A stretch of DNA of 64,000 nucleotides from Rathayibacter sp. VKM Ac-2857 (GTDB lineage Bacteria; Actinomycetota; Actinomycetes; Actinomycetales; Microbacteriaceae). Under the pieces are notes generated by a model. It saw nothing but the letters and a program-made list of their open reading frames with translations. It had not been told where the DNA came from and did no database searches. The stretch spans positions 806,001 to 870,000 of the forward strand of contig NZ_JABMLE010000001.1 in assembly GCF_013205025.1 (NCBI RefSeq), written 5' to 3'. Below are positions 1-64,000 of this stretch, in pieces. Position numbers and translations under genes: made by a program. The first letter of the stretch is position 1; each line of letters begins with the position of its first letter.

Positions 1-168
1 GCGCAAAAACCGCGGTTCTTGACGGTTAAGGCTTCGCAAATACCCCTCGATCCTCCTCCATCCTGGCTTCAGGCGCCAGAGAGCGCCCCTCGCATCGTCG
101 GATCACGACCGCCACGAGGACCGACTCCCCACCCCGTCGACGACGACTGCACTGAAAGCGGAGCCAGC

Positions 169-2061
169 ATGAGCATCTACAGCAACACCCTCCTCCTCGA
201 GACGACCACGATGACCGCCCCGACCCCGGTCGACGCACCGGTCGTGCCGCCCGCCCCCCTCGCGCTGCGCCGCTGGGTGCGCGAGACGGCCGCGATCCTC
301 CAGCCCGACGCGATCGAGTGGTGCGACGGCTCCCCCGCCGAGTGGTACCGCCTCACCGCCCGCATGGTGGACGAGGGGAAGCTGATCGCCCTCAACCCGG
401 AGTGGCGGCCCGGCTCGTTCCTCGCCCGCACCGACCCGGACGACGTCGCCCGCGTCGAGGACCGCACCTTCATCTGCACCACCGACGAGGCCGACGCCGG
501 CCCGACCAACAACTGGCGCGAGGCCTCCGCGATGAAGGCGGAGCTCGCCCCGTACTTCGCCGGCTCGATGCGCGGGCGCACGATGTACGTCGTCCCGTTC
601 TCGATGGGCCCGGTCGGCGGCCCGCTCTCGCAGCTCGGCGTGCAGCTGACCGACTCCGCCTACGCGGTCCTCAACATGCGGATCATGGCCCGCGTCGGCG
701 CCGAGCCGCTCGCCGCCTTCACCGAGGAGACCGCCTTCGTCCGCGGGGTGCACTCGGTGGGCTTCCCCCTCCGCGACGCCGACGGCGTCACCCGCGAGGA
801 TGTCGCCTGGCCGTGCAATGCGACGAAGTACATCACCCAGTTCCCCGAAACGCGCGAGATCTGGTCGTTCGGCTCCGGCTACGGCGGTAACGCCCTGCTG
901 GCCAAGAAGTGCTTCGCGCTGCGGATCGCCTCGGCGATGGGCCGCGAGGAGGGCTGGCTCGCCGAGCACATGCTCCTGATCCGCATCGTCTCGCCCGAGG
1001 GCCGGAGCTACCACGTGGCCGCCGCCTTCCCGAGCGCCTGCGGCAAGACGAACCTCGCGATGCTGCAGCCGACGATCCCCGGCTGGCGCGTCGAGACGCT
1101 CGGCGACGACATCACCTGGATGAAGAAGGGCGAGGACGGCCGCCTCTGGGCGATGAACCCCGAGACCGGCTTCTTCGGCGTCGCGCCCGGCACCGGGCAG
1201 AGCAGCAACCCCAATGCCGTGCACACCCTCTGGGGCAACACGATCTTCACCAACGTCGCGCTCCGCGAGGACGGCGACGTCTGGTGGGAGGGCCTCACCG
1301 ACGAGGTGCCCGAGCGGCTGACCGACTGGCGCGGCGAGCCGTGGACGCCCGCCTCCGGGACCCCGGCCGCGCATCCGAACGCGCGCTTCACGGCGCCCGC
1401 CCAGCAGTGCCCGACCCTCTCGCGCGAGTGGGACGCCTTCGAGGGCGTGCCGCTGGACGCGATCGTCTTCGGCGGGCGCCGGGCGAGCAACGTGCCGCTG
1501 GTGACCCAGGCCACCTCGTGGCAGCACGGCGTCTTCCTCGGCGCGACCATCGCCTCGGAGAAGACGGCCGCGGCGGAGGGGACGGTCGGCGAGCTGCGCC
1601 GCGACCCGTTCGCGATGCTGCCCTTCTGCGGCTACAACATGGCCGACTACTTCGCGCACTGGCTCGCGATCGGCGCGGACCTCGGCGAGAAGGCGCCCGC
1701 GATCTTCCAGGTCAACTGGTTCCGCAAGGGCGCCGACGGCTCCTTCCTCTGGCCCGGCTTCGGCGACAACGCGCGGGTGCTGCAGTGGCTCGTCCGGCGG
1801 ATCGAGGGGCTGGCCGAATCGCGGCCCAGCGCGATCGGCGACCTGCCGGTGTCGATCGACACCCACGGGCTGAACCTCTCCGCCGCCGCGAAGGAGGAGC
1901 TGTTCTCCGTGCCGGTGGAGGCGTGGCTCGACGAGTGCGCGCTGACGGAGGCGTTCTTCGCCCGCTTCGGCGACCGGCTGCCGCCCGAGCTGACCGCCGA
2001 GCTCCGCGCGCTCCGGCTCCGGCTGCTCGCCGAGGAGCTGCCGGCCGCGCACGCGGCCTGA
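169..2061 (+). CDS. pckG: Phosphoenolpyruvate carboxykinase (GTP)
   Basis: Converts oxaloacetate and GTP to PEP, CO2 and GDP in the cytosol, the entry step of gluconeogenesis. The 630-residue protein carries the GTP-PEPCK P-loop PSACGKTN (about residues 288-295, containing the reactive Cys), the GDDITWM kinase-2 motif, the [11 protein letters not shown] metal/substrate segment and FGGRR. The usual family length is about 600-620 residues. The reading frame is open upstream to position 19, but the ATG at 169 has a purine-rich GAAAG/CGGAG stretch before it. A second ATG at 211 would give 616 residues and is a real alternative. It is a stand-alone gene followed by an inverted-repeat element. Family assignment is certain; the start is not. 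Confidence 0.95.
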
Positions 2062-2186
2062 CCCGAACCCGCCGGCCCCGCGCCGGCGCCCCCTGTGGCC
2101 CGCGGAGGGAACCATCCCCTTCTTCGCATCCCCCTCCGCGGGTCCACTTCCCTCCTCCGCGCGACAGCGACCGCGCCGCCGCCCTC

Positions 2187-2283
2187 ATGCTGATCGAGTA
2201 GCCCCGGAGGGGCGTATCGAGATCCACCACCGCCGAGCACGTGGGTCTCGATACGCCGCTGCCGCGGCTACTCGACCAGCATG
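2187..2283. repeat. Dispersed inverted-repeat element, copy A
   Basis: Left arm ATGCTGATCGAGTAGCCCC and right arm GGCTACTCGACCAGCAT face each other, with GCGTATCGAGATC / TCTCGATACGC inside. A partial third arm (tagtcgaccagcatg) follows at about 2301-2315. The element fills the 292-bp gap between pckG and the thioesterase gene. No coding potential or transposase is seen. Confidence 0.85.
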
Positions 2284-2353
2284 GGGGACCCCCGGCGCGG
2301 CTAGTCGACCAGCATGCAGGGACCCCCACCTACCGCACGACCAGACGGGCACC

Positions 2354-3310
2354 ATGGACGACCGCATCACCCTCCGCTTCCTCGCCGCGCCGCAGGACGC
2401 GACTGCCGACGGCCGCAGTGCCCAGGCCGGCCGCGTGCTCGAGTGGATCGACAAGGCCGGCTACGCCTGCGCCGTCGGCTGGAGCGGCGGCTACTGCGTG
2501 ACCGCCTACGTCGGCAACGTGCACTTCACCCGGCCGATCGCCGTCGGCAACCTGATCGAGGCGAGCGCCCAGGTCATCCACACCGGCCGCACGAGCATGC
2601 ACGTGCTGGTGCGCGTCGCCCAGGCCGATCCGCGGACCGGGCGCTACGAGGCGGCGACGCACTGCCTCCTCATCTTCGTCGCGGTCGACGAGGAGAAGCG
2701 CCCGCGCCCGGTGCCGGAGTGGGCCCCGCGCACCATCGAGGACCTCGCCCTGGCCGAGGGCGCCGCGGCGCGGATCGACGGCCGACGCGCGCTGCACGAG
2801 GTGATGCGCGCGCAGGACTACACCGAGGCGGGCACCGGGCCGCGGATCGTCTTCCGCTTCCTGGCCGCGCCCGGAGACGTCAACTGGGGCGGCAACGCGC
2901 ACGGCGGCATCGTGATGCGCTGGATCGACGAGGCCGCGAACGCGGTCGCGCAGGGCTGGAGCGGCCGGGACGCGGTCGCCGTCTACTCCGGCGGCATCCA
3001 CTTCTACCGGCCGGTGCGGATCGGGCACCTCGTCGAGGTGGAGGCGCGGCTGATCCACACCGGACCGCGCTCGATGCACCTCGCGATCCACGTGCGCTCG
3101 GGCGATCCGCGGACCGGCGCGCTCGAGCTGACGACGCAGTGCATGAGCGTCTTCGTGGTCCGCGGCGACGACGGAGCCGCCGAGGCGGTGCCTGCGTTGG
3201 AGCCGCGGACCGACGAGGACCGCCGGCTCGACGAGCACGCGCGCGAGCTGATCCGGCTGCGCGCCGAGCTGCCGGCGCTGCCGGTCGGCCTCGCGGCGAC
3301 GCTCGCATGA
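2354..3310 (+). CDS. Acyl-CoA thioesterase, tandem hot-dog (YciA-like)
   Basis: Probable acyl-CoA thioesterase that hydrolyses acyl-CoA to free acid and CoA. The 318 residues contain two homologous hot-dog halves. Each has an RFLAAP start, a central helix with WID (VLEWIDKAGYACA; IVMRWIDEAANAVA), a WSG...V.YxGxxHFxRP strand and an IHTGxxSMH strand. The second half has GGNAHGG before the helix, whereas the first has a shortened, altered version there, so the catalytic contribution may come mainly from the second half. The start ATG lies just after the repeat element. Substrate length is unknown. A 34-bp gap separates it from aroQ. Confidence 0.85.
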   Translation: MDDRITLRFLAAPQDATADGRSAQAGRVLEWIDKAGYACAVGWSGGYCVTAYVGNVHFTRPIAVGNLIEASAQVIHTGRTSMHVLVRVAQADPRTGRYEAATHCLLIFVAVDEEKRPRPVPEWAPRTIEDLALAEGAAARIDGRRALHEVMRAQDYTEAGTGPRIVFRFLAAPGDVNWGGNAHGGIVMRWIDEAANAVAQGWSGRDAVAVYSGGIHFYRPVRIGHLVEVEARLIHTGPRSMHLAIHVRSGDPRTGALELTTQCMSVFVVRGDDGAAEAVPALEPRTDEDRRLDEHARELIRLRAELPALPVGLAATLA

Positions 3311-3344
3311 CCGGTCCGCGCCCCCGGGTCGCTAGGGTCGGAGC

Positions 3345-3788
3345 GTGAAGATCCTCGTCGTGAACGGCCCGAACCTGAACCTCCTCGGCACGCGCGAGCC
3401 CGCGGTCTACGGCTCCGACACGCTCGCCGACGCCGATGCGCTGGCCACCCGCGCGGCGGAGCGGCTCGGCCTCGGGATCGAGTTCTTCCAGAGCAACTCG
3501 GAGGGCGCGATCATCGACCGCCTGCACGAGGCGCGCGGCACCGCCGACGGCCTGCTGCTGAACGTCGGCGCCTACACCCACACCTCGATCGCCATCCGCG
3601 ACGCCGTGCTCGCGACGGAGCTGCCGCTGGTGGAGGTGCACGTCAGCAACGTGCACCGGCGCGAGGAGTTCCGCCGCCACTCCTACCTGTCGGACATCGC
3701 GGTCGCCGTGATCGTCGGCGCCGGGATCGCGGGCTACGGCTACGCGGTCGACGTGCTCGCCCGGACCCTGGGGACGACGGACGCGTAG
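3345..3788 (+). CDS. aroQ: 3-dehydroquinate dehydratase, type II
   Basis: Dehydrates 3-dehydroquinate to 3-dehydroshikimate in the shikimate pathway. The 147-residue protein fits the compact type II family. Visible motifs are [13 protein letters not shown] near the N-terminus, [17 protein letters not shown], the lid/active-site [17 protein letters not shown], and [18 protein letters not shown] containing the catalytic His. The start is GTG. A TAGGGT hexamer (3333-3338) ends six bases before it and there is no Shine-Dalgarno sequence, suggesting a leaderless transcript. It does not sit with other aro genes here. Confidence 0.95.
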
Positions 3789-3824
3789 CACCGGGGCGAG
3801 TCGTCGGGGCGTAGCGTCGGGAGC

Positions 3825-4640
3825 ATGACGCCCTCCGACGCGACACCCTCCGCTTCCTTCGCCGATCTCGGCCGCTCCTTCGGGTCGGCCGTCGACGCCT
3901 ACGACCGCGGCCGCCCGGGCTACCCGGACGACGCGGTGGACTGGCTCGTCGCCCACGCGCCCGCCCGGGTGGCCGGCGACTTCGTGCCGGAGCGCGCGCG
4001 AGCGGCGGGAGCGGACGCCTCCGATCGGGTGCGCGCCGCGGACCTCGGGGCAGGCACCGGGAAGTTCACCGCGTCACTGGTGGCGCGCGGACTCGACGTG
4101 TCGGCCGTGGAGCCGGACGCGGCGATGCTGGAGCGGCTGAGCACGCAGCTGCCGTCGGTCCGGGCACTGGCGGGGACCGCCGAGGAGATCCCGCTGCCGG
4201 ACGCCTCCGTCGAGCTGGTCACCGCGGCGCAGTCCTGGCACTGGGTCGACCCCGAGCGGGCGAGCGCCGAGGTCGCGCGGGTGCTGGTCCCGGGCGGCGT
4301 GCTCGCGCTGGTCTGGAACATCCGCGACGAGTCCGTGCCGTGGGTGCGGCGCCTCGGCGAGGTCGCCGGCTCCTCGGCTGCCGAGCGCTTCGAGACCGTG
4401 CAGCCGCCGCTGGGCTCGGCGCTGGAGCGCGTCGCCTACGCCGAGTTCGACTGGGCCTACGAGCTCGACCGGCCGGCGCTGCTCGACATGTTCGCGTCGC
4501 GCAGCTACGTCATCGCGATGCCCGAGGAGGAGCGCGCCGCGGTGCTCGCGGCCGTCGGCGAGGTCGTCGACGCGCTGCCCGGCGACCGCATCGCGATGTC
4601 GTACGCGACCCGCGTCACCATCGCCCGCCGCGCCTCGTAG
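3825..4640 (+). CDS. Class I SAM-dependent methyltransferase
   Basis: A 271-residue methyltransferase. SAM motif I is ADLGAGTGKFTASL, followed by the acidic AVEPD and a motif IV-like QSWHWVDPERA that is typical of the UbiE/Methyltransf_11 type. An RGRPGYP N-terminal block is common in actinobacterial members. The substrate cannot be told from sequence. A TAGCGT hexamer at 3812-3817 lies seven bases before the ATG with no clear ribosome site, again suggesting leaderless expression. The gene is followed by a tandem-repeat block. Confidence 0.8.
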   Translation: MTPSDATPSASFADLGRSFGSAVDAYDRGRPGYPDDAVDWLVAHAPARVAGDFVPERARAAGADASDRVRAADLGAGTGKFTASLVARGLDVSAVEPDAAMLERLSTQLPSVRALAGTAEEIPLPDASVELVTAAQSWHWVDPERASAEVARVLVPGGVLALVWNIRDESVPWVRRLGEVAGSSAAERFETVQPPLGSALERVAYAEFDWAYELDRPALLDMFASRSYVIAMPEEERAAVLAAVGEVVDALPGDRIAMSYATRVTIARRAS

Positions 4641-4671
4641 CAGGATGCCGCTCCTGCTGCGCCGGCGGTCA

Positions 4672-4800
4672 CAGCGGGCGCAGAGCATGCGGAGCCGCGC
4701 ACGGCAGCAGGCGCAGAACATGCTGCGCCGCACGCGGCAGCGGGCGCGGAACATGCTGCGCCGCGCATCGCAGCTGGCGCAGAACATGCTGGTCGAGTAG
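4672..4800. repeat. 33-bp tandem repeat running into an inverted repeat
   Basis: Three 33-bp units begin at 4672, 4705 and 4738, each of the form cag-c/a-ggcgc-a/g-ga-a/g-catgc followed by a variable GC-rich tail. A fourth unit at 4771 merges after aacatgct into the standard repeat arm (ggtcgagtag). The period is a multiple of three, but neither strand gives a believable protein. It lies directly after the methyltransferase stop codon. Confidence 0.8.
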
Positions 4801-5002
4801 CCGCGCCAGCGGCGTATCGAGACCAACGTCTGCAGAACGGTGGATCTCGATACGCCCGCTTCGCGGGCTACTCGATCAGCATGAGACACGGCGTATCGAG
4901 CGGAAGGGACGCCTCCGGCACCAGCGCAGGGCGGGGAAGAGACCGATGTCCTTGGGGTGGGAGGATCTCGATACGCCCCTCCGGGGCTACTCGATCAGCA
5001 TG
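4786..5002. repeat. Dispersed inverted-repeat elements, copies B and C
   Basis: Copy B (4786-4883) is a complete pair of arms (atgctggtcgagtag ... ctactcgatcagcatg). Copy C (about 4886-5002) has a degenerate left arm (gcgtatcgag) and a complete right arm ending tactcgatcagcatg. Together with the 33-bp tandem units they fill the 394-bp gap between the convergent methyltransferase and aldo/keto reductase genes. Nothing coding is seen. Confidence 0.85.
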
Positions 5003-5034
5003 TCTGTAGGCGTCTCTCCCGAGGAGACCCCGCG

Positions 5035-6518
<1,484 letters not shown>

Positions 6519-6522
<4 letters not shown>

Positions 6523-6608
6523 GCTGCAGCGGCCCGCGGTTCAGGGCAGCAGCGCGCCGCGCTCTGAGCAGCAGCGGCCCGCAGTTCAGGGCAGCAGCGC
6601 GCCGCGCT
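6519..6608. repeat. 45-bp tandem duplication between convergent genes
   Basis: Two 45-bp units (6519-6563 and 6564-6608) differ at only about two positions. The first overlaps the rnhA stop and the second reaches the last base of the convergent methyltransferase stop. It fills the whole gap between the two genes and carries cgcgccgcgct-type GC-rich segments. Confidence 0.85.
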
Positions 6609-8206
6609 CAGGGCAGCCGCAGCATCCCGGTCGCGACGAGCTCGCGCACCCGCGGCAGCACGGAGTCGAGCACGGCCGGCCCCTCGACGTGCAGGAGCGA
6701 GGCCACCGCGGCCGTGATCGCCGCGATCGACAGCTCGCCGTCGCAGGCCCCGACGACCGCGGCCAGAGCGGTGTCGGCCTCCTCCACCCGGGCGAAGCCG
6801 CCGCCCTGGCGCAGCCGCAGCACGGTCGGGTCGTCGTTGCCCGGCCAGTAGTGCCGCTCCTCCGTCACGTCGCCGGCGACGACGAGCGCCTGCCGCGCGA
6901 GGTCGGCGTCGTCGAGCACCGACAGTGCGTCGAGCGCCTCGAGGCAGTGCGCCAGGTGCCCGCCCAGCCCGGCCGTCGCGACCGCGCCGTCCAGCCGCTC
7001 GAGGCGCCGGATCGGCGGCCGGGGCGAGGCGGGGAGCCGCAGAGTCACGTAGCCGAAGCCGACCCCGGTCACGCCGCGCCGCTCGAAGTCCTCGAGCCAG
7101 GCGTCGACGAGCGCGTCGGACTCCGCGCCGCGGGTGGTCCCGCCGTCGCGGATCCAGGTCTCGGCGTAGATCGCCGGGTCCTGCTGCTCGCGCTCCACGA
7201 TCCAGACGTCGAGCGGCGAGGCGGTCCCGTCCATCCACGCGGCGAGCCCGGCGTGCCCGGGTTCGAGCGCCTGCTCGAGCGGGCTGCGGCCGTCGGCCAG
7301 CCAGGCGCGGACCCGGTCGAACGCGTCGACGTCCGTCCGATACTCCCAGTTGCCGAGAAGCTGCGCGACGCCGCCCGGGACCAGGTACTCGGCGGCGCCG
7401 ACGATCACGCGGCGGACGATCTCGTCGCCCTCGAGGCCGCCGTCGCGGTACTCGTAGGCGGGGACGCCCGCGCTCCGCGGGGTGATCACGAACGGCGGAT
7501 TGGTGACGATCTGGTCGAACCGCTCCCCCGCGACCGGCTCGTAGAGGCTGCCGTGCCGGAACTCGATCGAGTCGATCCCGTTCAGCGCCGCATTGAAGGC
7601 CGCGATCGCCAGCGCGCGGTGCGAGATGTCGGTCGCGACGACCCTGTCCGCGTGCCGGGAGGCGTGCAGCGCCTGGATCCCGCAGCCGGTGCCGAGGTCG
7701 AGCACGCTGCCGACCCGCCGCTGGATCATCAGCCCGGTCAGGGTGAGGCTCGCGCCGCCGACGCCGAGCACGTGGTCCTCCGCGAGCGGGCGGCCGAGGG
7801 CGAGCTCGCCGAGGTCGGAGGCGATCCACCAGGACGCGGCGCCGCGCAGATCGACGAGGTCGTAGGGCCGCAGATCGAGCGCGGCGGTGACGACGGCCCC
7901 CGCCTCGGAGCGCACGAGGCCCAGCTCGAGGGCGCCGTCGAGACCGAGCGACGGGAAGGCGGCCTCCGCCTGCTCGGTCGAGACGGGGTCGGCGAGCAGG
8001 AAGAGCCGGGCCAGGGTGGCGAGCGGCCCGCCGTTGCCGCCGCGCTCCAGCGCGCGGCGCGCCGGCACGCGGTCGCCGCGGTGCAGCGCCTCCCCCGCGG
8101 CCTCGCCCCAGAGCTCGCGGACGGCGTCGACGCGGTAGCGGGCACGGGAGAGGTCGTCGCCGAGGAGCGCGATGCGGGCTCGGTCGAGCTGGTCTGCAGG
8201 CTGCAC
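6608..8206 (-). CDS. Methyltransferase with HemK/RlmG-type NPPF motif
   Basis: A 532-residue two-part protein. The first ~140 residues are helical with no recognised motif. A Rossmann methyltransferase follows: VLDLGTGCGIQALHASRHA, the acidic VVATDISHRALAIA, and IVTNPPFVITPRSAGVPAYEYRDGG. The NPPF motif is typical of enzymes methylating an amide or exocyclic amino nitrogen (release factor, rRNA). The C-terminal ~230 residues are a family-specific extension. GTG at 8206 is chosen because the N-terminal extension back to 8257 is poor in family-like sequence. The true target is unknown. Confidence 0.8.
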   Translation of the reverse strand: MQPADQLDRARIALLGDDLSRARYRVDAVRELWGEAAGEALHRGDRVPARRALERGGNGGPLATLARLFLLADPVSTEQAEAAFPSLGLDGALELGLVRSEAGAVVTAALDLRPYDLVDLRGAASWWIASDLGELALGRPLAEDHVLGVGGASLTLTGLMIQRRVGSVLDLGTGCGIQALHASRHADRVVATDISHRALAIAAFNAALNGIDSIEFRHGSLYEPVAGERFDQIVTNPPFVITPRSAGVPAYEYRDGGLEGDEIVRRVIVGAAEYLVPGGVAQLLGNWEYRTDVDAFDRVRAWLADGRSPLEQALEPGHAGLAAWMDGTASPLDVWIVEREQQDPAIYAETWIRDGGTTRGAESDALVDAWLEDFERRGVTGVGFGYVTLRLPASPRPPIRRLERLDGAVATAGLGGHLAHCLEALDALSVLDDADLARQALVVAGDVTEERHYWPGNDDPTVLRLRQGGGFARVEEADTALAAVVGACDGELSIAAITAAVASLLHVEGPAVLDSVLPRVRELVATGMLRLP

Positions 8207-8341
8207 CGCTCCATCCTCGTGCACGCTTCGGCCGCGGACGGCGCGGCCGCCCCGCACAACGTCAGCTGAGAGCGGAGCTCATCGCCGATCGTCGATGAAG
8301 GACCTCCTCAGCTGATGTTCTGCGGGCAATACGATCGACTC

Positions 8342-8779
8342 ATGCCTCTCACCGGAGAATACGAACCGAGCACGTCCGTTTGGGCCCGCGAGCAGGCGGA
8401 GCTCTACGAGGCCACCGGCGGCGCGGAGGGCAACCTCCTCCGCGGCAAGCCGATCATCGTCCTGACCACGGTCGGCGCCCGCAGCGGCAAGCTGCGCAAG
8501 ACCGCGCTGATGCGCGTCGAGCACGACGGCTCCTACGTCGTCGTCGCCTCGAAGGGCGGCGCGCCCGAGCACCCGGTCTGGTACCTGAACATGGTCAAGG
8601 AGCCGCACGTCGAGCTGCAGGACGGCCCGGTGAAGAAGGACTACACGGCCAGCGTCCTCGAGGGCGACGAGCGCGCCGCCTGGTGGGAGCGCGCGGTCGC
8701 GGCCTGGCCCGACTACGCCGAGTACCAGACCAAGACCGACCGGCAGATCCCGCTGGTGCTGCTCACGCCCTGGTCCTGA
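8342..8779 (+). CDS. Nitroreductase/deazaflavin (F420)-dependent oxidoreductase, Ddn family
   Basis: A 145-residue split-barrel protein of the deazaflavin-dependent nitroreductase family. Key segments are [38 protein letters not shown] and [18 protein letters not shown], the cofactor pocket seen in Ddn-like proteins. It probably reduces quinones or other acceptors with F420H2. The ATG at 8342 is preceded by TACGAT (8330-8335), six bases upstream, with no ribosome site, so it is likely leaderless. Its presence fits the F420 genes at 50.8-54.4 kb. The substrate is unknown. Confidence 0.88.
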
Positions 8780-8791
8780 TCCGGTCGGCCG

Positions 8792-9535
8792 TCACTCCGG
8801 AGCGACGACGGTCGTCTCCGGAGCGTCGTCCGCCGGATCCACCCGCGCCGCGATGAGCGCCAGCACCCGCGGGTGCGACAGCAGCACGAAGTGCCCCACC
8901 ACCGACACCGCGATGTTCTCGCGCGCCCCGGCGAGCCTGCTGCCGCCCGGGATGTACTGGTCGCGCATCCCGTAGATCGAGACGATGCGGCGGTCGGCGT
9001 CGCGCTCGGCGAGCAGTGTCCGGATCACGGGCCGGTGCGGGCCGAACTCGCGCAGCGCCCGGGCCGGCGCGATGCGAGCGAGCGGTGAGCCGTTGAACGG
9101 CGTCGAGACGGCGATCATCCGGTCGATCCGGCCCTCGTCGCGGTCGTCGACGACCATCATGTGCTTGCCGATCAGGCCGCCCTTGCTGTGCGCGACGACG
9201 ACCACCCCGCGCAGGTCCTGCTCACGCAGGTACTCCTGCCCGAGCGCGGCCGACGCGACGATCGGCCGGGTGTTGTAGCCGAGTGCGGGCAGCACGTGGA
9301 TCGGGTGCCCGGCCGCGTGCAGCCGGTCGGCGATCGGCCGCAGGAACTGCCAGGTCTCGTAGATCCCGGGGATCAGCAGGACCGGAGCGCCCTCGCCCGA
9401 GGCGTAGCGCGAGACGTCCCAGCCCTCGCGCAGATGTGTGAAGCGCGAGCCGTAGGCGTAGCGGTAGTCGCGCAGATAGGCCGCGCGGAGCGAGGCGGAG
9501 GAGCGCCGGAAGCGCCCCCGCTCACTCCCCGGCAT
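8792..9535 (-). CDS. Alpha/beta hydrolase (esterase/lipase-like)
   Basis: A 247-residue hydrolase. The oxyanion-type APVLLIPGIYETW, the nucleophile elbow VVVAHSKGGLIG (Ser in SKGG) and a C-terminal SVVGHFVLLSHP with the probable catalytic His are visible; the Asp is likely in the segment around YGMRDQYIPGG. No signal peptide. Its start overlaps the stop of the upstream VOC-type gene by 14 bp, so the two are probably cotranscribed. The substrate cannot be predicted. Confidence 0.85.
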   Translation of the reverse strand: MPGSERGRFRRSSASLRAAYLRDYRYAYGSRFTHLREGWDVSRYASGEGAPVLLIPGIYETWQFLRPIADRLHAAGHPIHVLPALGYNTRPIVASAALGQEYLREQDLRGVVVVAHSKGGLIGKHMMVVDDRDEGRIDRMIAVSTPFNGSPLARIAPARALREFGPHRPVIRTLLAERDADRRIVSIYGMRDQYIPGGSRLAGARENIAVSVVGHFVLLSHPRVLALIAARVDPADDAPETTVVAPE

Positions 9536-9995
9536 AGGCGGCTTCGAGGGCGGCGACGTCGAGCTTGGTCATGCCGAGCATCGCCTGCAGGGCGCGCGCC
9601 GCACCCTCCGCATCGGCGCCGCCGAGCACCGCGCCGAGGGCCGTCGGCACGATCTGCCAGGACAGACCCCAGCGGTCGCGGAGCCAGCCGCACCGGCTCT
9701 CCTCGCCGCCGTCGGCGATCAGCGCGTCCCAGAGCCGGTCGACCTCGGCCTGCGACTCGACCGAGACCGAGATCGAGACCGCCTCGGAGAACGGGAAGCC
9801 GGGGCCGCCGTTCATCGCCTGGAAGAGCTGCCCGTCGAGCTCGAAGCTCACGACCGTCACGGTGCCCGGCGAGGGCGAGCCCTCGGGCAGCACCTCGGTG
9901 CTCAGGATCCGCGAGTTCGGCACGAGCTCGGTGTAGAACTCGGCCGCCTCCCTCGCCTGGTCGTCGAACCACAGGAACGTGCTGACTGCACCCAT
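9522..9995 (-). CDS. PhnB-like VOC superfamily protein
   Basis: A 157-residue protein of the 3-demethylubiquinone-methyltransferase-like (PhnB) branch of the glyoxalase/VOC superfamily. It shows FLWFDDQAREAAEFYTELVPNSRI at the start, FQAMNGGPGFPFSEAVSI in the middle and CGWLRDRWGLSWQIVP near the end. Such proteins are usually of unknown function. The ATG at 9995 has GAGGAGG upstream on its strand. It overlaps the alpha/beta hydrolase gene downstream. Confidence 0.85.
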   Translation of the reverse strand: MGAVSTFLWFDDQAREAAEFYTELVPNSRILSTEVLPEGSPSPGTVTVVSFELDGQLFQAMNGGPGFPFSEAVSISVSVESQAEVDRLWDALIADGGEESRCGWLRDRWGLSWQIVPTALGAVLGGADAEGAARALQAMLGMTKLDVAALEAAYAGE

Positions 9996-10044
9996 GCCGG
10001 CCTCCTCGTCGATCCCCAGTGTGCCCCTTCGCGTGCCGGAGGGG

Positions 10045-10923
10045 TCAGAGCGGATTCACGCCGAACGCGGTCGCGAGCTTGTCGATCTTCTTGGCCCGGC
10101 CCAGGCGCGGCAGGTCGCTGCCGTCGCGGATGACCCGGCCGCGGGCCTCGAAGTCGTCGAGGAAGTCGCGCGCCCACGCCACGTCGGACGGGGTCGGGCT
10201 GATGACCTCGTTGATGACGGCGAGCTGCTCGGTGTCGAGGCAGAGCTTGCCGGTGAGGCCGAGCGACACGGTGAGGGCCGACTGCTCGCGGAGCACCGGG
10301 TGGCTGTTCGAGACGGTCGGGCCGTCGATCGGGCCGGGCAGGTCGCCGATCCGCGAGGCGACGACGAGGCGCGAGCGCGGGTAGGCCATCGCCAGGTCGT
10401 CGGCGCTGGTGCCGGTGTCGCGGCGGTAGTCGCCGCTGCCGAAGGCGAGGCGGAAGGTGCCGCGGGCGCGGGCGATCGAGACCGCCTCCTCGATGCCGAG
10501 GGCCGACTCGACCAGGGCGAGCACCGGGGTCGCACCGCCCAGGCGGTCGAAGGTCTCGGTGACGTGCTCGCCGGCCTCGGTCTTGGCGAGCATGACGCCG
10601 GCCAGTCCGGGCAGCCCCTTCAGCGCGTCGACGTCGTCCGACCAGAACGGGGTGGAGTGGTCGTTGATGCGCACCCACGCGCGCTTCTCGCCGCTCAGCC
10701 AGGCGGCGACGTCGGCGCGTGCCTCGGGCTTGGCCTTCGGATCGACCGCGTCCTCGATGTCGAGGACGACCTGGTCGGCGCGCGAGGCGTGCGCGGCGTC
10801 GAAGGTGTCGGTGCGGGTCGCGTTGACCAGCAGCCAGGAGCGGGCGATCTCGGGGGCGACGTCGCGCCCCTTCCGCTTGAGGCCGGTCTCGCCGGAGGTG
10901 GCGGGGGTGGTGGGCAGCGTCAC
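10045..10923 (-). CDS. CitE-like HpcH/HpaI aldolase / citrate lyase beta family
   Basis: A 292-residue TIM-barrel lyase with SWLLVNATRTDTF, VVLDIEDAVDPKAK (Mg-binding Glu/Asp), WVRINDHSTPFWSDD and VLALVESALGIEEA, all hallmarks of the CitE / malyl-CoA lyase family. There are no citrate lyase alpha or gamma subunits nearby, so it is a stand-alone CitE-like enzyme, perhaps acting on a beta-hydroxyacyl-CoA. The start is GTG with GGAAGGA upstream on the minus strand. Confidence 0.88.
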   Translation of the reverse strand: MTLPTTPATSGETGLKRKGRDVAPEIARSWLLVNATRTDTFDAAHASRADQVVLDIEDAVDPKAKPEARADVAAWLSGEKRAWVRINDHSTPFWSDDVDALKGLPGLAGVMLAKTEAGEHVTETFDRLGGATPVLALVESALGIEEAVSIARARGTFRLAFGSGDYRRDTGTSADDLAMAYPRSRLVVASRIGDLPGPIDGPTVSNSHPVLREQSALTVSLGLTGKLCLDTEQLAVINEVISPTPSDVAWARDFLDDFEARGRVIRDGSDLPRLGRAKKIDKLATAFGVNPL

Positions 10924-11026
10924 GTGAGCAGGTCCTTCCGGTGGCGCGGTCTTCGCACCGCGAGCCCCGCCGCTCAGCGACGGTGCCGGGGTCCAGGGTA
11001 ACGGCTCGGGGCGGAGTGGCCGCGCG

Positions 11027-12508
11027 TCAAGGCCGCTGCCAGAGCGTGATCGTCGAGGTCGGCACGGTCGCGCTCCGGTCGGCCTCGAAGCCCTCCGCGG
11101 CGAGCCAGTCGAAGGCGCCGGGGTCGGCGGCGGGCGCGGCGGCCCAGACGCGCTGCTCGTCCGCGAGGGCGGCCCGCAGCGCGTCGTCCTCGAGCAGGAC
11201 GTCGGAGTAGGTGCCCGTCGTGGCGTACGAGCGGACGAGGGCGACGTCGTCGAGTCCGTCGAACGCAGAGGGGTAGGCGGCGAGGGCGATCCGCGGCCGC
11301 AGCGAGACCGTCCCGCTGTCTCCGAGCAGGAACGCGTCGCCCGGGAGCGCGCCGTCGCGGACGGTCTGCGCGAGGGCGCGGAGATCCTGACCGGCCGGCT
11401 TCCCGGTCTCGGTCCGCATCAGCACGAGCGCGGGCAGGGTCGCGACCGCGAGCGCGGCGACGAGGACGCCCGCCGTCACCGGCCGCCAGGAGGCGAGAGC
11501 CAGCCCGAGCGCCATCGCCAGCGCCGGCGAGCTGAGGCTCAGGTAGCGCGGGGTGAACATCGGCTCGATCAGCGCGGTGCCCAGGAGCAGCACCGCGGCG
11601 GGCAGGAGCAGCCAGACGGCGAGTACGAGGACGACCGGGGAGACCGCCCGCGCCTCGCTCGCGCTCGACCGCCCCGCCCGCCTCCGGACCGCCGCGACGG
11701 CCAGCAGCCCCACGGCGAGCGCCGCCAGCCACCACGCCGAGCCGAAGAACGACTCGACGACCACCGTGTAGGCGTTGACCGGCTGCGACCGGAGCCAGCC
11801 GATCTGCCCGCTCTGGCCCGCCGCGGTGAGGATCACCGGGCTCGCGACCCCGACCGACAGCACGGCACCGAGCACGCCGGCACCGAAGGCGCGGCCTCGC
11901 CGGGGCCCGACGGTCGCCGCGAGCAGCACGACGGCCGGCAGCGCGAGCACGCAGTAGAGGAAGACCGCGTTCGCGAGCCCCGCGACCGCGACGAATCCGA
12001 CCCAGCGCAGCACCCCGCCGTCCCGCGCCGCGCGGACCACCAGCACCGCCGCCCAGACGACGAGCGCGGTGGCCAGCGCGGAGGAGCGCGCCTCCGTCCC
12101 GTTGAACGACGTGCGCGGCAGCAGCACGAAGACGGTCGCCGCGAGCAGTGCGGCCCGGGGCCGGCCGAGCGAGCGCAGCAGTACCAGCACGCCCGCCGCG
12201 CCGGCCCCCGCTGCGAGGGCGGACGGCGCGCGCACGGCGAGCTCCGACTCCCCCGCCACCGCGATCCAGCCGTGCATCAGCAGCGCGTAGACGACGTGCA
12301 CGGCGTCCTTCTGCTGCGCGAAGGCGAGCAGCTCGGGCAGCGGCAGCCGGGCGAGGCGGAGGGTCGCGGCCTCGTCGTTCCAGTAGGAGGGGATCCAGGA
12401 GCCGAGGAGGGTCAGCAGCGTGGCGACGACGAGGACGGCGCTCGCCGGGACCGACTCCGCCCCGAGACCTCGAGCCCCGACCCCTCCGGCCCTGATCCCC
12501 CACCGCAC
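11027..12508 (-). CDS. Polytopic membrane glycosyltransferase (GT39/mannosyltransferase-like)
   Basis: A 493-residue integral membrane protein with about 10-12 hydrophobic segments. After the first helix comes YWNDEAATLRLARLPL, an Asp-Glu motif in the first extracytoplasmic loop like that used by polyprenyl-phosphate-sugar-dependent GT-C enzymes. The C-terminal ~150 residues form a soluble extracytoplasmic domain. It probably transfers a sugar from a lipid carrier to a cell-envelope acceptor. GTG at 12508 is preceded by TACGGT six bases upstream on its strand, suggesting a leaderless message. Confidence 0.72.
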   Translation of the reverse strand: MRWGIRAGGVGARGLGAESVPASAVLVVATLLTLLGSWIPSYWNDEAATLRLARLPLPELLAFAQQKDAVHVVYALLMHGWIAVAGESELAVRAPSALAAGAGAAGVLVLLRSLGRPRAALLAATVFVLLPRTSFNGTEARSSALATALVVWAAVLVVRAARDGGVLRWVGFVAVAGLANAVFLYCVLALPAVVLLAATVGPRRGRAFGAGVLGAVLSVGVASPVILTAAGQSGQIGWLRSQPVNAYTVVVESFFGSAWWLAALAVGLLAVAAVRRRAGRSSASEARAVSPVVLVLAVWLLLPAAVLLLGTALIEPMFTPRYLSLSSPALAMALGLALASWRPVTAGVLVAALAVATLPALVLMRTETGKPAGQDLRALAQTVRDGALPGDAFLLGDSGTVSLRPRIALAAYPSAFDGLDDVALVRSYATTGTYSDVLLEDDALRAALADEQRVWAAAPAADPGAFDWLAAEGFEADRSATVPTSTITLWQRP

Positions 12509-12537
12509 CGTCCCACCGTAGGGGCGGCCGGACCGGC

Positions 12538-13056
12538 TCAGAGTCCGGCGCGCTCCGCGAGGCCGGCCGAGAACGCGGCCTGCCCCGCGTGCTGGGTGTC
12601 GTCGTCGATCACCGAGACGAGCCGGACCGCGAGGGTCACCGGCGGGTCCCAGTCCTCGTCGACCACGCGGGCGAGGTCGGCGTCCTCGAGGGTCTCGAGG
12701 TAGGCGAGCGTCTGCTCGTGCACGGCGTCGTAGTACTCGGCGAGCAGCTCGGCCGGCACCGCGGCGAGCGCCGCGACCTCGGAGGGCTCCATCCCGTAGC
12801 CGTTCGTCTCGGCCGGGAACGGCAGGCCGGAGCGCTCGTGGAAGCCGCCGGAGATCCAGATCTGCTCGCGGCCGGCGAGCGGCGCGAGGTGGTCGTCCTG
12901 CACCCGGGTCAGGTGCCAGACGAGCCAGGCGGCGGAGTTGGCCTGCGCGTCGGCGCGGAAGCCGAGCCGCTCGGGGGTGCTGTCCTCGAGGACGGCGTGC
13001 ACGGTCCCGTGCACCCGGTCGAAGGCGTCGCGGAGGAGGTCGATGGCTGCAGTCAT
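12538..13056 (-). CDS. DinB-family protein, probable mycothiol-dependent enzyme
   Basis: A 172-residue four-helix-bundle protein of the DinB/DUF664 type. WLVWHLTRVQDDHLAPL supplies two metal-binding His residues and DDDTQHAGQAAFSAG the third. Actinobacterial members are often thiol (mycothiol) transferases. The frame is open to 13092, but ATG at 13056 gives the family N-terminus (MTAAIDLLRDAFDRV). It is transcribed away from fadD. Confidence 0.85.
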   Translation of the reverse strand: MTAAIDLLRDAFDRVHGTVHAVLEDSTPERLGFRADAQANSAAWLVWHLTRVQDDHLAPLAGREQIWISGGFHERSGLPFPAETNGYGMEPSEVAALAAVPAELLAEYYDAVHEQTLAYLETLEDADLARVVDEDWDPPVTLAVRLVSVIDDDTQHAGQAAFSAGLAERAGL

Positions 13057-13145
13057 CCCGCCAGTCTCCTCGGCGCGGCGGCCCCGCGTCACCCCCCTCG
13101 ATGCGCTCGGAGGATCCCCGGAGGCGGGTGCCGGATACTCGCTCC

Positions 13146-14846
13146 GTGACCTCCGGAACCTCGAACCTGGCGATGAAGCCCTGGCTGACCTCCTACGCGG
13201 AGGGCGTCCCGGCCGAGATCGATCCGCCCACGCAGACCCTCGTCGATCTGCTCGAGGACTCGGTGGCCCGCTACAAGCGCGGCGTCGCGCTCGAGTTCTT
13301 CGGCGCCGAGACGAGCTACGCCGAGCTCGGCGAGAAGGTCGCCCGGGCCGCGGAGGCGCTGCGCCGCCTGGGCGTGCGCGCCGGCGACCGCGTCGCCCTG
13401 GTGCTGCCGAACTGCCCCGAGCACGTCATCGCGTTCTACGCGGTGCTGCGCCTGGGCGCGATCGTCGTCGAGCACAACCCGCTCTACACGCCGCGCGAGC
13501 TTCGCCGGCAGTTCGAGGACCACGGCGCCCGCGTCGCGGTGGTCTGGAACAAGACGGCCGACGTGATCGCCTCGCTGCCCGCCGACCTCGGCGTCGAGCG
13601 CGTCGTCTCGGTCGACCTCACCGCGTCCTTCCCGCTCGGCAAGCGCCTCGCCCTGAGGCTCCCGCTGGCCAAGGCCCGGGAGGCGCGCGCCAAGCTGACC
13701 ACGACGCCGCGCACCCGCTCGCTGATCCCCTTCGACCGCCTCCTCGGCGGCCGCCGGATCGCCCGCTCGCACCCGCGCCCGGCACTCACCGACACCGCGC
13801 TGCTCCAGTACACGAGCGGCACCACCGGCACGCCGAAGGGCGCGATCCTCTCGCACGCCAACCTGCGCGCGAACGCGCTGCAGGGCCAGGCCTGGGTGCC
13901 CGGGCTCCGCGAGGGCGACGAGACCTTCTACGCGGTCCTCCCCCTCTTCCACGCCTACGGGCTCACGCTCTGCCTCACCTTCGCGATCAGCATCGGCGCC
14001 AAGGTCGTGCTCTTCCCCACCTTCGACGTCGGCCTGGTGAAGGCCGCCGCCAAGAAGTCGCCGCCCACCTTCCTGCCCGCCGTGCCGCCGGTCTACGACG
14101 CGCTGGCCCGCGCCTCCGAGCGCGGCGAGCTCGGCCTGCGGGGCATCCGCTTCGCGATCTCGGGAGCGATGAGCCTGCCCGTCGCGACCGTCGACCGCTG
14201 GGAGCGGGCGAGCCGCGGACTCCTCGTCGAGGGCTACGGGATGACCGAGAGCTCGCCCGTCGCGCTGGGCAACCCGGTCGGTCCGAGCCGTCGGCCCGGC
14301 ACCGTCGGCGTGCCGTTCCCGAGCACGCGGATCCGCCTGGTCGACCCGGCCGACCCCACCGTCGACCGCGGCCCCGGCGAGTCCGGCGAGCTGCTGCTCC
14401 AGGGCCCGCAGGTGTTCCAGGGCTACTGGAAGCGCCCCGAGGACACCGCGGCGACGCTGCTGCCCGACGGGTGGCTCCGCACCGGCGACATCGCCACCGT
14501 CTCGGCCGACGGCTTCGTCACGATCGTCGACCGGGCGAAGGAGCTGATCATCACGGGCGGCTTCAACGTCTCGCCCTCCGAGGTGGAGGGCGTGCTCGAG
14601 TCGCACCCGGACGTGGTGCGCGCCGCGGTCGTCGGACTGCCCCGCGCGGAGGGCGGCGAGAGCGTCGCCGCGGCGGTCGTGCTGCGCGCCGGGACGGTCG
14701 TCGAGGCCGAGGCGCTGCGCGACTTCTGCCGGCTGCACCTGACGGCCTACAAGGTGCCGAAGCGGGTGGTGACGGTCGACGCCCTGCCGACCTCGCTGAT
14801 CGGCAAGGTGCTGCGCCGCGAGGTGCGCGAGACGCTGCTGGGCTGA
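13146..14846 (+). CDS. fadD: Long-chain fatty acid-CoA ligase / AMP-dependent synthetase
   Basis: Activates a carboxylic (probably fatty) acid to acyl-CoA through an acyl-adenylate. The 567 residues contain the P-loop-like YTSGTTGTPKGA, GYGMTESSPVA, the adenylate motif TGDIATVSADGFVTIVDRAKELI, and GKVLRREVRE with the catalytic Lys near the C-terminus. The GTG at 13146 is chosen because GATACT (13134-13139) lies six bases upstream with no ribosome site; ATG at 13173 is the alternative. With the downstream quinone reductase and thiolase it suggests fatty acid turnover. Confidence 0.92.
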   Translation: MTSGTSNLAMKPWLTSYAEGVPAEIDPPTQTLVDLLEDSVARYKRGVALEFFGAETSYAELGEKVARAAEALRRLGVRAGDRVALVLPNCPEHVIAFYAVLRLGAIVVEHNPLYTPRELRRQFEDHGARVAVVWNKTADVIASLPADLGVERVVSVDLTASFPLGKRLALRLPLAKAREARAKLTTTPRTRSLIPFDRLLGGRRIARSHPRPALTDTALLQYTSGTTGTPKGAILSHANLRANALQGQAWVPGLREGDETFYAVLPLFHAYGLTLCLTFAISIGAKVVLFPTFDVGLVKAAAKKSPPTFLPAVPPVYDALARASERGELGLRGIRFAISGAMSLPVATVDRWERASRGLLVEGYGMTESSPVALGNPVGPSRRPGTVGVPFPSTRIRLVDPADPTVDRGPGESGELLLQGPQVFQGYWKRPEDTAATLLPDGWLRTGDIATVSADGFVTIVDRAKELIITGGFNVSPSEVEGVLESHPDVVRAAVVGLPRAEGGESVAAAVVLRAGTVVEAEALRDFCRLHLTAYKVPKRVVTVDALPTSLIGKVLRREVRETLLG

Positions 14847-14906
14847 GCCGGGCGGCACGCCCTCTTCCCGGTCACCGCTCGACCCCGCCTGATGAAGGAG
14901 AACGAC

Positions 14907-15845
14907 ATGACGCGATTCGTGCAGTACGCGGAGAACGGCGGCCCCGAGGTGCTCGAGGTCGTCGAGGCGCCCGAGCCCGAGGCCCCCGAGGGCGGTGTCG
15001 TCGTCGCGATCCGCGCGGCCGGCGTGAACCCGATCGAGTGGAAGATGCGCTCCGGCATCCGCCCCGGGCCGCCCTTCCCCCGCCGCCTGGGCTCGGACGG
15101 CGCCGGCGTGATCACCGCCGTCGGCGCGGGCGTCTCGGGCTGGAGCGTCGGCGAGGAGGTGATCGTGAGCAGCGCGAGCGGGACCTACGGCGAGTCCGTC
15201 GTCGTCGCGCCCGAGAGCCTCGACCGCAAGCCCGCGGGCCTCGGCTTCGAGGAGGCCGCGGCGCTCGGCGTGCCGATCAGCACGGCCTACCAGGCGGTCG
15301 TCTCGCTCGGCGTCGCGGAGGGCTCCGTCTTCCTCGTGCACGCGGGGGCAGGAGCGGTCGGCCAGGCCGCGGTGCAGTTCGCGGTGGAGCGGGGCGCGCG
15401 GGTGATCGCGACGGCGAGCCCGGCCAACCACGAGCGGCTGCGCGAGCTCGGCGCCGAGCCCGTCGCCTACGGACCCGGCCTGAAGGACCGTCTGCGCGCC
15501 GCGGCCCCCGACGGAATCGACCGCGTGCTCGACGCCGCGGGCACCGACGAGGCGCTCGCCGCCTCCCTCGCCCTGGTCAGCGACCCGCAGCACGTCGGCA
15601 CCGTCGTCGTCGGCGCGCGCGCCGCCGAGCTGGGCATCCGCGCCTGGATGGGCGGCAGCCCCGTCCCGCTGACCGACGAGGAGAAGGCGCTGCGCCGCGA
15701 GGGCATCCCCCGCGCCGCGCAGCTCGCCGCCGCCGGCCGCTTCTCGCTCGAGCTCGGCCCGCGCTTCGGCCTCGACGACGTCGCCGACGCCCACCGCCTC
15801 AGCGAGGACGGCCACCCCCGCGGCAAGATCCTGCTCGTCCCCTGA
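14907..15845 (+). CDS. NADP-dependent quinone oxidoreductase (MDR superfamily)
   Basis: A 312-residue zinc-free medium-chain dehydrogenase/reductase. It has a GroES-like N-terminal domain (AIRAAGVNPIEWKMRSG, GSDGAGVITAVGAGV) and a Rossmann domain with VHAGAGAVGQAAVQFAVERGA, ending DVADAHRLSEDGHPRGKILL. The structural and catalytic Zn Cys sets are absent, as in quinone reductases. AAGGAG at 14895-14900 sets the ATG at 14907. It lies 60 bp after fadD, possibly in the same transcription unit. Confidence 0.9.
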   Translation: MTRFVQYAENGGPEVLEVVEAPEPEAPEGGVVVAIRAAGVNPIEWKMRSGIRPGPPFPRRLGSDGAGVITAVGAGVSGWSVGEEVIVSSASGTYGESVVVAPESLDRKPAGLGFEEAAALGVPISTAYQAVVSLGVAEGSVFLVHAGAGAVGQAAVQFAVERGARVIATASPANHERLRELGAEPVAYGPGLKDRLRAAAPDGIDRVLDAAGTDEALAASLALVSDPQHVGTVVVGARAAELGIRAWMGGSPVPLTDEEKALRREGIPRAAQLAAAGRFSLELGPRFGLDDVADAHRLSEDGHPRGKILLVP

Positions 15846-15869
15846 CCCGCGACGAGCGGCCCGCACCCC

Positions 15870-16222
15870 ATGCTGATCGAGTAGCCCGCGCGGCGCGCGT
15901 ATCGAGATCCACCCGCGTCTGAAGGACGAGTCTGCAGCCCCGCCCTCCTGGTGACGGCGGATCTCGATACACCCCTGCGGTGCTACTCGACCAGCAAGAG
16001 TGCAGACGTCTCTGCCAGGCCGACCCGCCACAGGATGCTGCTGCATGCTGATCGAGTAGCCCGCGCAGCGGGCGTATCGAGATCCACCCCATCACGCGGT
16101 CGGAGAACATCGCGCATCACCTCCTGATCGAGCACCGCGCACCCTGCATGCTGATCGAGCACCCCGCACACTGCATGCTGATCGAGCAGCCCGCGCAGCG
16201 GGCGTATCGAGATCGACCCGCC
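15870..16222. repeat. Dispersed inverted-repeat elements, copies D and E
   Basis: Copy D (15870-15994) has both arms, the right one ending ctactcgaccagcaag. From 16045 there are four left arms in a row (atgctgatcgag, some degraded to cctgatcgagcacc) with only two full gcgtatcgagat cores, as if the left arm had been multiplied. The block occupies the 394-bp gap before the thiolase gene, and its last arm touches the thiolase leader. Confidence 0.85.
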
Positions 16223-16239
16223 GACGAAGGAGTCCCGCC

Positions 16240-17430
16240 ATGACCACCGACGACACCACCCCCGTCATCCTCGGCGGCGCCCGCACCCCCTTCGCCCGCT
16301 TCCAGGGCGCCTTCGCCCCGCTCTCGGCGGTGGAGCTCGGCGCCGCCGCCGTCCGCGCAGCCCTCGAGCGCTCCGGCGCGCACCCCTCCGACATCGACGC
16401 CGTGATCCTCGGCCAGGTCATCCAGGCCGGCGCCGGCCAGGGCCCCGCCCGCCAGACCGCGATCCGCGCCGGCCTCGGCTGGGACGTCCCCGCCACCACG
16501 ATCAACAAGCTCTGCCTCTCCGGCCTCACCGCCGTGATCGACGCCGCCCGCCTGATCCGCACCGGCGAGGCGTCGGTCGTGGTCGCCGGCGGCCAGGAGT
16601 CGATGACGAACACCCCGCACCTCCTGCTCGGCGCCCGCTCCGGTCTAGGCGTCGGCGCGCGGCCCCTCGAGGACGCACTCCTGCACGACGGCCTCCTCGA
16701 CCCCTTCGACGACCGGATGATGGGCCGCGTCACCGACGACGGCAACGCCGAGCGCGGGATCCGCCGCGAGCGCCAGGACGCCTACGCCGCGCTCTCGCAC
16801 CAGCGCGCGGCCGCGGCCCGCGACTCCGGAGTGCTCGCCGAGGAGATCGTGCCCGTCCAGGTCCCGCAGCGCCGCGGCCCGGACCTCCTCGTGTCCGAGG
16901 ACGACGGCATCCGCCCCGAGACCACCGTCGAGATCCTCGCCGGCCTGCGCCCCGCCTTCAGCCCCGACGGGACGATCACCGCGGGCAGCTCCTCCCCGAT
17001 CACCGACGGCGCCGCCGCCCTGGTCGTCGCGAGCAAGGGCTGGGCCCTCTCGCGCGGACTGCCCTGGCTCGCCGAGATCGCCGAGCACGGCCAGGTCGCC
17101 GGTCCCGACAACTCGCTGCACTCCCAGCCGTCCGCCGCGATCCTCCGCGCCCTCGCCCGCCGCGGCGGCACCGTCGCCGACCTCGACCTGATCGAGATCA
17201 ACGAGGCCTTCGCCTCGGTCGTCCTGCAGTCCGCCGACGACCTCGGCGTGCCGCCCGAGTCGGTCAACCTCGACGGCGGCGCCATCGCCCTCGGCCACCC
17301 CGTCGGCGCCTCGGGCGCCCGCCTCGCCCTGCACCTCGCCCTCGCCCTCCGCCGCCGCGGAGGCGGCCTCGGCGTCGCCGCCCTCTGCGGCGGCGGCGGC
17401 CAGGGCGAGGCCCTCCTCCTCCGCGCCTGA
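16240..17430 (+). CDS. Acetyl-CoA C-acyltransferase (thiolase)
   Basis: Joins or cleaves acyl-CoA at the beta-keto position. The 396 residues include the nucleophilic Cys in TINKLCLSGLTAV, the GGQESMTNTPH block, NEAFASV, GGAIALGHPVGASGARL with the His, and the second Cys in ALCGGGGQGEA; all catalytic residues are present. GAAGGAG at 16226-16232 defines the ATG. The stop is followed by a long hairpin. Role (beta-oxidation or acetoacetyl-CoA synthesis) cannot be settled from sequence. Confidence 0.93.
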   Translation: MTTDDTTPVILGGARTPFARFQGAFAPLSAVELGAAAVRAALERSGAHPSDIDAVILGQVIQAGAGQGPARQTAIRAGLGWDVPATTINKLCLSGLTAVIDAARLIRTGEASVVVAGGQESMTNTPHLLLGARSGLGVGARPLEDALLHDGLLDPFDDRMMGRVTDDGNAERGIRRERQDAYAALSHQRAAAARDSGVLAEEIVPVQVPQRRGPDLLVSEDDGIRPETTVEILAGLRPAFSPDGTITAGSSSPITDGAAALVVASKGWALSRGLPWLAEIAEHGQVAGPDNSLHSQPSAAILRALARRGGTVADLDLIEINEAFASVVLQSADDLGVPPESVNLDGGAIALGHPVGASGARLALHLALALRRRGGGLGVAALCGGGGQGEALLLRA

Positions 17431-17444
17431 CGCCCCTTGCGCGT

Positions 17445-17509
17445 CCCGCGAGATGCCACTTGTGCACGCCTTTCACGGCGTGTCGCGTGCACAAGTGGCA
17501 TCTCGCGGG
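17445..17509. repeat. Long perfect hairpin with 25-bp stem
   Basis: The left stem 17445-17469 (beginning cccgcgagatgccacttg) pairs perfectly with 17485-17509 around a 15-base loop. It lies just after the thiolase stop and before the PPOX gene. A close relative is found at 35603-35666, so it is a dispersed repeat and may act as a transcription terminator, although there is no T-run. Confidence 0.85.
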
Positions 17510-17540
17510 GAGGGTCAGCAGGCCCGGCTACGCTCGCGGG

Positions 17541-17927
17541 ATGAGCATCCTCAGCGCGGACGGCCTCGAGTTCGTGACCCAGCGGCACCTGGCCACCCTG
17601 TCGACCCCGTGGCAGCAGGGGCGGCTGCACGTCGTCGCCGTCGGCTTCACCTACGAGGACGGCGTCGTCCGCGTCATCACCTCGCGCGAGAGCCAGAAGG
17701 TGCTCAACATCCGCCGCGGCGGCACCGCGACCGTCAGCCAGGTCGACGGCATCCGCTGGCTCAGCCTCGGCGGCCCCGCCTCGATCGAGGAGGACCCCGA
17801 GGCCGTCGCGCACGCCGTCGAGCTGTACTCGCAGCGCTACCGGACGCCCCGCGAGAACCCGCTCCGCGTCGCGATCCGCATCGACGTCGACTTCGCCCTC
17901 GCCTCCTCAGGCCTGCGCGCGGAGTAA
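17541..17927 (+). CDS. PPOX-class F420/FMN-dependent oxidoreductase
   Basis: A 128-residue split-barrel protein of the pyridoxamine 5'-phosphate oxidase-like class. RHLATLSTPWQQGRLHVVAVGFTYEDG and ITSRESQKVLNIRRGGTATVSQVDG are the cofactor-binding strands typical of TIGR-type PPOX F420 enzymes. The ATG at 17541 lies six bases after TACGCT (17529-17534), suggesting leaderless expression. The next gene starts 4 bp after its stop. The substrate is unknown. Confidence 0.85.
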   Translation: MSILSADGLEFVTQRHLATLSTPWQQGRLHVVAVGFTYEDGVVRVITSRESQKVLNIRRGGTATVSQVDGIRWLSLGGPASIEEDPEAVAHAVELYSQRYRTPRENPLRVAIRIDVDFALASSGLRAE

Positions 17928-17931
17928 CCCC

Positions 17932-18819
17932 GTGCACTCCCCCGACGCGCTGCGGGCCGACAGCACCGTCTCGTCGCTGCGGACCTACCGCTACGTCCGG
18001 GTGTCACTGGTGGCCGCCGTGCTGTTCCTCGGCGTCGGAGTGACGTGGCACCTCGTCGCGCTCGGCCCGCTGCGCTCGATCAGCGCCGCCTACTACACGC
18101 CGGTGCGCTCGATCTTCGTCGGCGCGCTGTTCGCCGTCGCGGTCGGCCTCGTGGTCCTCGCCGGGCGCAGCCTCCGCCGCACGCTGCTCGTGATCGCCGG
18201 CTTCACCGCTCCCGTCATCGCCCTGGTGCCCGCGCCGATCCCCTCCGACGAGCTGGAGCTACTGACGGGCACCGGCTGCCCCGCGGGTGTCGCCCGTTGC
18301 GTCGCCCCCGGCACGGAGGACGCGATCGCCGTCGGGATGCTCGCCTACCTCGTCGTCGCCGCGGCCGCCCTGGTCGCCTCGCTCGCCTTCCTCGCCGTCG
18401 ACCGCGCGCTCGATCGCGGCGCCTGGCTGCGCGCCGGCGGTGTTGCCGTACTGCTCGCGGGCCTCGCCGTGCTCGCCACCACCCCGGCCTTCGCCGACCT
18501 CGGCCACTACGCCGCCGCCGCGCTCTTCTTCCTGCTCATCGCCGCCGTGGCCGGCATCCACGCCCACGCCGTGCGCTCTCAGGGCGTCCGCGGACCGGGC
18601 TCGCTCCGCGCCTACTCGCTCGCCTACTCGGCGCTCGCCGTCCTCCTGGCCGCGGTCGACGCCGCCGCGATCGTCCTCCTGCTGACCGGCCGGGCCTCGG
18701 CGCTCCTCGGCGAGCAGTGGCTGCTGATCGTCGAGGCGGTCGCTCTCGCCCTCTTCACCGCCTTCTGGATCCTGCAGACCGTCGAGAACTGGCGCGACCC
18801 GGACGCGGCGGCCCGCTGA
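17932..18819 (+). CDS. Multispanning membrane protein, DUF998-like
   Basis: A 295-residue membrane protein with about seven to eight hydrophobic helices (for example VSLVAAVLFLGVGVTW and VGALFAVAVGLVVLAG) and a soluble end. It resembles DUF998-type proteins and has no catalytic motif. The GTG start at 17932 is four bases after the PPOX stop, so it is probably cotranscribed. Its last ~430 bp, the intergenic space and the end of the convergent lipoprotein gene are duplicated at 25262-25981, on the other side of the nuclease island; this left copy is the intact one. Confidence 0.75.
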   Translation: MHSPDALRADSTVSSLRTYRYVRVSLVAAVLFLGVGVTWHLVALGPLRSISAAYYTPVRSIFVGALFAVAVGLVVLAGRSLRRTLLVIAGFTAPVIALVPAPIPSDELELLTGTGCPAGVARCVAPGTEDAIAVGMLAYLVVAAAALVASLAFLAVDRALDRGAWLRAGGVAVLLAGLAVLATTPAFADLGHYAAAALFFLLIAAVAGIHAHAVRSQGVRGPGSLRAYSLAYSALAVLLAAVDAAAIVLLLTGRASALLGEQWLLIVEAVALALFTAFWILQTVENWRDPDAAAR

Positions 18820-19108
18820 GCGGTCCTCCACCCGTCCGCCGTTCCGACACGACGACGGGAGGAGGCCTCGTACGAATCCGTCTCAGGTGCCGCCGCCGAG
18901 CGGATCGAGGCGGCAGCCCTCCAGCGCCGCCCGGCCCGCGTCCTCTTCGGCGAAGGGGTAGTCGTCATTCGAGACGTCGTTCGCGTAGTCGAACGTCGAG
19001 TACGAGGACGGCACGACCCCGAAGCGGATCAGGCACTCCACGATCAGCGTGGTCTCGTCAGCCCGATCCGGGTTGCGATGGGTCCAGCTGGAGAGGGCGC
19101 CGATCTCG
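18388..19108. repeat. Left direct repeat flanking the nuclease island (721 bp)
   Basis: This segment is repeated in the same orientation at 25262-25981 with only scattered substitutions and one base missing in the right copy. It covers the 3' part of the membrane-protein gene, the space between the convergent genes and the 3' part of the lipoprotein gene. Similarity fades sharply after the gatctcg at 19102-19108, with weaker similarity continuing to about 19200. Confidence 0.93.
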
Positions 19109-19200
19109 ATCTTTCCCATGCTGCGGCAGTAGTCCTTCACATCCGGGTCCCCGTAGAGCTCCACCGTCCTATGGAAGCGTTCAAGCAGACCTCGGCGCAT
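18883..19200 (-). pseudogene. Truncated/diverged copy of the lipoprotein gene
   Basis: The last ~106 codons match the C-terminal part of the complete lipoprotein at 25756-26445: near-identical from EIGALSSWTHRNPDRADETT to the end, and only loosely similar before it (RFHRTVELYGDPDVKDYCRSMGK, with about 25 residues missing). There is no signal peptide or lipobox. The open frame continues to 19311 into the island, but that part is unrelated. Similarity stops just before the HNH gene begins. It may be expressed as a short cytosolic peptide but is most likely a remnant. Confidence 0.8.
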
Positions 19201-19244
19201 AGCGAAGGTTGGCGTTTGCGCTCGGCTACGGGCCAGGATGGAGT

Positions 19245-20984
19245 GTGCCTGATCCAGAGGAAGTCGCTCACGCGAAGCCAACGTCGGCGACAGTTCGTGA
19301 GCTGTACTCACATGCGTTCACCTGTGCACAGCCGGAGTGCCCGGAATGGCTGTACCGGCAAGAATCGGGCGTTGCGCGACCGGTGCTGAACAGTCGGGTC
19401 TCGCACATTCATGCGCGGCAGCCGGGCGGGCCGCGCTGGAAGCCGGGGATGTCATTGGAAGAAAACCGGTCGGTCGAGAACCTGCTCTTGATGTGCATCC
19501 CGCACTCGTACGAGATCGATGAGCACGAGGCGCGGTTCTCACCAGAGTTGCTTCAGGAGTGGCGGATTGGCCAGATTCAGGAGTACTTCGACCGTCGTTA
19601 TGGTTGGCCGATCAACGAAGACGAGGCGGCTGAGGTGTTGGCGGTCTCATTTGACTCTCCGACGATCGCGGCGCCGGTGCTGACGTCGGTCGTCGCGGCT
19701 GCAGAGTTGTACGCACTCAGAGCTGTGAGCACCCGGCCTGGGCCGGCAGCTGCTGCGGCGGCCTGGCGGAGAACGCGCGCCGAGGCGAACGCGATGATGC
19801 CCGCGTACGACGACGAGGGTAATCGTGTGTACGTCGAGCCGTCGAACATGGAGCGGCAGCAGCACGAGCGAGCTGTGCTCGCGGCGTTAGATGAGGTGCG
19901 GGCGGTGTTAGAGCCGATGTACGAAGACGTCCTGGCGAAGATCGCGACCGCCCGTCACACGTCGGTGCGATCAGTTCCGTGGTGCGACTGGGTGGCACAT
20001 ACTGCCGATGAACTCCTTGCTGCTGCCTCAACCTGGCCTTGGGAACCGCCGTACGAAGACACTGACCGGCTGAGCGACGCTGCTGCCGAAGTGCGTGCCG
20101 CGGTCAGCGGCCTCGCCTCATCGCTTCGCGGAGAGAACCCGCCGCCGCCTCCGGCTGTGCCGGAACCGGTCGTCAGCGAGGCGGACGAAGCTCGTGCTGC
20201 TCTCGCTGAGGCGATGGCGGCTCACAACGCCCTCCTGGAGCGGGCCCGGCCGTGGGCCCGAGTGAAGACAAAAGCATACGACCCCGACCTGCACGCCGAG
20301 CTCGTTGTGGCAGCCGACGAAGTGACGCTGATACCGCAAGTGCTTTCCACCTACGCGTTTGCGTTGGGTTCAGTTGCCAGCCTGGCGGCGTCGGTCGCGC
20401 GGAACGCCACCGACGAAGAAGTGGCGGCACTCATCGGGGAGGACCGTGCGCGTCGGCCGTTGGTGGTTGCAGCGGCGCTATTGGTGGAGGTCTGGCGAGA
20501 AATGAGCGCCGCCGAACGTGGCGACCTGGCCGACCTTGCCCGCGAGAGTCTTCTCGAGGAGTTCGCCACCCAAGACTGGTCCGTCGAGGACGCATGGGTC
20601 GGGAACTATGTGCATGGGGCGACAGTTTTCACGCCGTGGTCGCATTGGATGTCAGCTGAGGTGGTGAAGGCTGGGCTCTCGAATGCGCTGGACGCCGCCC
20701 CCGCGCGTCTGGATGACGTCGTGCTCACATGCGCCCCCTGGCTAGAACGTGAGAGCAGGGCCGATGGGTCGCGGCAGGCTGCACGTTCCTACCGTGAACT
20801 GCCGCCTTGGTTTCCGACCGAAGCCATCGTCCGCGCCGCTGCAGTCCAGTATCCACACGTGGTCGCCACGACCTCCGACTACGACGACGGCGTCCCCGAA
20901 GGAACGCCCGAGGTGGAGCATCACCTGAGCCAGATCCTTCGCCTTGCAACGGAACCTACCGCTCAGACTGGTGACGCAAATTAG
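19245..20984 (+). CDS. HNH nuclease-domain protein with helical C-terminus
   Basis: A 579-residue protein. Residues ~10-100 form an HNH/zinc module: KPTSATVRELYSHAFTCAQPEC (C27, C32), VSHIHARQPGGPRW (H54, H56), then ENRSVENLLLMCIPHSYEID (N79, C84, H87). This matches the HNH layout common in anti-phage effectors, although the last knuckle is C-x2-H rather than C-x2-C. Residues ~110-579 are mainly helical and not recognised. The start is uncertain: GTG 19245 has AGGA/GGAG just upstream and gives the family-like beginning; TTG 19209 is in frame. Probably cleaves nucleic acid when activated; this is inferred. Confidence 0.7.
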   Translation: MPDPEEVAHAKPTSATVRELYSHAFTCAQPECPEWLYRQESGVARPVLNSRVSHIHARQPGGPRWKPGMSLEENRSVENLLLMCIPHSYEIDEHEARFSPELLQEWRIGQIQEYFDRRYGWPINEDEAAEVLAVSFDSPTIAAPVLTSVVAAAELYALRAVSTRPGPAAAAAAWRRTRAEANAMMPAYDDEGNRVYVEPSNMERQQHERAVLAALDEVRAVLEPMYEDVLAKIATARHTSVRSVPWCDWVAHTADELLAAASTWPWEPPYEDTDRLSDAAAEVRAAVSGLASSLRGENPPPPPAVPEPVVSEADEARAALAEAMAAHNALLERARPWARVKTKAYDPDLHAELVVAADEVTLIPQVLSTYAFALGSVASLAASVARNATDEEVAALIGEDRARRPLVVAAALLVEVWREMSAAERGDLADLARESLLEEFATQDWSVEDAWVGNYVHGATVFTPWSHWMSAEVVKAGLSNALDAAPARLDDVVLTCAPWLERESRADGSRQAARSYRELPPWFPTEAIVRAAAVQYPHVVATTSDYDDGVPEGTPEVEHHLSQILRLATEPTAQTGDAN

Positions 20985-21131
20985 GCACGCGGCCCGAGTG
21001 GCTCGCGCAGCCGGAATGGTGGCGCGTCTCCGGTACGTCTCGACGTCAGTTCCGCAGTGGATACGGACATGGGAAGAGTTCAGTCCGGACGCTCCGACGC
21101 TCGGACGCATCGAGACGACGGCAAAAAACGG

Positions 21132-22376
21132 ATGATGGCGATGGAAGAATTTTTTGACAAGCTGACGGGCACGACACCGCGGGTCGGGCTTCGACGCGAG
21201 ATCGACTCCGTGATCTGGGACATCGACGAGCGTCGCTTCTTGATCCGGGTGAAGGATGGCCGGATGTTTACAGCAGCCGCCCCGCCCAACGACGATCCGG
21301 AACGAGCGATCGTCCGAGTCGTCTATTTGTGGCACGACCGCCACATCGGTTTCGAGACGAATCGCGGCGATCACCTGCTTGGCATCATGCCTAGCCGTCA
21401 CAACTTGGCACCCGTGGATGGTCGACCTATCGTCTACTTGGATCAGAACCACTGGTCGACGCTGGCAAAGATGTCGAGGGCACCGGGTCGAGTTCCCGAG
21501 GTAGAGCGCAAGGCGGCGCTCGAGCTCATTGCACTCGTCGAGGCCGGAAAGATTATTCTGCCGATCTCCGCGGCGCATCACAGCGAGACCAGCCAATGGG
21601 TGGACGATGACTCCCGCTACCAGCTCGCGCTCACCATGCTCCGACTCAGCAGGGGGTGGCAGATGCGTGACCCTCTTGCCATTTGGGCGGAGGAACTACA
21701 GCGAGGCATCGCCATACACGCCGGAGCAGAACCCTCGTCCTCTGCACCGGTGTTCACCCTCGAACCATGGGTGATTCACGATGCCGAAGCGCACTCCACG
21801 GTGTGGGCAGATGACTCCGCCCAGCGCGGCCTACCTGCCGATTTGGAGTTCGCGTTCCAGTCAGCGCTTTCCACCATCGTCTACTTCGATCTCTTGCTCA
21901 GCACGGCCCCGATTCACCGCGAGGCGTCGCACGGATGGCGCGCCAAGCAACAACGAACCACTGATGCCCTCGCTGCCGACCATCGACCGAAGACTCAGAA
22001 GCGGCAGCTCGCTTACGCCTTCGCACTCGAGGACTTGAGCCGTGAAATGGCCAAAGCCGCGGCGCATACCAACGTCAGTACCGTCGCATTCGACAAGTGG
22101 TTGCGGAGCATCTGGAACAAAAAGGTGATCGAAACCCCTGCGGTCGGGATATTTTGCTCGATGTTCATGGATAAGCACCTCAATCCCCGCACAAAATGGC
22201 AAGACAACGACCTCAACGATCTCTTCTACCTATCCGCCGCCGCCGGATACGCTAACCACATCGTCGCCGAGCGGCACACAACTGGACTCATCGCCCAAGC
22301 AAGCAAGCGCCTGAACGCTTCTTTGGCCGCCCACCGCAGCATCACGGACCTCATGGCAAACCTTTCGCTCGCATAA
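21132..22376 (+). CDS. PIN-like nuclease-domain protein
   Basis: A 414-residue protein. The first ~95 residues are a beta-rich unit of unknown role. A PIN-like domain then starts with PIVYLDQNHWSTLAKM (D104), continues with an acidic SAAHHSETS, and ends with WQDNDLNDLFYLSAAAGYANHIVAE (D358, D360, D363), the acidic cluster expected at the end of such a domain. PIN-like enzymes are usually RNases. The start is uncertain: ATGs at 21132, 21135 and 21141, and the open frame reaches back to a GTG at 21057. It follows the HNH gene by 147 bp on the same strand and may be cotranscribed. A/T-richer than the flanks. Confidence 0.62.
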   Translation: MMAMEEFFDKLTGTTPRVGLRREIDSVIWDIDERRFLIRVKDGRMFTAAAPPNDDPERAIVRVVYLWHDRHIGFETNRGDHLLGIMPSRHNLAPVDGRPIVYLDQNHWSTLAKMSRAPGRVPEVERKAALELIALVEAGKIILPISAAHHSETSQWVDDDSRYQLALTMLRLSRGWQMRDPLAIWAEELQRGIAIHAGAEPSSSAPVFTLEPWVIHDAEAHSTVWADDSAQRGLPADLEFAFQSALSTIVYFDLLLSTAPIHREASHGWRAKQQRTTDALAADHRPKTQKRQLAYAFALEDLSREMAKAAAHTNVSTVAFDKWLRSIWNKKVIETPAVGIFCSMFMDKHLNPRTKWQDNDLNDLFYLSAAAGYANHIVAERHTTGLIAQASKRLNASLAAHRSITDLMANLSLA

Positions 22377-22478
22377 TAATGGCAACGCTCAACCCGCTAC
22401 CCCGTCCATGCCTCCGTCCCGCTGAGGCTCGGCTAGGGCGTAGCCGCAGAGCCTGGCCGCCGCCCCGCGCGCTCGAAC

Positions 22479-23603
22479 TCAGCCCAGGTAGTTTGCATGG
22501 TCCCAGTCGAGATCCGGCGCGAGTTCGACGTAGACGAGCGTCGCAGTGAGCACCAGGTAACTCAACGCCTCAAGGCCAAGCTGGTGCGAGCCCGGATGGC
22601 ATCCGTCCATCGCCAAGGCCCGCATCGCACTGCGCCAGAGTCCGCCGCTACTGCTTAGATCGAAGCCACGGAAGAACACGAGGACCGTCACGTTGTCGGC
22701 GACGGCTGCCATGACCATATCTGACACAGCCTGCGCCTCCTCCTCATCGAAGGCACCTCGATCCTGGGCGGAATCGAGCACGACGTAGACGTCACCGAAC
22801 GCCTGTTCGGGAGCAGGCTCGTCGCGAACCTCATCGGGACTGTACCGATACCCGTACTCTGCAAACGCCGGTGACTGCCACAGCAACATCTGTGCGAGGG
22901 TGCCGCGGATGACCGTCAGCTCACCGACCTGATCCCGTGAAGCCTCGCGGAAGTCATGGGCTCTCAGGATCCGAGTCACTATCTCGCCCCATACCTCGGT
23001 CGGGGGGTGCGCGAGCACGGATCTGAGAGGGTCGATTCGGTGCCCGAGCGGACGGCCCCGGAATGCTGGGCCGTCGATACGCATGCTCTGGTGGTTCACT
23101 AGCGCCGTAATTCGGGCGAGATTCATGATCGCGGTAGTCGGAACATGCACAGTAACGTCACCGGTGCGGTGGCGCATGGACGCGTAGAACGTCTGCTGCC
23201 ACTCTCGCTCGACCAACTCGCGGACGTCGATGCCGATGAATGTGTCGATCGACTCGACGTATACGACGAGGTAGACCGGCTCGGGTGCGGCGAACCAGAA
23301 CTTTAGGTGCTCGACGCCCACGGAGACCGCAACATGGTCGGAGTTGTCGACGGCGTCCGCCGACAGCGTCGCTGCGTGGACGCCTTTGAGCTGGAACCAG
23401 ACGCGGCCGGCCAGCGCATGCCAAAACGGCTGGTCATCACCCTTCTTCGTGCTCTTCTCACCTCGTGCGAACAGGTGGAGTCCGGTGTCAATACCGGCCC
23501 GATCGCGGCGGTATCCGACGATGACGCCGCTCTGGCTCAGCAGTGCCTCGAACTTCGGCATGTACCGATTCTCAAGCTCATCGTGCTCTCCCATACCCAC
23601 CAT
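22479..23603 (-). CDS. DUF4365-type PD-(D/E)XK nuclease-like protein
   Basis: A 374-residue protein. The N-terminal ~135 residues fit the DUF4365 family: a helix with Glu (MPKFEALLSQSG), Asp in RAGIDTGLHLFA (D39), the QxK in VWFQLKGVH (Q71, K73), and HLKFWFAAPEPVYLVVYV with FIGIDVRELV. This is the E...D...QxK pattern of restriction-type nucleases. The remaining ~240 residues are unrecognised. The frame extends upstream to 23705; the ATG at 23603 is chosen as the first giving family-like sequence, with 23594 and 23561 also possible. It is divergent from the HEPN gene and convergent with the PIN gene. Confidence 0.62.
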   Translation of the reverse strand: MVGMGEHDELENRYMPKFEALLSQSGVIVGYRRDRAGIDTGLHLFARGEKSTKKGDDQPFWHALAGRVWFQLKGVHAATLSADAVDNSDHVAVSVGVEHLKFWFAAPEPVYLVVYVESIDTFIGIDVRELVEREWQQTFYASMRHRTGDVTVHVPTTAIMNLARITALVNHQSMRIDGPAFRGRPLGHRIDPLRSVLAHPPTEVWGEIVTRILRAHDFREASRDQVGELTVIRGTLAQMLLWQSPAFAEYGYRYSPDEVRDEPAPEQAFGDVYVVLDSAQDRGAFDEEEAQAVSDMVMAAVADNVTVLVFFRGFDLSSSGGLWRSAMRALAMDGCHPGSHQLGLEALSYLVLTATLVYVELAPDLDWDHANYLG

Positions 23604-23734
23604 GCCACTGAGTTTGCCAGGATCTGACCGGAACGGACACACGCGGAGGAAGAGCAGGACAACAGCAATCTCGGCGTACGACCGCCCAAAGTTCGGCAAT
23701 CGCACTTACGCGCCCGCCGCGCTACCGTGGACTC

Positions 23735-25168
23735 ATGAGTGATCTTGAGCCGGAGGCGAGCGATGCCGTCGTTCCGAGCGCGACGCCAGGTGCCGAACTC
23801 GTGCGGTTTGAGTCAGGCGTGCGCAACATGCTTGAGGAGTTCGGGTTACCTACTGAGCAGCTGTTCGTGCCGGTTTCGGAGCGTGTCGCAATGGTTGGTA
23901 ACGTCAGCACAGTCCTGTCCGAGCTAGATGCCGGAATTCGTGCAGAGTCACACTACGTCTCGAAGATGGTAGCCGCCGCAACTGTCGGCCTCTTCGATGC
24001 TGCGCTCAACTACCTTTGGGATGAGCTCGTTTCGGCGTTGAGGTCGCGCGTCGCCGGATTTGACCTGGCGTACTTTTTCGACATCGCAGCAGGAACGAAT
24101 TCAGATCTTCGCAGATCCTTGAAAGGAGAGGACGACCTACCGTCCGTCGACGATGCACGCCTGCTGAGAGCTTCACGCGAGATCGGTCTCATTAGCGACG
24201 TTGGTTTCGCGCGGTTGGATCACATCCGTTTCATGCGCAACCACGCTAGTGCCGCGCACCCTAATCAGAACGAACTGACCGGTCTCGAACTAGTTACTTT
24301 CCTTCAGCTTTGCGTCCGCGAGGTTATCAACACACCGACCGATACTGTCACCGCACACACTGGCCGACTACTAGCAAACATGAAGCGGGATCTTCTCGAT
24401 CAGGCCTCGGTGGATACCGCCGCAGCTTTCTTCGATCAATTGCCCCCCGACCGTGTGGACACCCTCGCTAATGGTATATTCGGCCTCTACACCTCGCCGG
24501 ATCGCACACCAATAGTCGCAGACAATGTGCGGCTTCTTTGGCCGCGCTTATGGCCGTTCATTGGGGACGCAGCGCGCAGGAGCTTCGGGCTCCGTCACGG
24601 CCGGGCGAGCGCGAGCGCGGAGACCGACCTCGCAACAGCAGCACGCGAACTGATAGACCTGGTGAACGGCACCGCATACCTAACAACTGAAGTTAGGGCG
24701 ATCGACATGAGCGACGCACTCGACCTCCTTAATAGCGCGCACCACGGTTTCGACAACTTTTATAATGAGGCGACGCCCGCCCGCAGGGTGCTAGACCTCG
24801 CTGGCGAGAGAGGCGACGTCCCTGCGGCTATTCGGGAGCGCTATATTGGCGTCGTCGTCGATTGCTTCCTCGGAAACGGTTACGGAATTAGCGCAGCAGC
24901 AGCGGTGTCCTACAAGAAGATGTTAGGGCGCTTCTCTTCGACCGACGCTGGTGTCGCGCTACGGCTATTCCTAAACCCGGTTTACAGCTCGCTGATGAGC
25001 GGGCGGGTTGGTCAAGCACAGTGGGCCGAGCTCCTCGACATTCTCGAGCCGAAGCTGACCAGCACCATCGATCGCAACCTGATGACCGCCCTAAGGAGCT
25101 TCCCTGGGACGCCCGACAAACTCGGGAACGACAGCAACATCAAGCGACTTGCCGAGACTAGGGTCTGA
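23735..25168 (+). CDS. HEPN-domain protein, probable RNase
   Basis: A 477-residue, mostly helical protein. FARLDHIRFMRNHASAAHPNQN contains R168-N-x5-H175, the R-[N]-x4-6-H signature of HEPN ribonucleases found in toxins and abortive-infection proteins. The preceding ~100 residues form the helices expected of such a fold, and the C-terminal ~280 residues are unrecognised. TACCGT (23723-23728) is six bases before the ATG, so a leaderless promoter is likely. It is the last island gene; the right direct repeat begins about 90 bp later. The RNase role is inferred from the motif only. Confidence 0.65.
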   Translation: MSDLEPEASDAVVPSATPGAELVRFESGVRNMLEEFGLPTEQLFVPVSERVAMVGNVSTVLSELDAGIRAESHYVSKMVAAATVGLFDAALNYLWDELVSALRSRVAGFDLAYFFDIAAGTNSDLRRSLKGEDDLPSVDDARLLRASREIGLISDVGFARLDHIRFMRNHASAAHPNQNELTGLELVTFLQLCVREVINTPTDTVTAHTGRLLANMKRDLLDQASVDTAAAFFDQLPPDRVDTLANGIFGLYTSPDRTPIVADNVRLLWPRLWPFIGDAARRSFGLRHGRASASAETDLATAARELIDLVNGTAYLTTEVRAIDMSDALDLLNSAHHGFDNFYNEATPARRVLDLAGERGDVPAAIRERYIGVVVDCFLGNGYGISAAAAVSYKKMLGRFSSTDAGVALRLFLNPVYSSLMSGRVGQAQWAELLDILEPKLTSTIDRNLMTALRSFPGTPDKLGNDSNIKRLAETRV

Positions 25169-25261
25169 CCAACTGCCGAAGAGCTCTACGCGCGGTTTCC
25201 GCTTTCGCGGTGGCCGCCCGAATAGCACCGGAGGTGAATCCTCACTGACTGGGGCCTGAAA

Positions 25262-25692
25262 TTTCTCGCCGTCGACCGTGCGCTCGACCGAGACGCCTGG
25301 CTGCGCGCCGGCGGTACCGCGGTGCTTCTCGCGGGCCTCGCCGTGTTCTCCACTACCCTGCCTTCGCCGACCTCGGCCACTACGCCGCCGCCGCGCTCTT
25401 CTTCCTGCTCATCGCGGCCGTCGCCGGAATCCACGCTCACGCCGTGCGCTCGCAGGGCGTCCGCGGACCGGGCTCGCTCCGCGCCTACTCGCTCGCCTAC
25501 TCGGCGCTCGCCGTCCTCCTGGCCGCGGTCGACGCCGCCGCGATCGTCCTCCTGCTGACCGGCCGGGCCTCGGCGCTCCTCGGCGAGCAGTGGCTGCTGA
25601 TCGTCGAGGCGGTCGCCCTCGCCCTCTTCACCGCCTTCTGGATCCTGCAGACCGTCGAGAACTGGCGCGACCCGGACGCGGCGGCCCGCTGA
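25262..25692 (+). pseudogene. 3' fragment of the DUF998-like membrane protein gene
   Basis: This duplicates the last ~430 bp of the gene at 17932-18819. It has no start, and one base is missing at about 25371 (accctg-cctt against accccggcctt in the left copy), which shifts the frame of the upstream part. From about 25444 the frame again encodes the original C-terminus (VRGPGSLRAYSLAYSALAV ... WRDPDAAAR). It marks the right boundary of the island. Confidence 0.88.
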
Positions 25693-25981
25693 GCGGTCCT
25701 CCACCCGTCCGCCGTTCCGACACGACGACGGGAGGAGGCCTCGTGCGAATCCGTCTCAGGTGCCGCCTCCGAGCGGATCGAGGCGGCAGCCCTCCAGCGC
25801 CGCCCGGCCCGCGTCCTCTTCGGCGAAGGGGTAGTCGTCATTCGAGACGTCGTTCGCGTAGTCGGACGTCGAGTACGAGGACGGCACGACCCCGGAGCGG
25901 ATCAGGCACTCCACGATCAGCGTGGTCTCGTCAGCCCGATCCGGGTTGCGATGGGTCCAGCTGGAGAGGGCGCCGATCTCG
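25262..25981. repeat. Right direct repeat flanking the nuclease island (720 bp)
   Basis: Same-orientation copy of 18388-19108. The first ~180 bp carry most of the differences, including the single-base deletion; from about 25440 to 25981 the two copies are nearly identical. The identical part crosses the space between the convergent genes and enters the lipoprotein gene, ending in gatctcg. Confidence 0.93.
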
Positions 25982-26445
25982 GTCTCGCCCGAACTGCGGG
26001 AGCAGCCCTTCACATCCTCGTTGGCGGCATCGGCATCCGTATCCGGAGCGAACGTCAAGTGGAAAGACCCGTCGAGCGCGTACTCGTCGATGCCGTAGCC
26101 GAGATCCGCCACGCACCTGGTGAAGCGGTCGATCATCTCCGCGCGCTCCTCCTCCGAGACGGTCCCGTCCTCGATGACGGACCTGGTGAAGTCGTCCGTC
26201 GCCCGGTCGTAGGAGGCGGCGAACTCCGAGGCCCACGGACCACTGAAGGCAGGCCTGTCGAGAGCCGGTTCGGACTGCCTCTCCGAAGCAGCAGGATTCG
26301 AGCACGCGGTCAGGGCGAGGAGCAGCGTGGCGCTCACGATGAGGAGCGTCTTCCTGATTTTTCGGCCAGGCTGCCACTGCGGGTTGAGGCCAGGAGTCGC
26401 TGTCCAAGCCGGATTGTTCGAACCGGTACGGGTTAAGAGATGCAT
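25756..26445 (-). CDS. Secreted lipoprotein of unknown function
   Basis: A 229-residue protein. After a ~30-residue polar start comes KIRKTLLIVSATLLLALTAC, a signal peptide with an LTAC lipobox, so it should be lipid-anchored outside the membrane. The mature part has regularly spaced Cys residues (RCVADLG, VKGCSRS, VECLIR, EGCRLD) that may form disulfides. The ATG at 26445 overlaps the upstream stop as TGATG, showing translational coupling and supporting this start. Its 3' part is duplicated at 18883-19108. Function unknown. Confidence 0.75.
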   Translation of the reverse strand: MHLLTRTGSNNPAWTATPGLNPQWQPGRKIRKTLLIVSATLLLALTACSNPAASERQSEPALDRPAFSGPWASEFAASYDRATDDFTRSVIEDGTVSEEERAEMIDRFTRCVADLGYGIDEYALDGSFHLTFAPDTDADAANEDVKGCSRSSGETEIGALSSWTHRNPDRADETTLIVECLIRSGVVPSSYSTSDYANDVSNDDYPFAEEDAGRAALEGCRLDPLGGGT

Positions 26446-26768
26446 CACCGTCTGCCGACCTGCTCGAACTGATTCCGGACCCACCGAGGGTGGACGAGCT
26501 CTCGCCAGGCCCAGCCGGCCCAGGAGATCTCCGGGTCCGGGATCCGCCGCTTCCAGACGGAGGCGGCGTACGCCGCCGCGCCGAGGCCCGTGGCGGCGCC
26601 CGCGAGCAGCGCATTCCCGAGGGCGAAGGAATTCGCAGCGAGCATCGAGAGGAGAACGGCGAGGACGAGGACACCTGCCGCGAGCAGGCCTGGCCGCTGC
26701 CGCGGTGCGCGCCCTCCTCCGATCAGCAGGCCCGCAAGGAGACCTCCGACGAGAGCGGCGACGGTCAC
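26445..26768 (-). CDS. Small membrane protein, coupled to the lipoprotein
   Basis: A 107-residue protein with about three hydrophobic segments (VAALVGGLLAGLLIGGG, LLAAGVLVLAVLLSML, ALLAGAATGLGAAAYAA) and a polar C-terminus ending WVRNQFEQVGRR. GTG at 26768 is inferred because upstream codons in this frame are Arg/Ser-rich and not membrane-like. Its stop overlaps the lipoprotein start (TGATG). Not recognised; it may help place or protect the lipoprotein. Confidence 0.55.
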   Translation of the reverse strand: MTVAALVGGLLAGLLIGGGRAPRQRPGLLAAGVLVLAVLLSMLAANSFALGNALLAGAATGLGAAAYAASVWKRRIPDPEISWAGWAWRELVHPRWVRNQFEQVGRR

Positions 26769-27133
26769 GGCCCGGTCACCCGGCCGGTGCGGCAGCCTTC
26801 GCCTCGAAGACGCGCAGCGACGGGACGGGTGCGAGCCAGGCGAGGTACACGGGTCGTCTCTGTGGATCCGCTGCCGCTCCACCGGTGGACACCCGCCGTC
26901 AATTCGACTCCACTCATGACCAGGACCTCCGGAGTCCTCACGCCGCTCCTGCGAACGGTTCCCCAGAGTCAATATCAGTATTGCCCCGCAGTGAAGCCGC
27001 TGGCGCGAGACACGGCACTGCCGCGCATCCCCGCGCGACTCCCTGCACGGTGTCGATCCCGGCGTCCGCGGCCGGTCTCAGGCGAGAGCCAGCAATGACC
27101 CGCCCGCTCGAGCGATCCCGCCCCGAAACGACA
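26769..27133. other. Gap without a convincing gene
   Basis: This 365-bp stretch lies upstream of the small membrane protein and downstream of the tRNA on the minus strand. It has no dispersed inverted repeat and no ORF with a believable start and composition. It probably holds the promoter of the membrane protein / lipoprotein pair. Confidence 0.5.
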
Positions 27134-27161
27134 GAAGGCCCGCTCTCCCGAGCGGGCCTTC
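27134..27161 (-). terminator. Rho-independent terminator of tRNA-Ala
   Basis: A perfect 11-bp stem (gaaggcccgct / agcgggccttc) with a 6-base loop. Read on the minus strand it is followed by a T-rich stretch (tgtcgttt). It lies 7 bp beyond the encoded CCA end of the tRNA. Confidence 0.88.
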
Positions 27162-27168
27162 CGTGTCG

Positions 27169-27244
27169 TGGTGGATCCGAGGGGATTCGAACCCCTGACC
27201 TCTTCATTGCGAACGAAGCGCGCTACCAACTGCGCCACGGACCC
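27169..27244 (-). tRNA. tRNA-Ala, anticodon CGC
   Basis: On the minus strand the sequence starts GGGTCCG and folds into a full cloverleaf: acceptor GGGTCCG/CGGATCC, D arm GCGC-AGTTGGTA-GCGC, anticodon stem CTTCG/TGAAG with loop TTCGCAA, and T arm AGGGG-TTCGAAT-CCCCT. The anticodon CGC reads GCG (Ala), and the third acceptor pair is G-U, the alanine identity element. The 3' CCA appears to be encoded (27169-27171). No island or att-like repeat is attached to it. Confidence 0.95.
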
Positions 27245-27316
27245 GTGCCTTCCGAGCCGTCACCGGCCCGAACAACTCGTCCACACTAGCACGTGGCCGA
27301 GGGGGCGTCGGAACGC

Positions 27317-28285
27317 TCAGGCGCCGCGGCGGCGCTGCAGGGCCTGGTCGAGGTCGATCGCGTCGACGCCCTCGACGACGCCCATCGAGGCGAAGCGCGA
27401 GGACGGGCGCGGCGCCTCGGGGACGGGGACCGGGCCGGTCGCGCGCGGCGAGCGGATCGGTGCGACCTCGGGGGCCGACGCGGCGGCGCGCTGGGCGATC
27501 TCGGCGTCCGCGGCGGCGGCGCGGAGGCGCTCCACGGCGTCGATCGAGGCCATCGCGCTGGCCGCGACGGTGCCGCGGGACAGGTAGAGGGGCTTCGGCA
27601 GCGGCTGCGGCGTCCAGCGGGTCTCCTCGGCGGCGGCGGTCTCCTCCTCGGGGGCGGCGGCCTCCTCGGCGAGCTCGGCCTCGAAGACCTCGGCGCGGCG
27701 GCGGGCCACCTCGGCGGTGCTGGTCGAGACCGCGGCGGGAGCGGCGCTGCGCTGCCGGCCGGGAGCGAGCAGGATCAGGGTGCCCAGCCCGGCGGCGAGC
27801 ACCAGCACGCCGACCAGCGGGACGACGCCCGCGCCGCCGAAGGGCAGCATGACCAGCCCGACGAGGGCGACGACGAGGCCGATCAGCACCGTCAGCGCCG
27901 CGCCCTGCCGCCAGCGCATCGCGCCGGGAGCCGTCCGCGTGCTCTGCCGCGTGCTCGCGGCCGCCCGCCGCAGCGCTTCGCGCGCCGCCTTCTCCGCCTG
28001 TGCCAGCTCCATCGCCTGTGCCTTCTCTTCGGCTCGTTGTTTGGTCTCGGTCGCCCGGAGGGTGCGCTGCTGCAGCGCGACCTCGCGGGCCGTCGCCTCC
28101 GCACGCACGTGCTCGGGCACCTCGGCGGTCTCGGCGAGGATCCGCAGGGTCTGCTGGAGCCTCACCGCGTTGCGCTCGGTCGCGTAGAACGACCGCCGGC
28201 GCATCCACGCGGGAATGAGATAGGCGACCCACAGAACGGCGGCGAGCGCCCAGACGACGCCCCCGCCCAGCCAGTCGCTACTCAT
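27317..28285 (-). CDS. Membrane protein with long coiled-coil cytosolic stretch
   Basis: A 322-residue protein. A first transmembrane helix (WALAAVLWVAYLIPAWMRR) is followed by ~90 residues rich in Ala, Glu, Gln and Arg likely to form a coiled coil (QQTLRILAETAEVPEHVRAEA onward), then two more helices (ALTVLIGLVVALVGLVML; VVPLVGVLVLAAGLGTLIL) and an Ala/Glu/Pro-rich tail. Similar proteins are widespread and uncharacterised in Microbacteriaceae. On the minus strand TAGCGT lies seven bases before the ATG, suggesting a leaderless message. Confidence 0.6.
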   Translation of the reverse strand: MSSDWLGGGVVWALAAVLWVAYLIPAWMRRRSFYATERNAVRLQQTLRILAETAEVPEHVRAEATAREVALQQRTLRATETKQRAEEKAQAMELAQAEKAAREALRRAAASTRQSTRTAPGAMRWRQGAALTVLIGLVVALVGLVMLPFGGAGVVPLVGVLVLAAGLGTLILLAPGRQRSAAPAAVSTSTAEVARRRAEVFEAELAEEAAAPEEETAAAEETRWTPQPLPKPLYLSRGTVAASAMASIDAVERLRAAAADAEIAQRAAASAPEVAPIRSPRATGPVPVPEAPRPSSRFASMGVVEGVDAIDLDQALQRRRGA

Positions 28286-28324
28286 GCGACCAACGCTAGG
28301 AGCACGGGGCGCTCCCGTCCGTCA

Positions 28325-29050
28325 TTACGGGTAGGTGTGTCCGTGCGGATCGCGGATCAATCGGCTCCCCGTCGGGGGGACACCGGCGCCGTCGGGCGGT
28401 CCGGAGAGGCCCGATCTGCGGGAGGCGCGCTGGTCGGCGTCGGTCGGCACGCCGACGTCGGACGGCACCTGCCCCTCGAGGTAGCGGCGCAATACTCCGC
28501 GCGGCACCTCCTCCGCCACCAGGGCGAAGCAGAAGTGGTCGCGCCAGTCTCCGTTGATGTGGATGAAGCGGCGGCGCAGGCCCTCGTAGCGGAAGCCGAG
28601 CTTCTCGACCACGCGCAGGCTCGGCCGGTTCTCGGGGCGGATGCAGATCTCGATCCGGTGCAGGCCGAGATCGAAGAAGGCGTGGTCGGTGGCGAGCGCC
28701 ACCGAGACGGGGGTGATGCCGCGGCCGGCGTAGCGCTCGGAGACCCAGTAGCCGATCGAGCCGGAGGAGAGGGAGCCGTAACCGATGTTGGAGATGTTGA
28801 GCTGGCCGGCCAGCTCGCCGTCCCAGTCGATCAGGAACGGCACGCCGCCGCCGGCGCGCGCGTTCTGCTGCAGCGACCGGATGCTGGCCCGCACGTCGAA
28901 GGCCGCGCCGCCGCGGGGGTCGGACGCCTCCCACTGCCGCAGCCAGGCGCGATTCGCGATCAGCTCGCGCTCGAGGGGGCGGGCGTCCCGGACCCGGATC
29001 GGGCGGATGGTGACACGACCCTCGGTGAGCGTCGGGATCGGCAGCGGCAT
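28325..29050 (-). CDS. GNAT N-acetyltransferase, RimJ/RimL-like
   Basis: A 241-residue acetyl-CoA-dependent transferase. It shows VTIRPIRVRDARPLERELIANRAWL, IGYWVSERYAGRGITPVSVALATDHAF (acetyl-CoA-binding loop) and IEICIRPENRPSLRVVEKLGFRYEG, the pattern of ribosomal-protein-alanine N-acetyltransferases. The first ~190 residues hold the domain; the tail is low-complexity. A protein N-terminus is the likely substrate, but this is family-level inference. It lies close to galU and the folate ligase, a neighbourhood common in actinobacteria. Confidence 0.88.
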   Translation of the reverse strand: MPLPIPTLTEGRVTIRPIRVRDARPLERELIANRAWLRQWEASDPRGGAAFDVRASIRSLQQNARAGGGVPFLIDWDGELAGQLNISNIGYGSLSSGSIGYWVSERYAGRGITPVSVALATDHAFFDLGLHRIEICIRPENRPSLRVVEKLGFRYEGLRRRFIHINGDWRDHFCFALVAEEVPRGVLRRYLEGQVPSDVGVPTDADQRASRRSGLSGPPDGAGVPPTGSRLIRDPHGHTYP

Positions 29051-29143
29051 GTGCTGACCCTACTGCGCGGCCGCGGCGGTCGAAGGGGGTGGACCGGAGC
29101 GCCGGAAAGCGGCAGGGGCTCGAGCAGGGACGATCGCCGGATC

Positions 29144-29604
29144 ATGCTGGTCGAGAAGCGCCGCAGGCGCGTATCGAGACCCACGTCCATCAGGAGGGCG
29201 GGTCTGCAACCTCGACCGCCGGCGACGGTGGATCTCAATACGCCCGCTGCGCGGGCTACTCGATCAGCATGCAGGGGCCCGCCCGCTCATGAAGGGGCGA
29301 CCCCGGCGGACTCCATGCTGGTCGAGTAGCGCCGCAGGCGCGTATCGAGACCCACATCCATCAGGAGGGCGGGTCTGCAACCTCGACCGCGGGCGACGGT
29401 GGATCTCGATACGCCCGCTGCGCGGGCTACTCGATCAGCAGGCAGAGCACGCCCGCCCGAGAAAGGGCGGACTTCATGCTGGTCGAGTAGCCCCGGAAGG
29501 GGCGTATCGAGACCCATGTCCATCAGGAGATCGAGTCTGCAGACTCGACTGCGGGCGACAGTGGATCTCGATACGCCCGCTGCGCGGGCTACTCGATCAG
29601 CATG
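29144..29604. repeat. Dispersed inverted-repeat elements, three in a row (F, G, H)
   Basis: Elements at 29144-29271, 29315-29440 and 29476-29604 each have a left arm atgctggtcgag-a/t-agcg/c, an internal ~35-bp spacer with the near-constant catcaggaggcgggtctgca, and a right arm ctactcgatcagca. They are spaced 160-170 bp apart. They fill the 623-bp gap between the GNAT and galU genes; nothing coding is seen there. Confidence 0.9.
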
Positions 29605-29673
29605 CGGGGGCCGCGGAGCGGTCCCGCGAGATGCAGCGCCTGCGCAGCAGGCTCCGCGAAGCGGGCTCCGCGC

Positions 29674-30564
29674 TCAGAGGCCCGCGACGAAGTCCTTCAG
29701 CCAGGGCTTGAGGTCCTTCCCGAGGTCCTCGCGGTCGGAGGCGAGCTGCACGATGGCCTTGATGTAGTCGAGCTTGTCGCCGGTGTCGTAGCGGCGGCCT
29801 CGGAAGACGACGCCGTAGACGCCGCCGAACTCGGCCGGGTCCTGCGCCATGCGCTCGAGGGCATCGGTGAGCTGGATCTCGCCGCCCTTGCCGGGCGCGG
29901 TGTGCTCGAGCACGCCGAACACGTCGGGCTTGAGGACGTAGCGGCCGATGATCGCGAGGTTCGAGGGCGCGTCCTCCTTGGACGGCTTCTCGACGAGGCC
30001 GGTGATGCGCACCACGTCGTCCTCGTCGGTGGCCTCGACCGCGGCGCAGCCGTAGAGGTGGATCTGGTCGGGGTCGACCTCGAGGAGGGCGACGACCGTG
30101 GTGTCGCGCTGCTCCGCCACGTCGATCATGCGGGTGAGGAGCGGATCGCGCGCGTCGATCAGGTCGTCACCGAGGAGGACGGCGAAGGGCTCGTCGCCGA
30201 CGTGGCGCTGCGCGCGCGAGACGGCGTGCCCGAGGCCCTTCGGCTCGCCCTGGCGGACGAAGTGCACGTCGGCGAGGTCACTCGCGTACTGCACGTGCGC
30301 CAGCTTGGCGTCGTCCAGCTTCTTGGCGAGGTTCTGCTCGAGCTCGGGGACCGAGTCGAAGTGGTTGGCGAGCGCGTTCTTGTTGCGCCCGATGATGACG
30401 AGGACGTCCTGGAGTCCGGCGTCCGCGGCCTCCTCGACCACGTACTGGATCGCCGGCTTGTCGACGACGGGCAGCATCTCCTTGGGGATGGCCTTGGTCG
30501 CCGGCAGGAAGCGGGTGCCGAGACCGGCGGCGGGGATGACGGCTTTGCGGATTCGAGTGCCCAT
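29674..30564 (-). CDS. galU: UTP-glucose-1-phosphate uridylyltransferase
   Basis: Makes UDP-glucose from UTP and glucose-1-phosphate for cell-wall glycans and galactose use. The 296 residues start MGTRIRKAVIPAAGLGTRFL (nucleotide-binding loop) and include ATKAIPKEMLPVVDKPAIQY, VLLGDDLID and VEKPSKEDAPSNLAIIGRY. The frame is open to 30876, but the ATG at 30564 is the standard family start. TAGTAT lies eight bases upstream on the minus strand. It is divergent from the folate ligase gene. Confidence 0.95.
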   Translation of the reverse strand: MGTRIRKAVIPAAGLGTRFLPATKAIPKEMLPVVDKPAIQYVVEEAADAGLQDVLVIIGRNKNALANHFDSVPELEQNLAKKLDDAKLAHVQYASDLADVHFVRQGEPKGLGHAVSRAQRHVGDEPFAVLLGDDLIDARDPLLTRMIDVAEQRDTTVVALLEVDPDQIHLYGCAAVEATDEDDVVRITGLVEKPSKEDAPSNLAIIGRYVLKPDVFGVLEHTAPGKGGEIQLTDALERMAQDPAEFGGVYGVVFRGRRYDTGDKLDYIKAIVQLASDREDLGKDLKPWLKDFVAGL

Positions 30565-30660
30565 GGGGCGCCATACTAGCGGCGGCCGTGGTCCGGCACG
30601 TTTCGGGTGGATCGGGGCTTGACCGCCGTGTACCCCGCTCGCGGACAGAGCCGCCGCAGG

Positions 30661-30729
30661 ACTCCTCACGATCGCGATCCGGCACTCCTCGCGAGCGCGA
30701 TTCCGCACTCCTCCCGAGCGCGATCCGGC
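30661..30729. repeat. 23-bp tandem repeat, three units
   Basis: Units begin at 30661, 30684 and 30707, each actcctc-n-cga-t/g-cgcgat-c/t-c-g/c-gc. They lie in the gap between the divergent galU and folate ligase genes, upstream of the likely promoter of the latter (TAGACT at 30757-30762). They could bind a regulator or be neutral repeats. Confidence 0.8.
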
Positions 30730-30769
30730 CGGGGAAGCCGCCCGACACCCCGGATCTAGACTGGGCTCC

Positions 30770-31354
30770 ATGCCAGCCGACATCACCCACGAGAAGCGGG
30801 CGCTGCGCGCCGAGCTCCGTGAGCGCCGACGCACGCAGACCGCGACCGCCCGCGAGCAGGCCACCCTGCACCTCACCGAGCACCTCGAGGAGCTGGCGAC
30901 CCGGGTCGGCGCGCAGTCGATCGCCTGCTACCTGTCGGCGCCGGACGAGCCGAGCACCCGCCCCTTCCTCGGCTGGGCCGAGAGCCGCGGGATCCGGGTC
31001 CTCTTCCCCATCTCCCGCCAGGACGGCCTGCTCGACTGGGCGGTCGGCGACGGCCACACCGAGACGCAGGGCCTCTTCGGGATGCCGGAGCCGGTCGGGC
31101 AGCTGCTCGGCCCCATCGCGATCAACGACGTCGACCTGATCATCGTCCCGGCCGCCACCGTCGACCATCGCGGCATGCGGATGGGCTGGGGCCGCGGCTA
31201 CTTCGACAAGACACTCGGCTCGATGGAGAAGTGCCCGCCGGTCTATGCGGTGATCTTCGACAGCGAGTTCGTCGAGCACGTGCCCAGCGAGGTGCACGAC
31301 CAGGCGGTCGACGGCGTCGTCACCCCCTCGGGCATCGTCGACATCCGCCGCTGA
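30770..31354 (+). CDS. 5-formyltetrahydrofolate cyclo-ligase
   Basis: ATP-dependent enzyme that turns 5-formyl-THF into 5,10-methenyl-THF, recovering stored folate. The 194 residues show KRALRAELRERRR at the start, IACYLSAPDEPSTRPFL, and the ATP/Mg loop VPAATVDHRGMRMGWGRGYFDKTL. TAGACT (30757-30762) lies seven bases before the ATG with no ribosome site, so it is probably leaderless. fmdB follows 59 bp downstream on the same strand. Confidence 0.94.
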   Translation: MPADITHEKRALRAELRERRRTQTATAREQATLHLTEHLEELATRVGAQSIACYLSAPDEPSTRPFLGWAESRGIRVLFPISRQDGLLDWAVGDGHTETQGLFGMPEPVGQLLGPIAINDVDLIIVPAATVDHRGMRMGWGRGYFDKTLGSMEKCPPVYAVIFDSEFVEHVPSEVHDQAVDGVVTPSGIVDIRR

Positions 31355-31413
31355 CCCGCTCCCTTCTTCCTTCTCTTTCTCCCCCGCCGCCGTCACCCGC
31401 CTCAGGAGCACCA

Positions 31414-31842
31414 GTGCCCACCTACTCCTACCGCTGCACCCAGTGCGGCAACGCCTTCGACATCCAGCAGAAGTTCACCGACGACTCGCTCACCGAGTGC
31501 CCGAGCTGCCAGGGCGCGCTGCGCAAGGTCTTCAGCGCGGTCGGCGTGACCTTCAACGGGTCGGGCTTCTACCGGACCGACTCGCGCGCGTCGGGGTCGG
31601 GCTCCGGGTCGAAGGAGTCGAAGGGCGAGTCGGGCGGCGGCTCGTCGACTCCGGCGACGACCGGCTCGGGATCCGGCGGATCGTCCTCCGGCGGCTCTGG
31701 CTCGTCGTCGGGTTCCTCGGGCTCGGGGTCCTCCGGGTCCGGCTCCTCGGGCTCCTCGTCCTCGGGGTCCTCCTCCGGCTCGTCCGGATCCTCGGGCTCC
31801 TCCTCCTCGAAGCCGTCCTCCGGGTCGGGCTCCTCCTCCTAG
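31414..31842 (+). CDS. FmdB-family zinc-ribbon protein with Ser/Gly tail
   Basis: A 142-residue protein. Residues 1-55 are the FmdB regulatory-type zinc ribbon: PTYSYRCTQCGNAFD and ECPSCQGALRKVFSAVGVTFNGSGFYRTD (two CxxC pairs). The rest is an unusually long low-complexity Ser/Gly tail with few other residues. GTG at 31414 has AGGAG at 31404-31408. Putative regulatory or metal-linked role; unproven. Replication slippage in the tcc/ggc-rich tail could vary its length between strains. Confidence 0.88.
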   Translation: MPTYSYRCTQCGNAFDIQQKFTDDSLTECPSCQGALRKVFSAVGVTFNGSGFYRTDSRASGSGSGSKESKGESGGGSSTPATTGSGSGGSSSGGSGSSSGSSGSGSSGSGSSGSSSSGSSSGSSGSSGSSSSKPSSGSGSSS

Positions 31843-31915
31843 GGCCGGCGCTCCTCCGGGAGCCGGTCCGCCCCCGCGCATTCCCCACCGCCCGTCGGCA
31901 GAAACGGAACAGATC

Positions 31916-32368
31916 ATGATCAACGGCTTCAAAGAGTTCATCCTCCGCGGCAACGTCATCGACCTGGCGGTCGCCGTGGTCATCGGCGCCGCGTTCACCA
32001 CGATCGTCAATGCGCTCGTGACGGGGATCTTCAACCCGATCATCGGCGTGCTCTTCGACGCCTCGTCGCTGCAGGCGCTCGGCTGGACCATCCGCAAGGG
32101 CGTGGGCGGCGAGGACGACACGGTCATCGCCTACGGCGCGGTCCTCTCCGCCCTGATCCAGTTCGTGATCGTCGCCTTCGTGCTCTACTTCGCGTTCGTG
32201 CTGCCGATCAACCACCTCAAGAACGCCGCGTTCAAGAAGAAGATGGACGATGCGCCCGCGGCCGAGGACAAGGCGCCCACCGAGCTGGAGCTCCTCGCCG
32301 ACATCCGCGACCTGCTCGCCAACGGCGGCACCGCGACCACCGCGAACTCCGGCAAGCACGTCGACTGA
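31916..32368 (+). CDS. mscL: Large-conductance mechanosensitive channel
   Basis: Opens under membrane tension to release solutes during osmotic downshock. The 150 residues begin MINGFKEFILRGNVIDLAVAV with the first helix, then VVIGAAFTTIVNALV, a periplasmic loop, a second helix (ALIQFVIVAFVLYFAFVLPI) and a charged C-terminal bundle (ELELLADIRDLLAN). Length and motif order fit the family, and the gene order fmdB-mscL is conserved in actinobacteria. Confidence 0.95.
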   Translation: MINGFKEFILRGNVIDLAVAVVIGAAFTTIVNALVTGIFNPIIGVLFDASSLQALGWTIRKGVGGEDDTVIAYGAVLSALIQFVIVAFVLYFAFVLPINHLKNAAFKKKMDDAPAAEDKAPTELELLADIRDLLANGGTATTANSGKHVD

Positions 32369-32474
32369 CCAGCGGTGACGGCGCAGAGGGGCGGTGATCG
32401 CGAGGTCGCCACCCCTCTCCGCGCGTCGGGCGATGTCCCCGGAGCGCACTACCAGAGCCCCCTCGAGTCAATTC

Positions 32475-32490
32475 TTGTTAACGGTAACAA
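32475..32490. promoter_or_regulatory. Near-palindromic operator upstream of the GH43 gene
   Basis: TTGTTAACGGTAACAA is a 16-bp near-perfect palindrome of the kind bound by LacI-family repressors of sugar genes (TGTTA...TAACA). It lies 126 bp before the secreted glycosidase start and stands out in a GC-rich region. No LacI-type repressor gene is present in this window. Sugar-induced control is inferred. Confidence 0.6.
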
Positions 32491-32615
32491 AGTGCTCGCG
32501 TGTCGCCCTCGCGAGCCTTTAGTGTGTGGTTCCTCACCACCCGTGCGACGGAGCACCGGCGCCCTCGCCCGAGGGTCCGCGGCCTCGTCGCCCTCTCGAC
32601 GACGAGGAACCCTGC

Positions 32616-35540
32616 ATGAGACGATCACGATCGACGTTGCGGACCGCCCTGGCGACCACGACGATCGCAGCCACCGCGCTGCTCGGAGCCGCCCTCCCGG
32701 TCTCCGCCTCCGGAGCGACGGCGCAGCCGCTGCTCCACTACAGCTTCGACACCGCACCGACCGGCACCACCGTCGCCGACAGCAGCGGCAACGGCTACAA
32801 CGGCACGCTGCGCGGCAGCGGCGCCACCGTCGCCGCGGGCGCGCTCAGCCTGCCGGGCGGCTCGGCCGCCGCGGCCCCCTACGTCGACATCCCGACGACG
32901 GGCCTGGTCGGCAAGAAGGACCTCACGATCTCCACCTGGCTCTCGAACCGGACCGGGCCCGCGAACACCGCGGCCGCGTTCCTCGGCGCCCCGGTCGCGG
33001 CCGGCGCGTCCTACTCCTCCGGCTACTACCTGCTCAACCCGACGAACCCGGCCGGCTTCGTCAAGTCGGTCGTCACGAACGCGACCAACGCCGGCGCCCC
33101 GTGGGGCACCGAGGTCGGCCCCGGCTCGACGAACGCCGCCAGCACCGGCCTGCGCACGCCCGCCGGCTACTCGCTCTACACGACGGTCATCGACGGCACG
33201 AACGGGACGCTCTCGGTCTACGTCAACGGCACCCGGATCGGCCAGAACGCTATCGCGCGCAACGTCTCGTCCTTCGGCGCCTCCCTGGTCGGCTACCTCG
33301 GCCGCTCGACCTACAACGACGCCGGCTGGAACGGCCTCGTCGACGACTTCGCGGTCTACGACAGCGCGCTCACCGCCGACGCGGTCACCGCGCTCTACTC
33401 GTCGCAGGCGATCGACCGCGCTGTCGCCTCCGTCACGATCCCGACGACCGCGACCACCGGCTTCGCGCTGCCCACCAGCAGCGCCGGCGTCGCCGTGACC
33501 TGGCGCTCGAACAGCACGGCCATCGCCGTCTCCGGAGGCAGCGCCGTCGTCACGCGACCGGCCGCCGGCTCCCCCGACGCCGCCGTGACGCTCACCGCCA
33601 CCTTCACCTCCGGCACCGACACGCGCACCGTCGACTACCCCGTGGTCGTCACCGCGGAGCTCGCGGACACCGACAAGGTCCAGCGCGACCTCGACGCCGT
33701 CACCGTCGCCCAGGCCGGCGACGTCCGCACCAACATCTCGGTGCCGGCCCGCGGCGCCCTCGGCTCGAGCATCGCCTGGAGCGTCCTCGGCTCGAGCGCC
33801 GCGACGATCCGCGACGGCAGCACGGCCGACAGCCGCACCATCGTCGTCGAGCGCCCCGCCGCGGGCAGCCCGGCCGTCGATGTGACGGTCCGCGCGACCG
33901 CGACGAGCGGATCGGTGACGCGCACCCGCGACTTCACCCTCCGCCTCCAGCCGCTGCCCACCGGCAAGGACGACACCGAGGCCTACGTCTGGGCCTTCTT
34001 CACCGGTGAGGGCGCCGGCGCCGAGCGCGTCAGCCTCGCCGCCTCGAAGGGGAACGACGCCCTCGACTGGAACACTCTGAACGGCGGACAGCCCGTCTTC
34101 ACCTCGGACCAGGGCACCAAGGGCCTGCGCGACCCGTTCGTGATCCGCTCGCACGAGGGCGACAAGTTCTTCATGCTCGCGACCGACCTCAAGATCGACG
34201 GCCTGGCCGGCGGCTTCGACACCGCGCAGAAGTCGGGCTCGAAGTACATCGAGGTCTGGGAGTCGACCGACCTGGTGAACTGGTCGGCGCAGCGCCACGT
34301 GAAGGTCTCGACCGACTTCGCCGGCAACACCTGGGCGCCCGAGGCGTACTGGGACGACGAGCTCGACACCTACGTCGTGTTCTGGGCCTCGAACATGTAC
34401 CCGACGACGAACGCCGCGGACCGCACCGCCGTCACCTACAACCAGATGATGTACGCGACCACCGACGACTTCGTCACCTTCTCGGAGGCGAAGCCGTGGA
34501 TCGACGTCAAGCGCGGCACCGGCCGCGGCACGATCGACTCGACCATCGCGAAGGACGGCGACACCTACTACCGCTTCACCAAGGACGAGGCGTCGATGAC
34601 GCTGCGCGAGGAGAAGAGCACCGACTTGCTCGCCACGGTCAGCGGCACGCTGCCCGGCGCCACCGGACCGGCGGACGAGTGGACCCTGGTCAAGGAGCGC
34701 GTCGCCTCCGGCCTGCCCAACGGCGAGCCGAACGGCACCTTCACCAGCGGTGAGGGCCCGAACGTCTTCCCCGCGAACGAGGGCGACGTGAACGGCCTCG
34801 ACTGGTTCCTCTTCATCGACCAGCCGGACTACCACGCGGGACCGAACCACTACATCCCGTTCGGCACCGACGACCTGGCCGCCGACGCCTGGCAGCCGCT
34901 CGGCGCGAAGCTGCGGGAGAACCTGCCGCAGAACTCCGACGGCGGCAAGCCCCGCCACGGCACGGTCATCCCGGTGACCCGCGCCGAGTACCAGCGGATG
35001 CTCGAGGCGTACGCCCCTGCCATCGCCGTCACCTCGGTCGCTCCGATCGCGGTCTCGACCGCCGCCGGTGTCGCCCCGGTGCTGCCGACCGCGGAGCTCA
35101 CGACGGCCGACGGCGCGAAGCGCACCGTCGCCGTCACCTGGGACGCCGTCGCCCCCGCCTCCTACGCCGCCGCCGGCACCTTCACGGTGCGGGGCACGGC
35201 GCAGGACGACTCGCGGATGCCGGTGACCGCCACGGTCACCGTCCAGTCCTCGCTGAAGCTGACGGCCGCGGCGACCACCCGCTGCGTCGCCGGCAAGGTG
35301 GTGCTGACGGTCGTCGCGACCAACGGCGACACCGTCCCGATGGACGTCACCGTCACCTCGACGGCGGGCACCAAGTCCTTCGTCGGCGTCAAGGCGGGCT
35401 CGAACGCCTCCGCCGCCTTCACCGTCCGGGCCGCCCAGCTCGCCGCGGGCGAGGCGACGGTCACGGCGACCGCCACGGTCGGCGGCAAGTCCGTCACCTC
35501 GACGGTGACGGCCCCCTACTCGGCCCGCACCTGCAACTGA
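32616..35540 (+). CDS. Secreted multidomain glycoside hydrolase, GH43-type
   Basis: A 974-residue secreted enzyme. A signal peptide (RRSRSTLRTALATTTIAATAL ... VSASG) spans residues ~1-33. A LamG/concanavalin-like domain follows (~40-265; LHYSFDTAPTGTTVADSSGNG), then two Ig-like domains (~275-450), a GH43-like five-bladed propeller (~455-785) with GLRDPFVI (catalytic Asp) and NTWAPEAYWDD, a Big-type Ig domain (~805-870) and a last beta-rich domain. It likely removes arabinose or xylose from plant polysaccharide. There is no LPXTG anchor. GAGGAAC precedes the ATG. A strong terminator follows. Substrate is inferred. Confidence 0.85.
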   Translation: MRRSRSTLRTALATTTIAATALLGAALPVSASGATAQPLLHYSFDTAPTGTTVADSSGNGYNGTLRGSGATVAAGALSLPGGSAAAAPYVDIPTTGLVGKKDLTISTWLSNRTGPANTAAAFLGAPVAAGASYSSGYYLLNPTNPAGFVKSVVTNATNAGAPWGTEVGPGSTNAASTGLRTPAGYSLYTTVIDGTNGTLSVYVNGTRIGQNAIARNVSSFGASLVGYLGRSTYNDAGWNGLVDDFAVYDSALTADAVTALYSSQAIDRAVASVTIPTTATTGFALPTSSAGVAVTWRSNSTAIAVSGGSAVVTRPAAGSPDAAVTLTATFTSGTDTRTVDYPVVVTAELADTDKVQRDLDAVTVAQAGDVRTNISVPARGALGSSIAWSVLGSSAATIRDGSTADSRTIVVERPAAGSPAVDVTVRATATSGSVTRTRDFTLRLQPLPTGKDDTEAYVWAFFTGEGAGAERVSLAASKGNDALDWNTLNGGQPVFTSDQGTKGLRDPFVIRSHEGDKFFMLATDLKIDGLAGGFDTAQKSGSKYIEVWESTDLVNWSAQRHVKVSTDFAGNTWAPEAYWDDELDTYVVFWASNMYPTTNAADRTAVTYNQMMYATTDDFVTFSEAKPWIDVKRGTGRGTIDSTIAKDGDTYYRFTKDEASMTLREEKSTDLLATVSGTLPGATGPADEWTLVKERVASGLPNGEPNGTFTSGEGPNVFPANEGDVNGLDWFLFIDQPDYHAGPNHYIPFGTDDLAADAWQPLGAKLRENLPQNSDGGKPRHGTVIPVTRAEYQRMLEAYAPAIAVTSVAPIAVSTAAGVAPVLPTAELTTADGAKRTVAVTWDAVAPASYAAAGTFTVRGTAQDDSRMPVTATVTVQSSLKLTAAATTRCVAGKVVLTVVATNGDTVPMDVTVTSTAGTKSFVGVKAGSNASAAFTVRAAQLAAGEATVTATATVGGKSVTSTVTAPYSARTCN

Positions 35541-35552
35541 CCCACTACCGCG

Positions 35553-35596
35553 ACGACGACGGCCCATCGTGCTCCTGCACGGTGGGCCGTCGTCGT
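35553..35596 (+). terminator. Terminator after the GH43 gene
   Basis: A 20-bp stem with one T-G pair, 35553-35572 (acgacgacggcccatcgtgc) against 35577-35596, around a 4-base loop, starting 13 bp after the stop. It ends transcription of the secreted enzyme. No clear T-run. Confidence 0.8.
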
Positions 35597-35602
35597 GCGC
35601 GG

Positions 35603-35666
35603 CCCGCGAGATGCCACTTGTGCACGCTTTTCACGGCGTGTCGCGCTCATAAGTGGCATCTCGCGG
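35603..35666. repeat. Second copy of the long hairpin repeat
   Basis: Closely related to 17445-17509: the left part (cccgcgagatgccacttg) is unchanged, while the right part has a few changes (gctcataagtggcatctcgcgg). It lies between the convergent GH43 gene and the helicase-like operon and may be a bidirectional terminator. Confidence 0.85.
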
Positions 35667-35672
35667 AAGGGG

Positions 35673-35885
35673 TCAGTAGTGCGGGGGGACGTCCTGGCGG
35701 AGGCGGGCGTCGTTCGGGCCCGTGTCGGGGCGCGCGGGCGGTGCCTCGGGGTCGGGGACGACGGCGTCGTGGGGGGACGGGTCGGTGCCCGGCTTCGCGG
35801 GGAGGGTCGCCCGCCGGCCGCCGCGCGAGCGCCGGAGCGGTCGGTCGGCACCGGCGGGCGCGGCGGCCCGGGAGTCCTCGGGCAC
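35673..35885 (-). CDS. Small Pro/Arg-rich protein after the helicase-like gene
   Basis: A 70-residue ORF starting with GTG two bases after the stop of the large helicase-like gene. The protein is Pro/Arg/Ala-rich and ends NDARLRQDVPPHY, a tail that looks conserved-like rather than random. There is no fold prediction. The tight spacing implies cotranscription with the large gene. Function unknown; it could be spurious. Confidence 0.45.
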   Translation of the reverse strand: MPEDSRAAAPAGADRPLRRSRGGRRATLPAKPGTDPSPHDAVVPDPEAPPARPDTGPNDARLRQDVPPHY

Positions 35886-35887
35886 GC

Positions 35888-38800
35888 TCAGTCGGCGGGC
35901 AGGGGCGTGATCGGCTGCGTCTCGCTCGACGCCGGAGCGGCGTCCTCGACGATCGGCGCGCCGGCGCCCACCGGCACCTCGATCGGACCGGTCGACGTCT
36001 CGTCCTGCGGGGCGCCGATCAGCCCGGCGACCCGCGCGGCCACGGCCTCGGGGTCGGCGAACAGCTCGAAGTTGTGCACGCGGAGGTAGTGCCAGCCGAG
36101 GCGGCGCAGCAGCTCCGGGCGCAGCCGCAGCGAGACCCGGAGGCTCTGCGTGCTGACGTCGCGGTCGGTCTCGACGACGACGGCGCGGGTGCCGTGCGCC
36201 GCGACCAGCGCGAGCTTGCCCTTGTGCCCGATGTTGACGCGCAGTCCGCGGCGCTCGAGGCGCGCGGCCAGGTCGACGAGCATCGGCTCGGAGTAGTCGT
36301 CGCGGTCGCTCGGCTGGACGCGGTCCTCCGCCTCCTGCAGCACCTGGGCGAGCGCGACCATGCCATAGCGCATCCGCGACTCGTCGATGTCGCCGGGGCG
36401 GAAGCACGAGACGATGTCCATCGAGCGGCGGGCCCGGGTCATGCCGACGGCGAGCAGGCGCTCTCCGCCCGGCTCGGCCAGCGCACCGAAGTTGGAGAGC
36501 AGGCGGCCGTGCGGGGTGCGGCCGTAGCCGATCGAGAAGATCACCCGGTCGCGGCTCTGCGCCACCGACTGCTCGAGCGTCACGACCGCGAACGGCTCGG
36601 GCCGGTCGCCGAGGATGAAGTCGTTGAGGTCGGCGCGCTTCGCGAACGCGGTCAGCACGGCCTGCTGCACCCGGACGGCGTGCCGCGGGCTCGCGGTGAT
36701 CACCATCAGCGACTCGCGCGGGCGGATGACCGCGTGCTCGAGCACCAGCTCGACGACCTTCGCGACCTCGGCGTCGACCGACTCGACCGCTCCGGAGTCG
36801 TTCTCCGGCATGCCGTGTCCGCTGGCGATGTAGTGGAAGCGGAGCGAGTCGTGCCCGAGGAACGAGCCGGCCCACGGCAGCGAGTCGATCCGGCCGCCGT
36901 AGAAGCGGCGGTTCACCAGCTCGGCGAGGTCCTCGCCGCCCGCGCGGTAGCTGCGGGTGAGCGTGACGGTGTTCAGCAGCTCGCCCAACCGCGCCAGCGC
37001 CGACTGCGCGTGCAGCGCCTCGACATCGGTGCGCGAGGCGGCGCTGCCGAACTCCACGGTCTCGTCGACGCGGAGCGAGAACGGCGTCGGCGTCTGCGTG
37101 ACCGGGTCGCCGAACGCGACGACCTGCTTGGCCCGGCGGATCGCTCCGACGTTCTCGGCGAGCGTGGTGGCGCCGGCGTCGACGAGGAAGACCGCGTCGA
37201 AGGTGGTCTCGGTCCCGATGCGGTGCACCTCGTAGGGCGAGGCGAGCCAGGCCGGAGCGAGCACGCGGGAGAGGTGCGGCGCGGCCTTCTGCAGCTCCTG
37301 CGGCGTGGTCGAGGCCTCGGAGCGCAGCAGCGCCCGCAGCGCGTCGCGCTCGAGCTGCCAGTCGACGAGCCCGATCTTCCAGGTCTCCGAGAGCTTCCAG
37401 GCGAGCAGCTCGGCGCTGGAGGCGGCGTGCGCCTCGTCGACGAGCTTGAAGTCGGCCTCGAGGCGGTCGAGCACGCTGGTGTTGCCGCCGAGCAGGGCGC
37501 GCTCGTCGGTCAGCATGATCTCGAGCGCCGAGCGCCACCAGGCGAGGTCGAGCTCGATCGCGACCAGCTCGGCCGGCACGTGGCGGCGCGAGAGGTCGGT
37601 CAGCAGCGGGTCCAGGCCCCACTCGCGCAGCGTCGAGAGCAGGGTGGTGCGCTCCTGCAGGTTGGCGAGCACCTCGCTGTCCTCGGCGAGGCCGGAGACC
37701 ATCGAGACGAGCTCGGCGAGCGGGAGCGACGCCAGCGGCGTGCTGCTGCCGCGACGGCCGAGCGGCTCGTCGAGCCGGCCGAGCTGGTCGGACACCTGCT
37801 GGAACGCGACCTGCACGTCGGCGACGCCGACCGGCACCTCGGGGACGGTGCCCGCGACGGCGTAGCGCTGCCAGAGCGTGCGCTGCTGCTGCACGCGGCG
37901 GAGCGACGCGTTGAGGTCGGTGACGTGCGCGCCGGGCCGCATGTACTCGCGGGCGAGCTTCTTCAGGCGGCGTCGGTTGGTCGAGGACATCTCGGCGGCC
38001 TCGCGGCGCGGCGAGGTGGCGACGATGAGGTCCTGGATCGAGCGGTCGAAGACGGCCGGCTGGAACTTGTCGAGCGTCTCGCGGACGTCCTGCAGCAGGC
38101 GCAGGTAGATGCCGAGCTCGGCGACCGACTCGAACGGGCGCATGCGCGTCTGCGCGATGACGTCCTGGGCGCGGTCGAGCAGGCGCGGCAGGTCGCGCAG
38201 GTGCAGGCGCTTGGCCAGCTCGTGCGCGGCCTCGGCGTCGGCGGTGGAGTCGAACTGCGCGCCGTACCAGGGCGAGTCGCCCGGGCCGTAGCGGAACTCG
38301 CCGAGGCGGGCCGACTCGATCAGCATCCGGGTGGCCTCGGGGCGACTGTGCGCGAGGGCGGTCACGGCGCGGCGGTCGAGGCGGGCGGCGGTCGACGGGG
38401 GCGTGCGCAGCTGCGAGAGGCGCGCCAGCTCCTCGAGGGCCTGCAGCGCGGAGACGCCGAAGCTGGGGTCACGGCGCGAGAGGGCGCCGCGGTAGTCGAG
38501 CAGCACCTTGCGCAGGCGCAGCAGCGCGTCGTCGATCTCGCTGACGGAGGGACGCGCGGCCTTCTCGTTGCGGCCGATCGACTGGATGAGGTCGCGGCGG
38601 AGCGTCCGGGGGCTGACGGCGATGCCGCCGAGCCCCGCGGACAGCAGCCGCTGGTGGATGCTGTCGAGGCTGGAGCGGCGGGCGCCGACGACGAGGACGC
38701 GCTTGTGCTGGGCGGCGAGCGCGCCGATCGCGTTGACGATCGTCTGGGTGCCGCCGGTTCCGGGCAGGGTCTTCACGACGAGCGAGTTGCCGGCCGCGAT

Positions 38801-39742
38801 GTTCGCGATGACCTGCTCCTGCTCGGCGTCGGCGTCCAGGAGGAGGTTGTCAGTCGCCGGCGGACGCTCGTCCTGCGGGATGATCGACGCCACCTTCTGC
38901 GACTGCTGCAGCGCGCGCTTGGCGGCCGGGTTGCCGGCGACCGCGTCGAGGACGGGGTGCTCGAGCATCCGGGCGTCGCGGAGCATGTCGCCGGCGACGT
39001 CGGCGAAGCTCGACACCACCAGGCGCGGGTGCACGGCGAACCAGGGCAGGTGCGAGGTGAGACCGCGGAGCTGATCGATCACCGGCTGCGGCTTGAAGAC
39101 GCCGTTCTGCACCGCGAGCTCGACGAACTGCTCCGGGTCGATCGTGATGCCGAACTGCTGCTTCAGCGCCCGGGCCAGCTGCGGGTTGAAGTAGGGCTGG
39201 CCCTTGAGCTTGAGCTCGAAGTCGCGGCCGTAGCGGCGGATCGCGAGCGGTCGCAGCAGGACGGGAGCGGTGAACTCCGTCTCGCCCGCGCGCCACTGAG
39301 CGAGGCCGATCGCGAGGTGCACGCCCTCGATGCCGCGGACCGAGCGCAGCTCGATCCCCTTGTCGGTGATGGCGGCGGCGGCGTTCTTCGCGGTGCGCAG
39401 CGCCAGCTCGTCGCGGATCAGGGAGGAGAGCAGGGTCGTCTTGCCCGAGATGAACGGCGGCAGCCCGCCGGGGTGCGTCGTCGACAGCTCGATGCGGGTG
39501 CGCGGCGAGTCGACGAAGTGCAGGAGGGGCGAGGGACCGCCGACCTTGGCGAGCTCCTCCCGCCAGGACTGCCAGACCGGGTCGGCCGCATTGCCGCCCT
39601 GGTAGCCGGCCTCGCCGCTCGTCACCTGGGCGGGCGTCGCGGCGTTGGAGGGGAGCTGGAGGGCGGACGCCTCGCGCGGGTCACCGGACTCGGGGGAGGT
39701 CGCCACCGGTCCGGCTCCTGGGAAATCGTCGACACGTTGCAC
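35888..39742 (-). CDS. SF1 (DUF4011-type) helicase-like / nuclease-fold protein with degenerate motifs
   Basis: A 1284-residue protein in one frame. Residues ~55-260 resemble DUF4011 helicases (LAIGLAQWRAGETEFTAPVLLRP). The Walker A region reads KTLPGTGGTQT (324-334), so Gly replaces the essential Lys. Motif II is VFLVDAGATT (851-860), lacking the Asp-Glu pair, and motif III is GDPVTQTPT. Motif VI VGMTRARRSM is kept. The C-terminus (~1145-1240) looks like the MTES_1575/Vsr-type REase fold (LRRLGWHYLRVHNFELFADPE), but GKLALVAA replaces the expected Asp while VVVETD remains. It probably cannot hydrolyse ATP in the usual way. The ATG is at 39742. Confidence 0.75.
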   Translation of the reverse strand: MQRVDDFPGAGPVATSPESGDPREASALQLPSNAATPAQVTSGEAGYQGGNAADPVWQSWREELAKVGGPSPLLHFVDSPRTRIELSTTHPGGLPPFISGKTTLLSSLIRDELALRTAKNAAAAITDKGIELRSVRGIEGVHLAIGLAQWRAGETEFTAPVLLRPLAIRRYGRDFELKLKGQPYFNPQLARALKQQFGITIDPEQFVELAVQNGVFKPQPVIDQLRGLTSHLPWFAVHPRLVVSSFADVAGDMLRDARMLEHPVLDAVAGNPAAKRALQQSQKVASIIPQDERPPATDNLLLDADAEQEQVIANIAAGNSLVVKTLPGTGGTQTIVNAIGALAAQHKRVLVVGARRSSLDSIHQRLLSAGLGGIAVSPRTLRRDLIQSIGRNEKAARPSVSEIDDALLRLRKVLLDYRGALSRRDPSFGVSALQALEELARLSQLRTPPSTAARLDRRAVTALAHSRPEATRMLIESARLGEFRYGPGDSPWYGAQFDSTADAEAAHELAKRLHLRDLPRLLDRAQDVIAQTRMRPFESVAELGIYLRLLQDVRETLDKFQPAVFDRSIQDLIVATSPRREAAEMSSTNRRRLKKLAREYMRPGAHVTDLNASLRRVQQQRTLWQRYAVAGTVPEVPVGVADVQVAFQQVSDQLGRLDEPLGRRGSSTPLASLPLAELVSMVSGLAEDSEVLANLQERTTLLSTLREWGLDPLLTDLSRRHVPAELVAIELDLAWWRSALEIMLTDERALLGGNTSVLDRLEADFKLVDEAHAASSAELLAWKLSETWKIGLVDWQLERDALRALLRSEASTTPQELQKAAPHLSRVLAPAWLASPYEVHRIGTETTFDAVFLVDAGATTLAENVGAIRRAKQVVAFGDPVTQTPTPFSLRVDETVEFGSAASRTDVEALHAQSALARLGELLNTVTLTRSYRAGGEDLAELVNRRFYGGRIDSLPWAGSFLGHDSLRFHYIASGHGMPENDSGAVESVDAEVAKVVELVLEHAVIRPRESLMVITASPRHAVRVQQAVLTAFAKRADLNDFILGDRPEPFAVVTLEQSVAQSRDRVIFSIGYGRTPHGRLLSNFGALAEPGGERLLAVGMTRARRSMDIVSCFRPGDIDESRMRYGMVALAQVLQEAEDRVQPSDRDDYSEPMLVDLAARLERRGLRVNIGHKGKLALVAAHGTRAVVVETDRDVSTQSLRVSLRLRPELLRRLGWHYLRVHNFELFADPEAVAARVAGLIGAPQDETSTGPIEVPVGAGAPIVEDAAPASSETQPITPLPAD

Positions 39743-39841
39743 ACGGACACCCTAAGCCGGGGATCTGCGAAAGGCCGTAGCGACGCGGAGCGGCAGGACG
39801 ACCGCGGTGCCACCCGCGTCTGGGGGTGGCACCGGGCCCGG

Positions 39842-40279
39842 TCAGACGGAGCGGTCCGCGAGGGTGCCGCGGCCGGGCCGGACTCCGCGGTCCGGCCAGA
39901 CGCCCAGCGGGGGCACGCTCTCGACCCGGCGCTCGCCGTCGACGAGCACGATGCGGCTCTCGACCCGGTCGTGCCCGCCGGCCGAGGCCACCGCGATCAT
40001 CACGGCCTCGGCGTGGTCGCGGGTCAAGTGCGCGAAGGCCGACTGCAGGTCGACCGGGCGGCCGGTGGCGATCGACAGAGCGATCCTGGCGACCGCCTCC
40101 TCGGAGAGGTCGAGCAGGTGCGCGCCGCACCGGAGGAGCACGAGGTCGACGACCGGACCGGCGTCGGTCCCGACGACCCAGGGCAGCCCGGGGCGGGCGC
40201 AGCCGGTGCGCAGGAGCAGCTCCTGCGCGAGGGCGACGGAGGGGGCCGCCGCGGACGGGACGGCGAGCACCGCGGTCAC
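39842..40279 (-). CDS. Uncharacterised 145-residue protein
   Basis: A 145-residue soluble protein starting TAVLAVPSAAAPSVALAQEL and containing GTDAGPVVDLVLLRCGAHLLDL and DHAEAVMIAVASAGGHDRVESR. Not recognised. GTG at 40279 overlaps the stop of the upstream gene as GTGA, so the two are translationally coupled. The frame extends upstream, but those codons belong to the neighbour. Confidence 0.6.
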   Translation of the reverse strand: MTAVLAVPSAAAPSVALAQELLLRTGCARPGLPWVVGTDAGPVVDLVLLRCGAHLLDLSEEAVARIALSIATGRPVDLQSAFAHLTRDHAEAVMIAVASAGGHDRVESRIVLVDGERRVESVPPLGVWPDRGVRPGRGTLADRSV

Positions 40280-40650
40280 GAGGCGGCTCCGGTGGGCGCG
40301 GGCGCCCGGCGACCGGTCTCCCGGCGACGGCTCTCCCGGCGCACGGCACGGACGGCCACGGACGCCGCCGCCGTGACGACGCAGATCAGCCCGACCAGCG
40401 CCGGCGCGAGCCAGCCGAGCACGCCCGCCCGCTCGACGGTGGGCCCGACGTACGACCACTGGGTGAGGCCGTGCACGAAGACAGCGAAGAAGCCGAGGGC
40501 GACGCCGGTCAGCGCGGTGACGAGGTCGGCCGGGCGGAGGACCTCGTCGTCGTCGTCGGAGAGGACGGCGGACGCGGGATCGGAGGGCGGCGCGGAGAGT
40601 GCGGGATCGACGGTCGGCAGCGCGAGCGTGCCGGTGGACGGAGTGGACAT
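40276..40650 (-). CDS. Small membrane protein, two helices
   Basis: A 124-residue protein. A polar acidic start (DPASAVLSDDDDEVLRPAD) is followed by helix VTALTGVALGFFAVFVHGL and a second helix GWLAPALVGLICVVTAAASVAV, then a basic tail. Not recognised. ATG at 40650 is chosen because upstream codons do not look like protein. It overlaps the next gene by 4 bp (GTGA). Confidence 0.6.
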   Translation of the reverse strand: MSTPSTGTLALPTVDPALSAPPSDPASAVLSDDDDEVLRPADLVTALTGVALGFFAVFVHGLTQWSYVGPTVERAGVLGWLAPALVGLICVVTAAASVAVRAVRRESRRRETGRRAPAPTGAAS

Positions 40651-40720
40651 GGAACCGATGGAACCAGTCCGCGGCGGTCGGCGGCGTCCTCCGCTGGCAT
40701 GATGGCGCGCGCCGTTCGGC

Positions 40721-41212
40721 TCACGTCGCCGGGCGCCGCCCGAGCGTGGACTGGAAGCGCAGCAGGTAGCCGTCGGGATCGGTGACGAGGACCTGGCGGA
40801 CCCCCGCCTCCTCCTCCCCCACCCGGTACCAGCGGGACTCGGCCGGCGCGAAGAGCGGCACCCCCGCGGCATCGAGGGCCGCCGCGACGGCGTCGGCGTC
40901 GTCGACGCGGATCTGGAGATTGAGGCCCCGGCCCAGTGGCCGCTCCAGCGGCGCGGTGATCCAGTCGCGGGTGCTGCCGATCCGGTCGATCATCACGTGC
41001 GCGCTGCCGCGGACGAGAGACGCGAAGCCCTCCTCCGGCCGCGCGTAGCGGACCGCGAAGCCGCAGGGGCCGCACCAGAAGGCGAGGCTGCGCTCGAGAT
41101 CCGCGACGAGCAGCTCGGGGACGAGGTCGGGCTCGGGGACGGGGTCGGGCTCGGAGGCGGGGTCCGGCTCGGGGGCGGGGTCCGGCTCGGCGGCGGGGTC
41201 GGCGGTGCTCAC
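40721..41212 (-). CDS. Glyoxalase/bleomycin resistance (VOC) protein
   Basis: A 163-residue VOC-fold protein: ELLVADLERSLAFWCGPCGFAVRY, HVMIDRIG, LNLQIRVDDADAVAAALDAAGVPLF and RQVLVTDPDGYLLRFQ. The N-terminus carries an EPDP-type repeat (PAAEPDPAPEPDPASEPDP) of about 25 residues that is not part of the domain. Bleomycin resistance-type proteins may bind antibiotic or metal; the function here is unknown. Confidence 0.85.
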   Translation of the reverse strand: MSTADPAAEPDPAPEPDPASEPDPVPEPDLVPELLVADLERSLAFWCGPCGFAVRYARPEEGFASLVRGSAHVMIDRIGSTRDWITAPLERPLGRGLNLQIRVDDADAVAAALDAAGVPLFAPAESRWYRVGEEEAGVRQVLVTDPDGYLLRFQSTLGRRPAT

Positions 41213-41268
41213 GGCGCCATCGTGCCACGGGCCCGCCGCGCCTCGCGGGCCGGGCTAGGGTCGACGGC

Positions 41269-41961
41269 ATGGGGGCCGAGAGCACGGGGACCGGGGACGT
41301 CGGCGATCACGAGGACGGCCCGCGAGCGGCCGGTGAGCGGGCGACGGGCGAGCGGCCGGTCGGTGAGCCCGAGCACGCGGCCTCCGACCCGCGGCACGAC
41401 GGTCCCCCGCGGTTCCCGCTGAGCCTGGTGGTCGTCGTCCCGCTCGGCATGCTGGTGCTCGGCGGTCTCTTCGGGAGCGCCCTCGCCCTGAGCGCCCCGT
41501 GGCTGCCGCTCGTGCTGACGCGGGCGGGACTGCCGTACGCGGTCCTCGCGCTGGTCGTCGCCGTCGTGCTCCGCTTCCGGGCCGTGCGAGCCGTGCGGGC
41601 GGACCGGTCGGAGCCGCTCGACCCGGTGATCGCCTCCGGACGGAGCCTCGCCCAGCGGGCGAGCCGGGCCACCGCCGTCACCCTGCTCGCGATCTGGCTG
41701 ATCGTCGCCACGGCGTACGCGCTGCAGACCGAGCCGGGTCTCTTCGTCCTCGCCGGCGGACCGGTCATCATCGGGGCGCTGCTGTCGATCGTCGCGAACG
41801 CGCCGCTGCTCTACTCGCCGCGGATCGCCCGCTCCGAGGTCGCCGTGGTGCTGGCGCACGCGGACGGGCGTCGGCGGATCCTCGCGAACTGGATCCTCGC
41901 GCCGCTGTCCTGGTTCGCCTACGCGATCCCGGTGCAGCTCCTCGGCATCTGGAACGTCTAA
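41269..41961 (+). CDS. Hypothetical membrane protein
   Basis: A 230-residue protein. A polar ~48-residue start is followed by about five hydrophobic helices (LSLVVVVPLGMLVLGGLF; AVLALVVAVVLRF; TAVTLLAIWLIVATAYAL; GPVIIGALLSIVANAPLLY; LSWFAYAIPVQLLGIW). TAGGGT (41256-41261) is seven bases before the ATG, suggesting leaderless expression. Its stop overlaps the convergent HdeD gene. Not recognised. Confidence 0.6.
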   Translation: MGAESTGTGDVGDHEDGPRAAGERATGERPVGEPEHAASDPRHDGPPRFPLSLVVVVPLGMLVLGGLFGSALALSAPWLPLVLTRAGLPYAVLALVVAVVLRFRAVRAVRADRSEPLDPVIASGRSLAQRASRATAVTLLAIWLIVATAYALQTEPGLFVLAGGPVIIGALLSIVANAPLLYSPRIARSEVAVVLAHADGRRRILANWILAPLSWFAYAIPVQLLGIWNV

Positions 41962-42551
41962 CGCGCCTCGGCGGTCCCCGGCGCGGTCCTCGTGCGGCCC
42001 GGCAGCAGCAGCAGGCCGGAGACGCCGACGACGATCAGCAGGATCGCCGCGACGGTGACGAAGGCGGACAGGGCCAGCACCGGCATGATGACCGTGAGCA
42101 GGCCCGCGATCACCGAGGCGATGCCGGCGGCGATCGGCAGCCACACGGGGCCGGCGACGGTGCGGCCACTGGTGATGCTCGAGACGCCGTCGAGGATCCA
42201 GCCCAGGCCGATCACGAGGCCGAGGATGCTCAGCGACTCGAACGGGTTCGACAGGCAGAGGATGCCGGCGACCAGGATCAGCGCGCCGAGCAGGCCCGCG
42301 AGCCAGCGCACCCGGTTCTGCAGCCGCGTGGCGGTGAAGGCGAGCAGGAGCCGGAAGACGCCCGCGGCGATCAGGTGGATGCCGAAGACGATCGCGACGG
42401 TGAGCAGGGTCGGGCCGGGGATCAGCACCGCGATCACGCCGAGGGCGATGGCGATCAGCGAGACGCCGATGATCCAGCTGCGCTCGACGGCGGTGCGGGA
42501 GAGAGCGGGAGACGGAGTAGCGGCGGCGTTCTCGGCGGAGTTCTCGGGCAT
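41958..42551 (-). CDS. HdeD/DUF308-family membrane protein
   Basis: A 197-residue protein with six hydrophobic helices in three pairs (WIIGVSLIAIALGVIAVL; VAIVFGIHLIAAGVFRLL; LGALILVAGILCLSNPF; ILGLVIGLGWILDGVSSI and others), the layout of the HdeD acid-resistance family. Its exact job in actinobacteria is unknown. It converges with the previous gene with a 3-bp overlap. Confidence 0.82.
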   Translation of the reverse strand: MPENSAENAAATPSPALSRTAVERSWIIGVSLIAIALGVIAVLIPGPTLLTVAIVFGIHLIAAGVFRLLLAFTATRLQNRVRWLAGLLGALILVAGILCLSNPFESLSILGLVIGLGWILDGVSSITSGRTVAGPVWLPIAAGIASVIAGLLTVIMPVLALSAFVTVAAILLIVVGVSGLLLLPGRTRTAPGTAEAR

Positions 42552-42723
42552 GGCGTTCCTTCTCGTCGGGGGCTGACCCCTCGAACGCTAGGGCACATCC
42601 GCGGGACGGCGGAGGGGACACGGGGGACGGTCGCGATCGGCCCGCGCTCCCGGTACCCTCCGGCTCGGACCGAGCGGGATCGGTTCCGACGGGGTCGGCG
42701 CCGGCGGGCTCAGTGCGGCGGGC

Positions 42724-43431
42724 TCAGTGGCGGCGGGAGCCCCGGCTGCTGCGCGCACCGCGGTGGCGGCGGATGCTGCGGACCACGAGCAGCAGCACGA
42801 CCACGCCGATGGCGCCGTAGATGATCGCGTCGAGCACGCCCGCGTACTGGTCGACGAGCTCGTACTGGGTGCCGAGCGCTGCGCCGAGGCCGATCAGCAG
42901 GCCGTTCCAGACGCCGGAGCCGAGGATCGTCAGCCCGGAGAACAGCAGCAGGTTCATCCGCTCGGCACCGGCGGGCAGCGAGATCAGACTCCGGACGCCG
43001 GGGATGAGCCGGCCGAAGAGGACGGCCCAGGTGCCGTGCCGGCGGAACCAGCCGACGGCCTTCTCGAAGTCCTCGCGGTCGACCAGGGGCAGCTTGGACA
43101 GCAGGCGGATCGAGCGCTCGGTGCCGATGCGGTAGCCGAGCCAGTACAGGATCAGCCCGCCGAGGTAGGCGCCGAGGGTCGCGGTGATCACGACGAGCAC
43201 CAGGTTCATCCGCCCCTGCTGGGCGAGGAAGCCCGCCAGCGGCAGCACCAGCTCGCTCGGGATCGGCGGGAACACCGTCTCGATCAGCGTCAGCAGACCG
43301 ACACCGGCCTCGCCCAGCGCCGCGATCACGCGGGCGGCGACGCCGACGAGCCCGGAGAGCTCGTCGATGCTGTCGGTGGAGGAGGCCGCCGTCACGGAGG
43401 CAGGGGCGAGGGCGAGGGTCGCGATCGTCAT
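42724..43431 (-). CDS. DedA-family membrane protein
   Basis: A 235-residue membrane protein of the DedA/SNARE-associated family, thought to act as a lipid-carrier or lipid flippase-type transporter. It has IETVFPPIPSELVLPLAGF, GAYLGGLILYWLGYRIG, the conserved FGRLIPGVRSLISLPAG with its Arg residues, and late helices. On the minus strand TAGCTT lies seven bases before the ATG, inside an inverted repeat. Confidence 0.92.
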   Translation of the reverse strand: MTIATLALAPASVTAASSTDSIDELSGLVGVAARVIAALGEAGVGLLTLIETVFPPIPSELVLPLAGFLAQQGRMNLVLVVITATLGAYLGGLILYWLGYRIGTERSIRLLSKLPLVDREDFEKAVGWFRRHGTWAVLFGRLIPGVRSLISLPAGAERMNLLLFSGLTILGSGVWNGLLIGLGAALGTQYELVDQYAGVLDAIIYGAIGVVVLLLVVRSIRRHRGARSSRGSRRH

Positions 43432-43451
43432 GACTGAGAAGCTACTCAGTC
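43432..43451. promoter_or_regulatory. Inverted repeat over the dedA start/promoter
   Basis: GACTGAG and CTCAGTC form a perfect 7-bp inverted repeat around a 6-bp spacer. The spacer is the probable -10 (TAGCTT on the minus strand) and the arm ends directly at the ATG. It could be a repressor operator or a hairpin at the mRNA 5' end. Confidence 0.5.
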
Positions 43452-43497
43452 CTGCGGCTCGGCACCTGGGAGATCGGGGTCGGCCCCGGACCCCGCG

Positions 43498-44229
43498 TCA
43501 GGGGCTGCCGGTGAGGACGACCTGCTCGGAGCCCTGGAGGCGCACCTCGACCGAGGCGATCTCGGCCAGCGGAAGGCCGGTCGAGAGGCTCGGCTCCATC
43601 GTCGAGCCGGGGGTGCTCGTCCACGAGCCGATCGCCTCGGAGGAGCCGGCGGTGTCGGTCACGTACATGACGTAGCCGACGGGCGCGGAGCCTGCGGACG
43701 CGGTCCCGGCACCTGCGCTCTCCCAGCTGCAGTCCATGTCGATCCGGGTGCCCCACTGCTCCGGCACGAACCGGACCGACGCCTCGACCGGCACACCCGG
43801 CGCCGCGGCGAGCGCCACGGTGTTCTCGACCACGGCGGGCGGCGTGCCGACGACGAGCGGGAGGGCGATCGCGGCGGCTGCGGAGACCCCGGCGGCGGCG
43901 AGCACGAGGCCGGCGATGCGGAAGCGGGTGCGGCGGCGGAGCGCGTCGGTCGCCCGGGCGAGGTGCGCGAGCAGGGCGGGCGGGGCGGACTCCTCGACGC
44001 GCTGCTCCGTCTCGAGCAGCGCGAGCGCCTCCTCCTTCGGCAGGTGCGCGAGCAGGCCGGGGATCGCGACGAACTCGCCGAGCGCGTCGCGGCAGCCGGG
44101 GCAGCCGCGCAGGTGCTGCTCGTAGGCGCGGCGATCGGCGGGCGAGAGCGCACCGAGGAGGTACGCCGCGTCCCAGTCGCGGAAGGCGTCGTCGCGGAGG
44201 GCGTCGTCGCTCTGCTGATCGGTGCTCAC
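43498..44229 (-). CDS. Anti-sigma factor, RskA-type
   Basis: A 243-residue membrane anti-sigma factor. The cytosolic part carries a zinc-binding motif, YEQHLRGCPGCRDALGEF (H-x3-C-x2-C), next to YLLGALSPADRRAYEQHL. One transmembrane helix follows (IAGLVLAAAGVSAAAAIAL), then an RskA-type extracytoplasmic domain (VRFVPEQWGTRIDMDCSW; GLPLAEIASVEVRLQGS). It should hold the sigma factor until a signal triggers release. GTG at 44229 overlaps the sigma-factor stop as GTGA. Confidence 0.9.
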   Translation of the reverse strand: MSTDQQSDDALRDDAFRDWDAAYLLGALSPADRRAYEQHLRGCPGCRDALGEFVAIPGLLAHLPKEEALALLETEQRVEESAPPALLAHLARATDALRRRTRFRIAGLVLAAAGVSAAAAIALPLVVGTPPAVVENTVALAAAPGVPVEASVRFVPEQWGTRIDMDCSWESAGAGTASAGSAPVGYVMYVTDTAGSSEAIGSWTSTPGSTMEPSLSTGLPLAEIASVEVRLQGSEQVVLTGSP

Positions 44230-44735
44230 GGTTCGGTCACGCCTTTCTCCTGCAGGGCGAGCTTCAGCGCCCGCATGCCGTAGTGCATCCGCGATTTGAC
44301 GGTGCCGGGCGCGATGCCCAGCAGCTCGGCGATCTCGCCGACCGTGCGCCCGCCGTAGTAGGCGTGCACGATCACCGCCCGGTGGTCGTGGCTGAGGGTG
44401 GTCAGCGCCTCCGAGAGCAGCCAGGCGTCGAGCACCTGGTCGGTCCGGTCGCCGTGCGCGCGCTCGGGCACCTCGTCGGTGCCGAACTCGCGGTTGTGCC
44501 GCGCGCTGCGCCGGTCGTCGATGACGATGTTGCGGGCGACGGTGTAGAGCCATGAGCGGGCCGCGGCCTCGCCCTGGGCCAGGATCTCCGGGTGCTTCCA
44601 GGCGCGCAGCAGCGCCTCCTGCACCACGTCCTCCGCCAGCTGGCGGTCGCCCGTGAGCCGGAGGACGAAGCGCCACAGCGCCGCCGAGTGCTCGTCGTGC
44701 AGGGCACGCAGCATCTCGGCCTGATCCTCGGACAT
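44226..44735 (-). CDS. ECF RNA polymerase sigma factor, SigK-like
   Basis: A 169-residue sigma-70 family factor. Region 2 is WRFVLRLTGDRQLAEDVVQEALLRAW with ARSWLYTVARNIVIDDRRSAR, and region 4 is IAELLGIAPGTVKSRMHYGMRALK. ATG at 44735 is preceded by GGAGGAGGGAGAGGTGGAG; an in-frame TTG at 44756 is less likely. Coupled to the RskA-like gene. Its regulon cannot be seen here. Confidence 0.92.
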   Translation of the reverse strand: MSEDQAEMLRALHDEHSAALWRFVLRLTGDRQLAEDVVQEALLRAWKHPEILAQGEAAARSWLYTVARNIVIDDRRSARHNREFGTDEVPERAHGDRTDQVLDAWLLSEALTTLSHDHRAVIVHAYYGGRTVGEIAELLGIAPGTVKSRMHYGMRALKLALQEKGVTEP

Positions 44736-44829
44736 CTCCACCTCTCCCTCCTCCAACGTAGAGGCGGGGCATCCGGTTCACCGCGGACGCGGGTTCGCGC
44801 CGGGCGCCGCACTCTGGTACTCCGGAGCG

Positions 44830-46026
44830 GTGACCTTCCCCGATGCCGCCGACGCCGCTCGCGTCCGCACCTTCCTCCGCGACCAGCGCGCGCGCATCCT
44901 CGACGACGTCCGACACCTCGTGATGATGGAGAGCCCGAGCGACTCGCTCGACGCGCTCGACGAGTTGCACGCGTTCCTCGTGCACTGGGTCGGCGAGCGG
45001 CTCGGGCACGCGGGCGAGGTCGAGCACCTCCGCGAGCAGGACTGCCCGAGCGCCTCGAGCTGGACCTTCCCGGGCAGCGCCGCCGGCCGGGGGCCGCGCG
45101 GCTCGCGGCCCTTCGTGGCGCTGCTGGGGCACTACGACACCGTCTGGCCGCTCGGCACCACCCGCTCCTGGCCGTTCGCCGTCGACGGCGACCGCCTCAG
45201 CGGACCGGGCAGCTACGACATGAAGGTCGGCCTCGTGCAGATGGTCTGGTTGGTGCTGGCCCTGCGGCACGCCCGCCTGGCCCACCCGGCCGTCCGCCTG
45301 GTGATGAACGGCGACGAGGAGGTCGGCAGCCTCACCTCGCGCAGCTTCCTCGAGCACCAGAGCCGCGGGGCGGAGGCGGCGCTCGTGTTCGAGGGGGCGA
45401 TCGGCACCGCGGTGAAGACCGCGCGCAAGGGGATCGGCAACTTCGTGGTCGACGTCGTCGGGGTCGAGGCGCACGCGGGCGTCGAGCCCGAGAAGGGGGC
45501 CAGTGCGATCCACGAGCTCGGCGCGCTGATCCCGCGTGTCCTCGGGATCGCCCGGCCCGAGGCGGGCACGACCGTCAACATCGGCGTGGTCAAGGGCGGC
45601 AGCCGCGTGAACGTGACGACCGCGAAGGTGCGGCTCGAGCTGGAGGTGCGGATCCGCGGCTCGGCCGAGGCCGCCCGCGTGGAGGCCGAGATGAACGCGC
45701 TCGAGGCCTCCGACGAGCGGATCCGGATCGAGGTGCGCGGCTCGTGGCAGCGGCCGGTGTTCGAGCGGACGGCCGCCGTCGGTGCGCTCTACCGCCGGGC
45801 CGAGCGGGTCGCGAAGACGATGGACCTGCCGCTGACCGAGACCGCGGTGGGCGGCGCGAGCGACGGCAATCTGATCGCCGCCCTCGGGATCCCGGTGCTC
45901 GACGGACTCGGCGCGCCGGGCGAGGGTGCGCACGCCCGCGGAGAATCGGTCAGCATCGAGGGCATGCTCGAGCGGACCGCGCTCGCGGCACTGCTGGTGG
46001 CGAGCTTCGCCGCGGAAGGAGACTGA
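44830..46026 (+). CDS. M20-family metallopeptidase (CPG2-like)
   Basis: A 398-residue zinc-dependent peptidase/deacylase. Visible are VALLGHYDTVWPLGT (metal His/Asp), GPGSYDMKVGLVQM (bridging Asp), NGDEEVGSLTS (Glu pair), VVGVEAHAGVEPEKGASAI (lid domain) and GEGAHARGESVSIEGM (last His). This is the order seen in carboxypeptidase G2-like enzymes. The start is GTG. It is divergent from the sigma operon and runs into the SRPBCC gene, one base away. Confidence 0.9.
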   Translation: MTFPDAADAARVRTFLRDQRARILDDVRHLVMMESPSDSLDALDELHAFLVHWVGERLGHAGEVEHLREQDCPSASSWTFPGSAAGRGPRGSRPFVALLGHYDTVWPLGTTRSWPFAVDGDRLSGPGSYDMKVGLVQMVWLVLALRHARLAHPAVRLVMNGDEEVGSLTSRSFLEHQSRGAEAALVFEGAIGTAVKTARKGIGNFVVDVVGVEAHAGVEPEKGASAIHELGALIPRVLGIARPEAGTTVNIGVVKGGSRVNVTTAKVRLELEVRIRGSAEAARVEAEMNALEASDERIRIEVRGSWQRPVFERTAAVGALYRRAERVAKTMDLPLTETAVGGASDGNLIAALGIPVLDGLGAPGEGAHARGESVSIEGMLERTALAALLVASFAAEGD

Positions 46027-46027
46027 G

Positions 46028-46438
46028 ATGGTCCTGTACGAGTCGCGCCCGGTCGGCGTCGTGATCGACGCACCCGCCGACGAGGTGTACTCCTTCGTCG
46101 TCGATCCCTCGAACCTGTCGCTCTGGGCGGCGGGACTGGCGCAGGCGTCGGTCGAGGAGGTGGACGGGCACTGGTTCGCCGACTCGCCGATGGGGCGGGT
46201 CGAGATCGTCTTTGCCCCGCGCAACGACTTCGGGGTCGCGGACCACCGGGTGATCACCGCGGGCGGCCGGGTCTTCGACAATCCGCTCCGGATCCTCGCC
46301 AACGGCGACGGCGCCGAGGTCGCCTTCACCGTCCGCCGGTACGACGGGATGACGCTCGAGCAGTGGGACGAGGACTGCGACCGGGTCGCGGCCGACCTCG
46401 AGACGCTGCGGGGGCTGCTGGAGCGCGCGGAGGACTGA
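46028..46438 (+). CDS. SRPBCC/polyketide-cyclase-like small protein
   Basis: A 136-residue protein with a START/SRPBCC-type beginning (VVIDAPADEVYSFVVDPSNLSLWAAGLAQASVEEVDG) and a beta-rich middle (FADSPMGRVEIVFAPRNDFGVADHRV). Such folds bind hydrophobic ligands. GGAAGGAGA precedes the ATG, which begins one base after the M20 stop, so it is cotranscribed. The ligand is unknown. Confidence 0.72.
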   Translation: MVLYESRPVGVVIDAPADEVYSFVVDPSNLSLWAAGLAQASVEEVDGHWFADSPMGRVEIVFAPRNDFGVADHRVITAGGRVFDNPLRILANGDGAEVAFTVRRYDGMTLEQWDEDCDRVAADLETLRGLLERAED

Positions 46439-46577
46439 GCGGGTCTCCTCCCCAGGGGCGGGTCGCGCGGAGTCGTCCACCGGTCTTCCCGGCCGCCGCG
46501 ATCGGGCGCCGATCCTGCACTACATTCGACAGGATCCGGCGTTCGCCCGGGCCTTCCGCGCGAGAACGAGGGACGCC

Positions 46578-48023
46578 ATGACCTCTCCCGAACCGACCAC
46601 CCGGCCCGCCGGCGGCATCGAGCTCAACGGTCTCGACACCATCCAGGAGTCGGAGCGGCACGGCCGACCGCGCGACCTGTTCTGGCCGTGGTTCGCCGCG
46701 AACGTCTCCGTGCTGGGGCTCAGCTACGGCTCGTTCCTGCTCGGCTTCGGCCTGTCCTTCTGGCAGGCGACCGCGGTCGCCGTGATCGGGATCGTCGTCT
46801 CCTTCCTCTTCTGCGGCTTCGTCGCGGTCGCGGGCAAGCGCGGCTCGGCCCCGACGATGGTGCTCAGCCGCGCGTCCTTCGGCGTCGACGGCAACCGGCT
46901 GATCGCGGTGATCTCCTGGCTGCTCACGGTGGGCTGGGAGACGGTGCTCGCCTCTCTCGCCGTGCTCGCGACGGCGACCGTCTTCGAGGAGTTCGGCTGG
47001 GACGGCGGCGTGCTGACCAAGGTCGTCGCGCTGATCGTCGTCGCGGCGCTGATCGTGATCGCCGGGATCGCCGGCTTCCGGCTCATCATGCGGCTGCAGC
47101 TCGCGATCACGATCGCCACCGCCGTGCTCACGGTGGTCTACGTCGTGCTCGTGCTCGACCGCATCGACCTCGCCGCCGTCGGCAGCCTGCCCTCGGGGTC
47201 GGCCGGGGCCGTGATCGGCGGGCTCGTCTTCATGATGACCGGCTTCGGGCTCGGCTGGGTGAACGCTGCGGCCGACTACTCGCGCTACCTCCCCCGCACC
47301 GCCGGCACCGCCGGGGTCATCGGCTGGACCACGATCGGCGGCGCCGTCGCGCCCGTCGTGCTCGTGGTGGTCGGACTGCTGCTCGCCGCCTCCTCGCAGG
47401 AGCTCTCCGACGCGATCGGCCTCGACCCGATCGGCGCGCTCGCGAGCATCCTGCCGACCTGGTTCCTGCTGCCCTTCATCGTCGTGGCCCTGCTGGGGCT
47501 GATCGGCGGCGCCGTGATGGACATCTACTCCTCGGGCCTCGCACTGCTCAGCACCGGCCTCAAGGTCTCCCGGCCGGTGGCGGCCGGCATCGACGGCGTG
47601 CTGATGGTGCTCGGCGCGATCTACGTCGTCTTCATCGCGGGCGACTTCCTCGGCCCGTTCCAGGGCTTCCTGATCACGCTCGGCGTGCCGATCGCGGGCT
47701 GGCTGGGCGTCTTCCTGGCCGACCTGATCCTCCGCCGCCGCGACTACGACCAGGAGGCGCTCTACACCTCCCGCGGCCGCTACGGCAGCGTCTCGATCGC
47801 GCCGGTGCTGCTCGTGGTCGTCGGTGCTGTGATCGGCTGGGGCCTCGTCGTCAACTACTCCCCCGGCTTCGAGTGGGAGGGCTACCTGCTCGGCCCGATC
47901 GGGGGGCGCGACGGCGAGTGGGCCGGAGCCAACCTCGGCGTGCTGGTCGCCCTCGTGATCGGCTTCGCCGGCACGCTCGTCCTCTCGCGGTCCGCGGTGC
48001 GGCGCCAGGAGGCCGACGCGTGA
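46578..48023 (+). CDS. NCS1-family purine/cytosine (nucleobase) permease
   Basis: A 481-residue transporter with about 12 hydrophobic helices, typical of purine-cytosine permeases. Characteristic parts are DLFWPWFAANVSVLGLSYG, RASFGVDGNRLIAVISWLLTVGWE, GFGLGWVNAAADYSRYLPR and DIYSSGLALLSTGLKV. It probably imports a nucleobase, hydantoin or similar ring. GAGGGAC precedes the ATG. It overlaps the isochorismatase gene by 4 bp (GTGA), so the two likely serve one pathway. Confidence 0.9.
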   Translation: MTSPEPTTRPAGGIELNGLDTIQESERHGRPRDLFWPWFAANVSVLGLSYGSFLLGFGLSFWQATAVAVIGIVVSFLFCGFVAVAGKRGSAPTMVLSRASFGVDGNRLIAVISWLLTVGWETVLASLAVLATATVFEEFGWDGGVLTKVVALIVVAALIVIAGIAGFRLIMRLQLAITIATAVLTVVYVVLVLDRIDLAAVGSLPSGSAGAVIGGLVFMMTGFGLGWVNAAADYSRYLPRTAGTAGVIGWTTIGGAVAPVVLVVVGLLLAASSQELSDAIGLDPIGALASILPTWFLLPFIVVALLGLIGGAVMDIYSSGLALLSTGLKVSRPVAAGIDGVLMVLGAIYVVFIAGDFLGPFQGFLITLGVPIAGWLGVFLADLILRRRDYDQEALYTSRGRYGSVSIAPVLLVVVGAVIGWGLVVNYSPGFEWEGYLLGPIGGRDGEWAGANLGVLVALVIGFAGTLVLSRSAVRRQEADA

Positions 48024-48565
48024 GCCTGCTCGTCGCGATCGACCTGCAGCACGTCTTCGCCGACGCGTCCTCGCCGTGGGCGTCGGCAGAGTTCGCCCGT
48101 GCGGCGGAGGGGACGACCCGGCTACTCCCCCGCTTCGGCGAGCGAGTGGTCACCACCCGGTTCGTCGCACCGGCCGAGCCCCGCGGCTCCTGGGTGCCCT
48201 ACTACCGCGAGTGGCCGTTCGCGCTCGTGCCCGACGACGATCCGCTCTACGCGCTCGTCCCCGGCTTCGAGGGGCACCGCACGATCACCGCGCCGACCTT
48301 CGGCAAGTGGGGCGCCGAGCTCGAGGCGCTGCTCGACGACTCCCGCTCCCTGGTGCTCACCGGCGTCTCGACCGACTGCTGCGTGCTGTCGACGGCGCTC
48401 GCCGCGGCCGACGCGGGCGTCGCGGTGCGCGTGGTGACGGACGCGTGCGCGGGGGCCTCCGAGGCCGATCACGCCCGCGCGCTCGATGCGATGGCGCTCT
48501 ACGCCCCGCTGATCACCCTCACCACCGTCGACGAGGTGCTGGCCGACGACCGTGCCGGAGCCTGA
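48020..48565 (+). CDS. Isochorismatase-family cysteine hydrolase
   Basis: A 181-residue hydrolase. The triad is visible: Asp in LLVAIDLQHVFAD, Lys in TFGKWGAEL and Cys in VLTGVSTDCCVLSTAL. Related enzymes hydrolyse isochorismate, nicotinamide, carbamoyl compounds or ring amides. Translationally coupled to the upstream permease, which hints at a nitrogen-ring substrate. The exact substrate is unknown. Confidence 0.88.
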   Translation: MSLLVAIDLQHVFADASSPWASAEFARAAEGTTRLLPRFGERVVTTRFVAPAEPRGSWVPYYREWPFALVPDDDPLYALVPGFEGHRTITAPTFGKWGAELEALLDDSRSLVLTGVSTDCCVLSTALAAADAGVAVRVVTDACAGASEADHARALDAMALYAPLITLTTVDEVLADDRAGA

Positions 48566-48617
48566 GGGCGCGCGGGAGGTCTCGCGACGACGGCGTGCGG
48601 ACCGGCATGATGGCGGG

Positions 48618-49529
48618 ATGTCCTCCACCGACGTCCGCGACAGCGCGGCGCCCCGCATCCTCGTCATCGGCGAAGCCCTGATCGACATCGTCGAGCGCGA
48701 CGGCGCGAGCACGGAGCACGTGGGCGGCTCGCCCGCGAACGTCGCGCTCACGCTCGCCCGGCTGGGACGCGAGGCGACCCTCGTCACCGACATCGCCGAT
48801 GACGACCGCGGCCGCCGCATCGCCGAGCACCTGGGCGCCTCCGGCGTGACCGTGCTGCACGGCGACGCCGAGCGCACCTCGACCGCCCGTGCCCGCCTGC
48901 AGGCGGACGGCTCCGCCGAGTACGTCTTCGACCTCTCCTGGAACCCGCCGGCCGCCGATCCGACCAGCGCGACCCATGTGCACACCGGCTCGATCGCCGT
49001 GTACCTCGAGCCGGGCGGCTCCGCGATCGTCGAGCTGCTCGAGGCGCTGCCGGCCGGCGTCACCGCGAGCGTCGACGCGAACATCCGCCCCGCCCTGGTC
49101 GGCGAGCACAGCGACGCGCTGACCCGGTTCGAGCGGGTCGCGGCGGCCTGCGAGATCGTCAAGCTCAGCGACGAGGACGCCCACTGGCTCTACCCGACGA
49201 TGCAGCTCGACGAGGTGCTGACCCGCCTGCTCGGGCTCGGCGCGCAGCTCGCCGTCGTGACCCGCGGCGGCGAGGGCCTGCTGCTCGCCTCCGCCGTCGC
49301 CCGGGCCACTGTCCCGGCCGCGCGCATCGTCGTCGCCGACACCATCGGCGCGGGAGACTCCGCGATGGGCGCCGTCCTCGACGAGGCGTTCCGCCAGGGC
49401 CTGGGCGCGCCGAACGGCCTGCTCCTCGACGAGCCGTCCCTGCGCGCGATCGGCCACTGGGCCGCCCGCGTCGCCGGCATCACCACCTCCCGCTCCGGCG
49501 CGAACCCCCCGACCCGCGCAGAGCTGTAG
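48618..49529 (+). CDS. PfkB-family carbohydrate kinase
   Basis: A 303-residue ribokinase-fold sugar kinase. ILVIGEALIDIVERDG, VGGSPANVALTLARLG (PfkB signature 1) and VVADTIGAGDSAMGAVLDEAF (signature 2, catalytic Asp) are visible. Fructokinase is the commonest role in this group, but this is not proved. CATGAT lies six bases before the ATG, suggesting a leaderless transcript. It lies 52 bp after the isochorismatase stop. Confidence 0.9.
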   Translation: MSSTDVRDSAAPRILVIGEALIDIVERDGASTEHVGGSPANVALTLARLGREATLVTDIADDDRGRRIAEHLGASGVTVLHGDAERTSTARARLQADGSAEYVFDLSWNPPAADPTSATHVHTGSIAVYLEPGGSAIVELLEALPAGVTASVDANIRPALVGEHSDALTRFERVAAACEIVKLSDEDAHWLYPTMQLDEVLTRLLGLGAQLAVVTRGGEGLLLASAVARATVPAARIVVADTIGAGDSAMGAVLDEAFRQGLGAPNGLLLDEPSLRAIGHWAARVAGITTSRSGANPPTRAEL

Positions 49530-49545
49530 AAGCCGCGCCGTCCGC

Positions 49546-50243
49546 GCTGGTCGAGTGGCCGCCGCAGGCGGCGTATCGAGCGGCGAAGCCGCTTCGCGTC
49601 TCGGTGGTGGAGGAAAGGACGCGGCTGCGCCGCGTCATGCTGGTCGAGTAGCCCCGCAGGGGCGTATCGAGACCCGCCTTCGTCAGCAGAGCGGGTCTGC
49701 AGACTCGTCCTTCTGACGCTGGTCGATCTCGATACGCCCGCTCCGCGGGCTACTCGATCAGCATGAGAGGACGATCAGCAGAAGATGCCTGCAGTCATGC
49801 TGGTCGAGCAGCCTCCGCAGGCGGCGTATCGAGCGGCGAAGCCGCTTCGCGTCTCGCTGGTGAGGGAGAGGACGCGGCTGCGCCGCATCATGCTGGTCGA
49901 GTAGCCCCGCAGGGGCGTATCGAGACCCGCCTTCGTCAGCAGAGCGGGTCTGCAGACTCGGCTTCTGACGCCGGTGGATCTCGATACGCCCGCTCCGCGG
50001 GCTACTCGATCAGCATGGTTCTCCCCATACGCACTAGGTGAGCTTTCTCAGCAGACCCACCCCTGTCGGACGCGGGGATCTATTTGGAAAAGACGCCCGC
50101 CTGCATGCTGGTCGAGTAGACCCGAAGGGGCGTATCGAGACCCACCTACCGCAAGAACGTCGGTCTCGTCCCCGCCCCGCGATGGCGCCGAAGGCGCCCC
50201 CTCCGCTCGATACGCCCACTCCGCGGGCTCGTCGATCAGCAAG
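49546..50243. repeat. Inverted-repeat cluster, one ~220-bp unit duplicated (I, J) plus copy K
   Basis: Units I (49546-49765) and J (49797-50016) are about 220 bp each and nearly identical. Each has a first arm (ctggtcgag-t/c-...), a gcgtatcgagcggcgaagcc block, a second arm (atgctggtcgagtagccccg), the spacer ccttcgtcagcagagcggg and the right arm ctactcgatcagcatg. Copy K (50105-50243) is shorter and diverged. They take up almost all of the 817-bp gap between the sugar kinase and PhnB-like genes; no gene is seen. Confidence 0.9.
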
Positions 50244-50346
50244 GGCGCGCGGCGGGGGCCCGGAGGCGATGGGCACGTCCACGCCGCCATTGTGGGAAGG
50301 CGCGACCGGGTCGATACTGGGGCCCTCCTCGACAGGAAGGCGCCCC

Positions 50347-50763
50347 ATGTCCACGAGTCTCAGTCCCTACATCGGCTTCCGCGACAACGCTCGCGAGGCG
50401 ATGGAGTTCTACCACTCGATCTTCGGCGGGGAGCTGGTGTCGAGCACCTTCGCGGACTTCCACGCGAGCGAGGATCCGGCCGACCAGGACCTGCTCATGC
50501 ACTCGCAGCTCACCACCCCGAGCGGCCTGATCCTGATGGCGTCCGATACTCCGAGCTCGATGACGTTCGAGGAGGGCGCGCGCATCACGGTCGCGCTCTT
50601 CGGCGACGACGACGGCGAGCTCGGCGGCTACTGGGACGGACTCGCCGTCGGAGGCTCGGTCCAGGAGCCGCTGGTCGAGTCGCCCTGGGGCGACCGCTTC
50701 GGGATGCTGACCGACCGCTTCGGCGTGCACTGGATGGTCAACATCCTGGGCGCGTCCGCCTGA
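50347..50763 (+). CDS. PhnB-like VOC protein
   Basis: A 138-residue glyoxalase-superfamily protein: SLSPYIGFRDNAREAMEFYHSIFGGEL, LLMHSQLTTPSGLILMASD, ITVALFGDDDGEL and ESPWGDRFGMLTDRFGVHWMVNI. The function of such PhnB-type proteins is unknown. It lies 86 bp before fgd on the same strand. ATG at 50347 follows GACAGGAAGG. Confidence 0.88.
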   Translation: MSTSLSPYIGFRDNAREAMEFYHSIFGGELVSSTFADFHASEDPADQDLLMHSQLTTPSGLILMASDTPSSMTFEEGARITVALFGDDDGELGGYWDGLAVGGSVQEPLVESPWGDRFGMLTDRFGVHWMVNILGASA

Positions 50764-50849
50764 GCGTCCCGATCGTCGCCCGCGCGGGCGCAGAATGGAG
50801 GGACCGCTTGGACACCTGAGCGACCCCTCCCTCTGACGAAGGCGGCACT

Positions 50850-51866
50850 ATGACGATCACGCTCGGGTACAAGGCATCGGCGGAGCAGTTCGGGGCGCGC
50901 GAGCTCGTGGAGCTGGCCGTCGCCGCCGAGCGGCACGGCTTCGAGAGCGCGGTGGTCTCGGACCACTTCCAGCCCTGGCGCCACACCGGCGGCCACGCGC
51001 CGTTCTCGCTGGCCTGGCTCGCCGCGGCCGGCGAGCGCACCTCGACCATCCGCCTCGGCACCTCCGTGATGACGCCGCACTACCGCTACAACCCCGCCGT
51101 CATCGCGCAGGCCTTCGGCACGCTCGGCGTGCTCTACCCCGACCGCATCATGCTCGGCGTGGGCACCGGCGAGGCGCTGAACGAGGTCGCCACCGGCTAC
51201 CAGGGCGCGGGCGAGCAGAGCTGGCCCGACTTCAAGGAGCGCTTCGCGCGGCTGCGCGAGGCCGTGCGCCTCATGCGAGCGCTCTGGGCGGGCGACCGCG
51301 TCTCGTTCGACGGCGAGTACTACTCCACCCACGAGGCGTCCATCTACGACAAGCCCGAGAACGGCGTCCCCGTCTACATCGCCGCGGGCGGACCCGTCGT
51401 CGCGAAGTACGCCGGGCGCGCGGGCGACGGCTTCATCTGCACTTCGGGCAAGGGCATGGAGCTCTACACCGAGAAGCTGCTGCCCGCGGTCGAGGAGGGC
51501 ATCGCCGCGGGCGGACGCGACTCCGCCGCGCTCGACCGGATGATCGAGATCAAGCTCTCCTACGACCCCGACCCGGCGCTCGCCCTCGAGAACACGCGCT
51601 TCTGGGCGCCGCTCTCGCTGACGCCCGAGCAGAAGCATTCGCTGACCGACCCGGTCGACATGGAGCGCGCCGCCGACGAGCTGCCGATCGAGCAGGTCGC
51701 CAAGCGCTGGATCGTCGGTTCGGACCCGGACGAGACGGTCGCGCAGATCAAGCCCTACGTCGACGCGGGCTTCAACCACCTCGTCTTCCACGCGCCCGGC
51801 GACGACCAGCAGCGCTTCTTCGACGCGTTCGAGCGCGACCTCGCGCCGCGCCTGCGCGCCCTCTGA
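50850..51866 (+). CDS. fgd: F420-dependent glucose-6-phosphate dehydrogenase
   Basis: Oxidises glucose-6-phosphate to 6-phosphogluconolactone and reduces coenzyme F420, the main source of F420H2 in actinobacteria. The 338 residues match the FGD family closely: [38 protein letters not shown] (cofactor/catalytic Asp, His, Trp), [15 protein letters not shown] (Glu), [20 protein letters not shown] and [21 protein letters not shown] three-residue insertion (GEQ) follows GYQGA. All expected active-site segments are present. It leads the block with fbiC. Confidence 0.96.
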
Positions 51867-51970
51867 CACCGTCGCGACCGGCCGGTGCGCTGCCGCCGGC
51901 CGGACCGACCCTCCCGCGCCCCGCCCCGTCGGCGCCCGCCGACCGACCCCTCCGGAAGAGCCGCCACCGC

Positions 51971-54355
51971 ATGACCGTGCCCACCCTCCTCGCCCGCCTC
52001 GCCGACGGCGAGCCGATCACGCGCGCGAGCGCCGAGGTGCTCCTCGAGGCCCGCGGGGACGACCTCGACGCGGTGCTGCTGGCGGCCGGGCGGCTGCGCG
52101 ACGAGGGGCTCGCCCGCCGCGGTCGGCCGGGAGTGATCACTTACTCCCGCAAGGTCTTCGTGCCGCTGACGAAGCTCTGCCGCGACCGCTGCCACTACTG
52201 CGTGTTCGTCGAGACGCCGGGCGGCCTCGCCCTCAAGCGCGAGTCGACCTTCATGGAGCCGGAGGAGATCCTCGAGGTCGCCCGGGCCGGCGCCGCGCTC
52301 GGCTGCAAGGAGGCGCTGTTCACCCTCGGCGACCGTCCGGAGGACCGCTGGCCCGTCGCCCGCGCCTGGCTCGCCGAGCACGGCTACGCCTCGACGCTCG
52401 AGTACGTGCGCGCCATGGCGGTGCTGGTGATGACCGAGACCGGGATGGTCACGCACCTCAATCCCGGCGTGATGTCCTGGGCCGAGCTGCAGCGCCTGCG
52501 GCCGGTCGCGCCCTCGATGGGGATGATGCTCGAGACGACCGCCGAGCGGCTGTGGTCCGAGAAGGGCGGCGTGCACTACGGCTCGCCCGACAAGGACCCG
52601 GCGCTGCGGCTGCGGGTGCTCGACGACGCCGGGCGCAGCCGGATCCCGTTCACCACGGGCGTGCTGCTGGGCATCGGCGAGAACACGGCGGAGCGGGCCG
52701 ACGCGCTGTTCGCGATCCGCGACTCGCACGCGCTCTGGGGCCACGTGCAGGAGTGCATCGTGCAGAACTTCCGCGCCAAGCCGCGGACCGCGATGCAGAA
52801 CGAGGTCGACCTCGAGCTGCAGGAGTACGTCGCGAACGTCGCCGTCGCGCGCCTCGTGCTCGGCGCGGACATGACGATCCAGGTGCCGCCGAACCTCACC
52901 GACGAGCAGGAGCTCGGGCTCCTCCTCCGCGCCGGGATCGACGACTGGGGCGGGGTGAGCCCGCTGACCGCGGACCACGTGAATCCGGAGCGGCCCTGGC
53001 CGAACATCGACGACCTCGCGCGGCTGACCGCCGACTCCGGCTACCGGCTGCACGAGCGCCTCACCGCGCATCCGCGGTACCTCAGCGACGCGGAGACCTG
53101 GATCGACCCGCGGGTCGCGCCGTACGTCCTCGCGCTCGCCGATCGCGAGTCCTGGCTCGCTGACGAGGCCGCACCGATCGTCCCCCGCGCGTACCGGGAG
53201 GAGCTCGAGCCCGCCCCGCGTCCGGCGGCACCGACCCTCGCCGCGGTGCTCGGGCGCGCCGCCGCCGACCCGGCCGGCCTCGACGACGCCGACTACCTGG
53301 CCCTGCTCGCCGCCGAGGGCGACGACCTCGACGCGCTGGCCGCCCTCGCCGACGACGTCCGCCGCTCGGCCGTGGGCGACACCGTCACCGTGGTCGCCAA
53401 CCGCAACATCGACACCGCGCTCTGGGGCGCCGGCGGGCTCACCGTCGAGACCCTGGAGCAGCTCGCCGACGAGGCCGTCGCGCTCGGCGCCACCGAGCTG
53501 TGCCTCCAGGGCCCGCTCGCGACGCCGGGCGAGGACCACCTGCTGATCGTGCGCACCCTGCACGCGCGGCACCCCTCGCTGCACCTGCACGCGTTCCGGC
53601 CGGGCGAGATCCTGGACGCGGCGCTCGGCACCGGCAGGACCCCCGCCGAGATGCTGGCCGCGCTGCGCGAGGCCGGCGTCGACTCCGTGCCGGGGACCGC
53701 CGCGCGGATCCTCGACGACCGGGTGCGCGCGATCCTCAGCGAGGGCGCGGACCCGAGCGTCGCCGAGTGGCGGGAGTCGGTGACGACCGCGCACCGCGGC
53801 GGGCTGCGCTCGACCGCGACCATGGTCTACGGGCACGTCGAGACGCCGCAGCAGCAGATCGACCACCTCCGCGCGCTGGCCGCGATCCAGGACGAGACGG
53901 GCGGTTTCACCGAGTTCATCGCGATGCCGTTCGTGCCCGCCGAGGCGCCGGCGGCGGTCGTCGCGCAGACCCGCGGCGGCCCGACCCGGCGCGAGACGCG
54001 CGCGGTGCACGCGGTGGCCCGGCTGCTGCTGCACGGGCGGATCGACCACGTGCAGACGGCCTGGACGAAGCTCGGGCTGCAGCTGTCGCAGGAGCTGCTG
54101 CGCGGCGGCGCGGACGACCTCGGCGGTCTGCTGCTCGACGGCGCGATGAGCCCGGAGGCGGGCGCCGAGGCGCACCGCTCCCTCGACATCGCGACCGTGG
54201 CGCGACTCACCGGCGAGATCGGCCGGCCCTGGCGCCAGCGCACCACCGACTACGGACACGTCGCCGCCGAGCGCGCGATGACGGTGCCGGCGCCCGGCAG
54301 CACCGCGACCCGCCGGCTGCGCCTCCCGGTGCGCGAGGCCGGCCGCGTCTCGTGA
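51971..54355 (+). CDS. fbiC: FO synthase CofGH (FbiC) with CofH radical-SAM motif missing
   Basis: FO synthase makes the deazaflavin core of F420 from an aminouracil and tyrosine using two radical-SAM halves. The CofG half is intact: TKLCRDRCHYCVF (C70, C74, C77). The CofH half keeps many family stretches (HAFRPGEI, REAGVDSVPGTAARILDD, TAHRGGLRSTATMVYGH, IQDETGGFTEF, ARLLLHGRIDHVQT), but after VANRNID (475-481) the sequence goes straight to TALWGAGGLTVE, so the expected C-x3-C-x2-C segment is gone, as is the GGI motif after the QG. At 794 residues it is shorter than the usual ~850. Frame is intact. Confidence 0.9.
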   Translation: MTVPTLLARLADGEPITRASAEVLLEARGDDLDAVLLAAGRLRDEGLARRGRPGVITYSRKVFVPLTKLCRDRCHYCVFVETPGGLALKRESTFMEPEEILEVARAGAALGCKEALFTLGDRPEDRWPVARAWLAEHGYASTLEYVRAMAVLVMTETGMVTHLNPGVMSWAELQRLRPVAPSMGMMLETTAERLWSEKGGVHYGSPDKDPALRLRVLDDAGRSRIPFTTGVLLGIGENTAERADALFAIRDSHALWGHVQECIVQNFRAKPRTAMQNEVDLELQEYVANVAVARLVLGADMTIQVPPNLTDEQELGLLLRAGIDDWGGVSPLTADHVNPERPWPNIDDLARLTADSGYRLHERLTAHPRYLSDAETWIDPRVAPYVLALADRESWLADEAAPIVPRAYREELEPAPRPAAPTLAAVLGRAAADPAGLDDADYLALLAAEGDDLDALAALADDVRRSAVGDTVTVVANRNIDTALWGAGGLTVETLEQLADEAVALGATELCLQGPLATPGEDHLLIVRTLHARHPSLHLHAFRPGEILDAALGTGRTPAEMLAALREAGVDSVPGTAARILDDRVRAILSEGADPSVAEWRESVTTAHRGGLRSTATMVYGHVETPQQQIDHLRALAAIQDETGGFTEFIAMPFVPAEAPAAVVAQTRGGPTRRETRAVHAVARLLLHGRIDHVQTAWTKLGLQLSQELLRGGADDLGGLLLDGAMSPEAGAEAHRSLDIATVARLTGEIGRPWRQRTTDYGHVAAERAMTVPAPGSTATRRLRLPVREAGRVS

Positions 54356-55179
54356 CGCGGTCGTCGGCGTACCTCGAGCGGCAGGCCGCGCTGATCCAGG
54401 AGTCCTCGCTGACGGTGGGCGACGACACGGTCCGCCTCTACTCCGGTGGTGAGCCGGCGACGGACGTCGTCCTGCTCGCGACCGGGCCGGGGCGCGGTGC
54501 CCGGGCCGACGGGGCGCTGCTGCTGCCGATGCTCGCTCGCCGGCACCGGGTGGCGGCGGTCGAGCTCGCCGACCTGCGGGATCCGCTGCGCGACGCGCCT
54601 AGCGCCGTCTGCGCCGCGCTCGACCGGCTCGGCGCCGAGCGGGCGGTGGTCGTCGGCGTATCCCTCGGCGCCTGGGCCGCGATCACCGCCGCCGAGGCGG
54701 ATCCGCGGGTGGGCGCCCTGGTGCTGGCCGCCGGCTGGCTGCACCCCACCGAGCGCCTGGTCGCGGTCTCGCGGCTGTGGGAGTCGCTGGCCGACCTCCC
54801 CGACGCCCGTGCGGACCTCGCGCGCGTGGTCGGAATCCGCACGCTCGCCGACCTCGGACCCGAGCGCGCGACTCCCCTGGCTGTCGACGCCGCGACCGCC
54901 GCGCTCCTCGCCGCGGCCGCCCGCGCCGACGCGACCGAGGCCGCGGCCCGCCTGCGCGTCCCCGCGCTGGTCGTCGGCTGCGCCGCCGACGCCGTCGTCG
55001 GCGTCGAGGGGTCGGAGGCGCTGCTCGGCGCGATCGACGACGCCCGCTACGCCGTGATCGACGCGGGCCACTGCGTGCTGGCCGAGCGGCCGGCCGAGCT
55101 GCTCGCGCTCGTCGAGCACTTCGTCGCCGACCCGCACCGCGACCCGGCCGGGTCGACGCTCCCCCGGACGATCGTCTGA
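54352..55179 (+). CDS. Alpha/beta hydrolase in the F420 operon
   Basis: A 275-residue hydrolase-fold protein. VVVGVSLGAWAAITAAE carries the nucleophile Ser, GCAADAVVG the probable Asp, and DAGHCVLAERPAELL the His. GTG at 54352 overlaps the fbiC stop as GTGA, and its own stop overlaps the next start as TGATG, so fbiC, this gene and the monooxygenase gene are translationally coupled. The substrate is unknown; hydrolysis of the ester or lactone formed by the downstream monooxygenase is a reasonable guess. Confidence 0.85.
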   Translation: MTRSSAYLERQAALIQESSLTVGDDTVRLYSGGEPATDVVLLATGPGRGARADGALLLPMLARRHRVAAVELADLRDPLRDAPSAVCAALDRLGAERAVVVGVSLGAWAAITAAEADPRVGALVLAAGWLHPTERLVAVSRLWESLADLPDARADLARVVGIRTLADLGPERATPLAVDAATAALLAAAARADATEAAARLRVPALVVGCAADAVVGVEGSEALLGAIDDARYAVIDAGHCVLAERPAELLALVEHFVADPHRDPAGSTLPRTIV

Positions 55180-56633
55180 TGGCCACCTCCGTCGACGTCG
55201 TCGTGGTCGGCGCGGGTTTCGCGGGCATCGGAGCGGCGGCCCGACTCGCGCGCCGCGCCGACGTCTCCTTCGCGGTGCTCGAGCGGGCCGACCGCGTCGG
55301 CGGCACCTGGCGCGACAACCGCTATCCGAACGTCTCCTGCGACATCCCCTCGCACCTCTACTCGTACTCGTTCGCGCCCGAGCCCGACTGGTCGGCCTTC
55401 TACGCACCGGGCGCCGAGATCCAGGCCTATCTCGAGCGGGTCGTCGAGCGCGAGCGGCTCGCGCCGCAGCTGCATCTCGGCACCGACGTGCTCGAGATGA
55501 CCTTCGACGAGCTCGCGGGGCGCTGGCGCGTCCGCACCTCGCGGGGCGACTTCGACGCGGCCGTCCTCGTGGTCTGCGCCGGGCGGCTGTCGGAGCCGCG
55601 GCTGCCCGACGTCCCGGGGCTCGAGGACTTCGCCGGGCCGGTCTTCCACTCCGCCCGCTGGCGCGACGACGTCGACCTGGACGGGGCGCGGGTCGGCATC
55701 GTCGGGTCCGGCGCCTCGGCGGTGCAGATCGTGCCGCATCTCGCCGAGCGCGCGGCGGAGATGGTGCTGTTCCAGCGCTCGGCGCCGTACGTCGTGCCCC
55801 GCCGCAACCGCTCCTACCCGCCTGCGGAGCGCCGGGCGCTCGCCCGTGCGCCGGGCGCCGTGGAGCGGCTGCGCGCCGAGCTGTTCTGGCGCGCGGAGCT
55901 CGGCTTCGCGGGCCGCGTGGGCGTGCCCGACGCCATCGACCGGCTGCGGGCGGAGGCGCTCGGCCACCTCGCCGCGCAGGTCGCGGACCCGGCCCTGCGC
56001 GCCGTGCTCACCCCCGACTACGAGATCGGCTGCAAGCGGGTGCTGCTCTCGGACGACTACTATCCCGCGCTCGCGCAGCCGCACGTGCAGGTCGTGCCGG
56101 GCCCGCTGCGCCGGATCGAGGGCTCGGCGGCCATCGGTGACGACGACGTCGCCCACGAGGTCGACGCACTGGTCCTCGCGACCGGCTTCCTCGCGACCCG
56201 CCCGCCGTTCGCCCGCCGGATCCGCGGCCGCGGCGGCGAACTGCTGGCCGACCGCTGGGGCGACGGGATGTCGGCCTACGACTCCACCGCCGTGCACGGC
56301 TTCCCGAACCTCTTCGTGATCAACGGCCCGAACGCGAGTCTCGGCCACAACTCCGCCGTGCACATGATCGAGTCACAGATCGAGTACGTGCTCGCCGCGC
56401 TCGAGCACCGCGAGGCCGCCGGCGTCGACCTCCTGGAGGTGACCGCCGAGGCCGAGGCCGCCGCCCTCGCCCGCCTCGACGCGCTCAGCGCCGACACCGT
56501 CTGGACCAACGGCGGCTGCGAGAGCTGGTACGTCGACTCCGCCTCCCGCCGCCTGACCCTGCTCTGGCCCGACTTCGCCTTCGCCTTCCGCGAGGAGCTC
56601 GGCCGCTTCGACCCGTCGGCCTACGCGCACTGA
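55179..56633 (+). CDS. Baeyer-Villiger-type flavin monooxygenase
   Basis: A 484-residue FAD- and NADPH-binding monooxygenase. It has VVVVGAGFAGIGAAARL (FAD), FAGPVFHSARW (residues 151-161, matching the FxGxxxHxxxW Baeyer-Villiger fingerprint) and VGIVGSGASAVQIV (NADP). GGTWRDNRYPNVSCDIPSHLY is also typical. It would turn ketones into esters or lactones. ATG at 55179 overlaps the preceding stop as TGATG. Followed by a repeat cluster. Confidence 0.88.
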   Translation: MATSVDVVVVGAGFAGIGAAARLARRADVSFAVLERADRVGGTWRDNRYPNVSCDIPSHLYSYSFAPEPDWSAFYAPGAEIQAYLERVVERERLAPQLHLGTDVLEMTFDELAGRWRVRTSRGDFDAAVLVVCAGRLSEPRLPDVPGLEDFAGPVFHSARWRDDVDLDGARVGIVGSGASAVQIVPHLAERAAEMVLFQRSAPYVVPRRNRSYPPAERRALARAPGAVERLRAELFWRAELGFAGRVGVPDAIDRLRAEALGHLAAQVADPALRAVLTPDYEIGCKRVLLSDDYYPALAQPHVQVVPGPLRRIEGSAAIGDDDVAHEVDALVLATGFLATRPPFARRIRGRGGELLADRWGDGMSAYDSTAVHGFPNLFVINGPNASLGHNSAVHMIESQIEYVLAALEHREAAGVDLLEVTAEAEAAALARLDALSADTVWTNGGCESWYVDSASRRLTLLWPDFAFAFREELGRFDPSAYAH

Positions 56634-56635
56634 GC

Positions 56636-57474
56636 ATGCTGATCGAGCAGCCCGCGCAGCGGGCGGCACCCTGCTGATCGAGCAATCCGCGCAGCGGGCC
56701 TCCCCATGCTGATCGAGCAGTCCGCGCAGCGGGCGTATCGAGATCCACCACCGTCAGAAGCCGAGCCTGCAGACCCGCCCTGCTGATGACCGCGGGTCTC
56801 GATACGCCCCTCCGGGGCTACTCGACCAGCATGCAGCGGCGACCCACTGGACGCGCGGCGGTGTCCGGCAAAGCTGCAGGGCCCGGTCCGGGTCCACTCG
56901 CGCGCGTCCACACTTCCGACTGGACGCGGGCGGGGCCCTGCTCCGGGTGCGAGGCCCGTTGCGGGTCCGTTCGCGCAGTCATGCTGATCGAGTAGCCCGC
57001 GAAGCGGGCGTATCGAGATCCACCACCTTCAGAAGCCGAGCCTGCAGACCCGCCCTGCTGATGACCGCGGGTCTCGATACGCCCCTCCGGGGCTACTCGA
57101 CCAGCATGCAGCGGCGACCCACTGGACGCGCGGCGGTGTCCGGCAAAGCTGCAGGGCCCGGTCCGGGTCCACTCGCGCGCGTCCACACTTCCGACTGGAC
57201 GCGGGCGGGGCCCTGCTCCGGGTGCGAGGCCCGTTGCGGGTCCGTTCGCGCAGTCATGCTGATCGAGTAGCCCGCGAAGCGGGCGTATCGAGATCCACCA
57301 CCTTCAGAAGCCGAGCCTGCAGACCCGCCCTGCTGATGACCGCGGGTCTCGATACGCCCCTCCGGGGCTACGCGACCAACATGCTTGGGCAAGCGGGGGG
57401 GGGGGGGGGGGGGGAGACGGCAGGGTCTTTCTCGGGACGCGAGGCCCGTTGCAAGGCCGCTCGCGCAGTCCTGC
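56636..57474. repeat. Tandem array of 275-bp units built from the inverted repeat
   Basis: Copies start at 56706, 56981 and 57256 (period 275 bp). The first two units are almost identical over their length, including arms, the spacer cttcagaagccgagcctgca, and a ~150-bp non-palindromic tail (cgcgcgtccacacttccgac and similar). The third is interrupted by a run of G at 57395 and decays by about 57474. Two short degenerate left arms precede the array (56636, 56672). It fills most of the 922-bp gap between the monooxygenase and the toxin locus; no gene is visible. Confidence 0.9.
57395..57414. repeat. Run of 20 consecutive G
   Basis: An uninterrupted poly-G tract in the third repeat unit, about 140 bp before the toxin-locus gene at 57556. 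Such a tract is prone to slippage, and its exact length in the assembly is uncertain. Confidence 0.9.
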
Positions 57475-57555
57475 CGGTGGCCCGCGCGCGCAGAGGGCGC
57501 CGAATCCTTCATGTCGCGAGCGCCGTCGCCTACCTTCGTGAAGCAGGAGGGGACG

Positions 57556-57879
57556 ATGAGCGAGAGCAGCACGGAGCGAGTGCTCTACGGCGCGAGCAAG
57601 CAGTACGCCCTGCCTCCGAGCCTCGAGGACCGCGACGGCCCGGCTTCCGGCGTCATCGAGCTGCCCCTCGCTGTGTACTGGGGCCCGGACCCGGTGGTCG
57701 ACCTCGGGACGGACAGTGGCGCGGAAAAGGCGTATCAGGCCCTCATCCAGGAGGGCCATGTGCGGGATCTCGTCGCTCTGATCGACTCGACGCGCCTGCG
57801 TACCGTCTGGGCGGAACTCCTGATCCCGCGTCGAGCACGGGCGGAATGGGAGACCCGATTCCCGGAGCTGGTGACGTGA
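57556..57879 (+). CDS. Possible antitoxin partner of the AbiEii-like gene
   Basis: A 107-residue protein with GVIELPLAVYWGPDPVVDL and RLRTVWAELLIPRRARAEWETRFPELVT. Not recognised. AGGAGGGGA precedes the ATG at 57556. Its stop overlaps the GTG of the AbiEii-like gene as GTGA, the tight linkage typical of toxin-antitoxin pairs, so an antitoxin role is inferred from position only. Confidence 0.6.
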   Translation: MSESSTERVLYGASKQYALPPSLEDRDGPASGVIELPLAVYWGPDPVVDLGTDSGAEKAYQALIQEGHVRDLVALIDSTRLRTVWAELLIPRRARAEWETRFPELVT

Positions 57880-58530
57880 TCGCCGATTCGACCGAGCTCC
57901 AGCGGGCAGTCGCCCGAGCTGCACTGGAAGCACTGCACGATCACTCCTTCGCGCTCGCAGGCTCGGAGCGATTCGCGAGCACGGCTTCATCCACCGCCTG
58001 TCCCACGACGTCGATCTGTTCAGTGACGATCTGCAGTCGTTCGGCGAGGCGGTCGGTGTGGTGGCGAGGGGACTGGTCGCCGACTCCTACTCGGTGGAGA
58101 TCGTCCGGCGTACGCGCAGCTCCTCGTGACGACCGCGTCCGGAGAGGCGGTCTCGCTGGACCTCGCCGTCGACTGGCGCTCGAGCGCTCCGACGTCGTCC
58201 GACGTCGGCCCGGTCCTCTCGGTGGAGGACGCCGTCGGGAGCAAGGTCGTCGCGATCTACGGTCGGACCGAGGCTCGCGACTTCCTCGATCTCGATTCGA
58301 TCCGCCGATCGGGACGCTTCAGCGATGCCGAGCTGCTGCGTCTGGCAGCAGAGCGCGATGACGGGTTCGAGGCTGGGATGTACGCCCGTCAACTCGGCGC
58401 GATCGAGCGGATCCGCGAGGAGCGCTTCGCCGAATACGGCGTGAACGGCGAGGAGCTCGCCGCAGTCCGCAGGCGAATCCTCGAGTGGGCCGACATCATC
58501 CTGTCGTCCGACGGTCGGCCCGAGCCCTGA
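57876..58530 (+). pseudogene. AbiEii/AbiGii-type nucleotidyltransferase toxin, frameshifted
   Basis: Three reading frames in turn encode a continuous nucleotidyltransferase. Frame 1 gives IADSTELQRAVARAALEALHDHSFALAGS; frame 2 from about 57964 gives AIREHGFIHRLSHDVDLFSDD (the DxD catalytic motif) up to VEIVR; frame 3 from about 58108 gives AYAQLLVTTASGEAVSLDLAVDW through ERFAEYGVNGEELAAVRRRILEWADI. Breaks at about 57963 (one missing G would restore it) and 58104-58110 make the ~217-residue protein non-functional as read. Sequencing error is possible. Confidence 0.8.
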
Positions 58531-58664
58531 TCCCGGAGCCTCGTCACCCGGCCCGAGGTCGGCCGAGGTCTTCGACCGATGCCGGCGATGTCCCAGCCGG
58601 GTGACGGCAGGACAGCGACGCGCGATCATGGACGCACCCGATCCCCGCTCGACAGGACCCCCGC

Positions 58665-61544
58665 ATGCCGTCCGCCGCCCCGCCGCCCCCGCCCGCCCTC
58701 GACCACGACGCCGCGGCCGCGCTGCTGCGCACGCGCTACCGGCTGAAGGGCACGCTGCGCGAGCTGGGCAGCAACCAGGACCGCAACGTCCTCGTCGACA
58801 CCGGCGGCGAGCGGCTCCTGCTTAAGATCGCGAATCCGGCGACGCCGAGAGGGCGGATCGAGGCGCAGACGGCGGCCGTCGCGCGCCTCGCCGAGGACCT
58901 CGACGGCGTCCGGCTCCCGCGCGTGCGCCCCGACCGCAAGGGCCGCACTCTGCACGAGATCGACCTGGGCGGCACGACCGCCGCGGCCCGGGTCCTCGAC
59001 TTCGTCCCCGGCCGGACCCTCTCCGGCTCCGGCTACCTGTCCCCCGCCGTCGTCCGGGCGATGGGCGACCTCGCCGCCCGCGTCGACGTCGCGCTCGCCG
59101 AGCAGCCACTCGACGGCCTCGAGGAGACCGACCAGTGGGACCTCCGCCGCGCGGGCCCGGTCGTCGACGCGCTGATCGGCCGCGTACCCCGTCGCTCGGC
59201 CCGCGCGATCCGGACGGCCGTCGACGCGGCGCGGGCGGTCGTCGATCCGCTCGCCGCCGCGCTCCCGGTGCAGCTCGTGCACGGCGATCTCACCGACGAC
59301 AACGTGGTGGTCGGCGCGGGCACACTGCCGGACGGCGTGATCGACTTCGGCGACCTCGGCGAGGGCTGGGCGGTCGGCGAGCTCGCGATCACGCTGTCCT
59401 CGCTCCTGCACCACGCGGACGCCGACGCGGCCACGGTGCTCCGCGCCGCCACCGCCTACGACGCCGTGCGCCCGCTCGCCGACGCCGAGATCGAGGCGCT
59501 CTGGCCGCTCGTCGTGCTCCGGGCGGCGGTGCTCGTCGTCAGCGCCCACGACGTCCTCGCCGGCGATCCGGGCAACGACTACGCCCGCGAGAACCTCGAG
59601 CACGAGCGGCTGATCCTCGGCCGGGCGACCGCTGCGCCGCTGCCGGTGCTGCAGGCGCTGGTCCGGCGGGCTCTCGGTCGGCCGGGTGCACCGGCCGCGC
59701 TGTCCACCGCGGTCCCCGTGCTCGGCGGCATCGACGCGGTCGTCGTCGACCTCTCCCCCGAGAGCCCGGCACTCGACGCCGGCCGCTGGCTGGACGACGA
59801 CGCCGAGCCCGCCCTCGCCCGCGCGGCGCTCGCCGGTGGCGCCGGGGCCGCGGTGCTCCGCTACGGCGAGCGCCGCCTGACCCGCGGCCGCCCGCACACC
59901 GCGCACGAGCCCGAGACGACCGCGCTGGTCGTGGAGGTCCACCTCCCCGCGCGGACCTCCCTGAGCGCCCCGTTCGACGCGGAGGTGGGCGGCGGCGTCC
60001 CCGGCGGAGTCACGCTCCTCGCCGACGGCGTCCGATTGCGTCTCGACGGCGTCGACGAGCCGCCCGCACCCGGCACCCGGGTGGCCGCGGGCGAACCGCT
60101 CGGCACCGCCCGCGGACTCCTGCGAGCCCAGGCCGCACCGCGCGCGCTCGACGAGGTCGACCTCCCGCCGTTCGCGAGCGGGCGCTGGGCCGACGCCTGG
60201 CTCGACGTCCTCCTCGACCCGACCCCGCTGCTCCTCGGTCGCGCCCTGCCCGCACCGCACCCCGACCCCGAGGTGCTCGAGCGGCGCCTCGCGCACCTCG
60301 CCGAGGCGCAGGAGCACTACTTCGAGGACCCGCCCACGATGCTGCGCGGCTGGCGCGAGCACCTCGTCGACGACTCCGGCCGCGTGCACCTCGACGTGCT
60401 CAACAACGTGACCTCGATCGGCCACGCCCACCCGCTGCTCGTCGAGCGCGTCGAGCGCCAGTGGCGGCTGCTCAACACCAACTCGCGCTTCTCCTACCCC
60501 GCGATCGGCGAGTTCTGCGAGCGGCTGGCTGCCCTGCTGCCGGAGGAGCTCGACACCGTGCTGCTCATCAACAGCGGCACGGAGGCGGCCGACCTGGCAC
60601 TGCGGATCGCCCGTGCCTGGTCGGGACGGGACGACGTGCTGGCGGTGCGGGAGGCGTATCACGGCTGGTCGGGCCTGTCCGATGCGGTCTCCACCTCCGT
60701 CGCCGACAACCCCGACGCGCTCGCGACCCGGCCGTCCTGGGTGCACACCCTGGACGCGCCGAACAGCTACCGCGGCACGCACCGCGGGGCCGAGGCGCAC
60801 CGCTACGCGCCGGAGGCGGTCGCCCGGATCGAGGAGCTGGCCGCGGCCGGCACTCCCCCGGGCGGCTTCATCGCCGAGACCTTCTACGGCAACGCCGGCG
60901 GCATCCCGCTGCCCGACGGCTACCTCGCCGCGGTCTACCCGGCCGTCCGCGCGCACGGCGGGCTCTGCATCGCCGATGAGGTGCAGGTCGGCTACGGCCG
61001 CCTCGGCGACTGGTTCTGGGGCTTCGAGCAGCAGGGCGTCGTGCCCGACGTCGTCGCCGTCGCGAAGGCGATGGGCAACGGCCACCCGCTCGGCGCGGTC
61101 GTGACGACCCGCGCGATCGCCGACCGCTACCGCTCGCAGGGCTCGTTCTTCTCCTCGGCGGGCGGCAGCCCCGTCAGCTCCGTGGTGGGGTCGACGGTGC
61201 TCGACGTGCTCGCCGGCGAGCAGCTGCAGGAGAACGCACGGACGACCGGCGCGCACCTCCGCCGCCGGCTCGAGGAGCTCGCCGAGCGCCACCCGCTGAT
61301 CGGCGCCGTGCACGGCAGCGGGCTGTACCTCGGCCTCGAGCTGGTCCGCGACCGGGAGACTCTCGAGCCGGCGACCGTGGAGACGCGCGCGATCTGCGAG
61401 CGCCTCCGCGAGCGCGGCGTGATCGTCCAGCCCACCTCCGACCGCCAGTGCGTGCTGAAGATCAAGCCGCCGCTCTGCTTCACCGTCGAGAGCGCCGACT
61501 TCTTCGCCGACCAGCTCGACGAGGTGCTGACGACCGGCTGGTGA
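58665..61544 (+). CDS. Kinase-like / aminotransferase class III fusion protein
   Basis: A 959-residue three-part protein. Residues ~15-330 are an aminoglycoside-phosphotransferase/choline-kinase-like domain (LVHGDLTDDNVVVG with catalytic Asp, VIDFGDLGEGW). Residues ~340-510 contain a lysostaphin-type/biotinyl-like beta segment (DAEVGGGVPGGVTLLADG; PGTRVAAGEPLG). Residues ~520-959 are a PLP class III aminotransferase (HLDVLNNVTSIGHAHPLLV, NSGTEAADLALRIAR, IADEVQVGYGRLG, VVAVAKAMGNGHPLGAVVT with the PLP Lys). It resembles phosphoethanolamine/hydroxylysine phospho-lyase relatives; the substrate is unknown. ATG at 58665. Confidence 0.88.
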   Translation: MPSAAPPPPPALDHDAAAALLRTRYRLKGTLRELGSNQDRNVLVDTGGERLLLKIANPATPRGRIEAQTAAVARLAEDLDGVRLPRVRPDRKGRTLHEIDLGGTTAAARVLDFVPGRTLSGSGYLSPAVVRAMGDLAARVDVALAEQPLDGLEETDQWDLRRAGPVVDALIGRVPRRSARAIRTAVDAARAVVDPLAAALPVQLVHGDLTDDNVVVGAGTLPDGVIDFGDLGEGWAVGELAITLSSLLHHADADAATVLRAATAYDAVRPLADAEIEALWPLVVLRAAVLVVSAHDVLAGDPGNDYARENLEHERLILGRATAAPLPVLQALVRRALGRPGAPAALSTAVPVLGGIDAVVVDLSPESPALDAGRWLDDDAEPALARAALAGGAGAAVLRYGERRLTRGRPHTAHEPETTALVVEVHLPARTSLSAPFDAEVGGGVPGGVTLLADGVRLRLDGVDEPPAPGTRVAAGEPLGTARGLLRAQAAPRALDEVDLPPFASGRWADAWLDVLLDPTPLLLGRALPAPHPDPEVLERRLAHLAEAQEHYFEDPPTMLRGWREHLVDDSGRVHLDVLNNVTSIGHAHPLLVERVERQWRLLNTNSRFSYPAIGEFCERLAALLPEELDTVLLINSGTEAADLALRIARAWSGRDDVLAVREAYHGWSGLSDAVSTSVADNPDALATRPSWVHTLDAPNSYRGTHRGAEAHRYAPEAVARIEELAAAGTPPGGFIAETFYGNAGGIPLPDGYLAAVYPAVRAHGGLCIADEVQVGYGRLGDWFWGFEQQGVVPDVVAVAKAMGNGHPLGAVVTTRAIADRYRSQGSFFSSAGGSPVSSVVGSTVLDVLAGEQLQENARTTGAHLRRRLEELAERHPLIGAVHGSGLYLGLELVRDRETLEPATVETRAICERLRERGVIVQPTSDRQCVLKIKPPLCFTVESADFFADQLDEVLTTGW

Positions 61545-61556
61545 GCGCGGCGAGCC

Positions 61557-62312
61557 TCATCCCCGCGCCCCGCCCGCCAGCATCCGCCGCACGACCACGC
61601 GCTCGGTGAGCGTCCACGTCGTCGTGACCGTCAGGTAGAGCGTCGCCGCGAGCGGCACGAACGCCGCGAACAGCACCGTGAGGAACGGCATCCAGCTGAG
61701 CACCCCCGTGAGCTGCGCGACGGCCGCGGGCGTCCCCTCCGGCACCGGGGTGAGCGCCGCCTGCCGCAGCGCGACGCGGCGCGCCAGCCACGAGACGAGC
61801 GCGATCACCCCGAGGAGCACCGCGAACACGCCGAGCTGCGCGGGCTCGCCGCCGCCGAGCGCCGTGACGAAGGAGCGGCCCAGCGGCACGTCCAGCAGCC
61901 GCGCGTCCAGCAGCGCGTTGCCGTGCCCCGCGATGTCCGGGTGCACGAACAGCCCGTAGAGCAGCGAGACCACGGGCGCCTGCAGCAGCACCGGGAGGCA
62001 GCCCGCGAGCGGCGAGGCCTTCTCGTCGGCGTAGAGCTTCATGGTGGCGCGCTGCAGCGCCTCCGGATTCTTCGCGTGCTTCCGCTGCAGCTCGCGCAGC
62101 AGCGGGGCGAGTCGGCGGCGGGTGATCTCGGCCCGCCCCTGCGAGATCCCGACCGGGATCAGCAGCACGCGGACGAGGAGGGTCACCAGCACGATCGCGG
62201 CGGCGGCCGAGGCACCGCCCGCGAGCGGCTCGAGGGCCGAAGCGAGGCCGGTGACGAGGTGGGAGGCGGCGTCGAGCGCCGCCGCGATGGGCGTGAAGTC
62301 GTAGAAGTTCAA
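61557..62312 (-). CDS. YidC/Oxa1-family membrane protein insertase
   Basis: A 251-residue membrane protein that helps place proteins into the membrane. Visible are VTLLVRVLLIPVGISQGRAEITRRRLAPLLRELQRKH (conserved Arg in the groove), LAGCLPVLLQAPVVSLLYGLF and ending helices LTGVLSWMPFLTVLFAAF and PLAATLYLTVTTTWTL. It is short for YidC and lacks the large periplasmic domain. The start is TTG with AGGA upstream on the minus strand. Likely a second, stand-alone paralogue, since rpmH and rnpA are not nearby. Confidence 0.85.
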   Translation of the reverse strand: MNFYDFTPIAAALDAASHLVTGLASALEPLAGGASAAAAIVLVTLLVRVLLIPVGISQGRAEITRRRLAPLLRELQRKHAKNPEALQRATMKLYADEKASPLAGCLPVLLQAPVVSLLYGLFVHPDIAGHGNALLDARLLDVPLGRSFVTALGGGEPAQLGVFAVLLGVIALVSWLARRVALRQAALTPVPEGTPAAVAQLTGVLSWMPFLTVLFAAFVPLAATLYLTVTTTWTLTERVVVRRMLAGGARG

Positions 62313-62378
62313 GAGAGTCCTGTCGTCGGGAGGTGAGCGCGATCGCGAACGGTCGCGGCTCCCGGGCAGAACTCGGGG

Positions 62379-62672
62379 CTACGCGACCAGTCCCGGCAGA
62401 CCCGGCGCGCGCGAGCGCACGCGGCCTGCCGTGCGCGGGTGCTGCGGCGAGGGCTGCGCGGCGAGGCCGAGCCGGTGCTCCCGGGCCCTGCGTCCGATCG
62501 ACAGCACGGGCCGGCGAGCGCCGACGGCGAGATAGCGCGCTCCGAGGACGAGGGCGGCGACCGCGGTCGTGGTGACGACCAGCACGACGGCGGCATCGGG
62601 ACTCGACACGAGCGCGAGCAGCAGGAACGTCCCGCTCAGCAGAGCGAGGAGCTGCTCGAGGTGCGCGCGCAC
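62379..62672 (-). CDS. Small membrane protein (DUF6412-like)
   Basis: A 97-residue protein with two hydrophobic segments (LLALLSGTFLLLALVSS; AAVVLVVTTTAVAALVLGA) and a basic C-terminus. GTG at 62672 follows GGAAGGA on the minus strand. It lies 66 bp upstream of the YidC-like gene on the same strand, a pairing I recall from Microbacteriaceae. Possibly a partner of the insertase. Confidence 0.65.
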   Translation of the reverse strand: MRAHLEQLLALLSGTFLLLALVSSPDAAVVLVVTTTAVAALVLGARYLAVGARRPVLSIGRRAREHRLGLAAQPSPQHPRTAGRVRSRAPGLPGLVA

Positions 62673-62792
62673 GGGAGTCCTTCCGACCCGACCAGGCTAG
62701 CGGCCCGTGCGCCGCGGCCGGTCAGGGTAGGCCCCCCGCTCCGCCGCGGCCAGCCGTCGCCGGGCAACGCCCGAGCCGACGATAATCGGGGG

Positions 62793-63290
62793 ATGCGTGA
62801 AGACGACGATGTCGATCTGGTGATCGACGCGTGGGCCGACGCCCTGCCCGATCTCGACTTCGCCCCGCTCGACGTCCTCTCCCGTCTGCGCCGGCTCAGC
62901 CCCCGCGTGCAGGAGGTGCGGCGCCTCTCCTTCGCGGCCGGCGAGCTCGCCCCGTGGGAGTTCGAGCTGCTCTCGCTGCTGCGCCAGAACCCGGCCGGCA
63001 CGATGACCCCGTCCGTGCTGTCGACGCGCCTGGGCATCTCGAGCGGCAACCTCGCCAGCCGCGTCGACCGGCTCGGCGCGCGCGGCCTCGTCGTCCGCGA
63101 GCAGAACGCCGCCGACTCGCGCAGCAAGATCGTCTCGCTCACCCCGCGCGGCACGAAGCGGGTCGACGACGCCATGCGGCACCTGGTCGCGGCCGAGGGC
63201 GAGGTCCTCGCCGACCTCGACTCCCGCCAGATCGGCGTCCTCATCGAGTGCCTGCGCACCATCAGCGCGACCCTCGACCGCCTCGACTGA
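62793..63290 (+). CDS. MarR-family transcriptional regulator
   Basis: A 165-residue winged-helix regulator. FELLSLLRQNPAGTMTPSVLSTRLGISSGNLASRVDRLGARGLVVREQNAADSR contains the recognition helix and wing; GTKRVDDAMRHLVAAEGEVLADL is the dimerisation helix. GATAAT (62781-62786) is six bases before the ATG, giving a leaderless transcript. It is divergent from the DUF6412-like/YidC-like genes, which it might control. Confidence 0.9.
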   Translation: MREDDDVDLVIDAWADALPDLDFAPLDVLSRLRRLSPRVQEVRRLSFAAGELAPWEFELLSLLRQNPAGTMTPSVLSTRLGISSGNLASRVDRLGARGLVVREQNAADSRSKIVSLTPRGTKRVDDAMRHLVAAEGEVLADLDSRQIGVLIECLRTISATLDRLD

Positions 63291-63340
63291 CCACTCGGTC
63301 GCCGTGCGCCGGCGGCGCCGCACCGGGGATACTCGACGGG

Positions 63341-64000
63341 ATGCGGATTCTGGTGGTCGACGACGAGGCGGTCTTCGCCGACGGCGTCCGGCGCGGTCTC
63401 GAGGCCGAGGGCTTCTCCGTCGACGTCGCGCACACCGGCGTCGACGGGCTGTGGCGTGCCCGCGAGGTCGTCTACGACGCGATCGTCCTCGACTTGATGA
63501 TGCCCGGCCTCAGCGGCTCCGCCCTCTGCCGCACCCTCCGCGACGAGGGCGACTGGACCCCGGTGCTGATGCTGACCGCGAAGGACGGCGACCGCGACCA
63601 GATCGAGGGCCTCGACGCGGGAGCGGACGACTACGTGGTGAAGCCGCTGGAGTACTCCGTGCTCGTCGCGCGCCTGCGGGCGCTGGTGCGGCGCGGACGC
63701 CCGGAGCGACCGGTGGTGCACCGCGTCGGCGATCTGCTGATCGACCCCGCGCTGCGCGAGGTCCGACGCGGCGACGTGCCGATCCGGCTGACCTCGCGCG
63801 AGTTCGCCGTCGCCGACTTCCTCGCCCGGCACCGCGACCGGGTCGTCTCCAAGCGCGAGATCCTCGAGGGCGTCTGGGACGACGCGTTCGACGGCGACCT
63901 CAACATCGTCGAGGTCTACGTGGCACGGCTGCGGGCGAAGCTCGACCGCCCGTTCGGCACGGAGTCGATCACGACCCTCCGCGGCGCCGGCTACCGGCTC
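63341..64000 (+). CDS. OmpR/PhoB-type response regulator, cut by window end
   Basis: The first 220 residues of a two-component response regulator; the window ends before the stop. The receiver domain (MRILVVDDEAVFADGVRRGL; phospho-acceptor Asp in AIVLDLMMPGLSG; Lys in DDYVVKPLEY) is followed by a winged-helix DNA-binding domain (IRLTSREFAVADFLA; VVSKREILEGVWDD; VEVYVARLRAKL; TLRGAGYRL). GATACT (63329-63334) lies six bases before the ATG. A histidine kinase gene is expected just beyond the edge. Confidence 0.93.
   Translation, partial: MRILVVDDEAVFADGVRRGLEAEGFSVDVAHTGVDGLWRAREVVYDAIVLDLMMPGLSGSALCRTLRDEGDWTPVLMLTAKDGDRDQIEGLDAGADDYVVKPLEYSVLVARLRALVRRGRPERPVVHRVGDLLIDPALREVRRGDVPIRLTSREFAVADFLARHRDRVVSKREILEGVWDDAFDGDLNIVEVYVARLRAKLDRPFGTESITTLRGAGYRL

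Follow-up and report, generated by a model that had tools for sequence, protein, structure and literature searches.

Does the block of about 6 kb that interrupts this chromosome, with its four long genes of nuclease-type appearance, form one antiviral machine or a stack of separate genes, and how was it acquired? The earlier note on this DNA had proposed a compact defence island. We examined its place, the four genes (P1 to P4), their relatives in other genomes and their likeness to known systems.

An acquired block between two copies of a chromosomal stretch

The window (the whole stretch of 64,000 nucleotides that was analysed) holds a foreign block at 19145-25261, with the four long ORFs where the earlier note had placed them and no others assigned to the island. 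The block is lower in GC than its surroundings, as had been claimed (61.8% against 74.7% and 71.1% in the flanks), and GC3 follows the same pattern: it is 0.66-0.75 in P1-P4, while two neighbouring genes have 0.95 and 0.98. The two genes flanking the island had no meaningful Pfam match. The direct repeats described around the block are also borne out: 18388-19144 and 25262-26017 are identical at 722 of 757 positions with one gap, which is far above chance. The left copy comprises the 3' part of a membrane-protein gene (17932-18819) and, on the minus strand, the 3' part of a lipoprotein-like gene copy, and the right copy comprises the 3' part of the membrane-protein gene and the 3' part of an intact lipoprotein-like gene (25756-26484, minus strand). 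The dispersed repeats of the window are indeed missing from the island, but with six clusters per 64 kb this absence carries little weight for a 6-kb block.

Among 15 genomes of the genus, the block was found in its own genome alone, and elsewhere there were just two matches of about 40-45 bp. Two sister genomes, G529 and G527, have an empty site with a single repeat copy. The block is thus an insertion, absent in the sister genomes and bordered on both sides by a copy of the same 757-bp piece of chromosome, and composition, repeats and empty site all agree with the view that it is foreign and accessory.

In each repeat copy, the end facing the island is divergent: the right end of the left copy diverges from the empty site of G529, and the left end of the right copy is less similar to that site than the left copy is. 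Since each copy therefore has one native and one foreign end, the block probably entered on a circular DNA with about 0.75 kb of homology, through one homologous crossover. The two copies have a nearly identical common core (509 of 515 positions), which a plain single crossover alone does not explain, and gene conversion must be added. The same near identity would fit a flanking repeat that was duplicated in place, for example by unequal exchange, with the island inserted or substituted later by another route; we consider this rather unlikely, as it is the end next to the island that diverges in either copy, which is expected if the island brought these ends. The insertion also offers a clean natural example: the island has no recombinase gene of its own, and its site is empty in sister species.

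P1, P3 and P2: domain assignments and relatives

The description of the four genes as nuclease-type effectors holds well for P1 and P3 and fairly for P4, and for P2 as a motif only. P1 (plus strand, from 19209 with a TTG start or 19245 with GTG, to 20984) has an HNH region at about residues 26-125 and then a long C-terminal region of unknown fold. Its N-terminus matches PADLOC models of HNH effectors (CBASS-type and candidate defence proteins) and the structures 9om4, 8ysq, 7rwm and 7rwk, so that the HNH label is supported by profile and structure-database matches alike; both sets of matches stop near residue 125. P1 has one full-length relative, at 31%, occurs at full length in 2 of 356 phylum genomes (its own included), and gave nothing in viral contigs, whether searched as a single sequence or as an alignment.

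P3 lies on the minus strand (22479-23603 with an ATG start, or to 23705 with GTG). Residues 53-199 match Pfam DUF4365, a PD-(D/E)XK-like family, at 29.1 bits, past the curated cut-off of 24.3, with FQLKG present, which confirms the label given to it; its C-terminal region is of unknown fold. In the phylum it was found in one genome of 356, which is its own. Plasmids gave one partial match, and the single sequence had no match in viral contigs.

P2 (plus strand, from 21057 with GTG or 21132 with ATG, to 22376) carries the PIN-like label as a residue motif, with no profile match. The motif (YLDQN, E, D..D, E) has a long insert, and D104, E152, E188, D360, D363 and E380 are invariant in eight aligned relatives; about 200 residues separate E152 from D360, more than in small PIN domains. 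P2 had no match in Pfam or PADLOC, a profile search of the PDB gave one meaningless match, and PF01850, searched against the own genome, matched nothing at E <= 1e-8. In hhalign comparisons with 20 PIN proteins (20 of 30 PIN loci being usable), E was 0.09-0.12, against 0.30-0.94 for six shuffles, and the alignments fell outside the acidic motif with the catalytic acids unaligned. The profile comparison thus gave no support to P2 as a PIN protein. Relatives of P2 occur in 3 of 150 family genomes and 8 of 376 phylum genomes (own included) and are frequent on plasmids; in viral contigs the single sequence had no match and the alignment three short ones. At four loci scanned, without a matched baseline, they adjoin Wadjet, type I-E cas and AbiTii genes, TmtA, or a type ISP enzyme.

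P4: predicted structure, spread and neighbours

In the model of P4 (23735-25168, plus strand, 477 aa), a HEPN-type helical bundle at the N-terminus, bearing R168-N169-x5-H175, leads into a C-terminal alpha-solenoid. The motif RN-x5-H (six residues between R and H) is present at all 80 P4 genome loci and in all 78 aligned rows, and the scan patterns that found the loci did not contain it. Three of the 80 loci are omitted from the alignment and tree, namely L109, which repeats L108, together with L114 and L126 (short frame), and all three have the motif; a partial, distant match, L013, is without it. The models are all-helical and confident (pLDDT 90.8 for the whole protein, 92.9 for the domain), and place the motif at a helix end and loop start. 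This is where the excerpt of PMC3710099 places the HEPN motif, described there as a conserved Rx4-6H with a polar residue after R. An Ex3[KR] motif is named for many HEPN families; P4 does not have it in that spacing (E97 and R103).

In a fold search with the HEPN domain, no match reached E <= 0.001. The highest-placed HEPN chain, 2q00 (a HEPN structure according to PMC3710099), stood at rank 10 (probability 0.84, TM 0.60 by target, E 1.3), with chance-like bestrophin rows above it and HI0074, HepT and MtlR chains lower. The whole protein gave weak solenoid matches in the PDB and nothing useful among viral models, and the P4 profile had no match in the PDB. There was no meaningful match in Pfam, NCBIfam or PADLOC: 78 members hit scattered unrelated Pfam families, one to three members each, at E 0.0003-0.09 (Abi_C once, at 0.083), and PADLOC on 12 members gave one match, at 0.035. 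Abi_C itself is present in 1 of 59 order genomes. The HEPN label given earlier to P4 is fairly supported, by the invariant motif and a confident structure model with weak fold matches; no curated profile and no significant fold match was found for it.

By record titles, P4 spans 14 phyla. Genomes with it number one of 150 in the family, four of 376 in the phylum (own included) and 54 of 5426 in E. coli; it is also present on 76 plasmid records, at 23 viral-contig loci and on chromosomes. One copy lies within a prophage remnant of P2-like type (the phage), and the phage collection gave no match. In all 11 annotated records examined, the product is called 'hypothetical protein'. The P4 tree groups by phylum, with 16 changes against the least possible 13, and therefore does not support frequent exchange between phyla. 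No neighbour is constant over 80 loci, the commonest family occurring at six. PADLOC, run on 143 of the 144 nearest neighbours, matched type I R-M subunits and methyltransferases, with no more than three members for any model; we do not take these matches as proof, because there is no random baseline and the count of distinct proteins is not given. A PHROGs comparison took in 108 of the 124 listed neighbours in viral contigs. P4 belongs to a widespread, apparently unnamed family.

A probable stack of single genes and its relation to known systems

The earlier note had left it open whether the four genes work together or form a stacked island. Our results favor the stack, as an inference, and not joint working, relatives lying apart at the P4, P2 and P1 loci. 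Indeed, tblastn found a relative of P1, P2 or P3 at none of the 80 P4 genome loci, whose flanks reach at least 9 kb on both sides at 48 and at least 4 kb at 56, and at none of the 23 viral-contig loci. Likewise, no other of the four was found by tblastn at P2 loci L006, L027, L030 and L054-L056, whose flanks are long, or at the one full-length P1 locus (L053). These P2 loci, L053 and the P4 loci of genomes, plasmids and E. coli are the informative ones; the remaining loci, with about 1.5 kb of flank, test little. The block is thus probably a small stack of antiviral modules, acquired from elsewhere and each complete and independent, and not one four-gene machine, its defence role being inferred from context.

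In such a stack, each gene would encode an effector joined to a sensing or regulatory region of its own. At rest, the HEPN domain of P4 would be inactive; its alpha-solenoid might recognise a product of the phage or some change that infection brings about, upon which the HEPN domain, probably dimeric, would cut RNA through R168, N169 and H175. Translation would then stop and the infected cell would die or become dormant, so that neighbouring cells are spared. The target of P1 and P3 would be DNA, and that of P2, should it be a PIN nuclease, RNA. We propose P4, from its motif and model, as a predicted one-gene abortive-infection RNase.

The four genes might instead be addiction or plasmid-maintenance toxins, or selfish plasmid cargo, with no antiviral role, and relatives of P4 and P2 are common on plasmids. 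PIN domains are frequent as toxins. The same is said of HEPN domains in PMC3710099. However, no antitoxin partner recurs beside P4, which also occurs in viral contigs and on chromosomes and, at about 480 aa with a long solenoid, is unlike small toxins; moreover, relatives of P2 adjoin defence genes. We therefore regard this explanation as improbable. Less probable still is one cooperative defence system, with several nucleases triggered in concert: the four genes are adjacent in one acquired block, and P1 and P2 share an orientation and are separated by a short gap, but P3 is on the opposite strand, so that the four are not one operon, and outside the window no P4, P2 or P1 locus was found to have two of the four. 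Some HEPN and PIN proteins have housekeeping roles, yet it is very improbable that any of P1-P4 serves in housekeeping, RNA processing or DNA repair, as all four are rare and patchy in the phylum (P4 in 4 and P2 in 8 of 376 genomes, P1 in 2 and P3 in 1 of 356) and the site is empty in the sister genomes.

Returning to P4 as a self-contained module, we tentatively suggest, as a possibility somewhat short of even, an unnamed pan-bacterial (perhaps also archaeal) class of immune receptors encoded by one gene each. In these, a C-terminal alpha-solenoid reading a conserved phage feature would directly activate a HEPN RNase at the N-terminus, and the class would be shared by chromosomes, plasmids and prophages with no partner gene; the island may travel among related species as a circle, entering each time at the same place through homology and with no integrase. 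If this reading of P4 is true, a complete immune receptor in one chain would be present on resistance plasmids, prophages and chromosomes of many phyla. Its predicted catalytic residues are open to mutation, which would make its trigger and RNA target directly testable.

Among known systems, relatives of P2 reside in defence islands rich in Wadjet, CRISPR and restriction genes, whereas the island of the window has four genes only. P1 has the HNH domain in common with the CBASS HNH-SAVED effectors (7rwm, 7rwk, 8ysq), but its match ends after the HNH region with no SAVED match. P1 as a CBASS effector was rejected, since neither a SAVED or other nucleotide-sensing domain nor, within the island, a cyclase gene was recognised (PADLOC matched nothing in P2-P4, and Pfam nothing meaningful in the two flanking genes). 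The SPARDA nuclease is a DUF4365-APAZ protein whose DUF4365 domain has the Q-x-K also found in P3; as far as the excerpt of PMC10810196 describes it, SPARDA combines APAZ with a short Argonaute, whereas P3 has no PADLOC match and the island genes include no short Argonaute. P3 as a SPARDA nuclease was rejected for want of these partners (PADLOC: none for P2, P3 and P4, HNH models only for P1).

For P4, the nearest cases are other HEPN proteins. A 47-kb stretch of plasmid pEK499 encodes a 166-aa HEPN family nuclease, which we take to be p136, a name that the record lacks; it has no solenoid, unlike P4. The pEK499_p136-like family, listed in Table 1 of PMC3710099, shares with P4 a HEPN domain on E. 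coli plasmids and a conserved Rx4-6H. P4 as pEK499_p136 was rejected, hhalign giving 1.8% probability and aligning the two at the RN motif only. DS-11 (CS-11 type), as presented in the excerpt of PMC13092281, is a one-protein CBS-HEPN system and, like P4, one protein with HEPN fused to a putative sensor; compared by description only, its sensor is CBS where P4 has a solenoid. Tha is an anti-phage HEPN protein of S. aureus prophages, and the excerpt of PMC11087260 gives for Tha-1 301 aa, a C-terminal HEPN and RNSIMH (Rx4H), in contrast to the 477 aa, N-terminal HEPN, Rx6H and C-terminal solenoid of P4. In this comparison, again by description only, both are single, prophage-borne proteins with a HEPN whose motif begins with R-N. 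By analogy, we propose that P4 might act in a manner similar to the RNase-based abortive defence of Tha.

The island and its insertion

The window (G000:C1:806001-870000) is part of a 4.6-Mb genome, and the four long ORFs claimed in the earlier note were found in their places, together with the lowered GC and the direct repeats. GC is 61.8% in the block at 19145-25261, against 74.7% and 71.1% in its flanks, and GC3 is 0.66-0.75 in the four island genes against 0.95 and 0.98 in two neighbouring ones. The block starts directly after the left repeat copy (18388-19144) and ends 93 bp past P4, where the right copy (25262-26017) begins; P3 lies on the strand opposite to the other ORFs. The note's reading of a stacked defence island is probably right; its proposal of a single new four-gene system gained no support. 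Palindromic repeat clusters with units of about 130-143 bp, which we read as REP/BIME-like, occur elsewhere in the window (2186-2283, 4785-5002, 15869-16218, 29143-29605, 49636-50241 and 56665-57384), with none in the island.

The block was present in 1 of 15 genus genomes, our own; in G527 and G045 matches of about 40-45 bp were taken as chance. Two congeneric genomes, G529 and G527, hold the empty site, in which the repeat stretch is single-copy and joined to both flanks. G523, which matches the lipoprotein-like gene at 69%, yielded no alignment at E <= 1e-20 and is uninformative here. The repeat copies are alike at 722 of 757 positions, and we compared them with each other and with G529 in 50-base windows. 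On the left side the left copy is the closer of the two to G529, with 45-49 of 50 positions per window against 172/193 for the right copy over the four windows that start at 25256. The order is reversed on the right side, where the right copy reaches 49/50 and 50/50 and the left copy falls to 40/50 and 22/49. In each copy, therefore, the outer end is native and the island-side end foreign, as a single crossover with circular DNA that bore a homologous stretch would leave them. We infer that the island may have entered by this route; gene conversion would additionally be needed for the near-identical core (about 18576 to 19090, 509/515 identical). A chimeric frame at 18883-19311 (-) combines the 3' part of the lipoprotein-like gene copy in the left repeat with island-side sequence.

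The HNH, PIN-like and DUF4365 genes

P1 (19209-20984, +) is matched within residues 26-125 by PADLOC HNH models and by PDB chains named HNH endonuclease or SAVED protein. Matches to P1 occur in 11 of 356 phylum genomes, own included: besides our own match, that of G348 is full length (31%), and of the nine short ones eight fall within the HNH region. The G348 relative lies within an element holding an ORF that reads as integrase-like, and the protein adjoining it matches the PADLOC candidate PDC-S31 (E 9e-12). Of 26 proteins scanned with Pfam, two, not named in the output, match its integrase family.

For P2 (21057-22376, +), matches were found in 8/376 phylum genomes and 3/150 family genomes (own included in both), the other two of the family spanning about 90-110 residues at E 1e-4 to 3.5e-4, as well as in eight plasmid records. 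A gene of the filamentous Pseudomonas phage PfAC03 (L030 9086-10033, 315 codons) is P2-like over 80 residues. A relative on a Streptomyces plasmid (L027 6001-6974) may be broken: its annotation divides it between two genes, and the match comes in two parts. Six acidic residues are invariant across eight aligned relatives. No library searched confirmed the PIN identity. In an hhalign comparison with 20 PIN proteins, E was 0.09-0.12 and the aligned region lay outside the acidic motif; six column shuffles scored 0.30-0.94, and P4 scored 0.44. The gene context speaks for a defence role, in a scan of four loci, L027 and L030 left out, read without a baseline: P2 relatives lie near JetB, JetC and JetD of Wadjet (L056), Cas3, Cas6e and two AbiTii genes (L055), TmtA (L054) and, in L006, a gene whose annotation is type ISP restriction/modification.

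P3 (22479-23705, -) scores above the Pfam cut-off for DUF4365, a domain that 6 of the 100 family genomes scanned carry, ours among them. At whole length, no relative besides itself was found in 356 phylum genomes, and the plasmid search returned one partial match (residues 36-165). P3 holds FQLKG; in TmuRE, Q62 and K64 are given as potential active-site residues of DUF4365 (PMC10810196).

Distribution and neighbours of the P4 family

P4 (23735-25168, +) occurs in 1/150 family genomes and 4/376 phylum genomes, own included in each, one of the four (L013) being partial and without the RN motif. The relative in G410, of the same phylum, has 515 aa and 42.7% identity, the same values as in an Acidimicrobiaceae MAG contig (L080); the closest relatives are from a Propionibacterium MAG (79% identical) and Demequina (76%). 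P4 is matched by 76 plasmid records, 70 covering at least 80% of the query. Among 5426 E. coli genomes 54 carry it, 49 of them with the same minimum coverage, at 34 chromosomal and 20 plasmid sites. A genome scan, with patterns that lacked the RN motif, gave 189 related stretches, of which 80 were kept. By record title, 77 aligned loci span 14 phyla, nine of them with one row each, often a single MAG contig and including one archaeal MAG; two loci carry no phylum. No match was found in the phage collection; 23 loci are on viral contigs, with tail, tape-measure, endolysin and integrase families among the scanned neighbours, and phrog_27609 (PHROG, function unknown) matches P4 at 1e-53.

Within 6 kb, as read from the sequences, the commonest neighbour family is recombinase-like, followed by dehydrogenase-like and HsdM-like families (5/80 loci each); since the commonest reaches just 6/80, P4 has no partner gene. 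P4-type genes annotated hypothetical protein (L007 7983-9413, L009 7989-9389, L028 10001-11431) lie on resistance-gene plasmids of E. coli and Acinetobacter and on an E. coli chromosomal island that also holds an ABC-three-component gene and integrases. On an E. coli chromosome (L029 11851-13209), a diverged copy has an ogr-like gene on one side and tail genes on the other, surroundings that read as a P2-like prophage remnant. In two Okeania MAGs (L089, L126), the gene seems to lie amid hydrogenase-maturation-like genes.

P4 and known HEPN systems

For P4, the direct observations are of its sequence, invariant motif, models, distribution and insertion. All 78 aligned rows share R168, N169, S172, A174, H175, P176 and N177; E. 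coli-type copies retain R, N and H, and the residues between vary. The full model is all helical (pLDDT 90.8, pTM 0.68) and suggests a bundle with a helical repeat after it; whole-chain search gave only weak solenoid matches. With the domain model (pLDDT 92.9, pTM 0.89), nothing in the fold search reached E <= 0.001: bestrophin chains ranked first and the HEPN structures 2q00, HI0074, HepT and MtlR lower, at E > 1; that 2q00, 1jog and MtlR are HEPN is taken from PMC3710099. Against a plasmid HEPN protein, hhalign aligned the RN motif at 1.8% probability. Judging from the motif as described there (PMC3710099), P4 is a putative RNase, and by analogy with Tha (PMC11087260) it would form dimers and sense through its solenoid.

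No published account was recognised as describing P4 in the literature on HEPN and PIN in defence and on DUF4365, and no paper was found on phrog_27609, four protein accessions, 9OM4 or PDC-M68. The family is thus unnamed within this literature and within Pfam (78 members), PADLOC 2023 (12 members) and NCBIfam (window protein only), and it is the part of the island worth following. The term is bounded by those searches, since other HEPN systems are known to us by description rather than sequence: remote HEPN similarity is reported in 6 of 21 systems (PMC9519451), and four further HEPN-domain systems were validated besides a CBS-HEPN protein (PMC13092281).
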